Source: Solidesulfovibrio magneticus RS-1 (GTDB lineage: Bacteria > Desulfobacterota > Desulfovibrionia > Desulfovibrionales > Desulfovibrionaceae). From it: a DNA stretch of 64,000 nucleotides. Under the pieces are notes generated by a model. It had not been told where the DNA came from. It did no database searches and was given only the letters and a program-made list of their open reading frames with translations. Shown in pieces: positions 1 to 64,000 of the stretch. Within the stretch, counting starts at the first letter, position 1, and each line of letters opens with the position of its first letter. The DNA is taken from positions 3,997,501-4,061,500 of the forward strand of contig NC_012796.1 in assembly GCF_000010665.1 (NCBI RefSeq), written 5' to 3'. Both the position numbers and the translations under genes were made by a program.

Positions 1-940
1 CCGGATGTTCGACCAGAAGGCGCAGGGCGGCGGCTCCTTCGCCAAAACCCGTGCCCTTGATGCGTTGCCCGAGAAGAACCTTGTCCGAGGGATCGTGGCG
101 TTCGGCGTCGAAATAGAAGCCGCCGGTGTCGGAATCGGCCCGGGCCGCGCCCACACGCCAGCCGGTGAGGATGCGGGCCAGGGCCTGGACGTCGGCGGGC
201 TTCTGGGGACCGCCGGGGCCAAGGGTCTGGCGGTTTAAGAGCACGGTGGCGTAGGTGGCGTCGATGCTGTCCCTGGCCGGTTTGCCGGCCTCGCGCACGA
301 CCACGTTTTTCCAGTTGTCCTGGGCCATGAGCATGGCCGGGTGCATGGCCGTGGCGGCGAGCAGGTCGAAAAAATTGCCCAGGGCGTGGGGGCGGATGGC
401 TTCGCGTTCGTAGGAGCCGATCCAGAGGTGGCTGAGGCCCTTTTTGGGGCCAAGGCCCAAATGGTCGCACCAGAAAGCGACCATGAGTTCCGTGAGCTGG
501 TTGGGCGAGGCCACGGCCCGCAGCAGCCGGGCCTTGGCGGCTTCCAGGGCCACGGCGTCGGCCCGGTCGAAGGTGCGGCGCATGGCCTCGGGACCCTCGG
601 CCCGGCCTTCCTCGGCCGGAGGGCCGTATTCGCGGAAAAGCCGCACGGTGTCTTTTTGCAAGGTGGGCAGGCCGGCCAGGGCGCGCTCAAGTTCAGGCGG
701 TTCGGGCTGAGGCTCGGGGGCGAGCTGTGCGTCGATAAACGCCGCCGCGCCCATGGTCGCAGCCTTGTCGAGCAGGCCCGGGGTCGGCCCGTAGGTCAGG
801 CGGTTTACGGCCTGGACCACGTCCGGCCCCGCTTCCGTCCCTCCGGCCAGGGCCGGGGCGGCGAAAACAAGGCACGCGACCAGCCCCGCCGGACCGAGCC
901 AGGCGGCCACATGTCCAAAAAATCGGGCGGTTCGCGTCAT
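1..940 (-). CDS. DUF1800 family protein, 5' part (runs off the window)
   Basis: The frame is open from the window edge to an ATG at 940, giving 313 residues of the N-terminal part. An in-frame ATG nine bases upstream (949) is also possible; neither start has a good ribosome binding site. Residues 1-35 look like a signal peptide (a hydrophobic stretch GPAGLVACLVFAAPALA), so export is likely. The body shows DUF1800 features: an early NRLTYGPTPG motif, the conserved FWCDHLG region near residue 150, and later a LARILTGW segment. DUF1800 proteins are exported, of unknown biochemical function, and are usually encoded beside a DUF1501 protein, which would lie outside this window. Family assignment is from recognised motifs; function is unknown. 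Confidence 0.8.
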   Translation of the reverse strand, partial: MTRTARFFGHVAAWLGPAGLVACLVFAAPALAGGTEAGPDVVQAVNRLTYGPTPGLLDKAATMGAAAFIDAQLAPEPQPEPPELERALAGLPTLQKDTVRLFREYGPPAEEGRAEGPEAMRRTFDRADAVALEAAKARLLRAVASPNQLTELMVAFWCDHLGLGPKKGLSHLWIGSYEREAIRPHALGNFFDLLAATAMHPAMLMAQDNWKNVVVREAGKPARDSIDATYATVLLNRQTLGPGGPQKPADVQALARILTGWRVGAARADSDTGGFYFDAERHDPSDKVLLGQRIKGTGFGEGAAALRLLVEHP

Positions 941-1060
941 GCCGGCCATACCGGCAATGTGCGCGGCGGCCGGCCAAATGTCAATTGCGCGCCGGCCCGG
1001 GCCAAGGGGTGCGCCCGACGACGCTTCGTGGTAGGAAGGGGAAACTCCCAGGAGGAACGT

Positions 1061-1228
1061 ATGGCTGTCTATGCCAATCAGACCATCATCAAGTACGGCG
1101 TGGGCTTTGGCTCGGCCCTGGCCATGTCCGTGTCCTTTGCCCTCAACAAATCCATCGGCTGGGCCATCATCCACGGCCTGCTCGGCTGGTTCTACGTCGT
1201 CTACGCCTGGCTGTTCAAAGCCTATTAG
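1061..1228 (+). CDS. small membrane protein of 55 residues
   Basis: The ATG at 1061 follows an excellent ribosome binding site (AGGAGG, six bases before the start). The product begins MAVYANQTIIKYGVGFGSAL and is almost entirely hydrophobic, with two likely short membrane helices around residues 12-28 and 31-51, and it ends VVYAWLFKAY. It is not a recognised family member to me. It stands alone: a DUF1800 gene lies divergently upstream, and the AOR operon converges on it from the right with only about 20 bases between stop codons. Length, strong ribosome binding site and lack of charged residues support a real inner-membrane peptide; its role cannot be inferred. Confidence 0.75.
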   Translation: MAVYANQTIIKYGVGFGSALAMSVSFALNKSIGWAIIHGLLGWFYVVYAWLFKAY

Positions 1229-1249
1229 CCCCTCCCCCCGCCCAAAGCA

Positions 1250-1762
1250 TCAATCCGGCGCGTTGTCCTCGGAATTGGCTGGCGCGGATTTCGAGGACGC
1301 GCAGCCGGCGTCGGCGAAGTCGCCCGAGGCCAGGGGCGCGCCTTGGGGTTCGTTGGCGAAATAGACCCAGGCGGTCAGCCGCCGGCCGTCGCCAAGGACG
1401 ATGGGGGCCGGCCGGCGCGTGTAGACCCGGGGATGTTCCTCCAGCTCGTCCAGGCCGGCCAGGGTGGCGGCGTCTGCGGCGTAGACCTCGCCGACCACCG
1501 GATAGCGCCCTTCCCCGGCGGCCAGATACGGAATGCCGGCTTCGAGGTAGAGGCCGTGGGCGTCCACGGTGCGCCCGGGGCCGACGAACCGTGCTCCGGC
1601 CAGGTAGCGGTGGTTGGAAAATCCCCGGCGCAACGTGCCGTAGACGAAAACGTGGCTACTCCCGTCGCCGATCGCGGCGGCTTCGGGACCGGCCTGGCCC
1701 GGCTGCCCCTCGGCCGTAGCGGCGGCCCGCTTGCGGGCGAAGAAATTATACAAAAGCACCAT
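1250..1762 (-). CDS. gamma-glutamylcyclotransferase (AIG2/GGCT-like) family protein
   Basis: 170 residues from the ATG at 1762, one base after the TGA of the glycosyltransferase gene; the longer open frame upstream is only shadow. The core shows the family signature VFVYGTLRRG near residue 38, followed by a GLYLEAGIPYL strand and the DELEEHPRVYTR segment, which carries the acidic residue that acts as general base in the family. Members cleave gamma-glutamyl peptides to 5-oxoproline or act on gamma-glutamylamines; the substrate cannot be read here. The first 35 residues are extra and of low complexity. It is the last gene of a four-gene minus-strand operon starting with an aldehyde ferredoxin oxidoreductase, an unusual setting for this family. 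Confidence 0.82.
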   Translation of the reverse strand: MVLLYNFFARKRAAATAEGQPGQAGPEAAAIGDGSSHVFVYGTLRRGFSNHRYLAGARFVGPGRTVDAHGLYLEAGIPYLAAGEGRYPVVGEVYAADAATLAGLDELEEHPRVYTRRPAPIVLGDGRRLTAWVYFANEPQGAPLASGDFADAGCASSKSAPANSEDNAPD

Positions 1763-1763
1763 G

Positions 1764-2477
1764 TCAGCGCGGGTAAAGGCCGAAGCGGATGATCCACCAC
1801 AAGGCGGCCAAACCGTCGCGCCAGCCGATTTTTTTGCCTTCGTCGTAGGTGCGGCCGTAGTAGGAGACCGGCACTTCATAGATGCGAAGGCGCATCTTGG
1901 CCACCTTGGCTGTCAGCTCCGGCTCCACGCCGAAGCGGTCGCACTGGATGCGGATTTTTTGCAGCACCTCGCGGCGAAAGGCCTTGTAGCAGACCTCCAT
2001 GTCCGAGAGATTGATGTCGTTTAACATGTTGGACAACAGCGTCAGCATCCGGTTGGCCACGGAGTGCCAAAAATAGAGCACCCGGTGGGGGCCGCCCAGG
2101 AAGCGCGAGCCGTAGACCACGTCGGCCTTACCCTCGAAGATCGGGGTCAACAGCGCCGGGTAGTCGTCGGGATCGTATTCGAGATCGGCGTCCTGGATAA
2201 GGACGATGTCGCAGACGGCGGCGGCGAACCCGGTGCGCAGGGCCGCGCCCTTGCCCTGGTTTTTGGCGTGAAACAGGATGCGGATGCGCGGCTCGCCATC
2301 AAGGGTGCGCAGATAGTCGCCGCTGCCGTCGGTGGAGGCGTCGTCCACGAGAATGACCTCGGTGGTCTCGGGCCGGGATAGCACCTTGGCCAGCAGCGTC
2401 GGCAACGTGCCGGCCTCGTTGTAAACCGGGATGACGACGCTGACGGTCATGGGACAGGCGGCGTGGGATTCGTTCAT
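1764..2477 (-). CDS. family 2 glycosyltransferase (DPM1/GtrB-like, no membrane anchor)
   Basis: 237 residues. The N-terminal half is a GT-A fold: [17 protein letters not shown] near residue 13, [16 protein letters not shown] near 40, and the metal-binding acidic motif [10 protein letters not shown] near 95. The later RFLGGPHRV and KAFRREVL segments are typical of polyprenyl-phosphate hexose transferases such as dolichol-phosphate mannose synthase. No C-terminal membrane helices are present, so it resembles the soluble DPM1 type. It probably transfers a sugar from a nucleotide sugar to a lipid phosphate; donor and acceptor are unknown. Its start overlaps the stop of the upstream aldolase gene by four bases (ATGA), and the next gene begins one base after its stop, so translation is probably coupled. 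Confidence 0.88.
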
Positions 2478-3670
2478 GGGGTCTCCGTGGGAATGCCGAG
2501 GGCCGCAAAGTAGCGGGCGCGGCAGGAAGTTTCAATGGCGCACAGGGCGGCCAGGGCGTCGCCGAAATCGTGGGCGCCCATGGTGAAGACGCCGTGGCCG
2601 CAGACAATGACTCCGGACCGGCCGCCGTCGGCCGCCAGGGCCGGCGGCATGGTGTGGACCAGCCCGCGCGGGCCGCAACCCACCTCGCCCGGCACGATGG
2701 GCGTGGCCCCGGCGTAGCGCTCCCGGGCGCAGTCCACATGGCAGCGCTCCCGCCGGGGGCAGGTGGCCAGGTCCTCGCAATCCATGGACATGATGACGGC
2801 AAACCGGGGATGGCCGTGGAGAATCGCCTGGCGGCCATCCAGGGCAGCCAGGGCGGCATGGGCGGCCAGTTCGCTGGAGGCGGTCAGCCCCGCGCAGGAC
2901 GAACCGTCCAGGGGCACGAGGTCCATGGCTCCGGGCAGGTCGTCCAAGGCCGCGCCGGTCTGGCTGATGGCCAGCACGCCGTCAAGATTATAGGAAATAT
3001 TGCCAAAGACCGAATCGACCAGCCCCAGTTCCACCGTGGCCCGGCCGGCCTGGGCCATGGCCGCGAGCATGGTATCACGGTCGGTGAAAGGCCCTCGGGC
3101 CAGGTGCGGCACAACGGTCGGCGGGGGCGGCAGGTTCCGACAGGCGGCGGCAAAAGCGGCCCCATAGGCCGCGTCCACGGTCCCGGCCCGGCTGGCGGCC
3201 AGGAAATCAGCGAAAAATTTGACGAACCCGGCAAAGGCCACGGACGATACCGTGACAAAGGCCTGCTCCGGGGAAAGCGCGCCATGGGCCAGGATGCCGA
3301 CCCCGGGCAGGTAAGCCCCCTTGCGCCGGGACAGGGCGGCGGCGGCGGCTTCCACCGTCGGTTCGGCGATGACCGGGATGTCGTGGAAAAAGGTGCGCGT
3401 CTCGCAGTCCCGGGGCCGGATGGCCGGGGCTTCGCGCCCGGCCAGGAATTCCAGGATGGTCCTGTGGGGCTGCGCCGGCGGAGCCAGGAGTACGCAGCCC
3501 ACCCCCAGGCGATCCACCAGCCCGGCCAGGAGTTCCTCGTGGGGCGAAGGCCGGGAAAAGGCCAGGCGGTCGTCCAGACAGGCGGCCACGGCCGCGCCGG
3601 GATCGGTCAGGCCGGCAGCGGCGAGCTTTTCGGCAAAGCGCCGGGCCAGGGCGGCGGTCAGATCGGCCAT
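2474..3670 (-). CDS. class II aldolase/adducin family protein with cysteine-rich insert
   Basis: 398 residues, about twice a usual class II aldolase. The C-terminal half (from about residue 200) has the expected elements: the GNISYN motif near 223, the zinc-binding pair in AILHGHPRF (H285, H287) and a third histidine in VCGHGVF (H359). An insert after the HxH pair carries four cysteines (C298, C304, C310, C314), suggestive of a metal or Fe-S site. Residues 55-165 look like a degenerate second copy of the family's C-terminal half: [16 protein letters not shown] parallels [16 protein letters not shown]. Class II aldolases cleave or epimerise phosphorylated sugars. The start overlaps the AOR gene by 13 bases, so an aldehyde link between the two proteins is plausible but inferred. 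Confidence 0.85.
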
Positions 3671-5370
3671 GGCGACTCCAGGGCGGCGGCCTCGGCGGCG
3701 GGGCGGCCGTCGGCGTCCAGGCCGCGCAGCCGGTAGTAGGCGGCCTGGGCGGCCAGAAATTCCTCTCGCGGCAAGGGCGCGACCACAATCCCTTCCCCGG
3801 ACGAGCCGGGTTCGGCAAAAAAACGCGCTGGCAGGTCGTCATCGGCGACGCCAAGGCCAGCCCGTGCATTTATCGTCCGCTCGACCAACACCGTGCGCTT
3901 CCCAAGGCCGGCCAGCTCGGCGGCGCCCACCGCCTCGCCCCGGGCGGCGGACAGGGCCAGCGCCCATTCCTCCAGCCCAACGGCCAGCCCATAAAGCGGA
4001 CAGCCGCCCAGGGAAGCGGCCACGGCGGCCGCGTTCTCGCCCAGAAACACGGCCCGGGCCTTGCCGGCGAAGCTGAAGCGGTCCGTGGCCACGGGTTTTC
4101 GCAGCAGCTCATGGCCCAGGCACAGCCCGCCCCAGGCGTCCGGGCCGGATGTGCCCACGGCCAGGGACAAGGCCAGGCCGTAGGCCCCGCGCGGATCAAA
4201 GGCCGGCAGGGCCACGCCCTTGACGGCCATGGCCGAGGGCGAAACGCTCGGCCCTTCGGCCACGAGAGCGGCCAGGGCAGGCAGCAAGGCGTCCGGGGCC
4301 AGATCGCGCCCGGCCGCCTCGGCCCGGCCGGCCAGGAGAGCGGCCGCGCCCGGGGCGAAAAGCCCGGCTTGGCGGCAGGCGGCGTAAGCGGCCACGGTCA
4401 GATCGGGATCGGCCAGGCCCAAAAGCGCGGTCAGATGCGACCAGGCGTCGCCGTCCGGGAGCACCGTCCCGTTGGCCGTGACGTGGCGGCAGGGCGTGGG
4501 ACAGCCCGGACAGCCGGCGGCGCGCGGCGAAAGCCGGGCAAACAGGCCCGGAGCGGACAGCCGCCCGGCCGCCTCGAAAACGGTTTCCCGGAAATGGCGC
4601 GTGGGCAGCATCCGTCGGCCGGCCGTGAGGTCCAAAAGGGCCGCCGTGCCGTAGCGCCCGAAACCGCACGGCCCGGCCAGGGCCGGCGCGGCGGCGACAA
4701 GGCGTTCCATGGCCGCCCTGGCCCCGGCCAGGGCGACGGGATCGGCCGGAACCGGCCCCTCCCCTTGCGCCAGGACAGCCACGGCGAAACAGTTCTTGGC
4801 GGTCAGCAGCAAAGCCGCGCCGCCCGGCCCCACAGGATGCAGGCCGTCGGCCCACAGCCCGGCCAGGGTCGAACCGGCCAGGGCGGCCGGACCGGCCACC
4901 AGCGCGCCGTCATGGGCCGGCATAGAGGCCATAACCGCCGATGTCCCCTGCCCCGCCGCCGCGCCAAGGGGGAGCAGGCGCGCCCCGTCGACGTCCAGGA
5001 ACAAGGCCGTGGGCGCGGCCGCCCGGCCGGACACGACCACGGCGGCGAGGTGCAGCCGGGCCAGGGCGCGGCCCAGCCCGCCGGGCACGGCGACGGTCAA
5101 AACGCCGCCGGTATGCGGATTGGTCCCGGCCAGGGCGGCAAAGGAGACCCCGGGCAGATCGAACCCGGCCAAGGCTCCGGGAGCCAGGACCACGGCGGCG
5201 TCCGGCGCGTCCCAGACGGCCCGGGGCCGGGCGGCCAAAAGAGCTACAGCCAAGGCCCGGCCGCCCGGCGCCTGCCGGGCCAGTTCCGGGTCCAGCGGCT
5301 CGCGGCGACAGGCCCCGGCGGACAGGTCGCAAAAAAGGATATGGGCGGTGGGATGTTCCATAAGCGGCAT
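3658..5370 (-). CDS. aldehyde ferredoxin oxidoreductase family protein (tungsten/molybdenum type)
   Basis: 570 residues, slightly shorter than the roughly 600 of characterised AORs. The N-terminal domain shows the weak family pattern (APGALAGFDLPG, then NPHTGG, then an LAAVVVSGRA segment). Cysteines C287, C290 and C294 (CPGCPTPC) match the CxxCxxxC cluster ligands, with C457 (LGGCPLYG) as the probable fourth ligand to a [4Fe-4S] cluster. Such enzymes oxidise aldehydes to acids with ferredoxin, using a tungsten-bispterin cofactor in the cytoplasm. Several usually conserved residues around the pterin-binding loops look changed, so cofactor content is uncertain. It is the first gene of a four-gene overlapped operon. 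ATG at 5370 or 5361 are both possible starts. Confidence 0.82.
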   Translation of the reverse strand: MPLMEHPTAHILFCDLSAGACRREPLDPELARQAPGGRALAVALLAARPRAVWDAPDAAVVLAPGALAGFDLPGVSFAALAGTNPHTGGVLTVAVPGGLGRALARLHLAAVVVSGRAAAPTALFLDVDGARLLPLGAAAGQGTSAVMASMPAHDGALVAGPAALAGSTLAGLWADGLHPVGPGGAALLLTAKNCFAVAVLAQGEGPVPADPVALAGARAAMERLVAAAPALAGPCGFGRYGTAALLDLTAGRRMLPTRHFRETVFEAAGRLSAPGLFARLSPRAAGCPGCPTPCRHVTANGTVLPDGDAWSHLTALLGLADPDLTVAAYAACRQAGLFAPGAAALLAGRAEAAGRDLAPDALLPALAALVAEGPSVSPSAMAVKGVALPAFDPRGAYGLALSLAVGTSGPDAWGGLCLGHELLRKPVATDRFSFAGKARAVFLGENAAAVAASLGGCPLYGLAVGLEEWALALSAARGEAVGAAELAGLGKRTVLVERTINARAGLGVADDDLPARFFAEPGSSGEGIVVAPLPREEFLAAQAAYYRLRGLDADGRPAAEAAALESPWPI

Positions 5371-5433
5371 CGTAAAACGTTTCCGTCCGGGAGGTAGCAG
5401 CCGGGCCGGTTCGAGGCAATGGGCAATGCGCCC

Positions 5434-5460
5434 TAAAGCCTTGGCGGGAAGGGCCGATAA
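5434..5460 (+). promoter_or_regulatory. sigma-28 (FliA) type promoter, exact consensus match
   Basis: TAAA at 5434-5437, a 15-base spacer, and GCCGATAA at 5453-5460 match the enteric sigma-28 consensus TAAA-N15-GCCGATAA at every defined position. Transcription would begin near 5467, about 27 bases before the ATG at 5494. This is read directly from sequence; activity is inferred. Confidence 0.75.
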
Positions 5461-5493
5461 GTTTCGTGCAAGCCCACGTCAGCGAGGTCGGCC

Positions 5494-6351
5494 ATGCAGA
5501 TCGCCTTCAATACCCACGGCATTTCCACCAGCCTGTCCCCCATGGACGGGTCGGCTGCGGCCAAGTCCGGCCAAGCCGCCTCGGGCCATCTTTCGCTGAC
5601 CTTCGGCTCCGGGGACAAGGCCAAGGAAACCGCGGGAACCAAGGCCCCGTCCACCACCTCCGACGTGTTCGCCGCCGAAATCATGCGCCGCATCAACCTG
5701 GCCGAAGGCGCGACGGTGGCCAGCAACGCCGCCATCGCCAGCAACGCGTCCCTGGGCAGCAACGCCGGAGCCGGGGTCAACGCCGCCGCCTCGGGGGATT
5801 TGCAGGCCGCCCTGGCCGACGCCGTGGAATACGTGCGCAAACAGCATGGCGACGCGGCCGCCACCGCCGTCATGGGCATCATGTTCAAGGAAGTGGGCGA
5901 CGGCTCGGGCGGCGAGGACAGGCTCGGCGACGCCCTGGTCTCGGCGCTCAAATTCATCGACGGCAATTTCGGCATCGCCGCCGGCGACGCGGCCATGGCC
6001 AAGTTCAACGGCGCGCTCAACGAAGCAGTCAACGACTACTATCAAAACGGCCACCTGGAAGAATTCTACGCCGCCAACGGCGCAACCGGAGCCGTCAAGC
6101 AGGCCCAAGGCGTCGTCTCCTCCACCCTGGCCCACGTGGCCAAGGCATTCGGCACGGACGCGGCCCAAACCGTGGCCGACATCCTGGCCACAAACTTTAC
6201 CGACCAGGGCTCCACCCGCCAGGGCCTGAGCCAAGCCATCGTGGCCGCCAACGATTACCTCTCCGCCAACTACGGCGCGGCCGACCTCGGCAGCCTGCCC
6301 CTTGGCCAGACCAACCAGCCCAAGGGCTCTGTGCTGAATCTCACCGCATAG
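5494..6351 (+). CDS. unknown protein, probable flagellar/motility regulon member
   Basis: 285 residues, not a family I recognise. The first 85 residues are Ser/Ala/Gly/Thr-rich and probably disordered, beginning MQIAFNTHGIST and including a run of repeated SNA units near 70-85. From about residue 95 the sequence is more ordered, with helical segments such as ALADAVEYVRKQHGDAAATAV and TFTDQGSTRQGLS-like turns, ending SVLNLTA. There is no signal peptide, membrane helix or cysteine. The upstream sigma-28 promoter places it with flagellar late genes, so a flagellum-secreted, chaperone or chemotaxis-associated role is possible, but that is inference from the promoter alone. Its ribosome binding site is weak (GAGGT). 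A 3' palindromic repeat follows the stop. Confidence 0.72.
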   Translation: MQIAFNTHGISTSLSPMDGSAAAKSGQAASGHLSLTFGSGDKAKETAGTKAPSTTSDVFAAEIMRRINLAEGATVASNAAIASNASLGSNAGAGVNAAASGDLQAALADAVEYVRKQHGDAAATAVMGIMFKEVGDGSGGEDRLGDALVSALKFIDGNFGIAAGDAAMAKFNGALNEAVNDYYQNGHLEEFYAANGATGAVKQAQGVVSSTLAHVAKAFGTDAAQTVADILATNFTDQGSTRQGLSQAIVAANDYLSANYGAADLGSLPLGQTNQPKGSVLNLTA

Positions 6352-6380
6352 CGAAAGAAAAGCGAAGAAAAGACGGGAAG

Positions 6381-6421
6381 ATGCCTCCGGCGGCTGGGGG
6401 CCTGAGGCCCCCAGACCCCCC
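6381..6421 (+). repeat. GC-rich 3' palindromic repeat, copy 1
   Basis: Begins ATGCCTCCGGCGGC, followed by a GGGGGCC-TGA-GGCCCCC hairpin and a C-run. It lies 30 bases after the stop of the preceding gene, in the sense orientation, after an A/G-rich leader. Bases 6422-6581 hold nothing else I can identify. Confidence 0.85.
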
Positions 6422-6581
6422 GATAAGGGGAAAGGGGTTGGGGGGGCTTTGGCGTGGGTTGGCAGTGCAGGCGGTTGCAGCCCGCCTCAGGCTGGGAATC
6501 GCCGTTGTCGGCCTGTTGGACGGCAAAAAAAACTGTGAGCGGCCGTCATGGCCAAACCGTTCAGGCCCGCCGCGCGATGCG

Positions 6582-7751
6582 CTACAAGGCCGGGCAGACC
6601 ATCACCGGCACGCCGGCCGGCGTCTCCCCCACCACCGTCAGATTGCCGCGCGGCAGCGTCAGGGTCACCACCGTGCAGTCGGCCTCGTCGGACGTCTCCA
6701 TGCGCGCGCTCCCGCCATGGGTCTCGGCGATGAGCCGGGCCGAATAGGCCCCAAGGCCCGTGCCCCCAGGCTTGCCCTCCGTGGCGTATTTCCTGAAAAA
6801 GCGTCCCCGCAAACAGGGGGGCACAACGCCGCGGTTGACCACCCGCAACACCGTCGGCTCGCCGGGCGCCACGTCCACCGTCACCCGCCCGCCGGGCGGC
6901 GAGGCCTCCAAAGCGTTTTTCACGCAGTTGGCCAACATGGAATAGAGCAGCAGCCGCTCGCCGCACAGATAGGCCGTGTCCTCGGGCCGGGCCTCCCGAC
7001 CGTCCACGGTCAGCGCGCACGCCAGCTTGCGCGGCCCGGCCAAGGCCGCGAACTCCACAAAAAGCCGCCGGACCAGAGCCAACAGCTCCACCGGCTCGGG
7101 CGAAAGCCGGTAGGTTCCACGCTCGATCTTGAACAGATCCAGCGACAGGTTGATCATCGAAAGCATCTTGTAGCCGTTTTCTTCAATCAGCCGCAAAAAC
7201 ATGGCCTGGGACTCACTCAGGCCGCCCTCGTCGAGAATGATCTGGGGCAGGCCGATGATGCCGGTCAGCGGAGCCTTGAGGTCGTGGCGCATGATGCCGT
7301 CCACGTCTTCCCGCAGCCGGGCCGCCTCCTTGAGCGCCTCATTTTGCCGGGCCAGAGCCTCCCGGGCGGCGCGCAACTCCAGATGGTTTTTCACCCGGGC
7401 CCGGGCCACGGCCGGGCTGACCGGCTTGACGACGTAGTCCACGGCCCCCAGCGACAGGCCATGGGCCTCGTCTTCCGGAGCCTGGTTGGCGGTGACGAAA
7501 ATGACGGGGATGTCGGCGGTTATCGGGTCGGCCTTAAGCCGGCGGCAGACCTCGTAGCCGTCAAGGTCGGGCATGACCACGTCGAGCAGGATGATGTCGG
7601 GCCGCCCGCGCCTGGCCAGGGCCAGGGCCTCGGCCCCGCCCGTGGCCACGAGGATGGCGTAATCCTCCCGCAGGCAGTCGGCCAGCAAGCGGATGTTGGC
7701 CGGCACGTCGTCAACGATGAGAACCGAAGGCTTGTTGGCTTGCGCGCTCAT
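6582..7751 (-). CDS. response regulator-histidine kinase fusion (REC-HisKA-HATPase)
   Basis: 389 residues, cytoplasmic. Residues 8-125 are a receiver domain with phosphoacceptor D57 (IILLDVVMPD) and the conserved K109. A coiled linker (residues 125-150) leads to a histidine kinase dimerisation region with H156 in IMRHDLKAPLTG. The HATPase domain has an N-box NCVKNALEASPPGG and a G-box around KPGGTGLGAYSARLI. No membrane segment is present, so it receives input through its own receiver. It is the second gene of a two-gene operon, 24 bases after the REC-HD-GYP gene, so the pair probably act in one signalling path. The start is the ATG at 7751. Confidence 0.9.
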   Translation of the reverse strand: MSAQANKPSVLIVDDVPANIRLLADCLREDYAILVATGGAEALALARRGRPDIILLDVVMPDLDGYEVCRRLKADPITADIPVIFVTANQAPEDEAHGLSLGAVDYVVKPVSPAVARARVKNHLELRAAREALARQNEALKEAARLREDVDGIMRHDLKAPLTGIIGLPQIILDEGGLSESQAMFLRLIEENGYKMLSMINLSLDLFKIERGTYRLSPEPVELLALVRRLFVEFAALAGPRKLACALTVDGREARPEDTAYLCGERLLLYSMLANCVKNALEASPPGGRVTVDVAPGEPTVLRVVNRGVVPPCLRGRFFRKYATEGKPGGTGLGAYSARLIAETHGGSARMETSDEADCTVVTLTLPRGNLTVVGETPAGVPVMVCPAL

Positions 7752-7775
7752 GGATACGGAGGGCGTGGCCTTGGG

Positions 7776-8906
<1,131 letters not shown>

Positions 8907-8996
8907 AGTAGGCCATGGGTTCGGCCAGGGTCAAGACGGCAATGCCGTCAATGACGGGCTGTTTCCCGCCTCGGGCTTGAAGCGCCCCGCGAATCC

Positions 8997-9012
8997 TGGC
9001 ACATAGGGAGCA
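8997..9012 (+). promoter_or_regulatory. possible sigma-54 promoter before the P-type ATPase
   Basis: TGGCAC, five bases, then GAGCA gives the GG-N10-GC core of a -24/-12 promoter, with two mismatches in the -12 box (TTGCA expected). It ends 40 bases before the ATG at 9052. This is weak evidence on its own. Confidence 0.3.
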
Positions 9013-9051
9013 TCGTCCCCCTTTTCGGGACAGCCCCACAAGGATGCACCC

Positions 9052-11712
9052 ATGCCTGAATCCCCGCCGACCCGCCCCTGGCACGCCCTGCCGGTTAATG
9101 ACGCCCTGGACGCCCTGGCGTCGAAGGATACGGGGCTTGCCGCCGACGAAGCCGCCAGCCGCCTGGCCCGCTACGGCAAAAACGCGCTCACCGCCAAGGG
9201 CGAAATGAGCGCGATAAAGCGCTTCGCCCTCCAGTTCCACCAGCCGCTGATCTACATCCTGCTGGCCGCCGGAGCCGTCACGGCCCTGCTCGGCGAGCCC
9301 GTGGACGCCTCGGTCATCCTGGGCGTGGTCCTGGTCAACGCCGTCATCGGCTATTTCCAGGAAGCCAAGGCCGTGGCCGCCCTGTCCGCCCTGGCCCGGT
9401 CCATGGTCACCGAGGCCGCAGTGCTTCGCGACGGCGGCTGGCAGGTCATGGCCGCCGAAAACCTCGTGCCCGGCGACGTGGTGCGCCTGCGCTCGGGCGA
9501 CAAGGTCCCGGCCGATTTGCGCCTGCTCACCGTCCAAAGCCTGCGCATCGACGAATCGGCGCTCACCGGCGAATCCGTGCCCGTGGACAAATCCGCCGCC
9601 GCCCTGCCCGAGGACACGCTGCTGGCCGACCGGGCCAACCTGGCCTTCGCCGCCTCGGTCGTCACCTACGGCCAGGGCACGGGGGTGGTCACGGCCACCG
9701 GCGACGCCGCCGCCATCGGCCGCATCGCCGCGCTGACCGCCGCCGCCGACGAACTGGCCACGCCGCTGACCCGCGCCATCGCCAAATTCTCCCACATCGT
9801 CCTCTACGGCATCCTGGCCCTGGCCGGCCTGACCTTTGCCGTGGGCGTGGCCCGAGGCCAAAGCCCCACCGACATGTTCATGGCCTCGGTGGCCCTGGCC
9901 GTGGGAGCCATCCCCGAGGGCCTGCCCGCCGCCGTCACCGTCATCCTGGCCATCGGCGTCTCGCGCATGGCCGCCCGCCGCGCCGTGGTGCGCCGGCTGC
10001 CGGCCGTGGAGACCCTGGGGTCCACCACCGTCGTGTGCACCGACAAGACCGGCACCCTGACCCAAAACCGCATGACCGTGGTGGAAATCGTCCTGCCTTC
10101 CGGCCTCTGGACGCTTTCCGGCGAAACCTTTGCCGGCCCGTCGGACAGCGGCGACGCCCTGGCCGAGGCCCTGGCCGCCGCCGCCCTGTGCAACGACGCG
10201 ACCCTGGCCGAGGACGGCGAGACTTTCACCGGCGACCCCACCGAGGCCGCCCTGCTCCTGGCCGCCCGCCGGGCCGGGCTGTCCCTGGACGCCCTGGCCG
10301 TCGCCCGGCCGCGCCTTTATGACGAACCCTTCGAGTCCGAACGCATGTTCATGACCACGCTACACCACGAGGGCGAGGGCGTGCCGCCGACGCTGTATTT
10401 CAAAGGCTCGGCCGAGACCGCCCTGCCGCGTTGCCGCGACGCCGCCGGCGGCCTGCTTGACCCCGAGGCCGTGCGCCGCGACATCGAGGCCATGGGCCGG
10501 CGCGGGCTGCGGGTGCTGGCCCTGGCCCGGCGTGAGCTGCCGCCCGGCACGGCCGTCATCGAACCCGGCAGCCGCGACGAAGGCCTGACCTTCCTGGGGC
10601 TGGTCGGCATGATCGATCCGCCGCGCCCCGAGGCCAAGGCCGCCGTGGCCGCCTGCCGCAAGGCCGGAATCATGGTCAAGATGATCACCGGCGACCATGC
10701 CGCCACCGCCGCCGCCATAGGCGGCCAGCTCGGCCTTTCCGGCGACGCCCCCATCCGGGCCATGACCGGCCGCGACATCGAGGCTGCCGACGACGCCGAC
10801 CTTCCGGCCCTGGCCGAGGCGACCCACGTCTTCGCCCGGGTTTCTCCCGAACAAAAGCTGCGTCTTGTCAAGGCCTTGCAAAGCCTCGGCCACGTGTGCG
10901 CCATGACCGGCGACGGCGTCAACGACGCCCCGGCCCTCAAGCAGGCCGACATCGGCGTGGCCATGGGCCTGGGTGGCACCGAAGCGGCCAAGGAGGCCGC
11001 CGACATGGTGCTGGCCGACGACAACTTCGCCACCATCGAGGCCGCCGTGGAGGAAGGGCGCGGCGTTTTTGACAATCTCTCGAAATTCATCGTCTGGACC
11101 CTGCCCACCAACTTGGGCGAGGGGCTGGTCATCCTGGCCGCCGTGCTGCTCGGCGTGGACCTGCCCATTTCGCCGGTGCAGATCCTGTGGATCAACATGA
11201 CCACGGCCGGCAGCCTCGGCCTCATGCTGGCCTTCGAACCCCGGGAGCCGGGCATCATGGAGCGCGCCCCGCGCGATCCGCGCCGGCCCATCCTCGACGG
11301 GCTGCTCATCCGCCGCGTGCTCCTCGTGGGCGCGGCCCTGCTCGTGGCCGCCTTCGGACTCTACGAATGGGAGCTGGCCGCCGGGGCCAGCCGGGAAGCG
11401 GCCCGCACCGTGGCCGTCAACGTGTTCGTGGCCATGGAGGCGCTGTATCTCTTCAACTGCCGGTCGCTTACCCGCTCCGCCCTGGCCATGCCGCTTTCCG
11501 GCAACCGCTGGGTGCTGGCCGGCGTGGCCCTGGCCGTGGTGCTCCAGGCCTTTTTTACCTACGTGCCCTTCATGCAACGCCTTTTTGGCGCAGCGCCCAT
11601 TGGCGCGGCCAGTTGGCTGCGCATCCTGGCCGCCGCCGCGGCCGGTTTTGTCCTGGTGGAGCTCCAAAAACGCCTGGAAGCCGGGCGGCTGCCGGCCGCC
11701 CCGGTTGCTTGA
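9052..11712 (+). CDS. cation-transporting P-type ATPase (P2-type, Ca2+/H+-like)
   Basis: 886 residues with all P-type ATPase landmarks: an N-terminal cation ATPase domain, actuator motif TGES near 177, the phosphorylated aspartate at D331 in CTDKTGTLTQNRM, the nucleotide-binding domain, and the hinge MTGDGVNDAPALKQADIGVAMG near 625. The M4 helix carries PEGLP, the calcium-type P2 signature, while M6 reads NMTTAGSLGLMLAFEP rather than the SERCA NLVTD, so ion specificity is uncertain; this variant occurs in CtpF-like pumps. About ten membrane helices. Start ATG at 9052 follows AAGGA. A monocistronic inner-membrane pump for divalent cations or ion homeostasis is the best call. Confidence 0.9.
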   Translation: MPESPPTRPWHALPVNDALDALASKDTGLAADEAASRLARYGKNALTAKGEMSAIKRFALQFHQPLIYILLAAGAVTALLGEPVDASVILGVVLVNAVIGYFQEAKAVAALSALARSMVTEAAVLRDGGWQVMAAENLVPGDVVRLRSGDKVPADLRLLTVQSLRIDESALTGESVPVDKSAAALPEDTLLADRANLAFAASVVTYGQGTGVVTATGDAAAIGRIAALTAAADELATPLTRAIAKFSHIVLYGILALAGLTFAVGVARGQSPTDMFMASVALAVGAIPEGLPAAVTVILAIGVSRMAARRAVVRRLPAVETLGSTTVVCTDKTGTLTQNRMTVVEIVLPSGLWTLSGETFAGPSDSGDALAEALAAAALCNDATLAEDGETFTGDPTEAALLLAARRAGLSLDALAVARPRLYDEPFESERMFMTTLHHEGEGVPPTLYFKGSAETALPRCRDAAGGLLDPEAVRRDIEAMGRRGLRVLALARRELPPGTAVIEPGSRDEGLTFLGLVGMIDPPRPEAKAAVAACRKAGIMVKMITGDHAATAAAIGGQLGLSGDAPIRAMTGRDIEAADDADLPALAEATHVFARVSPEQKLRLVKALQSLGHVCAMTGDGVNDAPALKQADIGVAMGLGGTEAAKEAADMVLADDNFATIEAAVEEGRGVFDNLSKFIVWTLPTNLGEGLVILAAVLLGVDLPISPVQILWINMTTAGSLGLMLAFEPREPGIMERAPRDPRRPILDGLLIRRVLLVGAALLVAAFGLYEWELAAGASREAARTVAVNVFVAMEALYLFNCRSLTRSALAMPLSGNRWVLAGVALAVVLQAFFTYVPFMQRLFGAAPIGAASWLRILAAAAAGFVLVELQKRLEAGRLPAAPVA

Positions 11713-11761
11713 GCCGGGGGGGCGTGTTACGGATCGAACCGTGGCAGCGACTGCGTTTTCC

Positions 11762-13597
11762 ATGATGCGTACGAAGCGTTTTTCAAAGGGTCTGGCCGGA
11801 CTTGTGCTGCTCCTGGCCCTTGTCGCCGGTCTGGCTGTCCCGGCCGGGGCGGGCACCCGCGTGGAGCAGGCCAAGGTTCCGCCCGGACTGGCCTATGTCG
11901 TGCGCTATGAAGGCCAGCTCGATCCCGAGCTTCTCGACCTGCTGCATCAGGTCTCCAAGGCCGAGGCCCTGCGCGACGCGCCGCCGGACTCGGCCCTGCT
12001 CCTGGAACGCCGGGCCGAGGAAGACAAGGCCGCCTTCGCCAAGGTGTTCCAGTCGCGCGGCCGCTTCGCCGCCACCGTCGCCGTCTCCCTGGACAGCGCC
12101 GCCACGCCGGCCGTCCTCACCTACGCCATTGATCCCGGGCCCCAGTTCGATCTGCGCTCGGTGGTCCTCAAAACCCCGGACGGCGGCGACGCCTCGGCCC
12201 TGCCCACGCCCGAGCGCCTGGGGCTGACCGTGCCTTCGCCCTTTACCGCCAAGGCCATCCTCGACGCCGAAACGAAAATTACCGAACTCCTGCGCGACGA
12301 GGCCCGGCCCGACGTCAAGGTGGACAACCGACAGGTGACGGCCAACTTCGCCGACCACGCCGTGTCCGTGGTCTGGACCGTCTCCCCAGGCCCCAAGGCC
12401 ACCTTCGGCCCGACCAGCTTCGCCGGGCTGACCACGGTCAAGGAAAGCTATCTCGCCGGCATGATTCCCTGGAAACAGGGTCAGCCCTACGACGCCAAGG
12501 ACGTGGAAACCTACCGCCGCGCCGTAAACGCCACCGGGCTGTTCGCCGCCGTGCAGGTGGAGACCGCAGCCGTGGACCCGGCAACCGGTCAGGCCCCCAT
12601 CAAGGTCTCCCTGACCGAACGCAAGCACCGCACCGTCAAGGGCGGCGTGGACTACAAGACCGACGAAGGCCCCGGAGCTAACCTCGGCTGGGAACACCGC
12701 AATCTTTTCGGCGGCGGAGAAAAGCTCGCCGTGGCCGGCAGCGCCTCGGGCATCGAGCAGTTCGCCGAGGCCGCTTTCGAAAAACCCGATGCGCTGACGC
12801 CCAAGGACCTGTTCAAGGCCAAGGCCCGGGTCGCCAACGAAGACAAGAAAGCCTACAAGGGCCAAAACGCCACGGCCACGGCCTCGCTTCGCCGCCAGTT
12901 CACCGACGCGGTCTCGGGCGGCGTGGGCCTGGGCTACCGGGCCTCGCGCATCGAGGAAGACGAGTCCCGCCCCTGGGAGTCCGACGCCCGCTACGGCTTC
13001 GTCTTCCTGCCCGTGGAACTCGGCTATGACGGCCGCGACGACGTGCTCGATCCGCAAAAGGGCCTGCTCGCCACCGCCTCCCTGGCCCCCTACTGGGGGA
13101 CCTTAAGCGGCGCGGACAACTTCCTGCGCCCGGAATTCACCCTGGCCCACTATCTGAAAATCCTGGAAAAGCCCGGCCTCGTCCTGGCCACCCGGGCCGT
13201 GGGCGGCGCCAATATCGGCACGGACAGCGAAAACGTCACCCCGGACCTGCGCTGGTACGCCGGCGGCAGCGGTTCCATCCGGGGCTACTCCTACCAGAGC
13301 GTGGGGCCCATGCGCGGCAAGACGCCGGTGGGCGGCGCGTCGCTTTTCACCTTCTCCACCGAACTGCGCTGGCGTGTCACAGACCTCGTCGGCATCGTGC
13401 CTTTCCTCGACGGCGGCACGGCCTTCGGCAAGGCCCTGCCCCCCTATGACCAACCCATCATGCTCGGCGCGGGCCTGGGCCTTCGGGTCTACACCCCGGT
13501 CGGCCCGGTGCGCGTGGACGTGGCCACGCCCCTGGCCCGCCGCCAGGACATCGACGACATCGCCCAGTTCTATTGCAGCATCGGGCAATCTTTTTAG
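11762..13597 (+). CDS. tamA: TamA: outer-membrane Omp85-family translocation/assembly protein
   Basis: 611 residues from ATG 11762 (a second ATG follows at 11765). A clear signal peptide (LVLLLALVAGLAVPAGAG) directs it to the periplasm. The N-terminal part holds POTRA-like repeats (about 60-300), and the C-terminal part is an Omp85 beta-barrel ending DIAQFYCSIGQSF, with a terminal phenylalanine typical of outer-membrane barrels. The GSGSIRGYSYQSVGP segment carries the conserved RGY of the Omp85 L6 loop. It directly precedes tamB, matching the TamA-TamB pair that assembles outer-membrane proteins or moves lipids across the envelope. The two genes are separated by 84 bases that include a palindromic repeat. 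Confidence 0.88.
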   Translation: MMRTKRFSKGLAGLVLLLALVAGLAVPAGAGTRVEQAKVPPGLAYVVRYEGQLDPELLDLLHQVSKAEALRDAPPDSALLLERRAEEDKAAFAKVFQSRGRFAATVAVSLDSAATPAVLTYAIDPGPQFDLRSVVLKTPDGGDASALPTPERLGLTVPSPFTAKAILDAETKITELLRDEARPDVKVDNRQVTANFADHAVSVVWTVSPGPKATFGPTSFAGLTTVKESYLAGMIPWKQGQPYDAKDVETYRRAVNATGLFAAVQVETAAVDPATGQAPIKVSLTERKHRTVKGGVDYKTDEGPGANLGWEHRNLFGGGEKLAVAGSASGIEQFAEAAFEKPDALTPKDLFKAKARVANEDKKAYKGQNATATASLRRQFTDAVSGGVGLGYRASRIEEDESRPWESDARYGFVFLPVELGYDGRDDVLDPQKGLLATASLAPYWGTLSGADNFLRPEFTLAHYLKILEKPGLVLATRAVGGANIGTDSENVTPDLRWYAGGSGSIRGYSYQSVGPMRGKTPVGGASLFTFSTELRWRVTDLVGIVPFLDGGTAFGKALPPYDQPIMLGAGLGLRVYTPVGPVRVDVATPLARRQDIDDIAQFYCSIGQSF

Positions 13598-13614
13598 TAA
13601 CGAGAAAGAAGAAG

Positions 13615-13655
13615 ATGCCTCCGGCGGCCGGGGGCCTGAGGCCCCCGGACCCCCC
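13615..13655 (+). repeat. GC-rich 3' palindromic repeat, copy 2, between tamA and tamB
   Basis: A 41-base copy starting ATGCCTCCGGCGGC, with a CCGGGGGCC-TGA-GGCCCCCGG hairpin. It sits between the tamA stop and the tamB start, preceded by the purine tract GAGAAAGAAGAAG. Confidence 0.88.
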
Positions 13656-13681
13656 AAAGGGGTGACGGGGGGAGCCAGGGT

Positions 13682-16600
13682 ATGGGGAACGATGTAGATC
13701 AGGATGGGGGGAAGGCCCCGGGGGCGGGACGGCGTTGGCCGCGTCGGCTGGGCCTGGGTTTGGGCGGGCTGGCCGGTCTGGTTGTCGCCTTGTGGCTGGC
13801 GCTGCTGACGCCTTGGGGGCTTGACGGCGCGGCCTGGGTGGCCGAGCGCGCCATCACCGCCGGCAGCGGCTTTGCCGCCCGCATCGACAACGTCTCGGGC
13901 ACGCTGCCCTTTTCCCTCAAGGTCGGCCGCTTCGCCCTGGCCGACGCCAAGGGGCCGTGGCTCGTTATCAGCGACGCCGCCTTTTCCTGGTCCCCGGCCG
14001 CCCTGCTGACCGGCCGGGTGGTCATCCACGAAATCGCCGCCGATGTGGTGCGCCTGCGCCGCGCCCCGGACATCCCCGAAACCCACCGCGTCCCGGTCAC
14101 CTTCGAATGGCCGCCGCGCTTTCCCCGGCTGCCGCCCCTCCTGCTGGACCGACTGGCCGTAAACCGCGTCATCCTCGACAAGGAACTGGCCGGCCAGGCC
14201 GCGATCATCAGCCTGTCCGGCCGGCTGGCCGAGTCGGGCCAGGGCGCGGCCGCCCTGATGCTGGCCGCCAAGCGTCTGGACGGGGAAGCGCCGCTGACGC
14301 TGTCTGTCGGCGCGGCGCTCAATTATGCCGACTGGCGGCTGGCCGTGAAAGCGAGCCTCGCCGACGCGCCCGGGGGACTCATCGCCTCGGCCCTGGCCGG
14401 CGACGACCGCACGCCCTTTGCCCTGGAAGCCCTGGGCGACGGCCCGCTTGACACTTGGAAAGGCCGCCTGTCCGCCCGCCTTGGCGCGGCCGATCTCCTC
14501 GTGGCCGACCTCGGTCTGGGCATCCCCCTGGCCAAGGACGCCCGGGCCGCCTTTTCCCTGGATCTCGGCCTGCGGCCCACGCCCGGCCTGCTGCCTGCCT
14601 TTTTCGACGATTTCCTGGGGTCGCGCTGCCGGCTGGTCCTGGCCGGCCGGGCCGGGCTGGCCGATTCCGCCCTGGAGCTTTCTACCCTCGAAGTCTCGGG
14701 GGCGTTTGGCAGCGTATCCCTGTCCGGGACCATGGACCCGGACGCCGACGCCCTGTCGGCCAAGGGCGTCATCGACATCAGCGACGCCTCGCGCCTGGCG
14801 ACCTCGGCCCTGGGCGGCCGGCTCGGCGCTACGTTCACCATCGCTGGCCCGCTGTCCCGGCCGTCTCTTAGCGCCGACGCCACGGCCCGGGGCTTCCGGG
14901 CCGGCCCCGTGCATCTGGCCGACGGCGACATCAAGGCCTCGGCCCAGGTCGTCACCCCCATCACGAACAGCTTCCCGGGCGCGACCCTGGCCGCCCAGGG
15001 CAAGCTCGCCGGCCTGGCCGGCCCCGACGGCACCACCCTGGCCGGCCAGAATCTGGATTTCGACGCCAAAGGCATGCTGACGTCCGATTGGATCGTGGAC
15101 GTGGACCAGGCCGCCCTGACCGGCCAGGGCGGAACCGTGACCCTGGGACAGGTGCATATCGACGGCGGCAACGTGCGCGGCCGGCTGGCCGTTTCCCTGG
15201 CCGATCTGGCCGGCGCGGCCTCGCTTGTCGGCCTTCGCCTGACCGGCGGCGCGGCCGTGGCCGGGGACGTGACCACCGCCCCGGACGGCCACGGCACGAC
15301 GAGCCTTGCCGCCTCCTTCACCAAGCTGGCCGCCCCGGCCACGGCAAGCTCCCTGGACGCCTCGGTGGCCGCCCTGCTTGGCCCCTCGCCCAAGCTCGAT
15401 CTCACGGCCGCCTTCTCGGCCCAGGGCGCGCGCCTGACCGAGCTGTCCCTGGCCGGCAAGGGCCTCACGCTCACCGGCACGGGCGGCTACACCGCCGCCT
15501 CGGACAGCCTGGACGCCAAGGTGCGCCTGGACGCGCCGGACCTGACCCTGTTGACCGCCGCCCTGGGCCAGCCCTGCGCCGGCGCGGCCGAGGCCAAGCT
15601 GACCATCTCCGGCCCGGCCGTTTCGCCGCGCCTGGACGTCGCGGTCGGAGCCAAGCGCCTGAGCCTGGGCGAACTGGTTCTCACCGAAGCGTCCCTGGAG
15701 GCCAGTCTGGCCGACAGCGCCCGCCGTCCCTCGGGCAAGGCGACCATCGCCGCCGTGCGCGAGGGCGAAACGGCCCGGGCCGAGGCCGCCTACGCCCTGA
15801 CCGGCTCGCGCCTGAGTCTCACCGGCCTCAAGCTGGCCGCCCCGGACGCCGCCTTTGCCGGCGAAGCCGACATCGATACGGCAACCGGCCGCGTCTCTGG
15901 CAAGCTCGCCGGACAGGCCGGCAATCTGGCCGGCCTGGGCCGCTTCGTCGGCCTGCCGCTGGCCGGCTCGCTCAAGCTCACGGCCTCGGCCGCCGCCGGC
16001 CCGGGCAAAGGGGCTGCCCAATCCCTCACCGTCGATCTCAGCGCCGCCAACCTGCGCCTGCCCGGGCTGGCCGCCGGCAGTTTGACCGTCAACGCCGCCC
16101 TGGACGACCTGTCCGGCGCGCCGCGCGGCAAGGCCAACCTCACCGGACGCGGACTGGAAGCCTCAGGCCTGTCCCTTGCCGCCCTTTCGGCCACCGCCAG
16201 CGGCGACGGCCGGGCCATGGCCGTCTCGGCCGAGGCCAAGGGCAAGCTCGCCGGCCAGACCGCTGTCGAGGCCAGCCTGCGCCTGAGCCTGCCCCCGGCC
16301 GAGGCCGGCAAGCGCCGCATTGCCGTGCAGTCCCTGGCCGGCAGCCTGGAGGGCCGCAAATTTTCCCTGGCCGGACCGGCCGCCGTCACCCTGGGCAACG
16401 ACGCCCTGCGCGTCGAGGGCGTGAACCTCGCCTTGGACAAGGCCAAGATCACCGCCTCCGGGACCCTTGGGCCAAACGAAGCCAGCGGCAAGGCCACGGT
16501 GGACAACTTTCCCCTGCCGCTGCTCGGGCTTTTCGGCCTGGCCGGCATCGACGGCACGGCAACCGCCAGCGCCACCCTTTCCGGCACGCCGGCCCGGCCG

Positions 16601-18148
16601 CAAATCGCGGCCGAAACCCGCGTGTCCGGGCTGCGGCTGGCCGCCGAACAGGGCAAGAGCCTGCCGCCCGTCAGCCTGTGGGCCAAGGCCGCCTGCAACG
16701 GCGCACGCCTGGACGTCACGGCCGGGCTGGCCGGCAAAAACGCCAAGGACCCCAAGGCCGGCAAGGCCGCCGACGTCGTCACCGTCACGGCCGGCCTGCC
16801 CATGCGCCTGTCCCTGGCCCCCTTTGCCTGCGACCTGCCGCCCGGCGGCGCGCTGTCCGGCCAGATCGCCGCCGACGCCGATCTGGCCGATTTCGCCGGC
16901 CTTTTAGCCCGGGTCAACACCCGCATCGTCGGCCGCCTCACCGCCGATCTGGCCCTTGGCGGGACGCTCAGCGCCCCGGCCGCCACCGGCGCCCTGGCCC
17001 TGGCCGCCAGCCGGCTGGAAAACGCCGACGCCGGACTGGTCCTCACCAACGTCGTGCTCAAGGCCGACGCCTCGGGCGGCCGGCTCACCATCGCCTCGGC
17101 CTCGGGCGAGGACGGCCGGGGCGGCCGCTTCACGCTCTCCGGCACGGTCGGCATCGCCGATCCGGTCAACGGCCCCGTGGACCTGAAACTCGCCCTGGCG
17201 CATCTTCGCGTCGTTGGCCTGGACATCGCCACCGCCGCCGCCGACGGCACCATAGCCGTCACCGGCACACTCTCGCGCCTGCGCGCCAGCGGCAACATCG
17301 TCATCGGCCCGGCCGACGTGAACCTGCCCACCTCCCTGCCGCCCGACGTGGCCGTCATCCCGGTCACCTACATCAACGATCCGGCCGCGCCCAAAAAACC
17401 GGCCGCCAAGGCCGCGCCGCCGGCCGTGGCCCGCCACGTGGACCTCGACCTCAAGATTTCCCTGGGCCAGGCCGTCTACGTGCGCGGCCTCGGCCTGGAG
17501 TCGCGCTGGACCGGCGCGCTTGCCGTTACCGGCACGGCCGCCGCGCCCATCGTCATCGGCCGCTACGCCGTGGACAAGGGCACCCTCGACCTCCTCGGCT
17601 CGACGCTGGAGATCACCAAGGGCGAACTGACGTTCAGCGGCGGCGCGCCCACGGCCCCGACCTTCGACGTGCGGGCCGAAACCACCAAGGACAACGTCAC
17701 CGCCGGCATCGCCATCACCGGCGACGCCGACGCCCCGGTCATCACCCTGACCTCCACGCCGCAACTGCCCCGCGACGAAATCCTCTCGCGACTGCTCTTC
17801 GGCCAAAACGCCGGCTCGCTCTCGCCCATCCAGGCCGCCCAGCTGGCCCAGGCCGCTGCCTCCATCTACGCCGGCGGCACGCCCACCAGCATCCTGGCCC
17901 GCACCCGGCGCATCCTGGGCCTGGACCAACTCTCCATCGTCACCGGCAAGTCCGGCATGGCCGGCAGCGTGCTCAAGGCCGGCAAGGAGATCTTCAAGGG
18001 CGTGACCGTGGGCGTCGAACAAGGCATGGGCGCGCAAAGCGGCGCGGTGTCCGTGGAAGTGCAGGTCACGCCCAACATCACCGTGGACAGCCGCGTGGGC
18101 GTCGACAACAAACAAGGCGTGGGCGTCAACTGGAAGTGGGATTATTAG
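13682..18148 (+). CDS. tamB: TamB: inner-membrane-anchored translocation and assembly protein
   Basis: 1488 residues. One N-terminal membrane helix (about 24-44, LGLGLGGLAGLVVALWLALL) anchors it in the inner membrane. The long middle is repetitive beta-rich sequence made of AsmA/DUF490-type repeats of the form LSGTLx..PxLxADxxxxGLxL, expected to form a periplasm-spanning groove. The C-terminal 400 residues match the conserved TamB domain (formerly DUF490), including YAVDKGTLDLLGSTLEITKG and a terminal VNWKWDY. It works with TamA in the outer membrane. Ala, Gly and Leu richness gives long false open frames on both strands here. The stop is followed by an (AGAAG)4 tract and a palindromic repeat. 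Confidence 0.9.
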   Translation: MGNDVDQDGGKAPGAGRRWPRRLGLGLGGLAGLVVALWLALLTPWGLDGAAWVAERAITAGSGFAARIDNVSGTLPFSLKVGRFALADAKGPWLVISDAAFSWSPAALLTGRVVIHEIAADVVRLRRAPDIPETHRVPVTFEWPPRFPRLPPLLLDRLAVNRVILDKELAGQAAIISLSGRLAESGQGAAALMLAAKRLDGEAPLTLSVGAALNYADWRLAVKASLADAPGGLIASALAGDDRTPFALEALGDGPLDTWKGRLSARLGAADLLVADLGLGIPLAKDARAAFSLDLGLRPTPGLLPAFFDDFLGSRCRLVLAGRAGLADSALELSTLEVSGAFGSVSLSGTMDPDADALSAKGVIDISDASRLATSALGGRLGATFTIAGPLSRPSLSADATARGFRAGPVHLADGDIKASAQVVTPITNSFPGATLAAQGKLAGLAGPDGTTLAGQNLDFDAKGMLTSDWIVDVDQAALTGQGGTVTLGQVHIDGGNVRGRLAVSLADLAGAASLVGLRLTGGAAVAGDVTTAPDGHGTTSLAASFTKLAAPATASSLDASVAALLGPSPKLDLTAAFSAQGARLTELSLAGKGLTLTGTGGYTAASDSLDAKVRLDAPDLTLLTAALGQPCAGAAEAKLTISGPAVSPRLDVAVGAKRLSLGELVLTEASLEASLADSARRPSGKATIAAVREGETARAEAAYALTGSRLSLTGLKLAAPDAAFAGEADIDTATGRVSGKLAGQAGNLAGLGRFVGLPLAGSLKLTASAAAGPGKGAAQSLTVDLSAANLRLPGLAAGSLTVNAALDDLSGAPRGKANLTGRGLEASGLSLAALSATASGDGRAMAVSAEAKGKLAGQTAVEASLRLSLPPAEAGKRRIAVQSLAGSLEGRKFSLAGPAAVTLGNDALRVEGVNLALDKAKITASGTLGPNEASGKATVDNFPLPLLGLFGLAGIDGTATASATLSGTPARPQIAAETRVSGLRLAAEQGKSLPPVSLWAKAACNGARLDVTAGLAGKNAKDPKAGKAADVVTVTAGLPMRLSLAPFACDLPPGGALSGQIAADADLADFAGLLARVNTRIVGRLTADLALGGTLSAPAATGALALAASRLENADAGLVLTNVVLKADASGGRLTIASASGEDGRGGRFTLSGTVGIADPVNGPVDLKLALAHLRVVGLDIATAAADGTIAVTGTLSRLRASGNIVIGPADVNLPTSLPPDVAVIPVTYINDPAAPKKPAAKAAPPAVARHVDLDLKISLGQAVYVRGLGLESRWTGALAVTGTAAAPIVIGRYAVDKGTLDLLGSTLEITKGELTFSGGAPTAPTFDVRAETTKDNVTAGIAITGDADAPVITLTSTPQLPRDEILSRLLFGQNAGSLSPIQAAQLAQAAASIYAGGTPTSILARTRRILGLDQLSIVTGKSGMAGSVLKAGKEIFKGVTVGVEQGMGAQSGAVSVEVQVTPNITVDSRVGVDNKQGVGVNWKWDY

Positions 18149-18173
18149 AGAAGAGAAGAGAAGAGAAGAGGAA
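18149..18173 (+). repeat. (AGAAG)4 pentanucleotide tract after tamB
   Basis: Four tandem AGAAG units begin at the base after the tamB TAG and run into AGGAAG before the palindromic repeat. It is the longest of the purine leaders found before these repeats. Confidence 0.85.
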
Positions 18174-18174
18174 G

Positions 18175-18215
18175 ATGCCTCCGGCGGCCGGGGGCCTGAG
18201 GCCCCCGGACCCCCC
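18175..18215 (+). repeat. GC-rich 3' palindromic repeat, copy 3, after tamB
   Basis: Identical to copy 2 over its 41 bases. It is oriented with tamB and faces copy 4 across the convergent tamB-pfkA gap. Confidence 0.88.
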
Positions 18216-18309
18216 AAATGAAGAAATGTTTAAAGGGGGTTGGGGCGCGGGGCGGGCATTGGGTCGGCGGAGACGGCTGGGCCAATGCCAGCCGCCCCCT
18301 TTCCCATGT

Positions 18310-18383
18310 GGGGGGTCTGGGGGCCTCAGGCCCCCAGCGGAGAGGTCCAGGAGAGGCAGAGCCTCTCCTGGCCGCCGGAGGCA
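18310..18383 (-). repeat. GC-rich 3' palindromic repeat, copy 4 (long form), after pfkA
   Basis: A long form with an extra GAGAGGC-TCT-GCCTCTC hairpin inserted between the GGCGGCC start and the GGGGGCC hairpin. It is read on the minus strand, in the sense orientation of the phosphofructokinase gene whose stop is 11 bases away. Confidence 0.88.
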
Positions 18384-18393
18384 CTCTTCCCTC

Positions 18394-19731
18394 TTACACC
18401 GGGCAGAACACTGACGGGTCGCCGGTGTAGGGGGTGACGGCGTGCTGGCCGGTGGATTCGAGCACCGAGCGCCAGTAGTCCGAGGCGATGTTGAGCATTT
18501 TGCGCCGCAGCGTCACGAGGTCCAGGGGCAGATGGACGTAGCGGTCGAACAGCCGCGCCACCACCATGCCCGTCTTGCCGGCCATGGCCGCGTGCACGGC
18601 GTTTTGCCCCAGAAACCCGCAGTACACCCGGTCGTTGGCGTTGGCCGGCACGGACCGGATGATGTAGCTGGGGTCGATGAATTTGAGCGTGATGGGCATG
18701 TCGCGGCTGCGGAAATAGCCTTCGATCTCCCCGCACAGATACTGGGCGATGTCGCCCAGAACCGGATTGCCCGAGGCGTCGCGCGCGCCGGTGTCGGGCA
18801 GAAGCTTCTGCCCGGCCCCTTCGGCCACCACGATGACGGCGTGTCGCCGGGCGCTAAGGCGTTCTTCCAGGGACGGCAGCAGCCCGCGCGGCCCGGTCAG
18901 GTCGAAATCGCATTCCGGCACCAGCACGTAGTTGACTTCCTTAAGCGCCAGGGTGGCCTGGGCGGCGATGAACCCGGATTCCCGGCCCATGACCTTGACC
19001 ACGCCGATGCCGTTTAGGGCGGCGATGGCTTCGGTATGGGCGCAGCGGATGGCCTCGGTGGCTTTTTCCACGGCCGTGTCGAAGCCAAACGACTTGGTGA
19101 CGAGGTTGACGTCGTTGTCGATGGTCTTGGGCACGCCGATGACGCTGATTTTCGAGCGCCGCCGGGCGATTTCCTCCTGGATGCGCCGGGCCGCCTTCAT
19201 GGACCCGTCGCCGCCGATGACGAACAACATGCCGACGTTTAAGCGCTCCAGGGCGTCCACGATCTCTTCGGGCTTTTGCGGCCCCCGGCTGGACCCCAGC
19301 ACCGTGCCGCCGAACTGGTGGATGTCGGACACGGCGTTTGGCGTCAGAGGCACCGGCTCGTAGCCGTAGGCTTCGATGAAGCCTTGCAGCCCGAAGCGGA
19401 TGCCGAGCACGCCGGCCACGTGGTAGTTGTGGCAGCACTCCATGACGATGGCCCGGATGACGTCGTTTAAGCCCGGGCACAGGCCGCCGCAGGTGACGAT
19501 GGCGACTTTGACCTTGGAGGAGTCGTAGTAGATGTTGCCGCGCGGCCCGGCCACTTCGAACTCGGCCCGGCACGGGCCGGGCACGCCGCCGAAATCGGCT
19601 GCGTCGAGCTCCATGGAGACCCGAAAATTGTCGTCCACGAAACGGCAATACGGCAAGGGGGACGGGATCTTGGCCGGCCCAAGCGAGGCGATGGCGGTAT
19701 CGGCCGGGGCAATGGGGCAAGAGTCTTCCAT
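18394..19731 (-). CDS. pfkA: 6-phosphofructokinase, TP0108/plant-like long clade
   Basis: 445 residues, longer than bacterial PfkA (about 320). Motifs in order: VTCGGLCPGLND (phosphate-binding loop), GSSRGPQ, VIGGDGSMKAA, the catalytic PKTIDNDV, MGRESGFIA, and VPECDFDLTG. GGDG with glycine at the position equivalent to E. coli 104 favours ATP as phosphate donor, while the lysine in PKTIDND is the pattern usual in PPi enzymes; this G/K combination is found in the ATP-dependent TP0108 clade. It phosphorylates fructose 6-phosphate in glycolysis. A good ribosome binding site (AAGGAG) precedes ATG 19731. A long-form palindromic repeat follows the stop. Confidence 0.9.
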   Translation of the reverse strand: MEDSCPIAPADTAIASLGPAKIPSPLPYCRFVDDNFRVSMELDAADFGGVPGPCRAEFEVAGPRGNIYYDSSKVKVAIVTCGGLCPGLNDVIRAIVMECCHNYHVAGVLGIRFGLQGFIEAYGYEPVPLTPNAVSDIHQFGGTVLGSSRGPQKPEEIVDALERLNVGMLFVIGGDGSMKAARRIQEEIARRRSKISVIGVPKTIDNDVNLVTKSFGFDTAVEKATEAIRCAHTEAIAALNGIGVVKVMGRESGFIAAQATLALKEVNYVLVPECDFDLTGPRGLLPSLEERLSARRHAVIVVAEGAGQKLLPDTGARDASGNPVLGDIAQYLCGEIEGYFRSRDMPITLKFIDPSYIIRSVPANANDRVYCGFLGQNAVHAAMAGKTGMVVARLFDRYVHLPLDLVTLRRKMLNIASDYWRSVLESTGQHAVTPYTGDPSVFCPV

Positions 19732-19931
19732 GGCACGCTCCTTACCACCAAACTACCAGCTTGCCCCCCAGCCGGCAACACGATCCGGCGACGAGGGGGC
19801 GAAATCGCCGCGCCGCCCTTGCGTCCGTCGCCGTTGTCGCGCCGCACGGCAGCCCTGCTTTCCGACCAACGCCGGCCGGCCTTCGCGCCGGGACCAGCCG
19901 CGAAGACCGTAAGCGGCGCGAGACCGGCGGC

Positions 19932-20294
19932 CTAATCCCAGCGCACCTTCACTTCCGAGCCTTCCCCCCGGCCGGTGACCACCACCTTGCCCGAACGGCC
20001 AAGGGTCACGCTCTGCCCCGGCGTCAACACGATGTCGCGCCCGTCGCCGGCCGCCGTCACCCAAACCACGCCCTTGGCGCAGGTCACCCGGCAGTAGCGC
20101 ACGCCAGTCAGCGCCAGATGCTTGCCCTGGCCCAGGCGCACCGACAGGCTGCGGCCCGGGGTGAAGATCCTGGCCCCGGCCTCGGCCATGGCCCGCAGCA
20201 CCCGGCTGTCGCGCCAGCGCGACAGCCATTCGTCGATGATTCCCGTGCGCGTCGTCGCCAGCAGCCGGTCTTCCCGTAAGCGATCCACAAACAT
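19932..20294 (-). CDS. DUF2917 domain protein
   Basis: 120 residues starting at ATG 20294, chosen because an AAGGAGG ribosome binding site lies just upstream; the longer frame to 20546 reads through the promoter region. The core from about residue 50 (FTPGRSLSVRLGQGKHLAL, then RVTCAKGVVWVTAAGDGRDIVLTPGQSVTL) matches DUF2917, a small beta-rich cupin-like domain of unknown function. The N-terminal 45 residues are helical and basic. It is transcribed divergently from a MocR regulator, with 223 bases between starts, suggesting that the regulator controls it. Confidence 0.8.
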   Translation of the reverse strand: MFVDRLREDRLLATTRTGIIDEWLSRWRDSRVLRAMAEAGARIFTPGRSLSVRLGQGKHLALTGVRYCRVTCAKGVVWVTAAGDGRDIVLTPGQSVTLGRSGKVVVTGRGEGSEVKVRWD

Positions 20295-20437
20295 GGCAGC
20301 CTCCTTGGGGCGTGTCCGCGACCGCATCCGTCGCGCCCGGCACGCCTGAAGCGTTGGTTGGCTCGTGATCCCCGGCCGCCTCGCGGGCCGGGGCGTTGCC
20401 CGGGGACGGCCCCGGGCGCGCTTCCCTTGGACCATAT

Positions 20438-20487
20438 TGTCTGTTACCATCACAGACACAGTTTTCAAAAAAAACCTCCATAACAGA
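20438..20487. promoter_or_regulatory. candidate operator between DUF2917 and mocR genes
   Basis: TGTCTGT (20438-20444) and ACAGACA (20452-20458) form a 7-bp inverted repeat with a 7-base spacer. TCTGTTA at 20440 recurs inverted as TAACAGA at 20481-20487, about four helical turns away. This AT-richer stretch in the divergent promoter is the likely binding site for the MocR regulator; that is inferred. Confidence 0.55.
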
Positions 20488-20517
20488 TGTGGGCCGCGCC
20501 CACGCCCGGAGGCCGCC

Positions 20518-21984
20518 ATGACCTTGCCTGAAACCGATTCCGGCATTTTCCGCTATATGGCCGTGGAGAAACATATTTTGCGGCTTCTGGAGTCCGGCGA
20601 GCTGCGCGTGGGCGACCGCGTGCCAAGCCTGCGGGGGCTGGGCGGCCGCCTTGGCGTCAGCGTGTCCACCATCAACCAGGCCTATCTGGAGCTGGAAAAG
20701 CAGGGGATCATCGAAGCGCGGCCCAAATCCGGGTTTTTCGTGCGCCGTACGCCCATCAAGCGGCCCGCCCCCAGCCGGGGCGAAGCGCCGCCGCGCGGAC
20801 CGGCCACGGTGGCGCGCGGGGCGCTTATCCGCGAAGTCCTCGACGGCATGGGCCGGCGCGACATCGTGCCCCTGGGCGTGGCCCTGACCGATCCGTCGCT
20901 GTTGCCGGCCAAACAGATCGCCCGGCTGCTGTCCAAGGTGGCGGCCGGAGACGAACGGGTGACGAGCTACGAGGGCGTGCAGGGCAATCTGGAACTGCGC
21001 CGTCAGATCGCCTGGCGGCTGGCCGAGGCCGGCATCGAGGCCGGACCGGACGAGGTGATGATCACCTCCGGGGCCATGGAGGCGCTGTATCTGGCCCTGC
21101 GCTCGGTGACGCGCCCGGGCGACAACGTGGCCATCCCGGCCCCGACCTATTACTGTTTCCTGCAACTGCTGGAAAACTTCGGGCTGCGGGCCGTGGAGCT
21201 GCCGTCCTATCCCGACGGGGGCGTGCGCCCGGCCGATCTGCGCTCGGCCCTGGACCGCTTCGATCTCAAAGCCGTCATCCTCACGCCCAATTTCAACAAT
21301 CCCGACGGGGCCATGATCCCGGACGAGGCCAAGGCCGAGATGGCCGCGCTTCTGGCCGAGCGCGGCGTGCCGGTCATCGAGGACGACGTCTACGGCGACC
21401 TGCACTTCGCCGAGCGCCGGCCGCGCTGCCTGCGGTCCTACGACGCCACGGGCAACGTCCTGCACTGTTCGTCGTTTTCCAAGACCCTGGCCCCGGGCTA
21501 CCGCCTGGGCTATCTGCTGCCCGGCAGGCACGCGGCCAAGGCCTTCGAGCTCAAGGCCACCACCAACGTCTGCTGCGCCACGCCGACCCAGGTCGCCGCC
21601 GCGCTGTATCTGGCCCAGGGCGGGTTCGAGCGCCACCTGCGCAAGACCCGGGGAGTGCTGGAGCGCCAGGCCCGGATGATCGAGGAACGGGTGCTGCGCC
21701 ATTTCCCCGACGGCACGCGGGTGACCCATCCCTCGGGCGGCAGCGTGGTCTGGGTCCAGATGCCCGACAGCGTGGATTCCATCGCGCTGTTCTACGCCGC
21801 CCGGGAACTCGGCATCGGCCTGGCTCCGGGCAACATCTTTTCGAGCTGCGACCAGTTCAAGCATTTCGTGCGCTTAAGCTACGGCAATGCCTGGACGCCG
21901 CGCATCGAACAGGCCCTGGCCGACGTGGGCCGGCTGGCCCGGGAACTGGCCGAGGGCGGGGACCGGCCCGAGCCGGCCTGCTGA
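20518..21984 (+). CDS. MocR-family GntR regulator with aminotransferase domain
   Basis: 488 residues. Residues 8-75 are a GntR winged helix-turn-helix (HILRLLESGELRVGDRVPSLRGLG, VSTINQAYLELEKQGII). Residues 110-480 are a fold-type I aminotransferase domain with TPNFNNPDGA, VIEDDVYGDL and the PLP lysine K322 in SSFSKTLAPGYRLGY. MocR proteins bind PLP and often sense PLP or an amino compound rather than catalyse transamination. The ATG at 20518 is the first start in frame. It lies divergent to the DUF2917 gene, its probable target. The domain order and the catalytic lysine are intact. Confidence 0.9.
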   Translation: MTLPETDSGIFRYMAVEKHILRLLESGELRVGDRVPSLRGLGGRLGVSVSTINQAYLELEKQGIIEARPKSGFFVRRTPIKRPAPSRGEAPPRGPATVARGALIREVLDGMGRRDIVPLGVALTDPSLLPAKQIARLLSKVAAGDERVTSYEGVQGNLELRRQIAWRLAEAGIEAGPDEVMITSGAMEALYLALRSVTRPGDNVAIPAPTYYCFLQLLENFGLRAVELPSYPDGGVRPADLRSALDRFDLKAVILTPNFNNPDGAMIPDEAKAEMAALLAERGVPVIEDDVYGDLHFAERRPRCLRSYDATGNVLHCSSFSKTLAPGYRLGYLLPGRHAAKAFELKATTNVCCATPTQVAAALYLAQGGFERHLRKTRGVLERQARMIEERVLRHFPDGTRVTHPSGGSVVWVQMPDSVDSIALFYAARELGIGLAPGNIFSSCDQFKHFVRLSYGNAWTPRIEQALADVGRLARELAEGGDRPEPAC

Positions 21985-22101
21985 TTCGCGCCCGACGCCG
22001 GGCAGGCGGGATTGTCGCCCCGAAGACGTTGGTTTTTTCCGCCAAGGCTGCTAGCTTTCCCGTAGAAGTCTGCGGCCCGCGCGGCCCGGAGGAGCCTTGT
22101 C

Positions 22102-22428
22102 ATGCAGCTGACGTGCGAGGAGACGGATGCGGCCCTTGTGGTGCGCGTTTCCGGCGAGATCATCATGGACGCGGTGACCGAATGCCGCGCCGAGGTGGAA
22201 CATCTGGCCCTGGCCGCCGCCGCCCCGGCCGTGGTGGTGGATCTCTCGGCCGTGGCCTTCATGGACAGTTCCGGGGTGGGATTCCTTATCGGCCTGCGCC
22301 GGCTGTGCCAGGACCACGGCAAGACCCTGTCCCTGGCCAATCCCACGCCGCCGATCAAGAAGCTCCTGGCCATGTTGCGCCTGACCGACTATTTCGACGC
22401 CCCGCCAACCGGCCCGGCCGGGGCCTGA
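22102..22428 (+). CDS. STAS domain anti-sigma factor antagonist
   Basis: 108 residues, a complete single STAS domain like SpoIIAA/RsbV. The motif FMDSSGVGFLIGL places the phosphorylatable serine at S57. Such proteins bind an anti-sigma kinase when dephosphorylated. The stop overlaps the ATG of the next gene (TGATG), which encodes a SpoIIE-type phosphatase, the enzyme expected to dephosphorylate it. No HATPase anti-sigma kinase (RsbW/SpoIIAB type) is encoded nearby, so the third partner must be elsewhere or the output is not a sigma factor. Confidence 0.9.
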   Translation: MQLTCEETDAALVVRVSGEIIMDAVTECRAEVEHLALAAAAPAVVVDLSAVAFMDSSGVGFLIGLRRLCQDHGKTLSLANPTPPIKKLLAMLRLTDYFDAPPTGPAGA

Positions 22429-23996
22429 TGTCCGCCATGCGCATCGCCGTCGTCGACGACTCCGAGACCTTCCGGGCCTACCTCCAAGGCCTGCTGGCCG
22501 GCCGGGGCGAATTGTCCGCCTTCGACACGGCCGGCGACTGTCTGGTCGCCCTGGCCGATCCGGCCCAGCCGCCCGTGGACCTCGTGCTCATGGACCTCAT
22601 CATGCCGGTCATGGACGGCCTGGAAGCCACCCGCCGCATCAAGGCCGATCCGGCCACGGCCGACGTGCCGGTCATCATGGTCACGGTGTCCGACGACGAC
22701 GCCAGTCTGTCCGAAGCCTTTGCCGCCGGGGCCATGGACTACATCCAGAAACCGCCACGAAAGCCCGAGCTGCTGGCCCGGGTGGACTCGGCCCTGCGTC
22801 TCAAGGCCGCCATCGACGCCCGCAAGGCCCGTGAGCGCGAAATCAAGGCGGAAAAGGAATACATCGCCGCCATCCTGGAATATTCCCACGACGGCATCGC
22901 CGTGGCCGGCCCGGACGGCCGCTTCACGTTCGTTTCCCCCGGCATGGAGCGCATCTTCGGTCTGCCGGCCGACACCTACACCACCGCCGACCGCTGGCTG
23001 GACATCGTCTTCCCGGACCTGGCCGCCCGGGACGATCTGGCCGACATCTTCCACCAGCGCCCGGCCCCGGGCCATGTCTGGCGACGGCTCTACCCCTTTG
23101 CCGACAAAAACGGCCAGCGCCGGGCCTGCCAGATCCATTTCTCCACCATGCCCTCCGGCGACCTGATCCTCAACATCCAGGACATGACCCTTTTCGAGAA
23201 GCAAAAAGAGGATCTGGTCAAGAAGCACAACCGCCACCAAAAAGACCTCGACGCCGCCGCCGAGATCCAGCAAAGCCTGCTGCCCCGGCGCTTCACCATG
23301 TCCGACGCCCTGCGCTTCGCCTGGGAGTTCGTGCCCTGCCACAACATCGGCGGCGACATCTTCAACGTCTTTCCCCTGGGCCCCCACCATGTGGGCCTCT
23401 ACATGCTCGACGTCTCGGGCCACGGCGTGGCCTCGTCCCTGGTCGCCCATTCGGTCTACAACTTCATGCACTACCAGCGCTCGACCCTGGTCGACCGCTC
23501 CGGCGGGGCCATCGACGTGGTGCCCCCCGAGACCGTGCTCTCTCGGCTCAACGACGAATTCCCCTTCACCAAGTTCCAGAAATTTTTCACCATCTTCTAC
23601 ATGACCATCGATTTGCGCACCGGGCGCGCCATCTACGGCAACGCCGGCCATCCCGCGCCCTGGCATATCCCGGCCGATGGCCCCATGGCCGAGCTGCCCG
23701 AACGCGGCCCCATCATCGGCTTGGCCGGCTTGCCCCCCATCCCCCCCGGCGAGCTGCTCCTGGCCCCGGGCGACAAGCTCCTGGCCATAAGCGACGGCCT
23801 GGCCGACAGCCGTGACGCCAAAGGCGAATCCTTTGGCGAGGAACGCATAGCCGCCATCGCCGCCGCCCAGGCCCAGGAGCCGGTGGACGTCCTGGTGACC
23901 GCCCTGCGCCGGGCCGCCGACGACTTCCGCCAGGCCGCCCCGCCCCGCGACGACCTGAGCCTTTTGGGAGTGGAATTCATCCGGCCGAAAGCGTAA
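22428..23996 (+). CDS. response regulator-PAS-PP2C (SpoIIE/RsbU) serine phosphatase
   Basis: 522 residues from ATG 22428, overlapping the STAS gene by one base. Residues 5-125 are a receiver domain with D56 (LVLMDLIMPVMDG) and PP at its C-terminal end. A coiled linker precedes a PAS domain (about 150-260: YSHDGIAVAGPDGRFTFVSPGMERIFG). A second coiled coil leads to a SpoIIE-type PP2C domain starting AAEIQQSLLPRRF, with GGDIFNVFPLG, the DVSGHGVASSLVAH acidic motif and APPRDDLSLLGVEF at the end. It should dephosphorylate the STAS antagonist when phosphorylated, coupling a two-component signal to partner switching. Confidence 0.92.
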   Translation: MSAMRIAVVDDSETFRAYLQGLLAGRGELSAFDTAGDCLVALADPAQPPVDLVLMDLIMPVMDGLEATRRIKADPATADVPVIMVTVSDDDASLSEAFAAGAMDYIQKPPRKPELLARVDSALRLKAAIDARKAREREIKAEKEYIAAILEYSHDGIAVAGPDGRFTFVSPGMERIFGLPADTYTTADRWLDIVFPDLAARDDLADIFHQRPAPGHVWRRLYPFADKNGQRRACQIHFSTMPSGDLILNIQDMTLFEKQKEDLVKKHNRHQKDLDAAAEIQQSLLPRRFTMSDALRFAWEFVPCHNIGGDIFNVFPLGPHHVGLYMLDVSGHGVASSLVAHSVYNFMHYQRSTLVDRSGGAIDVVPPETVLSRLNDEFPFTKFQKFFTIFYMTIDLRTGRAIYGNAGHPAPWHIPADGPMAELPERGPIIGLAGLPPIPPGELLLAPGDKLLAISDGLADSRDAKGESFGEERIAAIAAAQAQEPVDVLVTALRRAADDFRQAAPPRDDLSLLGVEFIRPKA

Positions 23997-24055
23997 AGAC
24001 CCGCCTCCGGCCGTTGCGCCGTCTGTTCTGCAACCCCAACCCCGCACACCCACCC

Positions 24056-24970
24056 ATGCCCTTTGCCGTCTACCACGCCCCGCCGGGGCTTTTGACCGAA
24101 CTCGTGCGCGAGCTCGGCGACGCCGTCACCGCCGTGCGCGATCCCCTGGTCGTCGCCGACGGCCCGCCGCGCCCCTGCGCCTTTGCCGCCAACGTCTGGA
24201 CCGACCCGGCCTTTATTCCCGTGGAATCCGTGGGCGACGCCGCCCGCAAGCTGGCCTCCGTCCAGCGCAACTGGAGCCTGGTCCCTAGCGGCCTTTTCCG
24301 CCGGGCGGCGCTTGTCGCCCAAAAGCTCCCCCGGGTGTCGGCCAAGCCCCTGGCCTTTGGCCGGCCGTTGCCCACCGCGCCACTGGGAGCCTTCACCCTG
24401 TGGGACGAAAACCTGCTGCTCGCCTCGCCGACCACCAGTGAACCCGTGCCCGACGGCGTCTACCGTTTCGAGGAAGACAAGATCGGCCCGCCCAGCCGGG
24501 CCTACCTCAAGCTGTGGGAACTCTTCACGCGCCTGGGCACGGCCCCCCGGCCCGGGGAACTCTGCCTGGACATGGGCGGCAGCCCCGGCGGCTGGTCCTT
24601 TGTGCTGGCTTCCCTTGGGGCGCGGGTCTTTTGCATCGACAAGGCCCCCCTGGCCGACAACGTGGACAAACACCCGCTGGTCTCCTGGTGCCCGGGCAGC
24701 GCCTTTGGCCTGGACCCGCGCCACGCCGGAGCCGTGGACTGGCTGTTCTCCGACGTCATCTGCTACCCCGACCGGCTCTACGACTGGCTTTCGCGCTGGC
24801 TGACCCTGGGCCAGTGCCGCCGCTTCGTGCTGACGGTCAAACTCCAAGGCGAAACCGACCCCGCGCTTCTCGACCGCTTCCTTGAAGTGCCCGGCAGCCG
24901 GCTGCTGCACCTCAGCGCCAACAAGCACGAACTGACCTTCGTGCGGTTGGACGATGAAGAAATCGGTTAA
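24056..24970 (+). CDS. FtsJ-like SAM-dependent RNA 2'-O-methyltransferase (RlmM-like)
   Basis: 304 residues from ATG 24056; an upstream ATG at 24014 lacks support. Residues 175-300 are an RrmJ/FtsJ methyltransferase: SAM-binding CLDMGGSPGGWSFVLASLGA, an acidic DWLFSDVIC segment, the catalytic lysine in VLTVKLQGE, and a late NKHELTFVRL strand, which give the K-D-K-E tetrad. The N-terminal part with a THUMP-like AANVWTDPAFI region resembles RlmM, which methylates C2498 of 23S rRNA, although E. coli RlmM is about 60 residues longer. The rRNA target is therefore inferred. A palindromic repeat follows the stop. Confidence 0.82.
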   Translation: MPFAVYHAPPGLLTELVRELGDAVTAVRDPLVVADGPPRPCAFAANVWTDPAFIPVESVGDAARKLASVQRNWSLVPSGLFRRAALVAQKLPRVSAKPLAFGRPLPTAPLGAFTLWDENLLLASPTTSEPVPDGVYRFEEDKIGPPSRAYLKLWELFTRLGTAPRPGELCLDMGGSPGGWSFVLASLGARVFCIDKAPLADNVDKHPLVSWCPGSAFGLDPRHAGAVDWLFSDVICYPDRLYDWLSRWLTLGQCRRFVLTVKLQGETDPALLDRFLEVPGSRLLHLSANKHELTFVRLDDEEIG

Positions 24971-24986
24971 GAAGAATAAAGAGAAG

Positions 24987-25026
24987 ATGCTCCGGCGGCT
25001 GGGGGCCTGAGGCCCCCAGACCCCCC
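24987..25026 (+). repeat. GC-rich 3' palindromic repeat, copy 5
   Basis: A 40-base copy starting ATGCTCCGGCGGC (one C missing), with hairpin GGGGGCC-TGA-GGCCCCC. It lies after the methyltransferase stop in the sense orientation, after a GAAGAATAAAGAGAAG leader. Bases 25027-25249 show no gene. Confidence 0.85.
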
Positions 25027-25249
25027 ACTTGGAGAATAGTTTCAAGGGGGGGCGGCGGGGCTTGGCTCTCTGTCGCCTGGAAGGGGCAAATGACTGTGGA
25101 CGGCGCGTGACGGGTACCACCGTTGCGCCGGCGGCCGGACGCGTTCCCTTTCCCTGCCCGTGCGTCTTGCACCCAGGCGCGCCAGCACTCGCCTCTCCGT
25201 AACAGCCCTTCGCGCCAGCCGCCTTCCCCTGCAACGCCCGCCGCAAAGA

Positions 25250-25282
25250 CGAACATTTGAACATAAAACGATCAAATGTTCG
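25250..25282. promoter_or_regulatory. 33-bp inverted repeat operator upstream of dhaK
   Basis: CGAACATTTGA (25250-25260) and TCAAATGTTCG (25272-25282) are perfect 11-bp inverted arms with an 11-base spacer. The CGAACAT/ATGTTCG halves resemble E. coli GlpR half-sites, so a DeoR/GlpR-type regulator sensing glycerol metabolites is a reasonable guess. The site lies about 100 bases before the GTG start. Confidence 0.65.
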
Positions 25283-25312
25283 GACAAGTCCCCGCAATAC
25301 AGAACTTTACCA

Positions 25313-25341
25313 TCGACAATGGTTTTGCGCTGGAGTAATCT
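25313..25341 (+). promoter_or_regulatory. possible sigma-70 promoter of the dha genes
   Basis: TCGACA (25313-25318) and TAATCT (25336-25341) are separated by 17 bases, downstream of the inverted repeat. The -35 box matches well, the -10 box poorly. Confidence 0.35.
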
Positions 25342-25383
25342 GTCCGCACTGCTGGGATACCCTGAACCGGAGGAATCGTTGCT

Positions 25384-26442
25384 GTGAAGAAACTGATCAA
25401 CAACGTGGAAGACGTCGTCCAGGAACAGCTCCAAGGCATGGCCCTGGCCCATCCCGAATTGACCGTGAAATTCGATCCCTGCTACGTCGTTCGCGCCGAC
25501 GCCCCTGTAAAAGGCAAGGTCGCCCTGGTCTCCGGCGGCGGCTCCGGCCACGAACCCATGCACGGCGGCTTCGTCGGCAAGGGGATGCTTGACGGCGCCT
25601 GCCCGGGAGCCGTCTTCACCTCGCCCACTCCGGACCAGATGTACGAATGCGCCAAGGCCGTGGACGGCGGCGCGGGCGTGCTGTTCATCGTCAAAAACTA
25701 CACCGGCGACGTGATGAATTTCGAGACCGCCGCCGAACTCGTGGCCGCCGAGGGCATCAAGGTCCAAAATATCCTCATCGACGACGACGTGGCGGTCAAG
25801 GACAGCCTGTGGACCGCCGGCAGGCGCGGCGTGGGGACCACCGTGCTGGCCGAGAAGATCGTCGGAGCCGCCGCCGAGGCCGGCTACGATCTCGACCAGT
25901 GCGCCGACCTGTGCCGCAAGGTCAACCAGTACGGCCGCTCCTTCGGCGTGGCGCTCACCTCCTGCACCGTGCCCGCCGCCGGCAAACCCACCTTCGTCCT
26001 GGGCGAGGACGAAGTCGAAATGGGCATCGGCATCCACGGCGAACCCGGCACCCACCGCATGCCCATCAAATCCGTGGACGAAATGACCGCCTACGCCGCC
26101 GCCCAGATCATCGACGACCCGGCCTACACCCGCGTCGTGCGCGAATGGGACGGCCAGGATTGGGCGGAAAAAACCCTCACCGACGCCCCCTTTGCCAAGG
26201 GCGATCAGGTCATCGCCTTCGTCAACAGCATGGGCGGCACCCCGGTCTCGGAACTCTACGCCGTCTACCGAAAGCTCGACGAAGTCTGCAAGGCCAAGGG
26301 CCTGACCATCGTGCGAAACCTCGTCGGCCCGTTCATCACCTCCCTGGAGATGCAGGGCTTTTCCATCACCCTGCTCAAGGCCGACGACGAGATCCTCAAA
26401 TTCTGGGACGCGCCGGCCAAGACCCCGGGCTTTGTCCGCTAG
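25384..26442 (+). CDS. dhaK: dihydroxyacetone kinase subunit DhaK
   Basis: 352 residues with a GTG start after GGAGGA. The family motifs are present: [17 protein letters not shown] near 44, [14 protein letters not shown] near 105, and H218 in [12 protein letters not shown], the histidine that forms the covalent hemiaminal with dihydroxyacetone (the same residue number as in E. coli DhaK). DhaK binds the substrate; phosphate comes from DhaL-ADP recharged by DhaM. It is the first gene of a dhaK-dhaL-dhaM set. The stop codon TAG coincides with the end of a MITE-like repeat, and the C-terminus (PAKTPGFVR) may have been slightly trimmed by that insertion. Acts in the cytoplasm on DHA from glycerol or other sources. 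Confidence 0.95.
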
Positions 26443-26545
26443 TGGAGCATCCCTTAAAAAATACGAGAGTATTTTTTTAAGAAAAACTTGTTGTGTCAAT
26501 GTATTATCAACGAAATGCCCTATGCGTTTTTCGTGGACGCAACAC
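26442..26545 (+). mobile_element. MITE-like element with terminal inverted repeats, copy 1 (dhaK-dhaL gap)
   Basis: The ends are GTGGAGCATCC (26442-26452) and GGACGCAACAC (26535-26545), degenerate forms of GTGTCGCGTCC/GGACGCGACAC. Inside is the conserved AT-rich hairpin CTTAAAAAATAC-gaga-GTATTTTTTT and, near the right end, a second CGAAA/TTTCG hairpin. The element follows the dhaK stop directly. Confidence 0.8.
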
Positions 26546-26600
26546 GAGAGCGCTGCCCATATGAGGCGTTCGCGCTTTTGCGGGAAATACGCATGACCCG

Positions 26601-26640
26601 GCGCGGGCGTGAAGCATCCTCTTCACGCCCGCGCTTTTGT
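26601..26640 (+). terminator. strong Rho-independent terminator between dhaK and dhaL
   Basis: A perfect 14-bp stem, GCGCGGGCGTGAAG (26601-26614) with CTTCACGCCCGCGC (26621-26634), has a six-base loop and is followed by TTTTGTT. It is placed inside the dha gene set. Confidence 0.85.
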
Positions 26641-26685
26641 TGCAGCCCGCCGGCCCGCCGGCCAATCAGCCCCAGGAGCCCTGCC

Positions 26686-27312
26686 ATGCCCATGACCAAA
26701 ACCCAATTGCTAGCCTGGATCGACAAACAGAACGCCGTTTTTTGCGACAAAAAGGAATACCTCACCGACCTCGACGCCGCCATCGGCGACGCCGACCACG
26801 GCATCAACATGAACCGGGGCTTCGCCAAGGTTATGGAAAAGCTCCCGACCGTGGCCGACAAGGATCTGCCTACCATCCTCAAGACCGTGGGCATGACCCT
26901 CATGTCCAGCGTCGGCGGCGCCAGCGGCCCGCTCTACGGCACGTTCTGGATGAAGGGGGCCATGGCCCTGGACGGCAAGACCGAAATGACCACCGCCGAC
27001 TTCAAGGCCTTCCTCGAAGCCGCCGTCGGCGGCATCGTCCAACGCGGCCGGCCGGAGCTTGGCGACAAGACCATGTACGACCTCTGGGGGCCGGTGCTGG
27101 CCGCCGTCAAGGCCGCCGAGGACGCCACACCCCTGGCCGAGGTCGTGGCCGCCGCCCTGCCCGTGGCCGAGGCCGCCCTGGCCGCCACCATCCCGCTCCA
27201 GGCCCGCAAAGGCCGGGCCAGCTACCTCGGCGAACGCTCCATCGGCCACCCCGACCCCGGCGCGACTTCGTCGCTGTTTATGTTGCAGACGTTGCGAGAG
27301 GCGTTGGGATAG
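26686..27312 (+). CDS. dhaL: dihydroxyacetone kinase ADP-binding subunit DhaL
   Basis: 208 residues from ATG 26686, after an AGGAG ribosome binding site; the open frame upstream to 26488 crosses the MITE and terminator and is not coding. Motifs: TDLDAAIGDADHGINM near 30, whose aspartates hold the Mg-ADP, MSSVGGASGPLYGTFW near 75, and a late GHPDPGATSSLFML. DhaL keeps ADP bound, receives phosphate from DhaM and passes it to DHA on DhaK. It is separated from dhaK by an inserted element and a terminator, so it may have its own promoter or depend on read-through. Confidence 0.94.
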   Translation: MPMTKTQLLAWIDKQNAVFCDKKEYLTDLDAAIGDADHGINMNRGFAKVMEKLPTVADKDLPTILKTVGMTLMSSVGGASGPLYGTFWMKGAMALDGKTEMTTADFKAFLEAAVGGIVQRGRPELGDKTMYDLWGPVLAAVKAAEDATPLAEVVAAALPVAEAALAATIPLQARKGRASYLGERSIGHPDPGATSSLFMLQTLREALG

Positions 27313-27332
27313 GAAGAGACGAGAAGAGGAAG

Positions 27333-27407
27333 ATGCCTCCGGCGGCCAGGAGAGGCTCTGCCTCTCCTGGACCTCTCCGCCGGGGGCCTGAGGCCCCCGG
27401 ACCCCCC
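27333..27407 (+). repeat. GC-rich 3' palindromic repeat, copy 6 (long form), between dhaL and dhaM
   Basis: A long form with the extra GAGAGGC-TCT-GCCTCTC hairpin, like copy 4. It starts ATGCCTCCGGCGGCC after a GAAGAGACGAGAAGAGGAAG leader and lies in the sense orientation inside the dha operon. Confidence 0.88.
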
Positions 27408-27438
27408 GATTGGGTGAAGGGGGGCCAAGGAGAAACAG

Positions 27439-29943
27439 ATGATCGGGATTGTGGTGGTTTCCCATAGCGAGAAGCTGGCCCAGGGCGTCCTCGAACTGGC
27501 CTCCCAGATGACCCGGGGAGCCGTGCCCATGCAGGCCGTGGGCGGCATCGACGACCCCGACAACCCCATCGGCACCGATCCCATGCAGGTGCTGGCCGCC
27601 ATCGAAGCCGTGGCCGCAACGGCCGATGACGGGGTGCTGGTCCTCATGGACCTCGGCAGCGCGCTCTTAAGCGCCGAAACCGCCCTGGATTTCCTGGACG
27701 AGACCGTGCGGGCCAAGGTGCTCCTGTGTTCGGCCCCGGTGGTCGAAGGAACCGTGGCCGCCGCCGTCCAGGCCACCGTCGGCGCGTCCCTGGCCCAGGC
27801 CAGCGCCGAGGCGCGCGCCGCCCTTGGCGTCAAGATCGCCCAGCTCGCGCCGCTGACCGGCGAGGCTCCCGAGACCCCATCCCCGGCCGGCGCGCCCGCT
27901 CCTGTCGCCCCGGCCGCCGGCCAGGAACGGACGCTGGCCCTACGCATCGCCAACAAAAACGGCCTCCACGCCCGCCCGGCCGCCGCCCTGGTGGCCACGG
28001 CCGGACGCTTCGCCGCCGACATCGTCGTGCGAAAAGGCGAGGCCGCCGCCTCGGCCAAGAGCATCAACCAGGTGGCGCTTCTGGGCATCAAACGCGGCGA
28101 CGACATCATCATCGCCGCCGCCGGTCCAGACGCCGAAGCGGCCCTGGCCGCCATCGCCGCCCTGCACGCCGACCATTTCGGCGAACGCGACGAGGACGTT
28201 GCCGAGGCCCCGGCCGCGCCCCCAACCGCACCCCAGCCGGCCGGCGACGGCGTCCTTGCCGGCGCGCCGGCCAGCGCCGGCCCGGCCGTGGGGCCGGCCC
28301 ACGTCCACCGGGCGGGGCTGCCCGAGATCACGCGCCGGGAAACCGACGACCCGGCCCGGGAAATCGCCCGCCTGGACGCGGCCCTGGCCCAGGCCCGGGC
28401 CGAACTGGAAGCGCTTTCGCACCGGGCCGCACGCGCCTCGGACAAGGCGGCGGCCGGCATTTTCGAGGTCCACGCCCTGCTCCTGGGCGATGACGACCTG
28501 CGCCGGGCGGCCGTTGCCCGCATCGAGGCCGAAAAGGTCGAGGCCGCCTACGCCTGGAACGCCGTGATGGAGGAAACCGCCGCCGCTTACCGCAAACTTT
28601 CCGACGGCTACATGCAGGCCCGGGCTGCCGACGTCCTCGACAGCGGGACGCGGGTGCTGCGTCTGCTGACCGGCGAAACGGCCGCGCCCATCCGTCTGGC
28701 CCGGCCGTCCATCCTCGTGGTGGGCGAGCTGTCGCCGTCCGAGGCGGCCGGACTTGATCCGGCCCTGGTTCTCGGCATCGCCGCCGAAGCCGGCGGGGCC
28801 ACCGCCCATGCCGCCATCCTGGCCCGGTCCCTGGGCATCCCGGCCGTGGTGGGCCTGGGGCAAGGGTTGCGGACGGTGGTCCAGGGCCAGATGCTCGTCC
28901 TGGACGGCCAGGCCGGCACGGTGCTGACCGCCCCGGACGATGCCGCCTGCCGGGCGGCCCAGGATAAACGCCGGGCCTGGACGGCGGCCCGGGAAGCGGC
29001 CCGGGCCAAGGGAACCGCCCCGGCCGCCACCCGCGACGGGACAGTGATCCCGGTCATGGCCAACATCGGCGGCCCGGCCGACGCGGCCCGGGCACTCACC
29101 GCCGGAGCCGACGGGGTGGGGCTTTTCCGCACGGAATTTCTCTTTTTGGAGCGCGAGTCAGCGCCCAGCGAAGACGAACAATACGCCGCCTACGTCGCGG
29201 CGGCCGAGGCCATGGCGGGGCGTCCGGTCATCATCCGCACCCTGGACATCGGCGGCGACAAGCCCGTGGCCTATCTGGACACGCCGCGCGAGGACAACCC
29301 GTTTCTCGGCCAGCGCGGGGCGCGGTTCTGCCTGGCCCGGCCGGCGCTTTTGCGCACCCAGTTGCGGGCGCTTTGGCGGGCGGCGGCCGGGCGCGACATC
29401 TGGATCATGTACCCCATGATCAGCGACGTGGCCGAGCTGCGGGCCGTACTGGCCGCCCAGGAGGCCGCCCGGCGGGAGCTTGCCGGCGAGGGGATCGACG
29501 TGCCGGCCAAGGTCAAGACCGGCATCATGATCGAGGTGCCGGCGGCCGCGGCCATGGCCGACAAGCTGGCCGGGCTGTGCGATTTCTTGAGCATCGGCAC
29601 CAACGACCTGACCCAGTACGTCATGGCCGCCGACCGGGGCAATCCGGCCGTGGCCGGACTGTGCGACAGCCTGCATCCGGCCGTGCTGCGCCTTATCGCA
29701 CGCACGTGCCAAGCCGGCGCGGCCGCCGGCATCGAGGTCGGCATGTGCGGCGAGCTGGCCGGCGAGGCCAAGGCCGCGCCGCTGCTGTTGGGATTGGGGC
29801 TGGTCGAACTGAGCATGAGCGCCGGGCTTGTGCCCGAGGTCAAGGAGGCGGTGCGCGGCGCGAATCTGGCCGCCTGCCGCGCCCTGGCCCAAAAGGCCCT
29901 GGCCTGCGACACGGCCGGGGAAGTGCGGGCGCTTTTGGGCTAG
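27439..29943 (+). CDS. dhaM: DhaM-HPr-Enzyme I fusion phosphotransferase
   Basis: 834 residues combining three PTS proteins. Residues 1-130 are the DhaM EIIA-like domain with H9 ([11 protein letters not shown]). Residues 165-250 are HPr with H177 in [11 protein letters not shown]. From about residue 270 a full Enzyme I follows: phosphohistidine H457 in [13 protein letters not shown]-binding [10 protein letters not shown] and [10 protein letters not shown], metal-binding GIMIEVPAA, and C770 in GMCGELAG. E. coli DhaM carries only a truncated EI; here the whole PEP-to-DhaL relay is on one chain. An AAGGAG ribosome binding site precedes ATG 27439. Its stop codon shares the bases CTAG with the convergent kinase gene. 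Confidence 0.92.
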
Positions 29944-31574
29944 GCCGGGACGGCGGCCACGGCGGCCAGCACCCGGGCCAGCTCGTCCGCGTCCACGGGT
30001 TTGGCCAGAAAATAGTCCATGCCGGCGGCGGCGATGGCCTGGCGGTCGGCGGGCAGCACCCGGGCGGTCAGGGCCACGATGGGCACGGCCCCGGCCGGGC
30101 CGCCCAGGGCGCGGATGCGCCGGGCCGCGTCCAGGCCGTCCATGCGGGCCATGCACACGTCCATGAGCACCACGTCAAAGCGCGCCTCGGCAAGCCGGTC
30201 CAGGGCCTGCGCGCCGCAGGACACGCAATCCGCCTCGTGGCCGAGATATTCCACCAACCGTTTGGCCGTAAAACAACAGACCGGCTCGTCGTCGGCCACC
30301 AACACCCGAAGCCGTCGTCCGGCCGCCGGTTCCGGCGCTTCCACAGCCTTGGCGGGCGGCGCCAGGGGGGCCTCGACAACGGCCGTGGTGCCGACTCCGG
30401 GAACGCTGTCCAGGCGCACCGTGCCGCCCATGAGCGCCGCCAACCGCCGCACCATGGCCAGCCCCAGCCCCGTGCCCTGATAGCGCCGGGTCAGGGTGTC
30501 GTCGATCTGGGTGAAGGGTTCGAACACGCGTTCCAGGGCGTGGGGCGGAATACCAATGCCGGTGTCGGCCACCGTAAGCCGCAGCATCGGGCCGGTCTCC
30601 GGGGCGTCCACACGCTCGGCTCGCACGGCCACCGACCCCTTGGGCGTGAATTTCACGGCGTTGGAGACAAGGTTGGCGGCCAACTGGCGCAGCCGGGCAG
30701 CGTCGCCGCAGACCGGCTGCGCCAGGGCGGCGTCGCCGGAAAAGGTCAGCGCCAACCCCGCCGCCCGGGCCTGGGCCTCAAAGGTGCCCACGACCTCGCG
30801 CAGCACCGACAGCGGCGAATAGGATTCGCGGCAAAAGGACAGCGCCCCACCCTCGGCGTTGGAAAAATCCAAGATGGCGTTAATCACGCCCAAAAGCCCG
30901 CGCCCGGCATCCAGGGCCGTGGTCACGAATTCGCCCTGCTCGTCGTCAAGGCGCGTGCCTTCCAGCAACTGGAGCATGCCCAGCAGGCCGTTTAAGGGCG
31001 TGCGGATCTCATGGCTCATGTTGGCCAGAAACGCGTCCCGGGCCTGGCTTGCCGCCTCGGCCGCCTCCTTGGCCGCCACCAGCGCGGCGATGAGGTCCCG
31101 GGCCTCGGTCTGGTCCTCGAACACGGCCAGGGTAAGCCCGGCTTCGCCGCCGGCCAGACGGCCCAGCAGCACGTCAGTGGCGATCCAGTCGCCGTCGGCA
31201 TGGCGCAGCCGCCAGGGCACGACCAGGCCGCAGTCGCCGTCCGGGCACTCGGGGACAAGGGCTTGTCCCGGCTGTCCGGGCGCGGCGATGTCCCGTAAAT
31301 GAGCCGCGACCGCAGGAGCCGGATCCAGCCCCAAGGCGCGCTGGGCCCGAGGGTTGGCTTCGCGTATGCGCCCCTCCCGGTCGAAGACCAGAAATGCCGT
31401 GCCGTCGTGGCGTTCCAGCAGCGACAGGCGGCGGCGCAAGGCGATGACGTCGTCCGGTGCTGCGGCATTGACGGCGACAGACGCAACGTCTGCCGCACAG
31501 GGCGAGCAGCAAGCCGCGTCCGGGCTTTTGCCGGCACGGCTGGTCGTATCGAAAATGGCTTCACGGCCCGACAT
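29940..31574 (-). CDS. hybrid histidine kinase (PAS-HisKA-HATPase-REC)
   Basis: 544 residues from ATG 31574, chosen because AAAGGA precedes it; ATG 31607 adds 11 residues without a ribosome binding site. No membrane helices. A PAS domain spans about 50-160 ([20 protein letters not shown]). The HisKA domain has H188 in [12 protein letters not shown], the HATPase domain has [11 protein letters not shown] and the DTGIGI/GTGLGL boxes, and a C-terminal receiver carries [15 protein letters not shown]. Several cysteines near residues 22-26 (CCSPC) and 110-115 could sense metal or redox state, which is speculative. The gene converges on dhaM, sharing the four stop-codon bases. Confidence 0.9.
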
Positions 31575-31711
31575 GGGTCGTCCTTTATTGTTGCGGCGTA
31601 ACAGCACCGTTCATGAAAAATGCTGCAAGACGGAAACTGTATGCCGACAAGGCGACGCAAGGCAAGCCAAAGCTTTACTCCGTTGGACTGACAATCAAAA
31701 TACCAGAAATC

Positions 31712-34700
31712 CTATCGTGCATTTTCTTCGGACGCCGCTCCTGGACCTCTATGGGCGTTTCCGCGCTGGCCGCCAAAGCGCCACCGCAGCCGATCCAGGT
31801 AGAGATAGATCACGGGCGTGGTGAAAAGCGTCATGATCTGGCTGACCACCAGTCCTCCCGCGATGACGATGCCCAGCGGCCGGCGCAGCTCGAAGCCCGC
31901 GCCGTGGCCGAAGGCCAACGGCAGCGCGCCCAGAAGCGCGGCCAGGGTGGTCATCATGATGGGCCGAAAGCGCATCCGGCAGGCCTCGGTGATGGCCTCA
32001 CGCGGGCCGAGGTTTCGGACGCGTTCGGCCTCCAAAGCGAAATCCACCATCATGATGCCGTTTTTTTTCACGATGCCAATGAGCAGCACAATGCCGATGA
32101 CGGCGATGATGGACAGATCGAGCTTGAAGGCCATGAGCGCGGCCACGCCGCCAAGGCCGGCCGACGGCAGGGTGGACAGAATGGTGATGGGGTGGATGGC
32201 GCTCTCGTAGAGGACGCCAAGGACGATATAGACGGCGACAAGGGCGGCCAGGATGAGCAGGGGCTGGTTTTTGAGCGAATCGCCCAGGGCCTGGGCCGTG
32301 CCGGCGAAGGTGGTGCGGATGGTCGCCGGCAGCCCCAGGCCCGCCGCCGCCTGGCCGATGGCGTCCGAGGCCTGGGAGAGCGACACGCCTGGGGCGAGGT
32401 TAAACGAGATGGTGGCCGAGGGAAACTGGCCCTGATGATAAACGGACAAGGGCGTCAGCTTGTCCTCCACCTTGGCGATGGTGGTCAAGGGAATCTGCTT
32501 GCCGTCCTTGCCGGGCACGTAGACGTGGCGCAGGCCCTCGGGCGAGGCCCAGATGCGCGGGTCGGCGTCCAGGACCACCCGGTACTGGTTGACCTCGGCA
32601 TAGGACACCCCGGCCAGGCTCTGGCCGAAGGCGTCATAGAGCACGGCGTCGATGTCGGCCATGGACACGCCCAGGCGCGAGGCCGCGTCGCGGTCCACCG
32701 TCACCGAGGTCATAAGCCCCCGGGCCTGTTGGTCGGCGATGACGTCGGTGACTTGGGGCAGCTTGCGCAGCTGCTCCTCGACCCTGGGCGTCCATTGGGT
32801 CAGCTCGGCGAAATCGTTTCCCAGAAGCGAAAACTGGTAGAGCGCCTTGCCTGGCCGGCCGCCCAGGCGCAGTTCCTGGGCCGGCATGAGAAAGGCTTGG
32901 GCTCCGGGCAGCTTGGCCAGGGACTTGCGCAGCCGCATGAGCGTCACCTGGATGGGCGGCCGTTTGTCCTGGGCTTTGAGGGTCACGAACATCTGGGCCG
33001 AGTTGACCGAGCCGCCGCCCGGTCCGCCGCCGCCGCCGGTAAAGCCGGTGACGCTTTCCACGTCCGGGTCGTTTTTGATCACGGCCACGATCTCGGCCAG
33101 CCGCCCTTCCATGTACTGAAACGAGCTGTCCTGGGAGGCCTGGATAAATCCCATGAGCCGGCCGGTGTCCTGTTCCGGGAAAAAGCCCTTGGGAATGATG
33201 ATGTAGAGCCAGACCGCGCCGCACAGGGCGGCGGCCGTGGCGGCCAGCATGGTTTTGGGATGCCCAAGGGCCGCTTCCAGGGCCCGGGCGTAGCCCCGGG
33301 CCAGGGCGGCGAAGGCCCGGGCGAAAAGTCCGGGACGGGCCTGTCCATGACCGAGGGAACCGGCCCCCCGGCCAAAGACCACGGCACACAGCATGGGCGT
33401 GGCTGTGAGCGACAGCACCAGCGACAGCAGGATGGCGATGGACAGCACGGCGGCGAATTCCCGGAAAAGCCGCCCCACCATGCCGCCCATGAAGAAAATC
33501 GGAATGAAGACCGCCACCAGGGACAGGCTCATGGACACCACGGTGAAGGCCACCTCCCGGGAGCCGACCACGGCCGCCTGCCTGGGGTCCATGCCGGCTT
33601 CCCGGTAGCGGGCCACGTTTTCCACCACCACGATGGCGTCATCCACGACAAAGCCGGTGGCGATGGTCAGGGCCATGAGCGACAGGTTGTCCAGGGAATA
33701 GTCGAACAAATACATGACGGCGAAGGTGCCGACCAGGGAGGCCACCGTGGCCACGGCCGGGATAAGCGTGGCCCGAAAGCTGCCCAGAAATACCCAGACC
33801 ACGGCGATGACCAGCAGGCAGGACAGGGCCAGCGTGAACTCCACCTCGGCCAGGGAGGCCCGGATGGGCGGGCTGCGGTCCATCTCCACGGAGACGTTCA
33901 CGTCGCCGGGCAGCGAGGCGACAAGCTCGGGCAAAAGCGCCCGGACGTTGTCCACGGTCTCGATGATGTTGGCCCCGGGCTGGCGGAACACGATGATCAT
34001 GACGGCCGGCGTGCCGCCGACCAGCCCGGCGGTGCGCACGTCCTCCACCGAATCGGTTACGGTGGCCACGTCGGACAGGCGCACGGCCGCGCCGTTTTTG
34101 TACGACAGGATAAGCGGCTCATACTCGGCCGCCTTGTGGAGCTGGTCGTTGACGTCGATCTCGTAAGCCGTGTCGCCGGATTCGATCCGGCCCTTGGGCT
34201 TATTGACCGTGGTCTTGGCGATAAGCCCGCGCACGCTTTCCAGGCTCAGGCCCTGCTGGGCCAGCTTGGCCGGATCGACGCTCACCCGCACGGCCGGCAG
34301 CGCCCCGCCGCCCACGAACACCTGGCCCACGCCCTCGACCTGGGCCAACTTTTGCTGGAGCACGGTGGAGGCCACGTCGTACATGGCGGACCGCGACACC
34401 ATGGGCGAAGTCAGCGCCAGCACCATGACGGGCGCATCGGCCGGGTTCATTTTGCGGTAGGTCGGATTCTGGCGCAGGGTCGAGGGCAGCTCCCCCCGGG
34501 CGGCGGCGATGGCGGCCTGGACGTCCCGGGAAGCGCCGTTGATGTCGCGCGACAGATCGAATTGCAGGTTGATCTGCACCGACCCCCGGCCGCTGGTGGA
34601 GGTCATTTCCGTCACCCCGGCGATGCGGCCGAACTGGCGTTCCAGGGGCGCGGCCACGGACGTGGCCATGGTTTCGGGCTCGGCCCCGGGCAACTGGGCC

Positions 34701-34843
34701 TGGACCGAGATGGTGGGAAAATCCACCTGGGGCAAGGCGGCGGCCGGCAGGAGCCGAAAGGCGATGGCCCCGGCCAGCATCAGGGCCAGGGTGAGAAGGG
34801 CCGTGCCGACCGGGCGACGGATGCAGATTTCCGGCAGATTCAT
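31712..34843 (-). CDS. mdtC: RND efflux inner-membrane transporter, MdtC-like
   Basis: 1043 residues, full length for the AcrB/HAE1 family, with 12 membrane helices and two large periplasmic loops. The N-terminus [19 protein letters not shown] and the TM4 proton-relay aspartates in [17 protein letters not shown] are clear, as is the [11 protein letters not shown]-like docking region. It is the third gene of an mdtA-mdtB-mdtC operon and overlaps mdtB by four bases. In E. coli, MdtB and MdtC form a B2C heterotrimer with MdtA and TolC that exports bile salts, novobiocin and similar compounds. No TolC homologue is encoded here, so an outer-membrane channel must come from elsewhere. Confidence 0.9.
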
Positions 34844-37800
34844 ACGGTTCCGGCTTCTTTATTCCCGGCGGCCACGGGCGGGGTCGTCTCGCGGCGGCCG
34901 GCCAGACGCTCGAAGAAGAGGTAGATGACGGGCGTGGTGTAAAGGGTCAGCGCCTGGCTGACGATAAGGCCGCCCACGATGGCGATGCCCAGCGGCCGGC
35001 GCAGCTCGCTGCCCACGCCCGAACCCAGAGCCAGGGGCAACGCGCCCAAAAGCGCCGCCATGGTGGTCATCATGATGGGCCGAAAACGCAGCAGACAGGC
35101 TTCGTAGATGGCCTCGCCCGGGGACAGCCCCCGCTCGCGCTCGGCGGACAGGGCGAAGTCCACCATCATGATGCCGTTTTTCTTCACGATGCCGATAAGC
35201 AGGATAATGCCGATGACGGCCATGATGCCGAGATCCTCGCCGCACAGCCACAAGGCCCCCACCGCGCCCACCCCGGCCGAGGGCAGGGTGGACAGGATGG
35301 TCACCGGGTGGATGAAGCTCTCGTACATGACGCCAAGGACGATGTAGACGGTGATAAGGGCGGCCAGGATGAGCAGCGGCTCGTTTTTCAGCGACTCCCC
35401 AAAGGCCTTGGCCGCGCCGGTAAACGCCCCGGCAATGCTGGCAGGCATCCCGAGCTGGCCCGACACCGCGCCCACGGCGGCCACGGCGTCGCCGAGCGAA
35501 TGCCCGGGGGCGGCGTCGAAGGAAACCGTGGCGGCCGGGAACTGGGACTGGCGGTTGCGCACGAGCGGCGCTTCGCCTTCGGTCACCGTGGCCACGGCCG
35601 ACAGCGGGGCCTGGCCGCCGCCGGAAGTCGGCAGCCGCACCAGGGACAGGGCCTCGGGACCGGTGGCCATGGACGGGTCCATGGCCAGCACCACCCGGTA
35701 TTGGCTCAGTTCCGTAAACATGGTCGAGATCTGGCGCTGGCCAAAGGCGCTGTAGAGCGCGTTGTCGATGTCCTCGGGGGTCAGCCCGTAGCGGGCGGCG
35801 GCCACCCGGTCGATGACGACATTGAGGCGTTTGCCGCCCAGGGCCAGGTTGTGGGAGACGTTGCGCACTTCCGGCCGGGCGCTAAGCGCCTCGACAAAGC
35901 GCGGCGTCCACAGGGCCAGGTCGCGGGAGCTGGGGGTTTCCAGCACGTACTGGTACTGGGCCCGGCCGGCCCGGGCGTCCACGGTCAGGTCCTGGACGGG
36001 CGAAAGCGCCACGCTCATCCCCGGCAGGCTGCGGGTCTTTTCTTCCAGCCGCCGGGCCACGCCGGCGGCGTCGGCCCTGCGCGAGGCCTTGGGCACGAGT
36101 TCCACGGCGATGCGGCCCACGTTGGGGCTGGGGTTGACGCCGTCCACGCCGACAAAGATCGCGGTGGAGGCCACGGCCGGATCGGCCGCCAATATTTCCG
36201 ACAGCCCGGCCTGGGACTCGCCCATGGCGGCAAACGAGGCGGCGGCCGGGGCCTCGAACACCCCGGACAGCCCGCCCGTGTCCTGGACCGGAAAAAAGCC
36301 CTTGGGCACGGCGGCGTACATCCAGACCGTGGCCACCACCGTGCCCACGGCCACAAGGAGCGTCGCGCCCTGATGGCGCAGGACCACCACCAGGGTACGG
36401 TCGTAGAAGGCGGTCATGGCCCCGAAGGCCGCGCCAAAGTTCCGGGCGACAAGGCCCCCGCCGGACTGCCCCTTGTGCCCCGCTCGGCCCAGGAGCCGGG
36501 CGCAGAGCATGGGGGTCAGCGTCAGCGACACCACGGCCGAGAACAGGATAGCCACGCCCAGGGTCACGGCGAATTCGCGGAAAAGCCGGCCCACCACGTC
36601 GCCCATAAACAGCAGCGGAATGAGCACCGCCACCAGCGAAACGGTCAGCGACAGGATGGTGAAACCGATCTGGCCGGCGCCGTTAAGCGCCGCCTGCAGG
36701 GGTGGGGTGCCCTCTTCCACATGGCGGGCCACGTTTTCGATCATGACGATGGCGTCGTCCACCACGAAGCCGGTGGCGATGGTCAGCGCCATAAGCGTCA
36801 GGTTGTTGAGGCCATAGCCCAAGAGATACATGACGCCAAAGGTGCCGATAAGCGACAGCGGCACGGCCGTGCCCGGAATGAGGGTGGCCGGCACGTCGTG
36901 GAGAAACAGATAAATGACGCCAACGACCAGGACTACGGCGAGAAGCAGCTCGATCTGCACGTCGTCGATGGAAGCCCGGATGGTGACGGTGCGGTCGGTC
37001 AGGACGGACAGGTCCACGGCGGCCGGCAGGGCCGCGCGCAGCTGGGGCAGGATGGCCTTGACCCGGTCCACCACGGCGATGACGTTGGCCCCGGGCTGGC
37101 GCTGGATGTTGAGCACGATGGCCGGCTTGCCGTTCACCCAGGCGGCCTGGCGCACGTCTTCGGGGCCGGTGCGGATGCTGGCCACGTCGGACAGGCGCAC
37201 CGGCCGGCCGTCGCGGTAGCTGATTATAAGCGGCCTGTATTCGTCGGCGGTCAAAAGCTGGTCGTTGGTTTCCAGAATCGACGACTGGCGCGGCCCGTCA
37301 AAGCCGCCCTTGGCCTTGTTGACGTTGGCCGCGGCGATGGCCGTCCGCACGTCTTCCACGGCAATGCCGTAGGCGGCAAGCGCCGTGGGGTTGACCTCCA
37401 CGCGCACGGCCGGGCGCTGGCCGCCGGCCACACTGACCAGGCCCACGCCGGAAAGCTGGGAGATCTTCTGGGCCAGACGCGTGTCGGCCAGGTCCTGCAC
37501 CGCCGTCAGCTCCATGGCCTCGGAGGTCAGCGCCAGGGACATAATGGGCGCGTCGGCCGGATTGACCTTGCTGTAGACCGGCGGCGTGGGCAGGTCGTCG
37601 GGCAGCAGGCTGGTGGCCGTGTTGATGGCTGCCTGGACCTCCTGCTCGGCCACGTCGAGGCTTAAGCTCAGGGCGAATTGCAGGGTGATGACCGAAGCCC
37701 CGGGCGAACTGACGGAGGTCATCTCGGTCAGGCCCGGCATCTGGCCGAACTGGCGCTCCAACGGCGCGGTCACGGCCGAGGCCATGACGTCGGGGCTGGC

Positions 37801-37959
37801 CCCGGGATAAAATGTCCGCACCTGGATGGTGGGATAGTCCACTTGGGGCAGGGCCGAGACCGGGAGCTGGAAATAGGCCGTCAGGCCGGCCAGCACCACC
37901 GCGACCATGATGAGCGTGGTGGCCACGGGCCGCAGGATAAACGGGCGCGACAGGTTCAT
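34840..37959 (-). CDS. mdtB: RND efflux inner-membrane transporter, MdtB-like
   Basis: 1039 residues with the same 12-helix HAE1 architecture as its neighbour and the paired aspartates in [17 protein letters not shown]. It begins [21 protein letters not shown], a start shared by MdtB proteins, and overlaps mdtA and mdtC by four bases each, indicating coupled translation. It is paralogous to the downstream gene, and having two distinct permeases in tandem is the hallmark of MdtABC-type heteromeric pumps. Substrate range cannot be read from the sequence. Confidence 0.9.
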
Positions 37960-39155
37960 GGCTTGGCGGCCACCGCTCCGCCGGCGTTGCGCGCCTCCAC
38001 CTTGGCTCCGTCGCGCAGCCGGTCGGCCCCCTCCACCACCACAACCTCGCCGGCCTTAAGCCCCGACTCGATGACCACGTCCTGGCCCACGGCCAAGCCC
38101 ACCGTCACCGGGCGCGAGGCGGCCAGGCCGGACGCGTCGACCACATAGGCCCTGGCCCCCTTGGGGCCGCGCTGCACCGCCGCCGCCGGCACGAGAAGCA
38201 CGCCCTCGCGCTCTTCCAGCAACAGCTCGGCGTTGACGAACTGGTTGGGAAATAGCGCCTCGTCGGCGTTGTCGAAGATCGCCCGCAGCTTGACCGTGCC
38301 GGTGGCCGTGTCGATCTGGTTGTCGAGGGTGGCGAGGGTTCCCTTGGCCAGAGCCTTGGTCATGGTGCGGTCATAGGCCGTGACCGGCAGCTTCTCGCCG
38401 GCCCGAAGCCGCGTGGCCACCTGGGGCAGCTGGTCCTCGGGCAGGGTAAAGAGCACGCTGATGGGCGACACCTGGGTGATGACACACAGGCCGGTGGAAT
38501 CGGCCGCCTTGATCATGTTGCCGGCATCGACCTTGCGCAGCCCCACCCGGCCGGTCACCGGCGCGGTGATGCGGCTGTATTCGATCTGCAGTTTGGCGTT
38601 GTCGATCAGCCCCTTGTCCGTGCGGATGGCCGCCTCGTATTGGCGCACCAGCGAGGCCTGGGTGTCTCGGGTCTGGCCGGCTACCATGTCTTTTTTGGAC
38701 AGGTTGTCGTAGCGCGTGAGGTCGGCCTTGGCGTTTTCCAGCAGTGCCGTGTCCTTGGCCAGTTGCCCCTGGTACTGGTCGAGCTGGGCGGCGTAGGAAC
38801 GCGGATCGATGCGAGCCAGGAGCTGGCCTTCCTTGACCAGCTGGCCTTCCTCGAAGAGTACTTCCATGAGCTCGCCGTCCACCCGGCTTTTGACCGTCAC
38901 CGTACGCAAGGGCGTCACCGTGCCGATGCCGGAAAGCGTCACCGCTGCCGTGCCGACCCGGGCCGGCGCGGTGGTCACCGAGACGACCTGCGGCCCCATG
39001 CCGCCAGGTCCGCCCGGCGGCGGCCCGCCCGGCTGGGCCAGCCCGTCGCCGCCGTATTGCCGCCAAAAAAACCCGACCACGGCTATCGCCGCCAACCCCA
39101 TGAACAGCCAGCGCAGGGGCCGGCGCGGCCGTGGTTCCTCGTGTCGTATCGTCAT
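37956..39155 (-). CDS. mdtA: RND efflux periplasmic adaptor, MdtA-like
   Basis: 399 residues. An N-terminal membrane anchor ([18 protein letters not shown]) without a lipobox cysteine precedes the typical adaptor layout: barrel-sandwich strands [30 protein letters not shown] near 100, an alpha-helical hairpin (110-175), then [20 protein letters not shown] and the beta-barrel domain. A Pro/Gly-rich linker ([15 protein letters not shown]) follows the anchor. It links the inner-membrane pump to an outer-membrane channel. First gene of the operon; the ATG at 39155 follows GAGG. No regulator is adjacent, which is unusual for such pumps. Confidence 0.9.
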
Positions 39156-39694
39156 CGCAGGTAATCCTCGTTTGTGCTGGGATGGCCTTGGAGCGTCGCC
39201 GGCCGTTGCCGGCGTCGCACCGGCACGTCGCAGCCGACGTGCAAAAAGTTACATCTGGAAAGTATATCGGGCGGACCGCAGAAGGCCAACCTTCCATTTT
39301 GTCAGGAATCGCCGGCAGCTTCGCCCCTCCGGCCACGGCCAGGCCCCAAACCGCTTTCGCTGGGGCCCTGGTCGGACGAGCAGCCCAAACGGTTGCGCCG
39401 CCGGGCGACGAGTCCCATGGGCCGCCGTCTCTCCCAAGACGCTCCGCCCGAAAGCGGCCCGAGGGCAAAGGCGCTTGCAGGCCATGGCCGGCCGTTACCC
39501 CCAGCGAAAATGTTCGCCGGAGCGACAATTTTGCGCCGGTCCCGACACTTTTATACGTCCCCCGCGCCAAAATCCCCCGCTTCAGTCGGCCAACGCCATG
39601 AAAAAGCGGCCGGGATACCCGCTGTCTCGGGCAATTCCGGCCGCGTGTCGGCTGGTTGGCCGCGCCCATGCTCGGCGCGGCGGTCTTTTTTTCG
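39156..39694. other. non-coding stretch upstream of the mdt operon
   Basis: About 540 bases with no convincing gene; the open frames here are GC-driven and lack ribosome binding sites. It should contain the mdtA promoter. At 39223-39242 lies GCACGTCG-cagc-CGACGTGC, an 8-bp inverted repeat about 70 bases before the start that could be an operator. The rest shows nothing I can name. Confidence 0.5.
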
Positions 39695-39898
39695 CTACAC
39701 CCCGCCGCACAGCCGGGCAAAGCTCATACACTCGAAACGATTGCTAAAGGGGCACGGTTCCTTGGAAAACCACTTGCGTTTGGGACACCAGTAAGCGTTC
39801 TTGAAGGGCTCGTTGCACCCGGAGGGCGTCGTGGCCTTGCGGGTGTACGAGCCGAACCGCATCTTGCCGTCGCTATGGTTGACGTTCCACACGGCCAT
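39695..39898 (-). CDS. small cysteine-containing protein of 67 residues, unknown
   Basis: ATG at 39898 follows a strong GGAGGTG ribosome binding site seven bases away, which decides this start over the longer frame. The product begins MAVWNVNHSDGKMRFGSYTR and holds five cysteines (in SGCNEP, YWCPK, EPCPF, FECMS and RLCGG) with many Trp, Phe, Lys and Arg residues. It is hydrophilic with no signal peptide. The spaced cysteines could bind zinc or form a small fold, but no known motif fits. The region is less GC-rich than its surroundings. It stands alone between the mdt operon and the RdgC-like locus. Confidence 0.65.
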   Translation of the reverse strand: MAVWNVNHSDGKMRFGSYTRKATTPSGCNEPFKNAYWCPKRKWFSKEPCPFSNRFECMSFARLCGGV

Positions 39899-40164
39899 GG
39901 TCGACACCTCCGTTTCCCTTTCACCTTGCATAGGACGGGCCAGGGCAAAATCGGCCAAGTCGTGATGATGCCAACTGTTTTTCTTCCCCTCCCGCTCCCC
40001 CGCGCCGCCCGCCTCCTCGCCCCCGCCTGCACCCCGACCCGGCCGGCGCGTCGGCCTGCCCCGCCCCTGCCCCGCCCCTGGCGCGACGCCGCGAATTGAT
40101 CTATGAGCGTGCCGGACCCCATCGCCAGGACGCGCCGGCCAAGCGGCGCGAAAAGGAGGACGCC

Positions 40165-40782
40165 TTGGGACTTTTAGCCGCCAGCGGCGGATTCACCCGC
40201 TACCGCATCGTGGGCGAAGTGAACAAGCAGGCCCTGCGCGAAGCGCCGGACCGGCTCAAAAAATACGCCTTCGTGGACATCGACAACACCGCCGACGAAC
40301 GCTCCTTCGGCTGGACCTCCTTCGAGGACTACCTCGACACCGAATGGCGCGGCTCGCCGCCGGAAAAAGGCCACTACCTGGCTTTTGCCCTGCGCCTGGA
40401 CACCCGGCGCATCTCCCCGGCCGTGTTCAAAAAACACCTGCGCCTGGCCATCGACCACGAAAAGGAACAGATGAAGGACGAAGGCAAGGTCTTCGTCTCC
40501 AAGGACCGCAAAAAGGAAATCGCCGAGCGCGTCAAACTGTCCCTCATGTCCCGCGCCCTGCCCATCCCCGCCGTCTTTGAAATCATCTGGAACACCATCG
40601 ACCAGGTCATCTGGCTGTGCACCACCAACGGCAAGATCCAGGAACTCTTCGAGGACCTGTTTACCTCCACCTTTGAAATGCACCTGGAACCCCAGACCCC
40701 GGCCTACCTGGCCGAACGCATCGTCGGCGTGGAAAAAGGCCTGGCCATCGAACACCTCGAACCCAGCCAGTTCGGCGGTTAA
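40165..40782 (+). CDS. RdgC-like recombination-associated protein (N-terminal component)
   Basis: 205 residues. The start is TTG at 40165, five bases after AAGGAGG, giving MGLLAASGGFTRYRI. The segment DTRRISPAVFKKHLRLAIDHEKEQ followed by KDRKKEIAERVKLSLMSRALPIPA resembles the RdgC pattern (V.K..L....E, then LKD.V...LLPRAF). RdgC of E. coli (303 residues) is a ring-shaped DNA-binding protein that restrains RecA. Here the protein is a third shorter, and a second gene follows that may supply the rest. The family link is from pattern memory, so it is moderately sure. Confidence 0.65.
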   Translation: MGLLAASGGFTRYRIVGEVNKQALREAPDRLKKYAFVDIDNTADERSFGWTSFEDYLDTEWRGSPPEKGHYLAFALRLDTRRISPAVFKKHLRLAIDHEKEQMKDEGKVFVSKDRKKEIAERVKLSLMSRALPIPAVFEIIWNTIDQVIWLCTTNGKIQELFEDLFTSTFEMHLEPQTPAYLAERIVGVEKGLAIEHLEPSQFGG

Positions 40783-40890
40783 GGAGAGGCGCCGCCTCTC
40801 CTGGCCTCTCCGCCAGGGGGACTACCCCCCTGGACCCCGCCGGGGGGATCATCCCCCCGGACCCCCACCCCGGGGCCGCGCCCCTTGGCG
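40783..40890 (+). repeat. variant multi-hairpin repeat, copy 7
   Basis: Starting right after the stop TAA come GGAGAGGC-gc-GCCTCTCC, then CCAGGGGG-acta-CCCCCCTGG and CCGGGGGG-atcat-CCCCCCGG, three hairpins in a row. It is related to the long form of the 3' repeat but lacks the ATGCCTCC start. Confidence 0.75.
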
Positions 40891-40922
40891 CAACGACGGA
40901 CCAACGCGGTTATGGAGTAAAT

Positions 40923-41450
40923 ATGGACTCGATGATGGCCGAAGCCAAAAACCCGGTGCTCGGACAGGACTTCCTGACCTGGCTGTGGTTTAAAAGCGAA
41001 AAAAGCGGCTGGCTCTTCAAGCTGCCCGACGACTCCGAAGTCAACGTCTACCTGGAGCAGAAAATTTCCGTGCGCGGCGGCGTGGGCGAGGAAGCCGAAA
41101 CCGCCACCGTCTCCGGCCCCCACGCCCAGTTCGCCGAAGCCCGCCTGGGCGTCAAAAGCGGCAAACGCGTGGACCGCGCGCTGATTCGCTTCGAACAGGA
41201 CGGCGAAACCTGGACCGTCACCGTCAAGGCCGACGACTTCACCTTAAACGCCCTGCGGCCGCCCAAGATCGACACCCGCAGCGAGGAAGGCGAGGATCCC
41301 GACGCCAAGGTGCTGGAGAAAATGTTCCTCATCGAAAAATGCACCAGCTTCTTCGACGCGCTCTATGCCCAGTTCCTGGCCATCCGCCTCAGCCCCGGCT
41401 GGCCCGGCGAACTCTCCGACTTCGGCGAATGGCTGCGCGAAGGGGTGTAA
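40923..41450 (+). CDS. conserved protein paired with the RdgC-like gene
   Basis: 175 residues, soluble, acidic. The N-terminal segment GQDFLTWLWFKSEKSGWLF, a middle stretch ARLGVKSGKRVDRALIRFE with TWTVTVKADDFTLNALRPPK, and a C-terminal EKMFLIEKCTSFFDALYAQFLAIRLS look like a domain that I associate with RdgC-like proteins in other bacteria, where it follows the N-terminal half on one chain. Here it is a separate gene 140 bases downstream, in the same direction. I infer that the two products work together; no function is shown. ATG 40923 has a weak ribosome binding site (GGAG). Confidence 0.65.
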   Translation: MDSMMAEAKNPVLGQDFLTWLWFKSEKSGWLFKLPDDSEVNVYLEQKISVRGGVGEEAETATVSGPHAQFAEARLGVKSGKRVDRALIRFEQDGETWTVTVKADDFTLNALRPPKIDTRSEEGEDPDAKVLEKMFLIEKCTSFFDALYAQFLAIRLSPGWPGELSDFGEWLREGV

Positions 41451-41462
41451 TTTTTAATTAAG

Positions 41463-41501
41463 ATGCCTCCGGCGGCCGGGGGGGTACCCCCCCGGACCCC
41501 C
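41463..41501 (+). repeat. GC-rich 3' palindromic repeat, copy 8
   Basis: A 39-base copy, ATGCCTCCGGCGGCC, followed by a hairpin whose centre is changed to GGGGGGG-TA-CCCCCCC. It lies 12 bases after the preceding stop, sense orientation, after a TAATTTTTAATTA leader. Confidence 0.85.
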
Positions 41502-41508
41502 TGATTGG

Positions 41509-41566
41509 GGGAGCGGCGTTTGGCCGGCGGCAGGGAAGACCCTGCCGCCGGCCAAACGCCGCTCCC
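41509..41566. repeat. perfect 27-bp stem hairpin
   Basis: The arms at 41509-41535 and 41540-41566 are perfect complements with the four-base loop AAGA. The stem includes GGCGTTTGGCCGGCGGCAGG. No T-run follows, so it is not a simple terminator. Confidence 0.9.
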
Positions 41567-41638
41567 AAGTCAAGGGTTAGGGAAGGATGCCGGGGTAATC
41601 GGCCCAATCCGATAAGAGTTTTTGGGGGAAGGAGGGGC

Positions 41639-41684
41639 GTGGGGAGGAAACCCCCTTTTTGCAAAAAGGGGGTTTCCTCCCCAC
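41639..41684. repeat. 46-bp perfect palindrome just before the trmJ-like start
   Basis: The arms at 41639-41660 and 41663-41684 are perfect complements around a central GC (CCCCCTTTTT-GC-AAAAAGGGGG at the core). It ends nine bases before the ATG at 41694 and would sequester the ribosome binding region in RNA. Confidence 0.92.
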
Positions 41685-41693
41685 AAACGGCGT

Positions 41694-42446
41694 ATGCTCA
41701 ATAATCTCACTATCGTCCTGTTTCGGCCGAAGTTTTCCGAAAACGTCGGGGCCGCCGCCCGGGCCTGCGCCAACATGGGCGTGGGCCGGCTCGTGCTGGT
41801 CGATCCCCCGGCCTTCGATATGGAACGCGCCCGGCCCATGGCCACCAGCAAGGGCGGGCTGGTACTGGACCGGTTGGAAATATGCGGCACCTTGGCCGAG
41901 GCCGTGGCCGGAGCGGAAACCGTCTACGGCACCACGGCCAGGCTCGGCGGTTGGCGCAAGAGCGTGCTGACGCCGGGCCAGGCCGCCGGCGGCGCGGTCA
42001 AGACGCTGCAAGGCGGCGGCGGCGTGGCCGTGGTCTTTGGCCCCGAGGACGCCGGCCTGTCCAACCAGGAAACCCAGCTGTGCTCCCGGCTGGTCAACAT
42101 CCCCACCGCCGACGAGGCCACGTCCCTGAACCTGGCCCAGGCCGTGCTCGTGGTGTGCTACGAAATCTTCAAGGCGTCCAAGGGATTGGAAGAAGAGGTC
42201 GATCAGCCTTCGCCGTCCCGGGCGGCCACCCATGCCGAACGCGAGTCGCTTTTCGCGGCGCTTCGCGAATCCCTGCTGGCCATCGACTTTTTAAAGGCCG
42301 ACAACCCGGACTACTGGATGCTGCCCGTGCGCCGTTTCATCGACCGGGTGGGCCTTAAGCGCCACGAATTCAACCTGCTCATGGGCGTGTGCCGCCAGAT
42401 CAAATGGGCCCTGGGGACGGGCCGGGACAAGCCCCGGGCCGACTGA
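41694..42446 (+). CDS. trmJ: TrmJ-like SPOUT RNA methyltransferase
   Basis: 250 residues from ATG 41694. It begins LNNLTIVLFRPKFSENVGAAARAC, the TrmJ/TrmH (SpoU) motif 1 with conserved N and R, followed by VVFGPEDAGLSN (motif 2) and ATSLNLAQAVLVVCYE (motif 3), which form the trefoil-knot SAM site. The C-terminal extension (RESLFAALRESLLAIDF) is typical of TrmJ, which 2'-O-methylates position 32 of tRNA. No ribosome binding site is visible because the bases upstream are a 46-bp palindrome, so its translation may be unusual. It is followed at 48 bases by the MscS channel gene. Confidence 0.88.
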   Translation: MLNNLTIVLFRPKFSENVGAAARACANMGVGRLVLVDPPAFDMERARPMATSKGGLVLDRLEICGTLAEAVAGAETVYGTTARLGGWRKSVLTPGQAAGGAVKTLQGGGGVAVVFGPEDAGLSNQETQLCSRLVNIPTADEATSLNLAQAVLVVCYEIFKASKGLEEEVDQPSPSRAATHAERESLFAALRESLLAIDFLKADNPDYWMLPVRRFIDRVGLKRHEFNLLMGVCRQIKWALGTGRDKPRAD

Positions 42447-42493
42447 CGCCGGCCCCATGGACAGGGGCCGGACAAATCCGTATCAGGGCCGAT

Positions 42494-44953
42494 ATGCCCT
42501 TAAAAAGCGCACTCATCGCCGTTTGGTTGATCCTGGCCCTTGCGGCCGGGTCTTGGGCCGCTGCCCCGGCGGCGGGCATCGGCGACAGCGACCAGTCCTG
42601 GACCCTGGTCCTCGACGCCCTGGACAAGCAGGGCCAGATCATGCGCGGCCGACTGGAAGCCTTCAAGGCTCGCCGCGACCTCGAAATCGCCGCCTCCCGC
42701 GCCGAACTGGAACATCTGCTGCGCGACCGAGCCAGGCTGGCCCTGTGGCAAGCCACAGCCTCGGACCCATGGGAAATCCGCACCGTCATGGCCGGCCTGG
42801 CCCGGCTGCGCCGCGACGTGGACCATCTCTCCCAACGGCCCCAGCAGGCCTGGACTGCCCTGGAACAAAACGTCGCCCTCATCGAGTCCTTCCGCGACAA
42901 GCTCGACGACATCACCCGCCGCGAGGTGCCCGAGCGTTTCCGCGACAACCTGGCCCCCACCCGCAAACAGCTCGCCGACCTCGGCACGGAAATAGCCACC
43001 CTGCGCGACAGCTTGGCCGACGAAACAACGCCCCTGCGCGAGCTCGGCGAACAGCTCAAGGAAGCCGAAAGCAATCTCCAATCTTCCCTGGCCCCGGCCT
43101 GGAAAGCCTATTACACCGACGCCAACCCGTCGTTGTTCTCCGGCTCCTATCTGCGGTTCCTGGGCGAGGACATCGAGGACTGGCTGCTTTGGAGCAACTT
43201 GTGCCTGGAGCTTTTGCGCACCCCGGCCATGCTGGACATGGCCGCCCAGGGCGCGGGCGTGGGCGTTGTGGCCGCGCTTGTGGTCATGGGCCTGGCCCTG
43301 GCCGTGCGGCGGCTGGGGGCGCGCCACGGCCTGTCGGCCCGCGCCCAGGCCAGTTTTGTCCGGGCTGGCGCCTGCGCCGCCGGCGGCGTGGGCTTCATGG
43401 TGCTGGCCCAATACGCGCCGTTTTTCCTCTTCACCCTGCTTATTTCCGTCAGCGAAACCCTCTACGCCGCCGCCTTGGTCCACCTGTCGCGGCTGGCCCT
43501 GCGCGACCGCGACCTGCGCCGGCCGGCCGTGTTGTGGCCCACCTGGCGGCTTTTCGCCCTGGGCCTGCTGCTGGAGGCCGGCCGCTACCCCGAGAGCGTC
43601 ACCGGCCCGGCCATGGCCGTGGTGCTGCTTTTCGCCGCCCGGGGGTTCTTGCGACGCCACCGGGCCACGCCCAAGGACCTGCCCCTGGAACGGGCCATCA
43701 CCGCCATCCTGGCCTACGCCCTGCCGCCCCTGGCCGTGTGCTCCCTGCTGGGCCTGCCCCAAACCGCCATCCTGTGCGCCTCAGGGCTGTTCTATGTGAC
43801 CCTGGCCCTGCGGTTTGCCGCGCTGACCGTCCGTTTTTTGGCCAGCCTTGAAGTGGAGCGCGCCCATGGCCGGCCGCCGCTGTACATCGGCATCCTCACC
43901 GGCGCGGGTTTCCCCTTTTTCTTCATGGCCTTCCTGTTTCTCTTCCTGTGGCTGCTCTCCAACCAGTACGGCGGCGAGAACGTGTTCCTGGAAGTGCTCA
44001 ACACCGAAACACGCATTGATTCGGTGGGCATCAGCCTGCAAAAGCTCGTGCTGCTCCTGCTGGGCTTTTACGTGACCCGGGCGGTCATCGCGCTTTCGGC
44101 CGCCTTTATCGCCGACATCGCCGGCCGCAGGCGAGCCGTGGAGCGCGGGGCCAAGTCCACCCTGCTTCGAGTCAGCACCTACTTTTGGTGGGGCCTCTAC
44201 GCGGTCTTTTCCCTGTCGGTGCTGGGGCTGTCGCTGACCAGCATCGCCGTGGTGGCCGGCGGGTTGTCGGTGGGCATCGGCTTTGGCCTGCAGACAACGG
44301 TCAACAACTTCGTCAGCGGCCTGATCCTGCTCTTTGGCCGTTCCATCCAGGCCGGGGACACCATCCAGATCGGCGAGGGCGAGGGCGTGGTCAAGGAGGT
44401 CAACATCCGCAACACCGAGGTGCTCACGCGCGAAAACGCCACGGTGTTCGTGCCCAATTCCGAACTGGTCTCCGGGCGCATCGTCAACTGGAGCCACAAG
44501 GACCCCAGCGTTCGCCGCGACATCAATATCGGCGTGGCCTACGGCTCGGACACGGACAAGGTGCGCGAGCTGCTCCTGGCCGCCGCCGGACAGTGCCCGG
44601 CCGTGCTGGAAAATCCCGCTCCCGCCGTGCTCCACTGGGACTTCGGCCCAAGCACCCTGGACTTCAAGCTGCGGGTCTGGCTGGCCGACGTCAACAATGC
44701 CGTCAGCTCCCTGTCCATGATCCGCACGGCCATCGACCGGCTGTTCCGGGAAGCCGGCATTGAGATCGCCTTTCCCCAGACCGACCTGCACCTGCGCACG
44801 GCCCCGGCTCTGGAACATCTCGCCGCGCCCCACTTTGCCGAGACCGCCCGACTGCTGGCCGCCGTAAGCAGCCGCCTGGACGCCCTGGAACAACGCCTGG
44901 CCGGCCGCCCGGCCAGGCTAGGCGACGAACCCGACAAAGGAACCATGCCATGA
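42494..44953 (+). CDS. MscS-family mechanosensitive channel with large N-terminal domain
   Basis: 819 residues from ATG 42494, the start that gives a clean signal peptide (LIAVWLILALAAGSWAAAPA). Residues 30-230 form a periplasmic helical coiled-coil domain, then about eleven membrane helices follow. The MscS pore and vestibule are near 590-690: VVAGGLSVGIGFGLQTTVNNFVSGLILLF (Gly/Ala-rich pore helix), then the RSIQAGDTIQIG beta domain. Size and layout resemble MscK/YjeP-type large channels. It releases solutes on hypo-osmotic shock. It overlaps the next gene by four bases (ATGA). Confidence 0.88.
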   Translation: MPLKSALIAVWLILALAAGSWAAAPAAGIGDSDQSWTLVLDALDKQGQIMRGRLEAFKARRDLEIAASRAELEHLLRDRARLALWQATASDPWEIRTVMAGLARLRRDVDHLSQRPQQAWTALEQNVALIESFRDKLDDITRREVPERFRDNLAPTRKQLADLGTEIATLRDSLADETTPLRELGEQLKEAESNLQSSLAPAWKAYYTDANPSLFSGSYLRFLGEDIEDWLLWSNLCLELLRTPAMLDMAAQGAGVGVVAALVVMGLALAVRRLGARHGLSARAQASFVRAGACAAGGVGFMVLAQYAPFFLFTLLISVSETLYAAALVHLSRLALRDRDLRRPAVLWPTWRLFALGLLLEAGRYPESVTGPAMAVVLLFAARGFLRRHRATPKDLPLERAITAILAYALPPLAVCSLLGLPQTAILCASGLFYVTLALRFAALTVRFLASLEVERAHGRPPLYIGILTGAGFPFFFMAFLFLFLWLLSNQYGGENVFLEVLNTETRIDSVGISLQKLVLLLLGFYVTRAVIALSAAFIADIAGRRRAVERGAKSTLLRVSTYFWWGLYAVFSLSVLGLSLTSIAVVAGGLSVGIGFGLQTTVNNFVSGLILLFGRSIQAGDTIQIGEGEGVVKEVNIRNTEVLTRENATVFVPNSELVSGRIVNWSHKDPSVRRDINIGVAYGSDTDKVRELLLAAAGQCPAVLENPAPAVLHWDFGPSTLDFKLRVWLADVNNAVSSLSMIRTAIDRLFREAGIEIAFPQTDLHLRTAPALEHLAAPHFAETARLLAAVSSRLDALEQRLAGRPARLGDEPDKGTMP

Positions 44954-46077
44954 CAAAGGACGAAGCCCCCCAGCCGGCCAAGGTCTATTTCGCCGACCTG
45001 CGCGCCCGGGCCGCCGGCCGCAACCGCACCGCCAAGATCCAGAAACTCTTCGAGGCCGCCGGCTTTGGCGACGTGGTCAAAAAGGACGACCTCACGGCCA
45101 TTAAGCTTCACTTCGGCGAGCGCGGCTGCGACACCCACATAAGCCCCACCTACGCCCGGGCCGTGGTGGAACTGGTCAAGGCCCAGGGCGGCCGGCCCTT
45201 TGTCACCGACACCAACACCCTGTATTCCGGCAGCCGCCACAACGCCGTGGACCATCTGCTCACGGCCGTGGAGCACGGCTTCGACTACGCCGTGCTCGGC
45301 GCGCCGGTCATCATCGCCGACGGCCTGGACAGCACCAACGTCCTGGAAGTGCCGATACGCGGCAAGCATTTCGAGAAGGTCAAGATCGCCGGCGACATCG
45401 TGCGGGCCGACTCCCTGCTGGTGTTGTCTCACTTCAAGGGCCACGAGCTGGCCGGCTTTGGCGGCGCGGTCAAAAACCTGGCCATGGGCTGCGCCCCCCG
45501 GGCCGGCAAGCAGGACCAGCACTGCGTGCGGTTTGTGGTGGAACCCAAGAAGTGTATCGGCTGCGCCGAGTGCGTGGCCGTCTGTCCGGTGGGCGCGGCC
45601 ACAATGCAGGGGAAAAAGGCGGTCATCGACAAGGCGACCTGCATCGGCTGCGGCGAATGCCTGACCGTGTGCCCCAAAAAGGCCATGAGCATCGATTGGC
45701 GCACCGAGATCGTGCCCTTCATGGAGCGCATGGTGGAATACGCCCTGGGCGCGGTGACCGGCAAAACCGGCCGGGTGGGCTATGTCAACTTCCTGGTCAA
45801 CGTCACCCCGGATTGCGACTGCGTGCCCTGGTCCGACGCGCCCATCGTGCCGGACATCGGCTTTCTGGCCTCCACCGATCCGGTGGCCCTGGACAAGGCC
45901 TGCCTGGACCTCGTCAACGAGCAGGCGGCCTGTCCCGAGTGCAAGCTCGAACACGGCATCCACTCGGGCGAGGACAAGTTCACGGCCCTGTGGCAGTGGA
46001 CGCGCGGCGACATGACCTTCGTGCACGGCGCGGCCGTGGGCCTGGGCCGGCCGGAATACGAACTGGTGCGCGTCTAG
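44950..46077 (+). CDS. DUF362 protein with two [4Fe-4S] ferredoxin motifs
   Basis: 375 residues, cytoplasmic. An N-terminal DUF362 domain (KVYFADLRAR; LHFGERGCDTHI; VLSHFKGHELAGFGGAVKNLAMGCA) is interrupted by a two-cluster ferredoxin insert at about 195-240: CIGCAECVAVCP and CIGCGECLTVCP, each the CxxCxxCxxxCP pattern. The end returns to DUF362 (ASTDPVALDKACLDLV). Such proteins are common in anaerobes and are thought to be redox carriers or maturation factors; the reaction is unknown. Translation is coupled to the MscS gene by a four-base overlap. The stop TAG falls at the edge of a MITE-like repeat. Confidence 0.88.
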   Translation: MTKDEAPQPAKVYFADLRARAAGRNRTAKIQKLFEAAGFGDVVKKDDLTAIKLHFGERGCDTHISPTYARAVVELVKAQGGRPFVTDTNTLYSGSRHNAVDHLLTAVEHGFDYAVLGAPVIIADGLDSTNVLEVPIRGKHFEKVKIAGDIVRADSLLVLSHFKGHELAGFGGAVKNLAMGCAPRAGKQDQHCVRFVVEPKKCIGCAECVAVCPVGAATMQGKKAVIDKATCIGCGECLTVCPKKAMSIDWRTEIVPFMERMVEYALGAVTGKTGRVGYVNFLVNVTPDCDCVPWSDAPIVPDIGFLASTDPVALDKACLDLVNEQAACPECKLEHGIHSGEDKFTALWQWTRGDMTFVHGAAVGLGRPEYELVRV

Positions 46078-46176
46078 TATGGCGCACCTTGAAAATACGA
46101 CAGTTTTTTCAAGAAAAACTCATGGTTCTAGTATGTTGCCCACGAAATGCCCTCTGCGCTTTCGTGGACGCGACAC
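46077..46176 (+). mobile_element. MITE-like element, copy 2
   Basis: The left end GTATGGCGCACC starts at the G of the preceding TAG; the right end is GGACGCGACAC (46166-46176). Inside are the TTGAAAATAC-gac-AGTTTTTTCAA hairpin and CACGAAA/TTTCGTG. AT-rich against the GC-rich background. Confidence 0.8.
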
Positions 46177-46263
46177 TCACCTCGCGGCGTCTGCAGGATG
46201 CGGCGGGATACTTCAAGAAAAAGAGCGTGCCCTGACGCTCTGGCAAGCAGACTGCATAACAAA

Positions 46264-46291
46264 CGGAGCCTACGGTCTCAGCCGAAGGCTC
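46264..46291 (-). terminator. possible terminator overlapping the end of the 92-residue gene
   Basis: On the minus strand GGAGCCT and AGGCTCC flank a 14-base loop that contains the stop codon, followed by GTTTGTTA. The stem is short and the T-run broken, so this is tentative. Confidence 0.4.
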
Positions 46292-46556
46292 CCTTTCGTT
46301 TATAAGAAGCCCGAAGGTCTTGCAGGACTATTTTATTGCTCGGCGCTTCGAGCGCCCCATCAAGGATGGCGTAGCCGATGCCGGCGTCGGTGAGCTTTTG
46401 CAATCGGACCTGCCGGTATTCGGCCACGGTCCTGTCGCCGGGAAACGCGTCGCTCCAGGCCTGGCCGAAAGGCAATGGCGTGACCGCGTCCGTGAAAATC
46501 ACAACGCGAATCCCGTCCACCCTCCAGATTGCCTCCTGAAGCTCGTTGGCCGTCAT
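46278..46556 (-). CDS. small unknown protein of 92 residues
   Basis: Starts at ATG 46556, after GAGGAAGGA, giving MTANELQEAIWRVDGIRVVI. The product is a compact soluble alpha/beta protein: IWRVDGIRVVIFTDAV, then FPGDRTVAEYRQVRLQKLTDAGIGYAILDG, ending RASYKRKGAFG. I do not recognise the family. Upstream on its strand TTGCTC and TATATC lie 17 bases apart (46577-46605), a plausible promoter although very close to the start. It is downstream of the bd-like octaheme genes but separated from them by a gap and its own promoter, so a link is uncertain. Confidence 0.6.
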   Translation of the reverse strand: MTANELQEAIWRVDGIRVVIFTDAVTPLPFGQAWSDAFPGDRTVAEYRQVRLQKLTDAGIGYAILDGALEAPSNKIVLQDLRASYKRKGAFG

Positions 46557-46646
46557 GTTCCTTCCTCGCGAAAGGAGATATACACAAACTGATCTCATGG
46601 AGCAATGGGATTTTTCCCGCGCGACAATGTCGCCAACCATCGCTCC

Positions 46647-47000
46647 TTATTTCTTGAGTTGCCGGCTGGATTTAATGCAGCCGCCCGTGGCCGAGGCCAC
46701 CTTGCGCTGCATGTCCTCGGGCATGGCCCCATGGGTCAGGATGTGGCTGACGGTCTGGGAATTGAGCAAGGCGGACGTCTGCTGGGCGGCGCAGCGGCAG
46801 ATGGCCGCCACCTGGGCCTTGGTATAGCCCTGTCGGGTGAACTCCGCCTCTTTTTTGAGACAGTCCTGTTCGATGCTGCCCTGCATGGCCCGGCGCATTT
46901 CCGGGGTCACGGCCACCCCGCCGGCCGCCCGGACAGGTTCGGCCTGGGACGCCGTCAACAGGGCCAAGGCCGCCGCCAGCATCATGGCGCGCGTCTTCAT
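46647..47000 (-). CDS. small secreted protein with CxC motif, unknown
   Basis: 117 residues, ATG 47000 after AAGGAGG. A clear signal peptide (MMLAAALALLTASQAEPVRAA) gives a mature periplasmic protein of about 90 residues. The rest is helical and charged, with cysteines in QDCLKK, ICRCAAQ and GGCIKS, the CRC pair being notable; there is no CxxCH, so no c-type haem. It lies 105 bases downstream of the bd-like octaheme cytochrome gene on the same strand, so it could be an assembly or accessory factor for that complex, which is inference from position only. Confidence 0.7.
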   Translation of the reverse strand: MKTRAMMLAAALALLTASQAEPVRAAGGVAVTPEMRRAMQGSIEQDCLKKEAEFTRQGYTKAQVAAICRCAAQQTSALLNSQTVSHILTHGAMPEDMQRKVASATGGCIKSSRQLKK

Positions 47001-47105
47001 GCCCGCATCCTCCTTTCGCGTTGCCCGCGGCGGCCACGGCCGACACCGCCGGCCCCAGGGCCGGGAGCGCCCCGCCGCACGAAGTCGGACGGCGGGGCGC
47101 GGCCG

Positions 47106-49739
47106 CTACTTGCTCATGTTGGGATGGTGGACGTCGCCGTCCATCTCGATGGTGTGGCAGACGTCGCAGCGTTTGCCCGAGGCCACCACCCCGGGCGCGC
47201 CCATATATTGCATAGGCGCTACGTTGTTGAGGTCAAGCCCGTAGTCGTTGACCGCGACATAGGTCGCATGGGGCGGTCCGTGGCAGGCGGCGCAGGGGAT
47301 GTTGCCGGTGTCCTCGGTGCGGTTGCGGAAAAGCCCGGCTGCGTCCTTGGTCCAGGCGTTGAACGCCGAGGCGTCCTTGGCCGGACGGGTGAAATCCTTG
47401 TGGCAGGTCAGGCAATCGGGCAGCTGGGTCCAGGCGGCCCGGGGCTGGACAGCGGCCGAGGTGGCCACCAGCCGGGGGGCCAGGGGGGCCAGCAGCCGCG
47501 CGGCGGCGGCCTTGCCGGCGGCCTTTTCGAAATTTAAAAGCGAGATGGCGTGATCTTCCATGTAGCCATGGCAGCGCGGGCAGCCGATGCCGGCGGCGGC
47601 GTGGTTGTCGCGCTGGGCCTGGGTGACGCCGGTCGGCGCGGTCGGATGGCAGCGGTTGCAGGCCTCCTCGCCAAGACCGGCCATGTAGGAGGCGTGGAAG
47701 CCATGGACGGCGGCGGACAGCGACAGCAGTTCCTTGCGTCCGGCCAACCCGGCGGCATTGGGCCCGGCGTCGGGATGGCAGCCAAAGCAGGCCACGGGAG
47801 CGCCTGAGGCGGCCTGGGCGGCCAGGGTGGTGCCGTTTCGCTTGTCGTGGACGGCCAGGATCGCCTGGGCCGTGGGTTTGGCGACGCCGGAGTCGCCTTC
47901 CTCGCGCCAGTCCCCGCCATGGCAGGTCTTGCAGCCCATTTCCGTGGACACGCCCAGGGGGACCTTGGTTTCGGCCACGGTCGCGCCCGAGGCGTCGGCG
48001 GCCGTCACCGTGAAGACCGGATAGGGGTTCACCTTGCCCGAGGCCTCATAGGGCGAGACCGGGATGCCGGCGGCGGTGAAAAGCTTGCCGGAAACGGCCA
48101 TGGTCCCGTCCGGGGACAGGCCCGTGACCGAGACATTGGGCGCGAGTTCCTTGCCCACAAGCGCCTTGGCGTATTTCCAGAACTCCAGCCGGGCGGCCGG
48201 GTCCTTGGCCCCGTCCGGGGCGGCGTAGCGCACGGTCAGGCCTTCGGTGGCCGCTTCCGGCAGCACGTCGCGCTTGACCACCACGGCTCGCAAGCCATTG
48301 CCCGGCACGGCCAGGGAAAACGAGCCGTCGCAGCCGGCCAGTGCCACCACGCCGAGTTCGCCAACGGCCAGCACCAGGTGGCTGGCCTTTTCCGGGTCAA
48401 AGGCCGGGATGGCCACCTCGGCCGGGGTCACCTCGACCGGCGTTTCCTTGGCCGGGGGCATCTTGTTCACATCCTGGGCGATGTAGGCGGCCAGGGCGGC
48501 CCGCTCGGCCGGGCTGCCGAGAAAGGGCGGCATGTGGGTGAAAAGCTTGCCCTGGCCGGTGAGGTAGGCTTCCAGGCCCACGGCCCCCACGTGGCGGGTG
48601 AACTTGCGGATGTCGCGCACCGGACCGTCGATGCTGTGGCAGCTCAGGCACTCAAGCGTATAGAGGTCCGCTCCGGCGGCCAGCGCGTTGTCCGGGGTTA
48701 CGTCATGAGTCCTGGCCCACTTGGCCCGGGGCAGGATGGGCGCTTCGTAGGGCGCGGCCTGGCTCGGACGGATATCCGTGGCCCACAGCATCCCTTCGAT
48801 GAGCCAGGGCTTGCGGGCGGCCTCGCGCATGGTCTCGAAGGCCCCGACCAGCCCCAGGCCCACCAGCAACAGGCACACGGCCAGCGCCCGACGAAGCGGC
48901 AGCGGCAGCCGGGAAACCAGGGCCAACGAACCCACGGCCACGGCCAGGAGCATGGCCGGCCAGGCGGCCCGGTAGGCGGCCATCTCGCTGGCCCGGCGCA
49001 GGAAGAAGTCGCGCACGGACTCGGGCAGCACGTCCACGTACCACCAGCCGGACACCAGCAGCACCGGCGCGGCGGCCACGGCCCAGCGGCTTGAGGCCCG
49101 CAGCATGGTCTCCCGGGCCTCCTCGTCGCCGATGCCCAGGGCCGTGGCAAAGCCGAACAGTCCGGCCAGCATCAACCCCAAAGCGAAACGCAACACCAAA
49201 GACGGCCAGAAGGTCGGATTGAAAAAGCCGTCCCAGAAGTCGCGGGTGGCTGGCCAGTCGCCCGGGGTGAGCATGAAGCCGATAATGCCGTTAATGGTGA
49301 ACAGCGACAGGAAGGCAAAGGCGAAATAGAGCCAGCCGACCAGCATGTGGCGCTTGGGGTCCAGCCGGTCGTAGCCGTAGTAGTAAATCAGCAGCGCCCC
49401 GATCTCGCCGGCGAAAAAGGCCCATTCGGCCGCCCAGCCCCAGGCGAAGGAACGCACCAAGATAAGCGTGGCCTGGGGGGAGAGCAGCGAGATCGTCAGC
49501 CAAATGCCGACCCCGGACAGGCCGCCGAAGACCATGGTGAGGAGCAGAAAAAAGCGGGTGTGGCGATGCAGGTAGGTGAGAAGCGGCCGCGAGCCGGTCC
49601 GCCGGGCCATGGCCTCGGTGAGGACCAGAAACAGCCCGCCGCCCACGGCGAAATGGGCCACGTACACATGCAACACGGCGATAAGAATGATCCAGAAGCC
49701 GCCGCCGAAGGCTCCGAGTTGCCAGACGGGAAAATCCAT
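47106..49739 (-). CDS. cytochrome bd subunit I-like membrane domain fused to octaheme cytochrome c
   Basis: 877 residues. Residues 1-330 form about eight membrane helices related to CydA: the early LHVYVAHFAVGGGLFLV helix with candidate haem histidines, and WAAEWAFFAGEIGALLIYYYGYDRL, which parallels the CydA glutamate helix, but without a long Q-loop. A class I cytochrome c domain follows with CLSCH at C364 and HMPPF as probable Met ligand. The C-terminal part (C603 to C858) has seven more CxxCH sites: CKTCH, CFGCH, CNRCH, CPRCH, CLTCH, CAACH, CDVCH. I infer a menaquinol-linked complex passing electrons to periplasmic haems rather than an oxidase. It starts three bases after its partner gene's stop. 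Confidence 0.85.
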   Translation of the reverse strand: MDFPVWQLGAFGGGFWIILIAVLHVYVAHFAVGGGLFLVLTEAMARRTGSRPLLTYLHRHTRFFLLLTMVFGGLSGVGIWLTISLLSPQATLILVRSFAWGWAAEWAFFAGEIGALLIYYYGYDRLDPKRHMLVGWLYFAFAFLSLFTINGIIGFMLTPGDWPATRDFWDGFFNPTFWPSLVLRFALGLMLAGLFGFATALGIGDEEARETMLRASSRWAVAAAPVLLVSGWWYVDVLPESVRDFFLRRASEMAAYRAAWPAMLLAVAVGSLALVSRLPLPLRRALAVCLLLVGLGLVGAFETMREAARKPWLIEGMLWATDIRPSQAAPYEAPILPRAKWARTHDVTPDNALAAGADLYTLECLSCHSIDGPVRDIRKFTRHVGAVGLEAYLTGQGKLFTHMPPFLGSPAERAALAAYIAQDVNKMPPAKETPVEVTPAEVAIPAFDPEKASHLVLAVGELGVVALAGCDGSFSLAVPGNGLRAVVVKRDVLPEAATEGLTVRYAAPDGAKDPAARLEFWKYAKALVGKELAPNVSVTGLSPDGTMAVSGKLFTAAGIPVSPYEASGKVNPYPVFTVTAADASGATVAETKVPLGVSTEMGCKTCHGGDWREEGDSGVAKPTAQAILAVHDKRNGTTLAAQAASGAPVACFGCHPDAGPNAAGLAGRKELLSLSAAVHGFHASYMAGLGEEACNRCHPTAPTGVTQAQRDNHAAAGIGCPRCHGYMEDHAISLLNFEKAAGKAAAARLLAPLAPRLVATSAAVQPRAAWTQLPDCLTCHKDFTRPAKDASAFNAWTKDAAGLFRNRTEDTGNIPCAACHGPPHATYVAVNDYGLDLNNVAPMQYMGAPGVVASGKRCDVCHTIEMDGDVHHPNMSK

Positions 49740-49742
49740 GTC

Positions 49743-50783
49743 CTAACCCCTTTTGGCCGTGCGGCGATAAGCGGCCACGGCCCAGACCGAGGCCGCGGCC
49801 ACGACAACCGTGCTTGCGACGAAAAAGACGAACGGTCCAATCTGGAAATCCTTGGGCAAGGTGGCCGGATCGAACTGCGGCGCCAGATAGCCCAACCGCG
49901 CCACCGACCGCACAGTCGCCATGCATACCACGGCCAGGGCCGTGAAAAAGGCCGCCCGGCCGGGCCGGCCCCGAAAGGCGGCCCAAAGCGCCGCCGCCGC
50001 CAGCCCCAGCCCGGCCACGAAGGCCAGGGAACCGCCGGTATGCAGGCCGAAAAACCGTTCTATCACCGGACGCGGCAGGGAAAGCAGATACCACAGCCCG
50101 AGGGGAATCTGGGCCAGGGTCGCGCCGATAAACCAGGCAAGGCCCGTGCGGCTGCGCCCGCCGGCCCCGGCGTCGGCCGCCTTGCGCGAAAAAAGCGCCA
50201 CATAAAGCCCGCCCACGGCCAGGGAGGCGGCCAGGAAATGCAGCCAGCGCGGCAGGAAGGTGGGGTCGGACAGCGCCGTCACCAGGCCGGCCGGGGCAGA
50301 GAAATAGCCCGTCCACAAGTCCGGCCGCACGGCCAGGGTCGAGACGTTGACCAAAATGAGGCTGGCCCCCAGCAGCAACACGGCCGAGGCGGCCGACAAC
50401 AGCCCCGCCCCCGGCGCGCCGGCCCGGGGCTGGTACACGTAAAGCAGGGCGTAGGCGATCATGACGACCATAAAAAGCGACAGCCAGGGCACGGCCGAGA
50501 CAATGGCGGCGGTATAGAGGTATTGGCCGTAGAGCACCGAGGCAAAAAGCAAGGGCGGCACGGCCAGATTGACGCCGATGGCCACCGCCGACGGCAGGCG
50601 TTTGGCCAGCCCCACGGCCGTCTCGCGGCCGGCCCCGGGGGCGAAAAGCGTCAACAGCGTGCCGCCCAGGGCCACGTTGATCACCAGGATATGCGCGGCG
50701 AAGGTGAGCACGAGCAACGCCTCGACAAGGCCCCACGGGCCAGGGATGGCCTCGCCCGGGGCCAGGGTCATGACTGGGGACAT
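49743..50783 (-). CDS. multi-pass membrane partner of the bd-like octaheme cytochrome
   Basis: 346 residues from ATG 50783 (after GGGAGAG); the longer frame to 50912 covers promoter sequence. About nine hydrophobic helices. The first, LVEALLVLTFAAHILVINVALGG, resembles the first helix of the downstream protein and of CydA-like subunits (histidine followed by a VNxALGG turn), so the two may be distant paralogues forming a heterodimer. No CxxCH motifs. The charged C-terminus (AYRRTAKRG) is probably cytoplasmic. It is the first gene of the operon, with the octaheme gene only three bases downstream. I do not recognise a named family. Confidence 0.7.
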   Translation of the reverse strand: MSPVMTLAPGEAIPGPWGLVEALLVLTFAAHILVINVALGGTLLTLFAPGAGRETAVGLAKRLPSAVAIGVNLAVPPLLFASVLYGQYLYTAAIVSAVPWLSLFMVVMIAYALLYVYQPRAGAPGAGLLSAASAVLLLGASLILVNVSTLAVRPDLWTGYFSAPAGLVTALSDPTFLPRWLHFLAASLAVGGLYVALFSRKAADAGAGGRSRTGLAWFIGATLAQIPLGLWYLLSLPRPVIERFFGLHTGGSLAFVAGLGLAAAALWAAFRGRPGRAAFFTALAVVCMATVRSVARLGYLAPQFDPATLPKDFQIGPFVFFVASTVVVAAASVWAVAAYRRTAKRG

Positions 50784-51258
50784 AGGAAACGTCTCTCCCT
50801 TCCCGGCCGCGAGGGCACGGAAGCTTTCGCAGGCCTTGCGGCGGCCTATTCTGCGGATTTCCCCCTTTCTATACGAAAATATGGGAGCCATCACAACGAA
50901 AAAGGCTCGCAAACGGACTCCGCGCCAAGGTGGAGACCCGGCCGCCTCACGCGGCCGGCCAGCGACATGGGCATTGGCCGCGACAGCGGCCCCGGACGTT
51001 TCACCCGTTCCAGCCAGCCCCGGCCGACGGCCCAGCCCCCTGCCCCGCCCCTCGACGCGCCGGCCGCGCCGTGCTAGGGCCAGCGCAAAAAAGGGGAGTG
51101 CCTACCCTGGTTTTTCCCTTTTCCCGCCCGGCCCTTTGCCCTTGGACGGTCCAAGGCCATTTCCCCTTTAACCGGGCGGGTTTTTGCGCCAGCAAACGGG
51201 AGCCTTCCCGTCACCATAGGCGGCAGGCCGCGTGCCCGCCCCAAAGGACGCGACACCC
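50784..51258. other. intergenic region between bd-like operon and the menG operon
   Basis: 475 bases without a gene. Divergent promoters should lie here. At 51123-51185 CCCGCCCGG and CCGGGCGGG enclose an inner CTTGGA-cgg-TCCAAG hairpin and are followed by TTTTTG, resembling a terminator or attenuator on the plus strand. At 51246-51256 GGACGCGACAC matches the right end of the MITE-like family and abuts the next start codon; no matching left end is seen. Confidence 0.5.
51123..51185 (+). terminator. possible leader terminator/attenuator before the menG operon
   Basis: A 9-bp outer stem CCCGCCCGG (51123-51131) with CCGGGCGGG (51172-51180), an inner 6-bp hairpin, and TTTTTG at the end. It lies 75 bases before the next start, in the leader of the downstream genes. 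Confidence 0.5.
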
Positions 51259-51468
51259 ATGGAAAAACGCGAGAACATGGCCCTGCAAGTGACCAAGGAA
51301 ATCGTGGTCAAGTTCGTCGAGACCGGCCGCATCTCGCCCGGCAACTTCACCGAACACTTCGGCCCCATCTACGAAGAGGTGCTGCGGGTCATCAGCCGCA
51401 ACGAAACGGCCGGGGAGACGCGCGAAAAAGTGCGGGTCATCGCCAAAGGCGGACAGGACAATGGCTGA
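51259..51468 (+). CDS. conserved small protein of 69 residues upstream of menG
   Basis: ATG 51259 after AAAGGA. The product MEKRENMALQVTKEIVVKFV and GRISPGNFTEHFGPIYEEVLRVI is acidic and helical with no cysteines. The VTKEIVVKFVETGRISPGNF segment faintly resembles the helical N-terminus of MucR/Ros regulators but the zinc finger is missing, so no function is claimed. Its last eight bases overlap the start of menG, which implies translational coupling. Confidence 0.7.
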   Translation: MEKRENMALQVTKEIVVKFVETGRISPGNFTEHFGPIYEEVLRVISRNETAGETREKVRVIAKGGQDNG

Positions 51469-52177
51469 GTTGCCCGTTCCCGGGGACAACCGCCGGGTGG
51501 CCGGCATGTTCGGCCGGGTGGCCGGCCGCTACGACCTGCTCAACCACCTGCTCTCGGCGGGGTTGGACATCGCCTGGCGTCGGGCCATGGTGCGGGCGCT
51601 TCTGGCCCCGGGACTGCCGCCCGGCCCCATCCTTGATCTGGCCGCCGGGACGCTGGACGTCTCCATCGCCATCGCCCGCCGCAGCGACCGGCCCATCCTG
51701 GCCGCCGACGTCTGCGAACCCATGCTGCGGGCGGGCCTGGGCAAGCTCGACACAGCCCTTGGCCGCCGCATCCACCCCACCGTGGCCGACGGCCGCGTGC
51801 TGCCGCTGCCCGACGCCTCGGTGGCCGGGGCCACCATCGCCTTTGGCATCCGCAACATCCGCCCGCGCCCCGAGGCTCTGGCCGAACTGGCCCGGGTCAT
51901 CCGACCCGGCGGCCGGCTGGCCATCCTCGAATTCGGCACCGGCAAACGCCGCATGTGGGGGGGACTCTACAACTTCTACCTGCGCAACATCCTGCCGCGC
52001 ATCGGCAAACTCATCTCCGGCGACGACGAAGCCTACCGCTACCTGGCCGCCACCATCAGCGAATTTCCCGAGGAATCCGTGCTGGCCGAAGAAATGCGCC
52101 AGGCCGGCTTCGCCTCCGTGGACTACCGCGCCATGGCCGGCGGTATCGTGTTTTTACATGCGGGAGTGAAAAAATAA
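51461..52177 (+). CDS. menG: MenG/UbiE demethylmenaquinone methyltransferase
   Basis: 238 residues, class I SAM methyltransferase. It opens VAGMFGRVAGRYDLLNHLLSAGLDIAWRR, the UbiE signature, then LDLAAGTLDVSIAIA (SAM loop), the post-loop ADGRVLPLPDASVAGATIAFGIRNIRPRPEALAELARVIRPGG region and GGIVFLHAGVKK at the end. It C-methylates demethylmenaquinone, the last step to menaquinone. Genes for the futalosine route (mqnB, mqnD) and the side-chain synthase lie 2-4 kb downstream, consistent with a menaquinone role rather than ubiquinone. A palindromic repeat follows the stop. Confidence 0.9.
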   Translation: MAELPVPGDNRRVAGMFGRVAGRYDLLNHLLSAGLDIAWRRAMVRALLAPGLPPGPILDLAAGTLDVSIAIARRSDRPILAADVCEPMLRAGLGKLDTALGRRIHPTVADGRVLPLPDASVAGATIAFGIRNIRPRPEALAELARVIRPGGRLAILEFGTGKRRMWGGLYNFYLRNILPRIGKLISGDDEAYRYLAATISEFPEESVLAEEMRQAGFASVDYRAMAGGIVFLHAGVKK

Positions 52178-52179
52178 GA

Positions 52180-52200
52180 ATGCCTCCGGCGGCCAGGGCA
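52180..52200 (+). repeat. partial 3' palindromic repeat, copy 9, after menG
   Basis: ATGCCTCCGGCGGCCAGGG, then unrelated sequence; only the first half of the repeat is present. It follows the menG stop in sense orientation and faces copy 10. Confidence 0.75.
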
Positions 52201-52226
52201 GAAACAGCGCGCGCCGCAAAAGCGAT

Positions 52227-52267
52227 GGGGGGTCCGGGGGCCTCAGGCCCCCGGCCGCCGGAGGCAT
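52227..52267 (-). repeat. GC-rich 3' palindromic repeat, copy 10, after the DUF2065 gene
   Basis: A full 41-base copy on the minus strand, with an AGAAGAGGGAAG-type purine leader, placed 20 bases after the DUF2065 stop in its sense orientation. With copy 9 it fills the convergent gap. Confidence 0.88.
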
Positions 52268-52286
52268 CTTCCCTCTTCTCTCTTTT

Positions 52287-52493
52287 CTATCCACCCGTTC
52301 CACGCAAAAAAAACAACAGCGCCAGGCCGGACAGGATGGCGGTGAAGCCCAGTCCCCGCAGTTCGGATGGTTTGCGTTCGGACAGGGCGCGCAGCACGGT
52401 GGGCATTTTTTCGGCGGCCAGGAAATACGGCAGCCCTTCCAGGATGAAGGCGAGGCCTAGGCCGGTGAGGAAGAGTTTCCAGTCGAATTCCAT
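52287..52493 (-). CDS. DUF2065 (YjeT-like) small membrane protein
   Basis: 68 residues with two membrane helices: FLTGLGLAFILEGLPYFLA and GLGFTAILSGLALLFFLRG. The FILEGLPYF motif and overall length match DUF2065, a conserved inner-membrane family of unknown function that in other bacteria lies beside hflC. Here it is isolated between menG and the nucleotide-sugar dehydrogenase. ATG at 52493. Confidence 0.85.
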   Translation of the reverse strand: MEFDWKLFLTGLGLAFILEGLPYFLAAEKMPTVLRALSERKPSELRGLGFTAILSGLALLFFLRGTGG

Positions 52494-52610
52494 CCGCCAA
52501 AGCTACGTTTTCGGCCGCGACATGTAAAGCCGTGCGTCTTGCCGGCTCCGGCGCTTTGCGCTATCGCGGCATCTGGCCCGTTGGGCCTTCCCTAAAAAGG
52601 AGCAACCCCA

Positions 52611-53924
52611 TTGATCAGTTTTGAGGATATTCGCGCCAAAAAGGCCCCGGTGGCCGTTATCGGCCTCGGGTATGTCGGCCTGCCCCTGGCCGTGGCCCTG
52701 GCCCGCCATTTCGACGTGGTCGGTTTCGACGTCAAGGCCGCCCGGGTGGCCGAACTGCAGGCCGGCCGGGACAGCACGCTGGAAGTCTCGCCCGAGGAGA
52801 TGGCCGAGGTCAGCCTGCGCTATACCTGCGATCCGGCCGATCTGACCGCCTGCAAGGTCTTCATCGTGGCCGTGCCCACGCCCATTAACGCCAACCGCGT
52901 GCCCGACCTCGGCCCGCTGGTCGGCGCGTCGCGGCTTTTGGGCCAGCACATCGGCGAAGGATCGGTGGTGGTCTACGAGTCCACGGTCTACCCGGGACTG
53001 ACCGAGGAAGTCTGCGTGCCGCTTTTGGAAAAAGGTTCGGGCCTGTCCTGCGGCAAGGACTTTTTCGTGGGCTATTCGCCTGAGCGCATCAATCCCGGCG
53101 ATAAGGTCCATACGCTTTCCACCGTGGTCAAGGTCGTGGCCGGCCAGACCCCGGAAGTGACCGATCTGCTGGCCGACCTGTACGGCTCGGTGGTCACGGC
53201 CGGCATCCACAAGGCCCCGTCCATCAAGGTGGCCGAGGCGGCCAAGGTCATCGAGAATACTCAGCGCGACATCAACATCGCGCTGATGAACGAGCTGTCG
53301 CTTATTTGCGAGCGCCTGGACATCGACACCGTCGACGTGCTTCGCGCCGCTGAAACGAAATGGAACTTCCTGCCGTTTCGCCCGGGGCTTGTGGGCGGCC
53401 ACTGCATCGGCGTCGACCCCTACTATCTGCTCTACAAGGCCCAGAGCCTCAATCTGCATCCCCAGGTGATCCCGGCCGGCCGGCGCATCAACGACTCCAT
53501 GGGCAAACATATCGCCGAAGTCGCCATCAAGATGCTCATCCGCTCCGAGTGCCGGGCCAGCTGCGCCCGCATCGGCGTGCTGGGACTCACCTTCAAGGAA
53601 AACGTGCCGGATCTGCGCAACACCAAGGTCGTGGACATCATCCGCGAGCTGGGCGATTTCCGCATGCACGTCCTGGTCCACGACCCCATGGCCTCCTCCG
53701 AGGAAGCCCTGGAGGAATACGGCCTGCCCCTGGTCGGCCAGGAAGAGCTGCGCGACCTTGACGCGCTGATTATCGCCGTCAACCACGACGCCTTCAAGGC
53801 GTTGTCCCTGGAAGAGCTGGCCACTTGGTTTCGGCCCACGGCCACGCCCATCCTCATCGACGTCAAGGGCATCCACGAACGCGCCGCGTCCGAGGCGGCC
53901 GGCTTCCGCTACTGGCGGCTGTAG
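52611..53924 (+). CDS. UDP-glucose/GDP-mannose dehydrogenase family protein (TviB/WbpO-like)
   Basis: 437 residues with a TTG start at 52611 (after AAAAGGAGC; no ATG alternative nearby). N-terminal Rossmann fold VAVIGLGYVGLPLAVALA, then the central domain with a VAEAAKVIENTQRDINIAL helix, catalytic C265 in LVGGHCIGVDPYYLLYK, and a C-terminal NAD fold (GVLGLTFKENVPDLRNTK). These enzymes oxidise C6 of UDP-GlcNAc, UDP-GalNAc or similar to uronic acids for capsule or O-antigen; by motif it is nearest TviB/WbpO. No polysaccharide genes adjoin it. It lies between menG and mqnB with no shared pathway. Confidence 0.9.
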   Translation: MISFEDIRAKKAPVAVIGLGYVGLPLAVALARHFDVVGFDVKAARVAELQAGRDSTLEVSPEEMAEVSLRYTCDPADLTACKVFIVAVPTPINANRVPDLGPLVGASRLLGQHIGEGSVVVYESTVYPGLTEEVCVPLLEKGSGLSCGKDFFVGYSPERINPGDKVHTLSTVVKVVAGQTPEVTDLLADLYGSVVTAGIHKAPSIKVAEAAKVIENTQRDINIALMNELSLICERLDIDTVDVLRAAETKWNFLPFRPGLVGGHCIGVDPYYLLYKAQSLNLHPQVIPAGRRINDSMGKHIAEVAIKMLIRSECRASCARIGVLGLTFKENVPDLRNTKVVDIIRELGDFRMHVLVHDPMASSEEALEEYGLPLVGQEELRDLDALIIAVNHDAFKALSLEELATWFRPTATPILIDVKGIHERAASEAAGFRYWRL

Positions 53925-53929
53925 GCCCC

Positions 53930-54727
53930 ATGCCCCAATCCGTTTCGCCCCTCGGTCAGCCCTGCGCCCCGGCCCCTGGCCGGGACCGCCAAGGCGGTCC
54001 GGGGGGCGTCTCCCGTTTCCGGGCCGCCCCGGTGCTCCTGGCCCTGGCCACGGCCAAGGAATACCGCGCCGCGCTGTCGCCCCTGGGCGCGCCCGCCCCG
54101 CCGTCGCCCGGCCGCGCCGCCCCCTGGCGTCGCGGCGGCAGGGATTTTCTCGTGCTGGTCACGGGCGTGGGGCCGGTGGCCGCGGCCATGGCCGTGGGCC
54201 GGGCCATTGGCGAAGCCCGGGGCGAGCTGGCCGGGGTGGCCAACCTCGGCATCTGCGGCAGCTTTGACCTGGCCGCCGCCCCCCTGGGGGCCGTGACGGC
54301 GACAAACGCCGCCATCTTTCCCGAATACGGCCTGCGCGGCGACAACGGGGTCGAGGCCCGGGGCATCGCCTTTCCCCAGGCCGTCATCGACGGCTGCGAC
54401 GTGTACGACCGCCTGGACCTCGACCCGGCCGGGGCTGCCACGGCCATGGGCCTGACCCTGCCGGCCGGCGCCGTGGCCGGGGCCTGCCTCACCGTGGCCG
54501 GGGTCACGGCCTCGGCGGCCCGAGAGGCGGCCCTGCGCGCCGCCTACGCCCCGCTTACCGAGGCCATGGAAGGCTTTGGCGCGGCCCTGGCAGCCGTTTG
54601 CGCCGGCCTGCCCTTTCTGGAGCTGCGAAGCGTGTCCAACCGCGTGGGCGCGCGCCCGCCAGACAGCTGGGACCTGCCCGGAGCCTTCGCCGCCCTGGGC
54701 CGGGCCGTTGCCATCCTCCTTGGCTAG
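53930..54727 (+). CDS. mqnB: futalosine hydrolase MqnB
   Basis: 265 residues from ATG 53930; an upstream frame is shadow. A nucleosidase-type fold: LLALATAKEYRAAL, VTGVGPVAAAMAVGRAIGEA, NLGICGSFDLAAAPLGAV, AIFPEYGLRG and LELRSVSNRVGARPPDSWDL. The VSNRVG with nearby acidic residues is typical of the purine nucleosidase family and of MqnB. It cleaves futalosine to dehypoxanthine futalosine in menaquinone synthesis. The first 35 residues are a Pro/Gly-rich extension. The stop TAG is immediately followed by the end of a MITE-like element and then mqnD. Confidence 0.85.
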   Translation: MPQSVSPLGQPCAPAPGRDRQGGPGGVSRFRAAPVLLALATAKEYRAALSPLGAPAPPSPGRAAPWRRGGRDFLVLVTGVGPVAAAMAVGRAIGEARGELAGVANLGICGSFDLAAAPLGAVTATNAAIFPEYGLRGDNGVEARGIAFPQAVIDGCDVYDRLDLDPAGAATAMGLTLPAGAVAGACLTVAGVTASAAREAALRAAYAPLTEAMEGFGAALAAVCAGLPFLELRSVSNRVGARPPDSWDLPGAFAALGRAVAILLG

Positions 54728-54827
54728 TGTCGCGTCCATGAAAAGCGCTTGCGGCCTTTCTCGGGCAACAGACGAAAACCAGTAATTTTTCATAAAAGAT
54801 ACTGTCGTATTTTTTACGGGACGCACC
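54728..54827 (-). mobile_element. MITE-like element, copy 3 (inverted), between mqnB and mqnD
   Basis: TGTCGCGTCC at 54728-54737 follows the mqnB TAG with no gap; the other end is GGGACGC near 54818-54824. On the minus strand the interior carries the AAAAAATACGACAGTATC hairpin of the family, so this copy is inverted relative to the others. It ends about 11 bases before the mqnD start. Confidence 0.75.
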
Positions 54828-54838
54828 GCGAGGCCGCC

Positions 54839-55654
54839 ATGGACGCCGTCAGTTTCGCCATTTCCCCCTGCCCCAACGACGTGGTCATATTCGGGGCCGT
54901 CATCCTCGGCCGGGCCGGGCTGCCCGACCGCCGGGCGACCTTTGCCTTCGAGGACGTGGAGACTTTAAACGAGGCCGCCCTGGCCGGAACCTACGACGTG
55001 GTCAAGGTCTCGGCGGCCATGGCCGCGCCCCTGGCCGGGGACTACGCCGTGCTGTCCTCGGGCGGGGCCTTCGGCTTCGGGGCCGGCCCCAAGCTCGTCA
55101 CGGCCAAGGGCTTTGCCGGCCGGCCCAGGACCGTGGCCGTGCCCGGACTGCGCACCACCGCCGCCACGCTTTTGCGGGCAGCCCTGGCCGAGGACCGGCC
55201 CGGGCTGCCCGTGCCCGACGCCGCTTTCCTGCCGGTGCGCTACGACGGCATTGTCGAGGCCGTGGCCTCGGGCCGGGCCGAGGCCGGACTGCTTATCCAC
55301 GAAACCGCCCTGGCCGCCGCCGGCCACGGCCTTGCCGTCACCCTGGACCTCGGCGTTTGGTGGCAGGGGCAAATGCCCGACGTGCCGGTGCCCTTGGGCG
55401 TCATCCTGGCCAGAAAATCCTTGGGACACGAGCGCATCGCGGCCCTGGGCGCGCTTCTTCGCCAAAGCCTGATCACGGCCCGGGAGGAACCGGGCCTGGT
55501 CGCGCCCTTGGTGCGACTTTTCGCCCGGGAAATCGACCAGCAGGTCATCGACGCCCATATCAAGGCCTATGTGGGCGAACTCAGCCTGGACATGGGCGAG
55601 CTTGGCCGGGCCGCCCTGGCCCGATTGGCCGGGCTGGCCGAAGCGGGCAAATAG
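54839..55654 (+). CDS. mqnD: 1,4-dihydroxy-6-naphthoate synthase MqnD
   Basis: 271 residues from ATG 54839; the longer open frame starts inside the MITE. It opens with VSFAISPCPNDVVIFGAV, the MqnD hallmark, then VKVSAAMAAPLAGDYAVL, SGGAFGFGAGPKLV and VPLGVILARKSLG. It converts cyclic dehypoxanthine futalosine to 1,4-dihydroxy-6-naphthoate. Together with mqnB upstream and a polyprenyl synthase downstream it forms part of the futalosine menaquinone route; mqnA and mqnC are outside the window. A GAGG ribosome binding site lies in the few bases between the repeat end and the start. Confidence 0.9.
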   Translation: MDAVSFAISPCPNDVVIFGAVILGRAGLPDRRATFAFEDVETLNEAALAGTYDVVKVSAAMAAPLAGDYAVLSSGGAFGFGAGPKLVTAKGFAGRPRTVAVPGLRTTAATLLRAALAEDRPGLPVPDAAFLPVRYDGIVEAVASGRAEAGLLIHETALAAAGHGLAVTLDLGVWWQGQMPDVPVPLGVILARKSLGHERIAALGALLRQSLITAREEPGLVAPLVRLFAREIDQQVIDAHIKAYVGELSLDMGELGRAALARLAGLAEAGK

Positions 55655-55725
55655 GGCGTCGCGACGCCATTTCCCGGCCGTGACCCCCTTGCCAGCCCCG
55701 GAGGATTGCTGATAAAGCCCGGCGG

Positions 55726-56694
55726 ATGAGCGATATCGCGGACATTGTCAGTCGGGAAGTCCCGGCCATCAACCGGTACCTGGAAAGCGCCACCGAGACG
55801 CTCAATCCCATGGTCCAGCCGGTCGTGCGCCATGTGTTGCTGGCCGGAGGCAAGCGCCTGCGTCCGCTGCTCACCATCCTTACCGCCCGGGCCATGGGCT
55901 ATCGGGCCGACGACGTTTATCCGTTGGCCTGTTCGCTGGAGTTTCTCCACTCGGCCACGCTTCTCCACGACGACATCCTGGACGGCGCGAAACTGCGCCG
56001 GGGCCGCGAATCGGCCCATGTCCGGTTCGGCTCCACCCACACCATCCTGGCCGGCGACGTGCTGCTGGCCCTGGCCAACCGCCTGGTCGCCGAATACGAC
56101 AATCCCGAGCTGACGAAACTCCTTTCCGAAGCCCTGCTCCAGACCGCCACCGGCGAGATCCTCGAAATCGCCCACCTGCGCGACGTCGATCTGCCGCTCG
56201 ATACCTATTTTTCCATCATCACCGGCAAGACCGCCTACCTGATCCAGGCCTCGTGCCAGTGCGGCGCGGTGCTGGCCGGCGCTTCGCCGCGGCTGATCCA
56301 GGCTGCCGCTGACCTCGGCCACCACATCGGCGTGGCCTTCCAGCTCGTGGACGACGCCCTGGACTATACCTCCCCGGCCACGGTCTCGGGCAAGCCCACG
56401 GGCGGCGACCTCAAGGAAGGCAAGGTCACCCTGCCGCTGCTGCTCTACCTGCAAGGCCTACCCTTTGAGGAGCGCCGCCGGCTGGCCGAGGACTTCCGCC
56501 AGGATCAGCTGTCGGCCGAGGACATCGAATATTTGCGCGGCAACGTCGTTGCCGGCGGACATGCCGAGAAGACCCGGGAAATGGCCGGCGAATCCCTGGC
56601 CAAGGCCCAGGCCGCCCTGGCCAAGTTCCCGCCTTCCCCCGAAGCCGAACTGATCGGCGACGTCCTGGCTCCCATGCTCGCCCGGGACAAATAG
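55726..56694 (+). CDS. polyprenyl (hepta/octaprenyl) diphosphate synthase
   Basis: 322 residues, all-helical trans-prenyltransferase. The first aspartate-rich motif is HDDILDGAKLRRGRES near 83 and the second is QLVDDALDYTSP near 212; GGKRLRPLLTIL and GKPTGGDLKEGKVTLPLL are conserved. It elongates farnesyl diphosphate with IPP to make the isoprenoid tail of menaquinone; chain length cannot be read with certainty. It lies 71 bases after mqnD in the same direction, probably in the same operon. Confidence 0.9.
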   Translation: MSDIADIVSREVPAINRYLESATETLNPMVQPVVRHVLLAGGKRLRPLLTILTARAMGYRADDVYPLACSLEFLHSATLLHDDILDGAKLRRGRESAHVRFGSTHTILAGDVLLALANRLVAEYDNPELTKLLSEALLQTATGEILEIAHLRDVDLPLDTYFSIITGKTAYLIQASCQCGAVLAGASPRLIQAAADLGHHIGVAFQLVDDALDYTSPATVSGKPTGGDLKEGKVTLPLLLYLQGLPFEERRRLAEDFRQDQLSAEDIEYLRGNVVAGGHAEKTREMAGESLAKAQAALAKFPPSPEAELIGDVLAPMLARDK

Positions 56695-56749
56695 GACCGC
56701 GTCCGCCGGCCTGTCCGCTCACCTTTGACCTCATAACGGAAGGAACGCC

Positions 56750-59743
56750 ATGCTCAGTCGCGTCGCCGTGGGCCTGCGCCCAAGCGTCCGGGACGTGGTC
56801 GGCCAGCGCGTGGCCGGCAAGATCCAAAGCGAACTCCACCTGCCGGTCAGCGCCGTCTCCATCGTCAAGATTTTCACCATCGACGGCCTGGACCCCAGCG
56901 CCGTCGAGGCCGTCATCGCGGCCGGCGTGCTCCACGATCCCGTGGTCCAAACCGCCTCGGCCGCGCCCATCACCCCCGCCGTCCCGGCCGACTGGGTCAT
57001 CGAGGTGAGCTTTCGCCCCGGCGTCACCGACAACGAGGCCCGCACGGCCAAGGAAGCCATCGCCCTGGCCCTGGGCCTGGACGAGGCCGGCCGCAAGGGA
57101 CTTGCCGTCTACACCGGCGTCCAATACCACATCGCCGGCCTGGCCGACCAGGCCGCCGCCGAACACGTGGCCCTGGACCTGTTGGCCAACGACCTGCTCC
57201 AGCGCCATGACGTGAAATCCGCCGCGCAGTGGACCGCCGAGCCGGGGTTCCCGGCCCGCACGGCCAAGGTCACGGGCAAGGCCGATTCCACTGTGGAAGT
57301 GCCTGACCTGTTCAACATGACCGAGGAGCAGATGCTCACCCTGGGCCGTGAGCGCACGCTCGCCCTGTCCCTGGACGAGTGGTGGGCCATCCGCGCTTAT
57401 TTCGGCCTGCCCGGCTTCAAGGTTCGCCGCGTGTCCTGGGGACTCATCCACAACCCCACCGATGTGGAACTCGAATGCCTGGCCCAGACCTGGTCCGAGC
57501 ACTGCAAGCACAAGATATTTAGCGCCGACATCACCTACGTCGACAACGAGACCGGCCGGACCGAAGTCATTTCCAGCCTGTACAAGAGCTACATCCAGCG
57601 CTCCACCGCCGACATCCGGGCGGCCCTGGGCGAAAACGACTTTTGCCTGTCCGTGTTCTCCGACAACGCCGGCGTGGTCAAATTCACCGAAAACCTCAAT
57701 TTGTGCATCAAGGTGGAGACCCACAACAGCCCCTCGGCCCTGGACCCCTACGGCGGCGCGCTCACCGGCATCGTCGGCGTCAACCGCGACCCCATGGGCA
57801 CGGGCATCGGGGCCAATCTGCTGTGCAACACCGACGTCTTCTGCTTCGCCTCGCCCTTCCACGAAGGTACATTGCCCCCGCGCCTGCTCCATCCCCGCCG
57901 GGTGCTTGAAGGCGTGCGCGAGGGCGTGGAACACGGCGGCAACAAGTCCGGCGTGCCCACGGTCAACGGCTCCATCGTTTTCGACGAGCGCTTCCTCGGC
58001 AAGCCGCTGGTGTTCTGCGGTACCGTGGGCATGTTGCCGGCGACCATCAACGGCAAGCCCAGCCACGTCAAGAAGGCCCTGCCCGGCGACTACATCGTCA
58101 TGGTCGGCGGCCGCATCGGCAAGGACGGCATCCACGGCGCGACGTTTTCCTCCGAGGAGCTCCACGAAGGCTCCCCGGCCACGGCCGTGCAGATCGGCGA
58201 CCCCATCACCCAGCGCCGCATGTACGACTGCCTCATGCGCGCCCGGGACATGGGGCTGTACAACGCCATCACCGACAACGGGGCCGGCGGTTTGTCGAGT
58301 TCCGTGGGCGAAATGGCCCAGGACGCCGGCGGCTGCGAGCTCTACCTCGACCGCGCCCCGCTCAAGTACGACGGGCTCGTCCCCTGGGAGATCTTTACCT
58401 CCGAGGCCCAGGAGCGCATGACCCTGGCCGTGCCGCCCGACAAGTTCGCCGACTTCATGCGGCTGGCCAAGGAAATGGGCGTCGAGGCCACGGAACTGGG
58501 CAACTTCACCAATTCCGGCTATCTGCGCGTCTACTACGGCCAGCGCACTGTCGCCTACATCGACATGGACTTCCTCCACGGCGGCACCCCGCGCATGGCG
58601 CTTAGAGCCGAATGGACCCGTCCGGTCATCGCCCGCACCGAGCCGAAGCTGCCGGCCGAGGGCCACGGCGCGCTGCTGAAACGGATGCTGGGACGGCTCA
58701 ACATCTGCAGCAAGGAATACGTGGTTCGCCAGTACGACCACGAAGTCAAGGGCGGCTCGGCCGTCAAGCCCATGGTGGGCGTGCGCCGCGACGGCCCGTC
58801 CGATGCGGGCGTCTTGCGGCCGGTGCTGTCGCGTCCCGAGGGCGTAGCCCTGTCCCATGGCATCTGCCCGCGCTATTCGGACATCGACGCCTACTGGATG
58901 ATGGCCGCGGCCATCGACGAGGCCGTGCGCGGGGCCGTGGCCGTCGGGGCCGACCCCGACCGGCTGGCCGGCGTGGACAACTTCTGCTGGTGCGACCCCG
59001 TCGAGTCCGAAAAGACCCCGGACGGCCGCTACAAGCTGGCCCAGCTGGTGCGGGCCAACAAGGCCCTGGCCCACTTCTGCCGGGCGTTTATGACGCCTTG
59101 CGTGTCGGGCAAGGACTCCATGAAAAACGACTACTCCGGCGGCGGGGCCAAGATCTCCATTCCGCCCACGGTGCTGTTCTCCGTCATGGGCTTCGTGCCC
59201 GACGTCAGCCGGGTGGTCACCTCCGACTTCAAGAACGCCGGTGATCTCGTCTATGTGCTGGGCGCGACCCATGCCGAACTCGGCGCTTCGGAACTGGCCG
59301 GCGAGCTGGGGTTCACCTCCCCCGACGTGCCGCAGGTCGAGGCCGTCTCGGCCCGGCGGCGCTACAAGACGCTGCACGACGCCATGATGACGGGTCTGGT
59401 CTCGGCCTGTCACGACTGCTCCGACGGCGGTCTGGCCGTGGCCCTGGCCGAAATGGCCATCGGCGGCCGGCTCGGGGCCGATCTAGATTGCGACGCCGCC
59501 CCGGGCGCGCGCGGCCTGACCGACCTGGAACTGCTCTACAGCGAATCCGCCAGCCGTCTGGTGGTCACCGTCGCGTCGGAAAACCAGGCCGCCTTCGAGA
59601 CGCTCTTTGCCGGCCAGCCTTGCGGCCTGCTCGGGAGCGTTACCCAGGCCCCGGAGCTGACCCTTCGCCGGGGCAAGGCAGTCCTTTGCGCCGAACCGGC
59701 CGAGGAGCTGGCCAGGGCCTTCAAGGCCACCCTGGACTGGTAG
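56750..59743 (+). CDS. purL: phosphoribosylformylglycinamidine synthase PurL with PurS-like N-terminus
   Basis: 997 residues, longer than small PurL (about 740) and shorter than PurL with a glutaminase domain (about 1300). Residues 1-160 look like a PurS-type domain (VGQRVAGKIQSELHLPV). From about 170 the AIR synthase-related core follows: WSEHCKHKIFSADITY, FTENLNLCIKVETHNSPSA, GGRIGKDGIHGATFSSEE, NGAGGLSSSVGEMA, and the second half with VSGKDSMKNDYS. No C-terminal Cys/His amidotransferase is present, so it should use a separate PurQ. It makes FGAM in purine synthesis. A MITE-like element and a terminator follow. Confidence 0.92.
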   Translation: MLSRVAVGLRPSVRDVVGQRVAGKIQSELHLPVSAVSIVKIFTIDGLDPSAVEAVIAAGVLHDPVVQTASAAPITPAVPADWVIEVSFRPGVTDNEARTAKEAIALALGLDEAGRKGLAVYTGVQYHIAGLADQAAAEHVALDLLANDLLQRHDVKSAAQWTAEPGFPARTAKVTGKADSTVEVPDLFNMTEEQMLTLGRERTLALSLDEWWAIRAYFGLPGFKVRRVSWGLIHNPTDVELECLAQTWSEHCKHKIFSADITYVDNETGRTEVISSLYKSYIQRSTADIRAALGENDFCLSVFSDNAGVVKFTENLNLCIKVETHNSPSALDPYGGALTGIVGVNRDPMGTGIGANLLCNTDVFCFASPFHEGTLPPRLLHPRRVLEGVREGVEHGGNKSGVPTVNGSIVFDERFLGKPLVFCGTVGMLPATINGKPSHVKKALPGDYIVMVGGRIGKDGIHGATFSSEELHEGSPATAVQIGDPITQRRMYDCLMRARDMGLYNAITDNGAGGLSSSVGEMAQDAGGCELYLDRAPLKYDGLVPWEIFTSEAQERMTLAVPPDKFADFMRLAKEMGVEATELGNFTNSGYLRVYYGQRTVAYIDMDFLHGGTPRMALRAEWTRPVIARTEPKLPAEGHGALLKRMLGRLNICSKEYVVRQYDHEVKGGSAVKPMVGVRRDGPSDAGVLRPVLSRPEGVALSHGICPRYSDIDAYWMMAAAIDEAVRGAVAVGADPDRLAGVDNFCWCDPVESEKTPDGRYKLAQLVRANKALAHFCRAFMTPCVSGKDSMKNDYSGGGAKISIPPTVLFSVMGFVPDVSRVVTSDFKNAGDLVYVLGATHAELGASELAGELGFTSPDVPQVEAVSARRRYKTLHDAMMTGLVSACHDCSDGGLAVALAEMAIGGRLGADLDCDAAPGARGLTDLELLYSESASRLVVTVASENQAAFETLFAGQPCGLLGSVTQAPELTLRRGKAVLCAEPAEELARAFKATLDW

Positions 59744-59754
59744 CCGGTCCCCTC

Positions 59755-59857
59755 GTGTCGCGTCCCTTAAAAAATACGACAGTATTTTTTAAGAAAAATA
59801 AATGGTTTTAGTCATTTAACAGTAAACTGCTACATGCGCTTTTCGCGGACGCGACAC
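59755..59857 (+). mobile_element. MITE-like element, copy 4 (most intact)
   Basis: Perfect ends GTGTCGCGTCC (59755-59765) and GGACGCGACAC (59847-59857), followed by TAG. Inside, CTTAAAAAATAC (59766-59777) and GTATTTTTTAAG (59782-59793) form a perfect 12-bp AT stem. It lies 12 bases after the purL stop. No coding capacity. Confidence 0.9.
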
Positions 59858-59875
59858 TAGCCCCCTGACACGCCA

Positions 59876-59909
59876 AACGCCGGGAGAGCCGCTCTCCCGG
59901 CGTTTTTTC
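59876..59909 (+). terminator. Rho-independent terminator after purL
   Basis: AACGCCGGGAGAG (59876-59888) and CTCTCCCGGCGTT (59892-59904) make a 13-bp stem with loop CCG, followed by TTTTC. A strong terminator for the mqn-purL transcription unit. Confidence 0.92.
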
Positions 59910-60012
59910 GTGGTCCGCCAAGGACGGGCTGCCCTCCCCTTGGGTCGCGCCGACCGCCGCCCGGCGGGTCGGCCGAGCCTGGCCAAAGGGCCGGCTGCGG
60001 CCGTTTGGCCCT

Positions 60013-60039
60013 TAAACACGATTTGCCGCCGGCCAATGA
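60013..60039 (+). promoter_or_regulatory. sigma-28-like promoter before the cytochrome-chemoreceptor pair
   Basis: TAAA at 60013-60016, a 15-base spacer and GCCAATGA at 60032-60039 match the consensus with two mismatches in the -10 box. It lies about 90 bases before the cytochrome start. Chemoreceptors are usual sigma-28 targets, which lends support. Confidence 0.45.
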
Positions 60040-60131
60040 CTTCCCCGCCATTCTGAAAACCGTATTGCCTCTTTGCTGTTCCTCTGTTATCTTAAGCGGT
60101 AATCTTCCCACCTCAACACGAGGAGACCGCA

Positions 60132-60623
60132 ATGGTCCGTTGGCGTGCCTGGACTCTGGCATTGCTCACGGCGGGTCTATGCGCCTGCCCAATCGGAACT
60201 GCAACGTTTGTCCCTCTCGCCGCCGCCCAGGCCCAGGCGACTTATGTCGGTTCCAAAGCCTGCATGGCCTGCCATCCCAAGGAATACGAATCCTATTCCA
60301 AGTATTCCAAAAAAGCCCATTCCTCCCAGTCGGTCAAGATCATGGCCCCCAAGCTCACGCCCGAGGAATTAAACGGCTGCTTCGCCTGCCACGCCACAGG
60401 CTACGGCCAGCCCGGCGGCTTCGTGAGCTTCGAGAAAACCCCGGAACTGGCCGACGCCGGCTGCGAGGTCTGCCACGGCCCGGGTTCGGCCCATGCCGAT
60501 TCCGGCGGCGATCCGGGGCTGATCCGGTCCAAGCTGGCCATGAGCGAGTGCGAGCGTTGCCACAACGCCGAGCGGGTGCGCTCGTTTAATTTCAAGCCCA
60601 TGCTGTTTGCCGGGGCGCACTGA
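60132..60623 (+). CDS. periplasmic tetraheme cytochrome c (c554-like)
   Basis: 163 residues. The signal peptide covers about 1-35 ([14 protein letters not shown], then [10 protein letters not shown]). Four CxxCH sites follow: CMACH near 45, CFACH near 83, CEVCH near 112 and CERCH near 139. The spacing and the [18 protein letters not shown] opening recall cytochrome c554-type small multiheme proteins. It probably shuttles electrons in the periplasm. It is 98 bases upstream of a haem-containing chemoreceptor in the same direction and under a sigma-28-like promoter, so the two may be expressed together. Confidence 0.9.
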
Positions 60624-60720
60624 TCCGGCCGGGCAGGCCCGCCAGGGCCGTCGCAACCGTCCCCTTCCCGTCCCGTCGCCGGCCGCCGCCGGCCGGGACC
60701 GCCACACAAGGAGTCCGGCA

Positions 60721-62736
60721 ATGATCGACGTGGTTTCGCGCTCCCTGGGTCTTAAGGTGTTGCTCCTGGTCTCGGGTCTGACCATCGCCGCCTTTGCCGG
60801 CCTGTTTCTGGCCAACGCCCACTGGCAGCGCCAGGGGACCGTGGACATGGTCGACCGCTCGGCCCGCAAGACCAGCGACATGCTGCGCATGGCCATCGAG
60901 GAACCCATGCGTCTGGGCAAGAACGCCGAAACCGCCGCCCAGTTCGCCAAGACCGCCAGCGCCCACGCCGACATCCGGGCCTTTCTCACCGATTTTAGGG
61001 GCAACGTGACCTACGCCACCGACCCGGCCGCCGCGCGCCAGGACATGGACCGCCTCGCCCCGGACGCCGCTGTCGCGGCCATGGTCAAAAAGGCCCTGGC
61101 CGGCGACTACCACGGCGGCGAGATCCTTCCCTGGGCCGGCAAGCCTTCCTTCGTGGCCGTGAGTTCCGTCACCAACGAACCGGCCTGCCACCACTGCCAC
61201 GGCGCGTCCAAGCCCATCCTCGGGGCCATGGTGGTGGTCCAGGACGTCAGCCCGGAAATGGCCCGGCTGGCCGGCGACCAGTGGAAGGCGGCCGGCGTCT
61301 CAGTGGCCGGGCTGGTCTCCCTGCTGGCCGCCCTGCTCCTTTTCATGAAGTTCGCCGTGGTCACCCGGGTCAAGCACATCGCCGGCCTGTCCTCGCAAAT
61401 CGCCGCCGGCTCCCTGGACCTCACCTTCGCCGATCCGGGCAAGGACGAAATCGCCGCCCTGGCCGCCAATCTCTCGGCCATGGTCGGGGCCATGAAGGAC
61501 CAGCTCGAATACAACCGAGGCATCTTAAACGGCGTCATCATCCCCATCTTCGTGGCCGACCGGGAGCGCCGTTTCGAATTCGTCAACACGCCGCTCACCG
61601 GCATCCTCGGCAAGGACGCCTCGGCCATGCTCGGCAAGCCCGTCACCGACAGCTTCATGCGCGAGGACGGCCGCTCGGGCTGCGCCGCCGTGCTCGAAAC
61701 CGGCCAGTGCGCCAGCGGGTTCACCCGGTTCACCCGTTCCGACGGCCAGGTTTTTCCGCTGCACTACGAGATTTCGCCGCTCAAAAACGCCTCGGGCGCG
61801 GTGGTCGGCGTCATCGGCGTACTCATCGACCTCACCCAGGAAGAACGCGACAAGGACCACATCAAGGCCCAGCGCGAAAAGCTCCTGACCGTAGCCGACG
61901 AGGTCACCTCGGTGGCCCGGGAGCTGTCCGACGCCTCGGACGTCTTAAGCGCCCGCATGGAGGAGCTGACCACCGGCGTGGCCAACACCGCCCGGGAAAC
62001 CGAACGCGTGGCCACGGCCATGGAGGAAATGAACGCCACGGTCATGGAAGTGGCGAAAAACGCTGGCGACACGGCCCGGGCCTCGGACGAGGCCAGCCGC
62101 GAGGCCTCGGCCGGCGGGCGCGAGGTGGAGCAGACCGTGGAGGAAACCCGCAAGGTCTCCCGGCGCACCGCCGATCTGGCCGCCTCCCTGGGCCAGCTGG
62201 AAACCCGGGCGGAAAACATCGGCCAGGTGCTCTCGGTCATTGGCGACATCGCCGACCAGACCAATCTGCTGGCCTTGAATGCCGCCATCGAGGCGGCCCG
62301 GGCCGGCGACGCCGGACGCGGCTTTGCCGTGGTGGCCGACGAGGTCAGAAAGCTCGCCGAAAAGACCATGCACGCCACCACCGAAGTGGCCGCCGCCGTG
62401 GGCGAGATCCAGACCAGCACCCGGCAGGCCGTCTCGGGCATGGACGAAACCAAGGCCCGGGTGGAGCGCACCGCCGACATGGCCGAAGGTTCCGGCGCGG
62501 TGCTCGGGCGCATTGTGGATCAGGCCGGGCGCATCGCCGACATGGTGCGCAACATCGCCACCGCCTCGGAACAGCAGTCGGCCACCAGCGAGGAAGTCTC
62601 GTCCAGCGTGGCCCACATCAACGAACTCTCCCAGGACCTCACCAGCCGCATCGCCGAAGCCGGCGAGCGCATCCGCGAAGTCCGCTCCATGGCCAACCAC
62701 CTGGCCAAACTCGTGGAACAGTTCCGGGAGGGCTAG
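60721..62736 (+). CDS. methyl-accepting chemotaxis protein with c-type haem sensor (DcrA-like)
   Basis: 671 residues from ATG 60721 after AAGGAG. A first membrane helix (8-30: [24 protein letters not shown]) and a second near 185-210 enclose a periplasmic sensor holding CHHCH at C156, a c-type haem motif. HAMP (about 215-265), a PAS-like domain (about 270-375, [20 protein letters not shown]) and the methylation/signalling domain follow, with the hairpin tip [34 protein letters not shown]. This matches the layout of DcrA of D. vulgaris, reported as a haem-containing redox/oxygen sensor. It controls flagellar bias through CheA. Confidence 0.93.
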
Positions 62737-62739
62737 GCC

Positions 62740-62835
62740 GCGCCGCGTCCACCAAGAGGATCGTATTTTCAGGAAACACAGAGCCTTTCATCGGTTGTCC
62801 CTCAAACGGCTCCGCGCCTTGCCAGGACGCGGCAC
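62740..62835 (+). mobile_element. MITE-like element, copy 5 (degenerate)
   Basis: Ends GCGCCGCGTCC (62740-62750) and GGACGCGGCAC (62825-62835) are inverted with one mismatch. The interior has diverged; only TCGTATTTTC near 62761 recalls the family hairpin. It follows the chemoreceptor stop by four bases. Confidence 0.6.
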
Positions 62836-62901
62836 AAGGACAGGGGCGGCCACAAAACAAAAACGATGCCGTCAAAAGGCTGTCCTCCGGGCCGGCCGGC
62901 C

Positions 62902-62931
62902 TTGACAATTTGGGGTAAACTAAAGGATAGA
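62902..62931 (+). promoter_or_regulatory. possible promoter of the rubredoxin-roo operon
   Basis: TTGACA at 62902-62907 is a perfect -35 box; GATAGA at 62926-62931 (18-base spacing) is a weak -10. The region is a drop in GC content. Confidence 0.4.
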
Positions 62932-62940
62932 CTTGTCCGT

Positions 62941-62965
62941 GCGTGACCGCTATTTTCGGTCACGC
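62941..62965 (+). other. 9-bp hairpin in the rubredoxin leader
   Basis: GCGTGACCG (62941-62949), loop CTATTTT, CGGTCACGC (62957-62965). No T-run follows. If the promoter above is right, the hairpin is at the 5' end of the transcript. Bases 62966-63147 show nothing else. Confidence 0.6.
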
Positions 62966-63147
62966 GTCCTGTCGGCAAGGCCGATCCGTGACGCGATTCC
63001 GTGGCGTTTGGCCCCAAGGCTTCAGTCGCGCCGCCGGAAACATGACCTTGTTGCCGCTCAGGCAAGGGCGCCTTCACGGCGGACCCGGCGCTGAGGGCAA
63101 ATAAGGATCGCCAAGCCGGCCAACCTCAATGACGGAGAACGAACATC

Positions 63148-63306
63148 ATGGATAAATACGAGTGCAGCATCTGCGGTTACGTGTATGATCCCGCCGCCGG
63201 CGACCCCGACAATGGCGTGGCCCCCGGCACCAAGTTCGAAGACGTCTCCGAGGACTGGGTCTGCCCGGTCTGCGGCGCGCCCAAAAGCGAATTCAACAAA
63301 GCCTAA
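63148..63306 (+). CDS. rub: rubredoxin
   Basis: 52 residues, the classical length. Four iron-ligand cysteines C6, C9, C39 and C42 in the pairs CSICGY and CPVCGA, with conserved Tyr/Trp residues ([21 protein letters not shown]). It is a one-electron iron carrier in the cytoplasm. It lies 43 bases upstream of roo, as in D. gigas and D. vulgaris, where rubredoxin donates electrons to the oxidoreductase. ATG 63148 follows GGAG. Confidence 0.97.
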
Positions 63307-63349
63307 CGCGCCTGCGCCGCTTTTTTAGTGCGGCGATTCGAGGATGTAC

Positions 63350-64000
63350 ATGCGACCTGTCGCCATTTGCGAGGGCGTCTACTGGGTCGGAGCCGTCGAT
63401 TGGGAATGCCGTGACTTCCACGGCTACATGACGGCCCCCACCGGGACGACCTACAACGCCTTTTTGGTCAAGGACGAGAAAATCGCCCTGTTCGATTCGG
63501 TCAAGGCCGGCCACGGCAACGAAATGCTCTGCCGCCTGGCCCATCTGGTCAAACCCGAGGACGTCGATTACCTCATCGTCAACCACGTGGAAATGGACCA
63601 CTCGGGCGAGCTGCCCGAACTCGTGGCCCGCACCAAGCCGGAAAAGATCTTCACCTCGCCCATGGGCGAACGGGCGCTCAAGGCCCACTTCGACTGCGCC
63701 GACTGGCCCATCGAAGTGGTGAAGACCGGCTCCACCATCTCGCTCGGCAAGCGTACCCTGCAGTTCCTGGAAACCCGGATGCTCCACTGGCCCGACAACA
63801 TGGCCACGTTCATCCCCGAAGACGGCGTGCTCATCTCCTCCGACGCCTTCGGCCAGAACTGGGCCACCTCCGAGCGCTTCGCCGACGAAGTGGACAAGCA
63901 TCTGCTCCAAAAGCAGCTCGACCGCTACTTCGCCAACATCGTCCTGCCCTTTTGCCCCATCGCCCAGAAGACCATCGAGACCATCGAGTCCATGGGCCTG
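63350..64000 (+). CDS. roo: rubredoxin:oxygen oxidoreductase (flavodiiron protein), 5' part
   Basis: 217 residues to the window edge, of about 400. Start ATG 63350 after GAGG; an in-frame ATG at 63344 would add two residues. The metallo-beta-lactamase-like domain has the diiron ligands H79, E81 and D83 in VNHVEMDHSGEL, H146 in TRMLHWPD and D165 in LISSDAFGQN, the same numbering as D. gigas ROO; the last histidine and the flavodoxin domain are beyond the edge. It reduces oxygen to water, protecting the anaerobe, with electrons from the rubredoxin encoded upstream. Confidence 0.96.
   Translation, partial: MRPVAICEGVYWVGAVDWECRDFHGYMTAPTGTTYNAFLVKDEKIALFDSVKAGHGNEMLCRLAHLVKPEDVDYLIVNHVEMDHSGELPELVARTKPEKIFTSPMGERALKAHFDCADWPIEVVKTGSTISLGKRTLQFLETRMLHWPDNMATFIPEDGVLISSDAFGQNWATSERFADEVDKHLLQKQLDRYFANIVLPFCPIAQKTIETIESMGL

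Follow-up and report, generated by a model that had tools for sequence, protein, structure and literature searches.

Two adjacent genes in the window (the whole stretch of DNA analysed, 64,000 nucleotides) probably encode a membrane-bound member of the cytochrome bd superfamily that draws the electrons for O2 reduction from c-type cytochromes of the periplasm and not from quinol. As judged from its residues, the large subunit retains the complete oxygen end of a bd enzyme and has lost the quinol end, and a chain of c-type haem sites follows the helix that carries E306; the proposal of a cytochrome-fed O2 reductase rests on these three features. On present evidence, the eight-haem pair would be an addition to the uncharacterised cytochrome-c-linked part of the bd superfamily, and an oxidase rather than a conduit. 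An earlier sequence-only reading had preferred a menaquinol-to-periplasm conduit over an oxidase. This view was not supported: conservation falls on the two-haem oxygen site and the proton-path Glu, and the quinol end, with Q-loop and b558 His, is absent.

Table 1. Features of the gene pair and its surroundings (positions in the window; residue numbers are those of the large protein)
Feature	Position	Strand	Description
Large subunit gene	47106..49739	-	877 aa; CydA-like membrane domain, class I cytochrome c, beta-rich domain and seven-haem domain (ORF, CxxCH count, Pfam, AF2 model, Foldseek, VIA)
Membrane domain	48807..49739	-	Residues 1-311; eight long helices, CydA fold
Third-helix segment W102-G114	49398..49436	-	E105 aligns with the haem-ligand Glu and E112 with the proton-path Glu; 57/57 rows
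Helix 8 end, E302..W312	48804..48836	-	E306 and R309 aligned to E376 and R379 of the genome's own CydA
Class I cytochrome c domain	48450..48695	-	C364-x-x-C-H368; probable distal ligand Met403
Beta-rich domain	47940..48392	-	Residues ~450-600; secondary structure of the AF2 model
Seven-haem domain	47124..47933	-	Residues 603-872; seven CxxCH, Pfam; part like MtrC/MtrF domains II/IV
Partner subunit gene	49743..50783	-	346 aa; degenerate CydA paralogue
UbiE family	51461		Menaquinone-related neighbour
PNP-family protein	53825		Menaquinone-related neighbour
VitK2_biosynth	54749		Menaquinone-related neighbour
Polyprenyl synthetase	55726		Menaquinone-related neighbour

Both genes lie on the minus strand. 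The ATG of the large gene follows the partner stop codon by 3 bases, the spacing given in the sequence-only reading. An alternative partner start, an upstream TTG at 50912, would give a protein of 389 aa. The large protein carries eight CxxCH motifs (residues 364, 603, 651, 694, 720, 776, 816 and 858) and its residues 19-233 match the Pfam model Cyt_bd_oxida_I (37.1 bits against a cut-off of 26.2). The fusion of a CydA-like domain to eight c-type haems that the same reading described is thus borne out, and motif count and domain matches agree with its division of these into one class I cytochrome c domain and seven further CxxCH.

By profile, and by Foldseek and VIA searches with the AF2 model, the membrane domain has the CydA fold, which places it in the cytochrome bd superfamily. 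The Glu-bearing helix remarked on earlier, WAAEWAFFAGEIG, was located at residues 102-114. H24, E105, E112, E306 and R309 are invariant in all 57 rows of the core alignment and appear to fill the active-site ligand and proton-path positions of CydA; E302 and R305 are, like E306 and R309, kept throughout. The core set consists of the window and 56 rows and counts near-copies of the window (L004, L005 and L041); of L004-L063, it leaves out L020 (truncated), L021 (first part in another frame), L040 (a copy of the window) and L043 (the same sequence as L005). In cytochrome bd of Escherichia coli, His19, His186 and Met393 are haem ligands. Excerpts of PMC6853902 give Glu99 and Glu445 as haem ligands of this enzyme, and the role of Glu107 appears in the title of a reference in the consulted part of PMC8509429.

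E105 and E112 map to E98 and E106 of the genome's own CydA (hhalign), the spacing between the two being one residue shorter in the large subunit; the same one-residue difference separates the Geobacillus enzyme from that of E. coli (excerpt of PMC6853902). In the genome's own CydA, E376 and R379 lie in the motif E-V-G-R-Q-P-W. A second hhalign run of the large core against this CydA covered 228 columns and stopped short of helices 7-8, so the E306 match rests on the first alignment and the motif. AF2 confidence drops near the end of helix 8 (blocks of 69, 44 and 42 from residue 301 onward). The AF2 models are of single chains without haems.

The quinol end is different. As the sequence-only reading had observed, there is no long Q-loop: the AF2 model shows only residues 237-250 between helices 6 and 7. 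H183 of the genome's own CydA, which from its numbering we take to be the b558 His, corresponds to L183 in the large subunit, beside an invariant R184. Set against the canonical quinol oxidases (qOR, CydAB), the large chain therefore lacks both the Q-loop and the b558 His, in an alignment that does not include the Met-ligand region. This bears directly on the conduit, in which the membrane part would oxidise menaquinol and the c haems would carry electrons to periplasmic or surface cytochromes, O2 not being a substrate. PMC12093952, in the part consulted, gives a quinol-to-periplasm reading of this kind for a CydA homologue in cable bacteria, which keeps the conduit in contention. We nevertheless regard it as unlikely for the pair: the large subunit has neither Q-loop nor b558 His and yet keeps its O2-reduction positions invariant, and a conduit would have no need of the E112 and E306/R309 positions.

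The first Cys of the class I domain stands 55 residues past R309. The domain resembles cytochrome c6 and the c chains of bc1 complexes, and the Pfam model Cytochrome_CBB3 matches residues 352-420 below its cut-off (21.8 against 27). C364 and C367 are present in all 57 core rows and H368 and M403 in 56, the exception being L027, where the frame is disrupted. A CxxC after helix 8 is accordingly found in 57 of 57 rows and a complete CxxCH in 56, a universality that is partly due to selection, as the haem-c domain was part of the query or profile used to collect the rows. Further along, the Pfam models for MtrC/MtrF II-IV and Cytochrome_C7 match the C-terminal part above their own cut-offs. Seven His outside the CxxCH motifs (631, 679, 682, 713, 824, 871 and 872) are invariant in all 18 eight-haem rows and would suffice for bis-His ligation of all seven haems. 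The beta-rich domain gave no convincing fold: its best Foldseek row outside the bd proteins was p53 (E 0.066), and the VIA list was filled by one domain.

No paralogous multihaem gene was found in the host genome (5,315,620 bases in three contigs), where only the gene itself matched at E 0.01; four of its open frames contain c3-family matches, six places in all. Desulfovibrio sp. A2 (L022) encodes the seven-haem module separately, in a gene that starts about 60 bases downstream of the core. This gene begins with a stretch that is hydrophobic by eye, has ten CxxCH and ends in a class III cytochrome c3 domain (PF02085, 58.9 bits). The same split is seen in L027, with nine CxxCH. The position of the L022 module gene next to the core, together with its cytochrome c3 domain, links the seven-haem module with the c3 pool as well as with the large subunit.

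The partner had been said to share the first-helix pattern of the large protein. The likeness in fact extends well beyond this helix, over 272 columns (hhalign E 2.6e-9), and the predicted structures of the two subunits have a common fold. Match probabilities of the partner profile were 94-96% with the large core, 87% with 20 CydA and 0.03% with 12 CydB, and an assignment as CydB was rejected on this last value. The pair thus departs from the canonical CydAB composition, CydB and the partner being nonetheless alike in fold. Invariant partner residues are H31, N36, Y115, H182, M288, R292 and R296. The partner set comprises the window and 51 others (51 distinct in all); it leaves out loci where none was found in the available stretch (L015, L016, L020 and L049), those where it is cut (L018, L019, L027 and L028) and a copy (L040). 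H182 aligns with the b558 His and, since it is kept at this position, the partner might conceivably hold a quinol site of its own. No Pfam or NCBIfam model matched the partner at E 1, nor did any of the 22 members of its alignment have a Pfam match at E 0.01; annotators therefore gain a second subunit that Pfam models miss.

In the genome scan, the large protein or at least its core was encoded at 29 named loci; eight CxxCH are present in 18 of them (L004-L019, L021 and L024), and the architecture is therefore not a product of chance. Six loci have two CxxCH (L025, L026, L028, L029, L030 and L032, from Verrucomicrobia, the FCB group, Acidobacteria and one uncultured organism) and three have one (L022, L023 and L031); of the other two, L020 is truncated at a contig end and L027 has a disrupted frame. 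Alignment A4 includes 27 of the 29 (L021 and L027 are out). Among named relatives, the large protein comes closest to those of Solidesulfovibrio magneticus MAGs (95% and 94%), in a scan that may omit records of the host genome.

When the same two-gene arrangement was sought in relatives, 26 of the 29 named loci proved to have the partner next to the core. The other three are L015 and L016, where the gene begins at a contig edge, and L020; this last has no partner in the available stretch, and its gene is cut at the 3' side, the eight-haem form being presumed. In the family draw, 70 of 119 genomes contain the core (E 1e-70 or better), 53 of them with an open frame of at least 800 codons; the partner occurs in 69 of the 119. 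Of the 75 core places, 73 have core and partner adjacent on the same strand (partner upstream in 65 and downstream in 8; largest gap 111 bases). A direct look showed the partner of G102 to be downstream as well, which makes 74 of 75, and the last place (G014) is half of a gene split over two contigs. In the phylum draw, a core match reaching the same threshold was counted in at least 51 of 297 genomes (by hand, with up to five candidates scored per genome). One eight-haem locus outside the family (L049, in G275) has no partner within 12 kb around it (L084). This case and L020 suggest that the partner is perhaps not indispensable, or else is encoded elsewhere.

The membrane-domain tree of 55 rows (L005 and L041 out) is midpoint-rooted and has long branches, such as that of L031. 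The fused form falls within one supported group of 42 rows (96/94), which takes in several other families as well as the CSSED10-310 row. Nested in this group are the split form and L023 and L054, two one-haem forms, so the fusion is probably an old one that was split or lost afterwards.

Menaquinone genes close to the pair had been taken to support a role with quinol. Their nearness is confirmed, from UbiE to the polyprenyl synthetase (Table 1); their functional weight is small. Among the 29 loci with flanks, the UbiE-family gene (the only menaquinone gene traced) lies beside the pair in four (L004, L005, L007 and L008), all from Solidesulfovibrio, and elsewhere the one match, at 35%, is in L021, some 4 kb from the pair. 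On this distribution we rejected the neighbourhood as strong evidence and treat it as weak. Conserved accessory genes were also considered and rejected: among the top 60 ORFs by recurrence at 15 loci, those present in at least five loci are the pair, the module and the shadow frames of these. By eye, no neighbour gene recurs among 20 loci, and no gene pointing to oxygen is common to the neighbourhoods.

The haem pair could instead reduce NO, peroxide or O2 mainly for protection, with no respiratory role. Alongside the pair, the host genome encodes one haem-copper oxidase and two canonical CydA, and in three of 20 loci an oxidant-defence family lies within three ORFs of the pair, a count without chance control: L020 has two rubrerythrins, L032 has SelR (methionine sulfoxide reductase) and L015 has a piece of a CCP_MauG peroxidase. 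No single stress gene recurs among the 20 loci, however, and the invariant E112 proton-path position favours charge-coupled turnover, which makes a purely protective role improbable. All 70 core-bearing genomes of the family have a canonical CydA match (only a fragment in G062, and in pieces in G027). The pair is thus no replacement for canonical bd; co-occurrence is not evidence for O2 and, as it does not separate the hypotheses, was rejected as a test between them. We give very little credence to the reverse direction, in which electrons from the periplasm would go into the membrane part to reduce quinone: periplasmic cytochromes of low potential could act as reductants of menaquinone, and the related NrfD-like fold, to which a fold match was seen, binds quinone, but the conserved residues are those of the oxygen site.

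The genus Solidesulfovibrio reduces sulfate, and the c3 pool is fed by hydrogenases and formate dehydrogenases. In a cytochrome-fed O2 reductase, electrons would pass from the low-potential periplasmic cytochromes of this pool to the seven-haem module, from there to the class I haem c (His/Met) placed after the end of helix 8, and then, through a haem held by E306, to its neighbour held by H24/E105. O2 would be reduced at this pair of putative b or d haems, and since the protons would come along E112 from the cytoplasmic side, turnover would be electrogenic. In the dimer, the partner would stand in for CydB and may itself bind a haem b. Of all the steps in this mechanism, the identity of the electron donor is the least certain. 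Excerpts of PMC8509429 place a quinol site in only one of three bd families, the others using cytochrome c and possibly other donors, and PMC10839748, as excerpted, considers cytochrome c likely for OR-N. Against a cytochrome-fed enzyme, all characterised bd enzymes are quinol oxidases according to the consulted part of the 2021 review (PMC8509429).

If correct, the proposal would mean that sulfate reducers can short-circuit their periplasmic cytochrome pool directly to O2, and would reveal how a change of donor, from quinol to cytochrome c, was built into the bd fold. Two questions become testable: the identity of the Desulfovibrio enzyme that passes periplasmic electrons to O2 (Baumgarten et al. 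2001, as cited in an excerpt of PMC13047784) and whether cable bacteria truly lack a terminal oxidase (raised in the consulted part of PMC10030654). A wider version is rather doubtful: the pair would be a general cytochrome-fed O2 reductase of anaerobic and electroactive Desulfobacterota, with a second haem site in the partner (H31, H182 and M288); it would explain how Desulfovibrio reduces O2 in a c3-linked, periplasmic manner and, should the orphan CydA of cable bacteria be a family member with a partner, would be the terminal oxidase that these bacteria seem to be missing.

That no characterised enzyme has this exact arrangement agrees with the literature matches listed (a set that does not extend to Murali et al. 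2021), none of which names the eight-haem architecture in its title or the start of its abstract; the excerpts consulted describe no such enzyme either. Canonical cytochrome bd (CydAB; 5doq, 6rko, 7oy2 and 9r2g) shares with the pair the fold of both subunits, the positions of the active-site haem ligands and the proton-path Glu, and differs in its Q-loop, its b558 His and a CydB to which the partner is unrelated by profile. MtrC, MtrF and OmcA are decahaem chains at the outer membrane; part of the seven-haem module matches domains II/IV of MtrC/MtrF, but it has seven haems and is tethered to an inner-membrane domain, the eight CxxCH being fused to a helical membrane domain.

Cable bacteria are reported in an excerpt to have only CydA homologues and no complete bd oxidase (PMC10030654). 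Their CydAh also joins a CydA-like chain to a periplasmic cytochrome c domain and has been proposed to reduce O2; by description, it differs in that the consulted part of the source mentions no second subunit (PMC13047784). One might conjecture that a partner without a Pfam match explains this orphan CydA. The OR-N CydAA' of Nitrospirota and Nitrospinota likewise has two CydA-type subunits and a proposed cytochrome c donor (excerpts of PMC10839748 and PMC12342949); going by these descriptions, it differs from the pair studied here in that the latter has haem c fused to its large subunit.

In the OR-C family, the CydA-like chain reportedly carries haem c. By that definition, the large subunit resembles OR-C in description, being a CydA-like chain without a quinol site and with haem c in the chain. 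OR-C is described in the consulted parts of the sources as also having a CydA-like protein without a quinol site, with cytochrome c as the probable donor (Murali, Gennis and Hemp 2021; via PMC13189123, PMC11707229, PMC10839748 and PMC8509429). The pair stands apart in the eight c haems of its large subunit, compared with one to three in the short relatives found.

The class I cytochrome c domain of the large protein provides the sole match to PF13442 in the whole genome of S. magneticus RS-1 (G000:C2:4045980-4046186). The number of CxxCH motifs is seven rather than eight in three of the loci carrying relatives of the pair (L035, L039 and L044). These three also have Gln at the position of H29, as do L022, L027 and L048. 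In Desulfovibrio sp. A2 (L022), the multihaem module is a gene in its own right (L022:7366-9261, plus strand), with ten CxxCH motifs and a cytochrome c3 domain at the C-terminus.

In three of the genomes searched (G058, G093 and G105), the usual core and its upstream partner are accompanied by another core, more distant and 451-496 codons long, whose partner lies downstream; in G105 the usual kind of core is itself present twice. No partner was found in the 12 kb around the eight-haem gene of G275 (L049/L084).

Neighbouring genes are listed in the table. Oxidant-defence families occur close to the core in three of the 20 loci read (L020, L032 and L015). The small protein encoded downstream of the large gene is conserved in L004, L005, L007 and L008; it includes several Cys residues and, by eye, appears to be secreted.

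Genes neighbouring the core in the window and in related loci (L-numbers)
Feature	Coordinates	Strand	Position
Two rubrerythrins	L020:4373-5451		close to core
SelR	L032:5294-5854		close to core
CCP_MauG piece	L015:4893-5222		close to core
Small protein, 117 residues	window 46647-47000	-	downstream of large gene
Molybdopterin-oxidoreductase-family gene and class III cytochrome c gene	L012:1187-3802		upstream, opposite strand

Judged by eye, the two L012 genes appear to be part of a Qrc menaquinone reductase.
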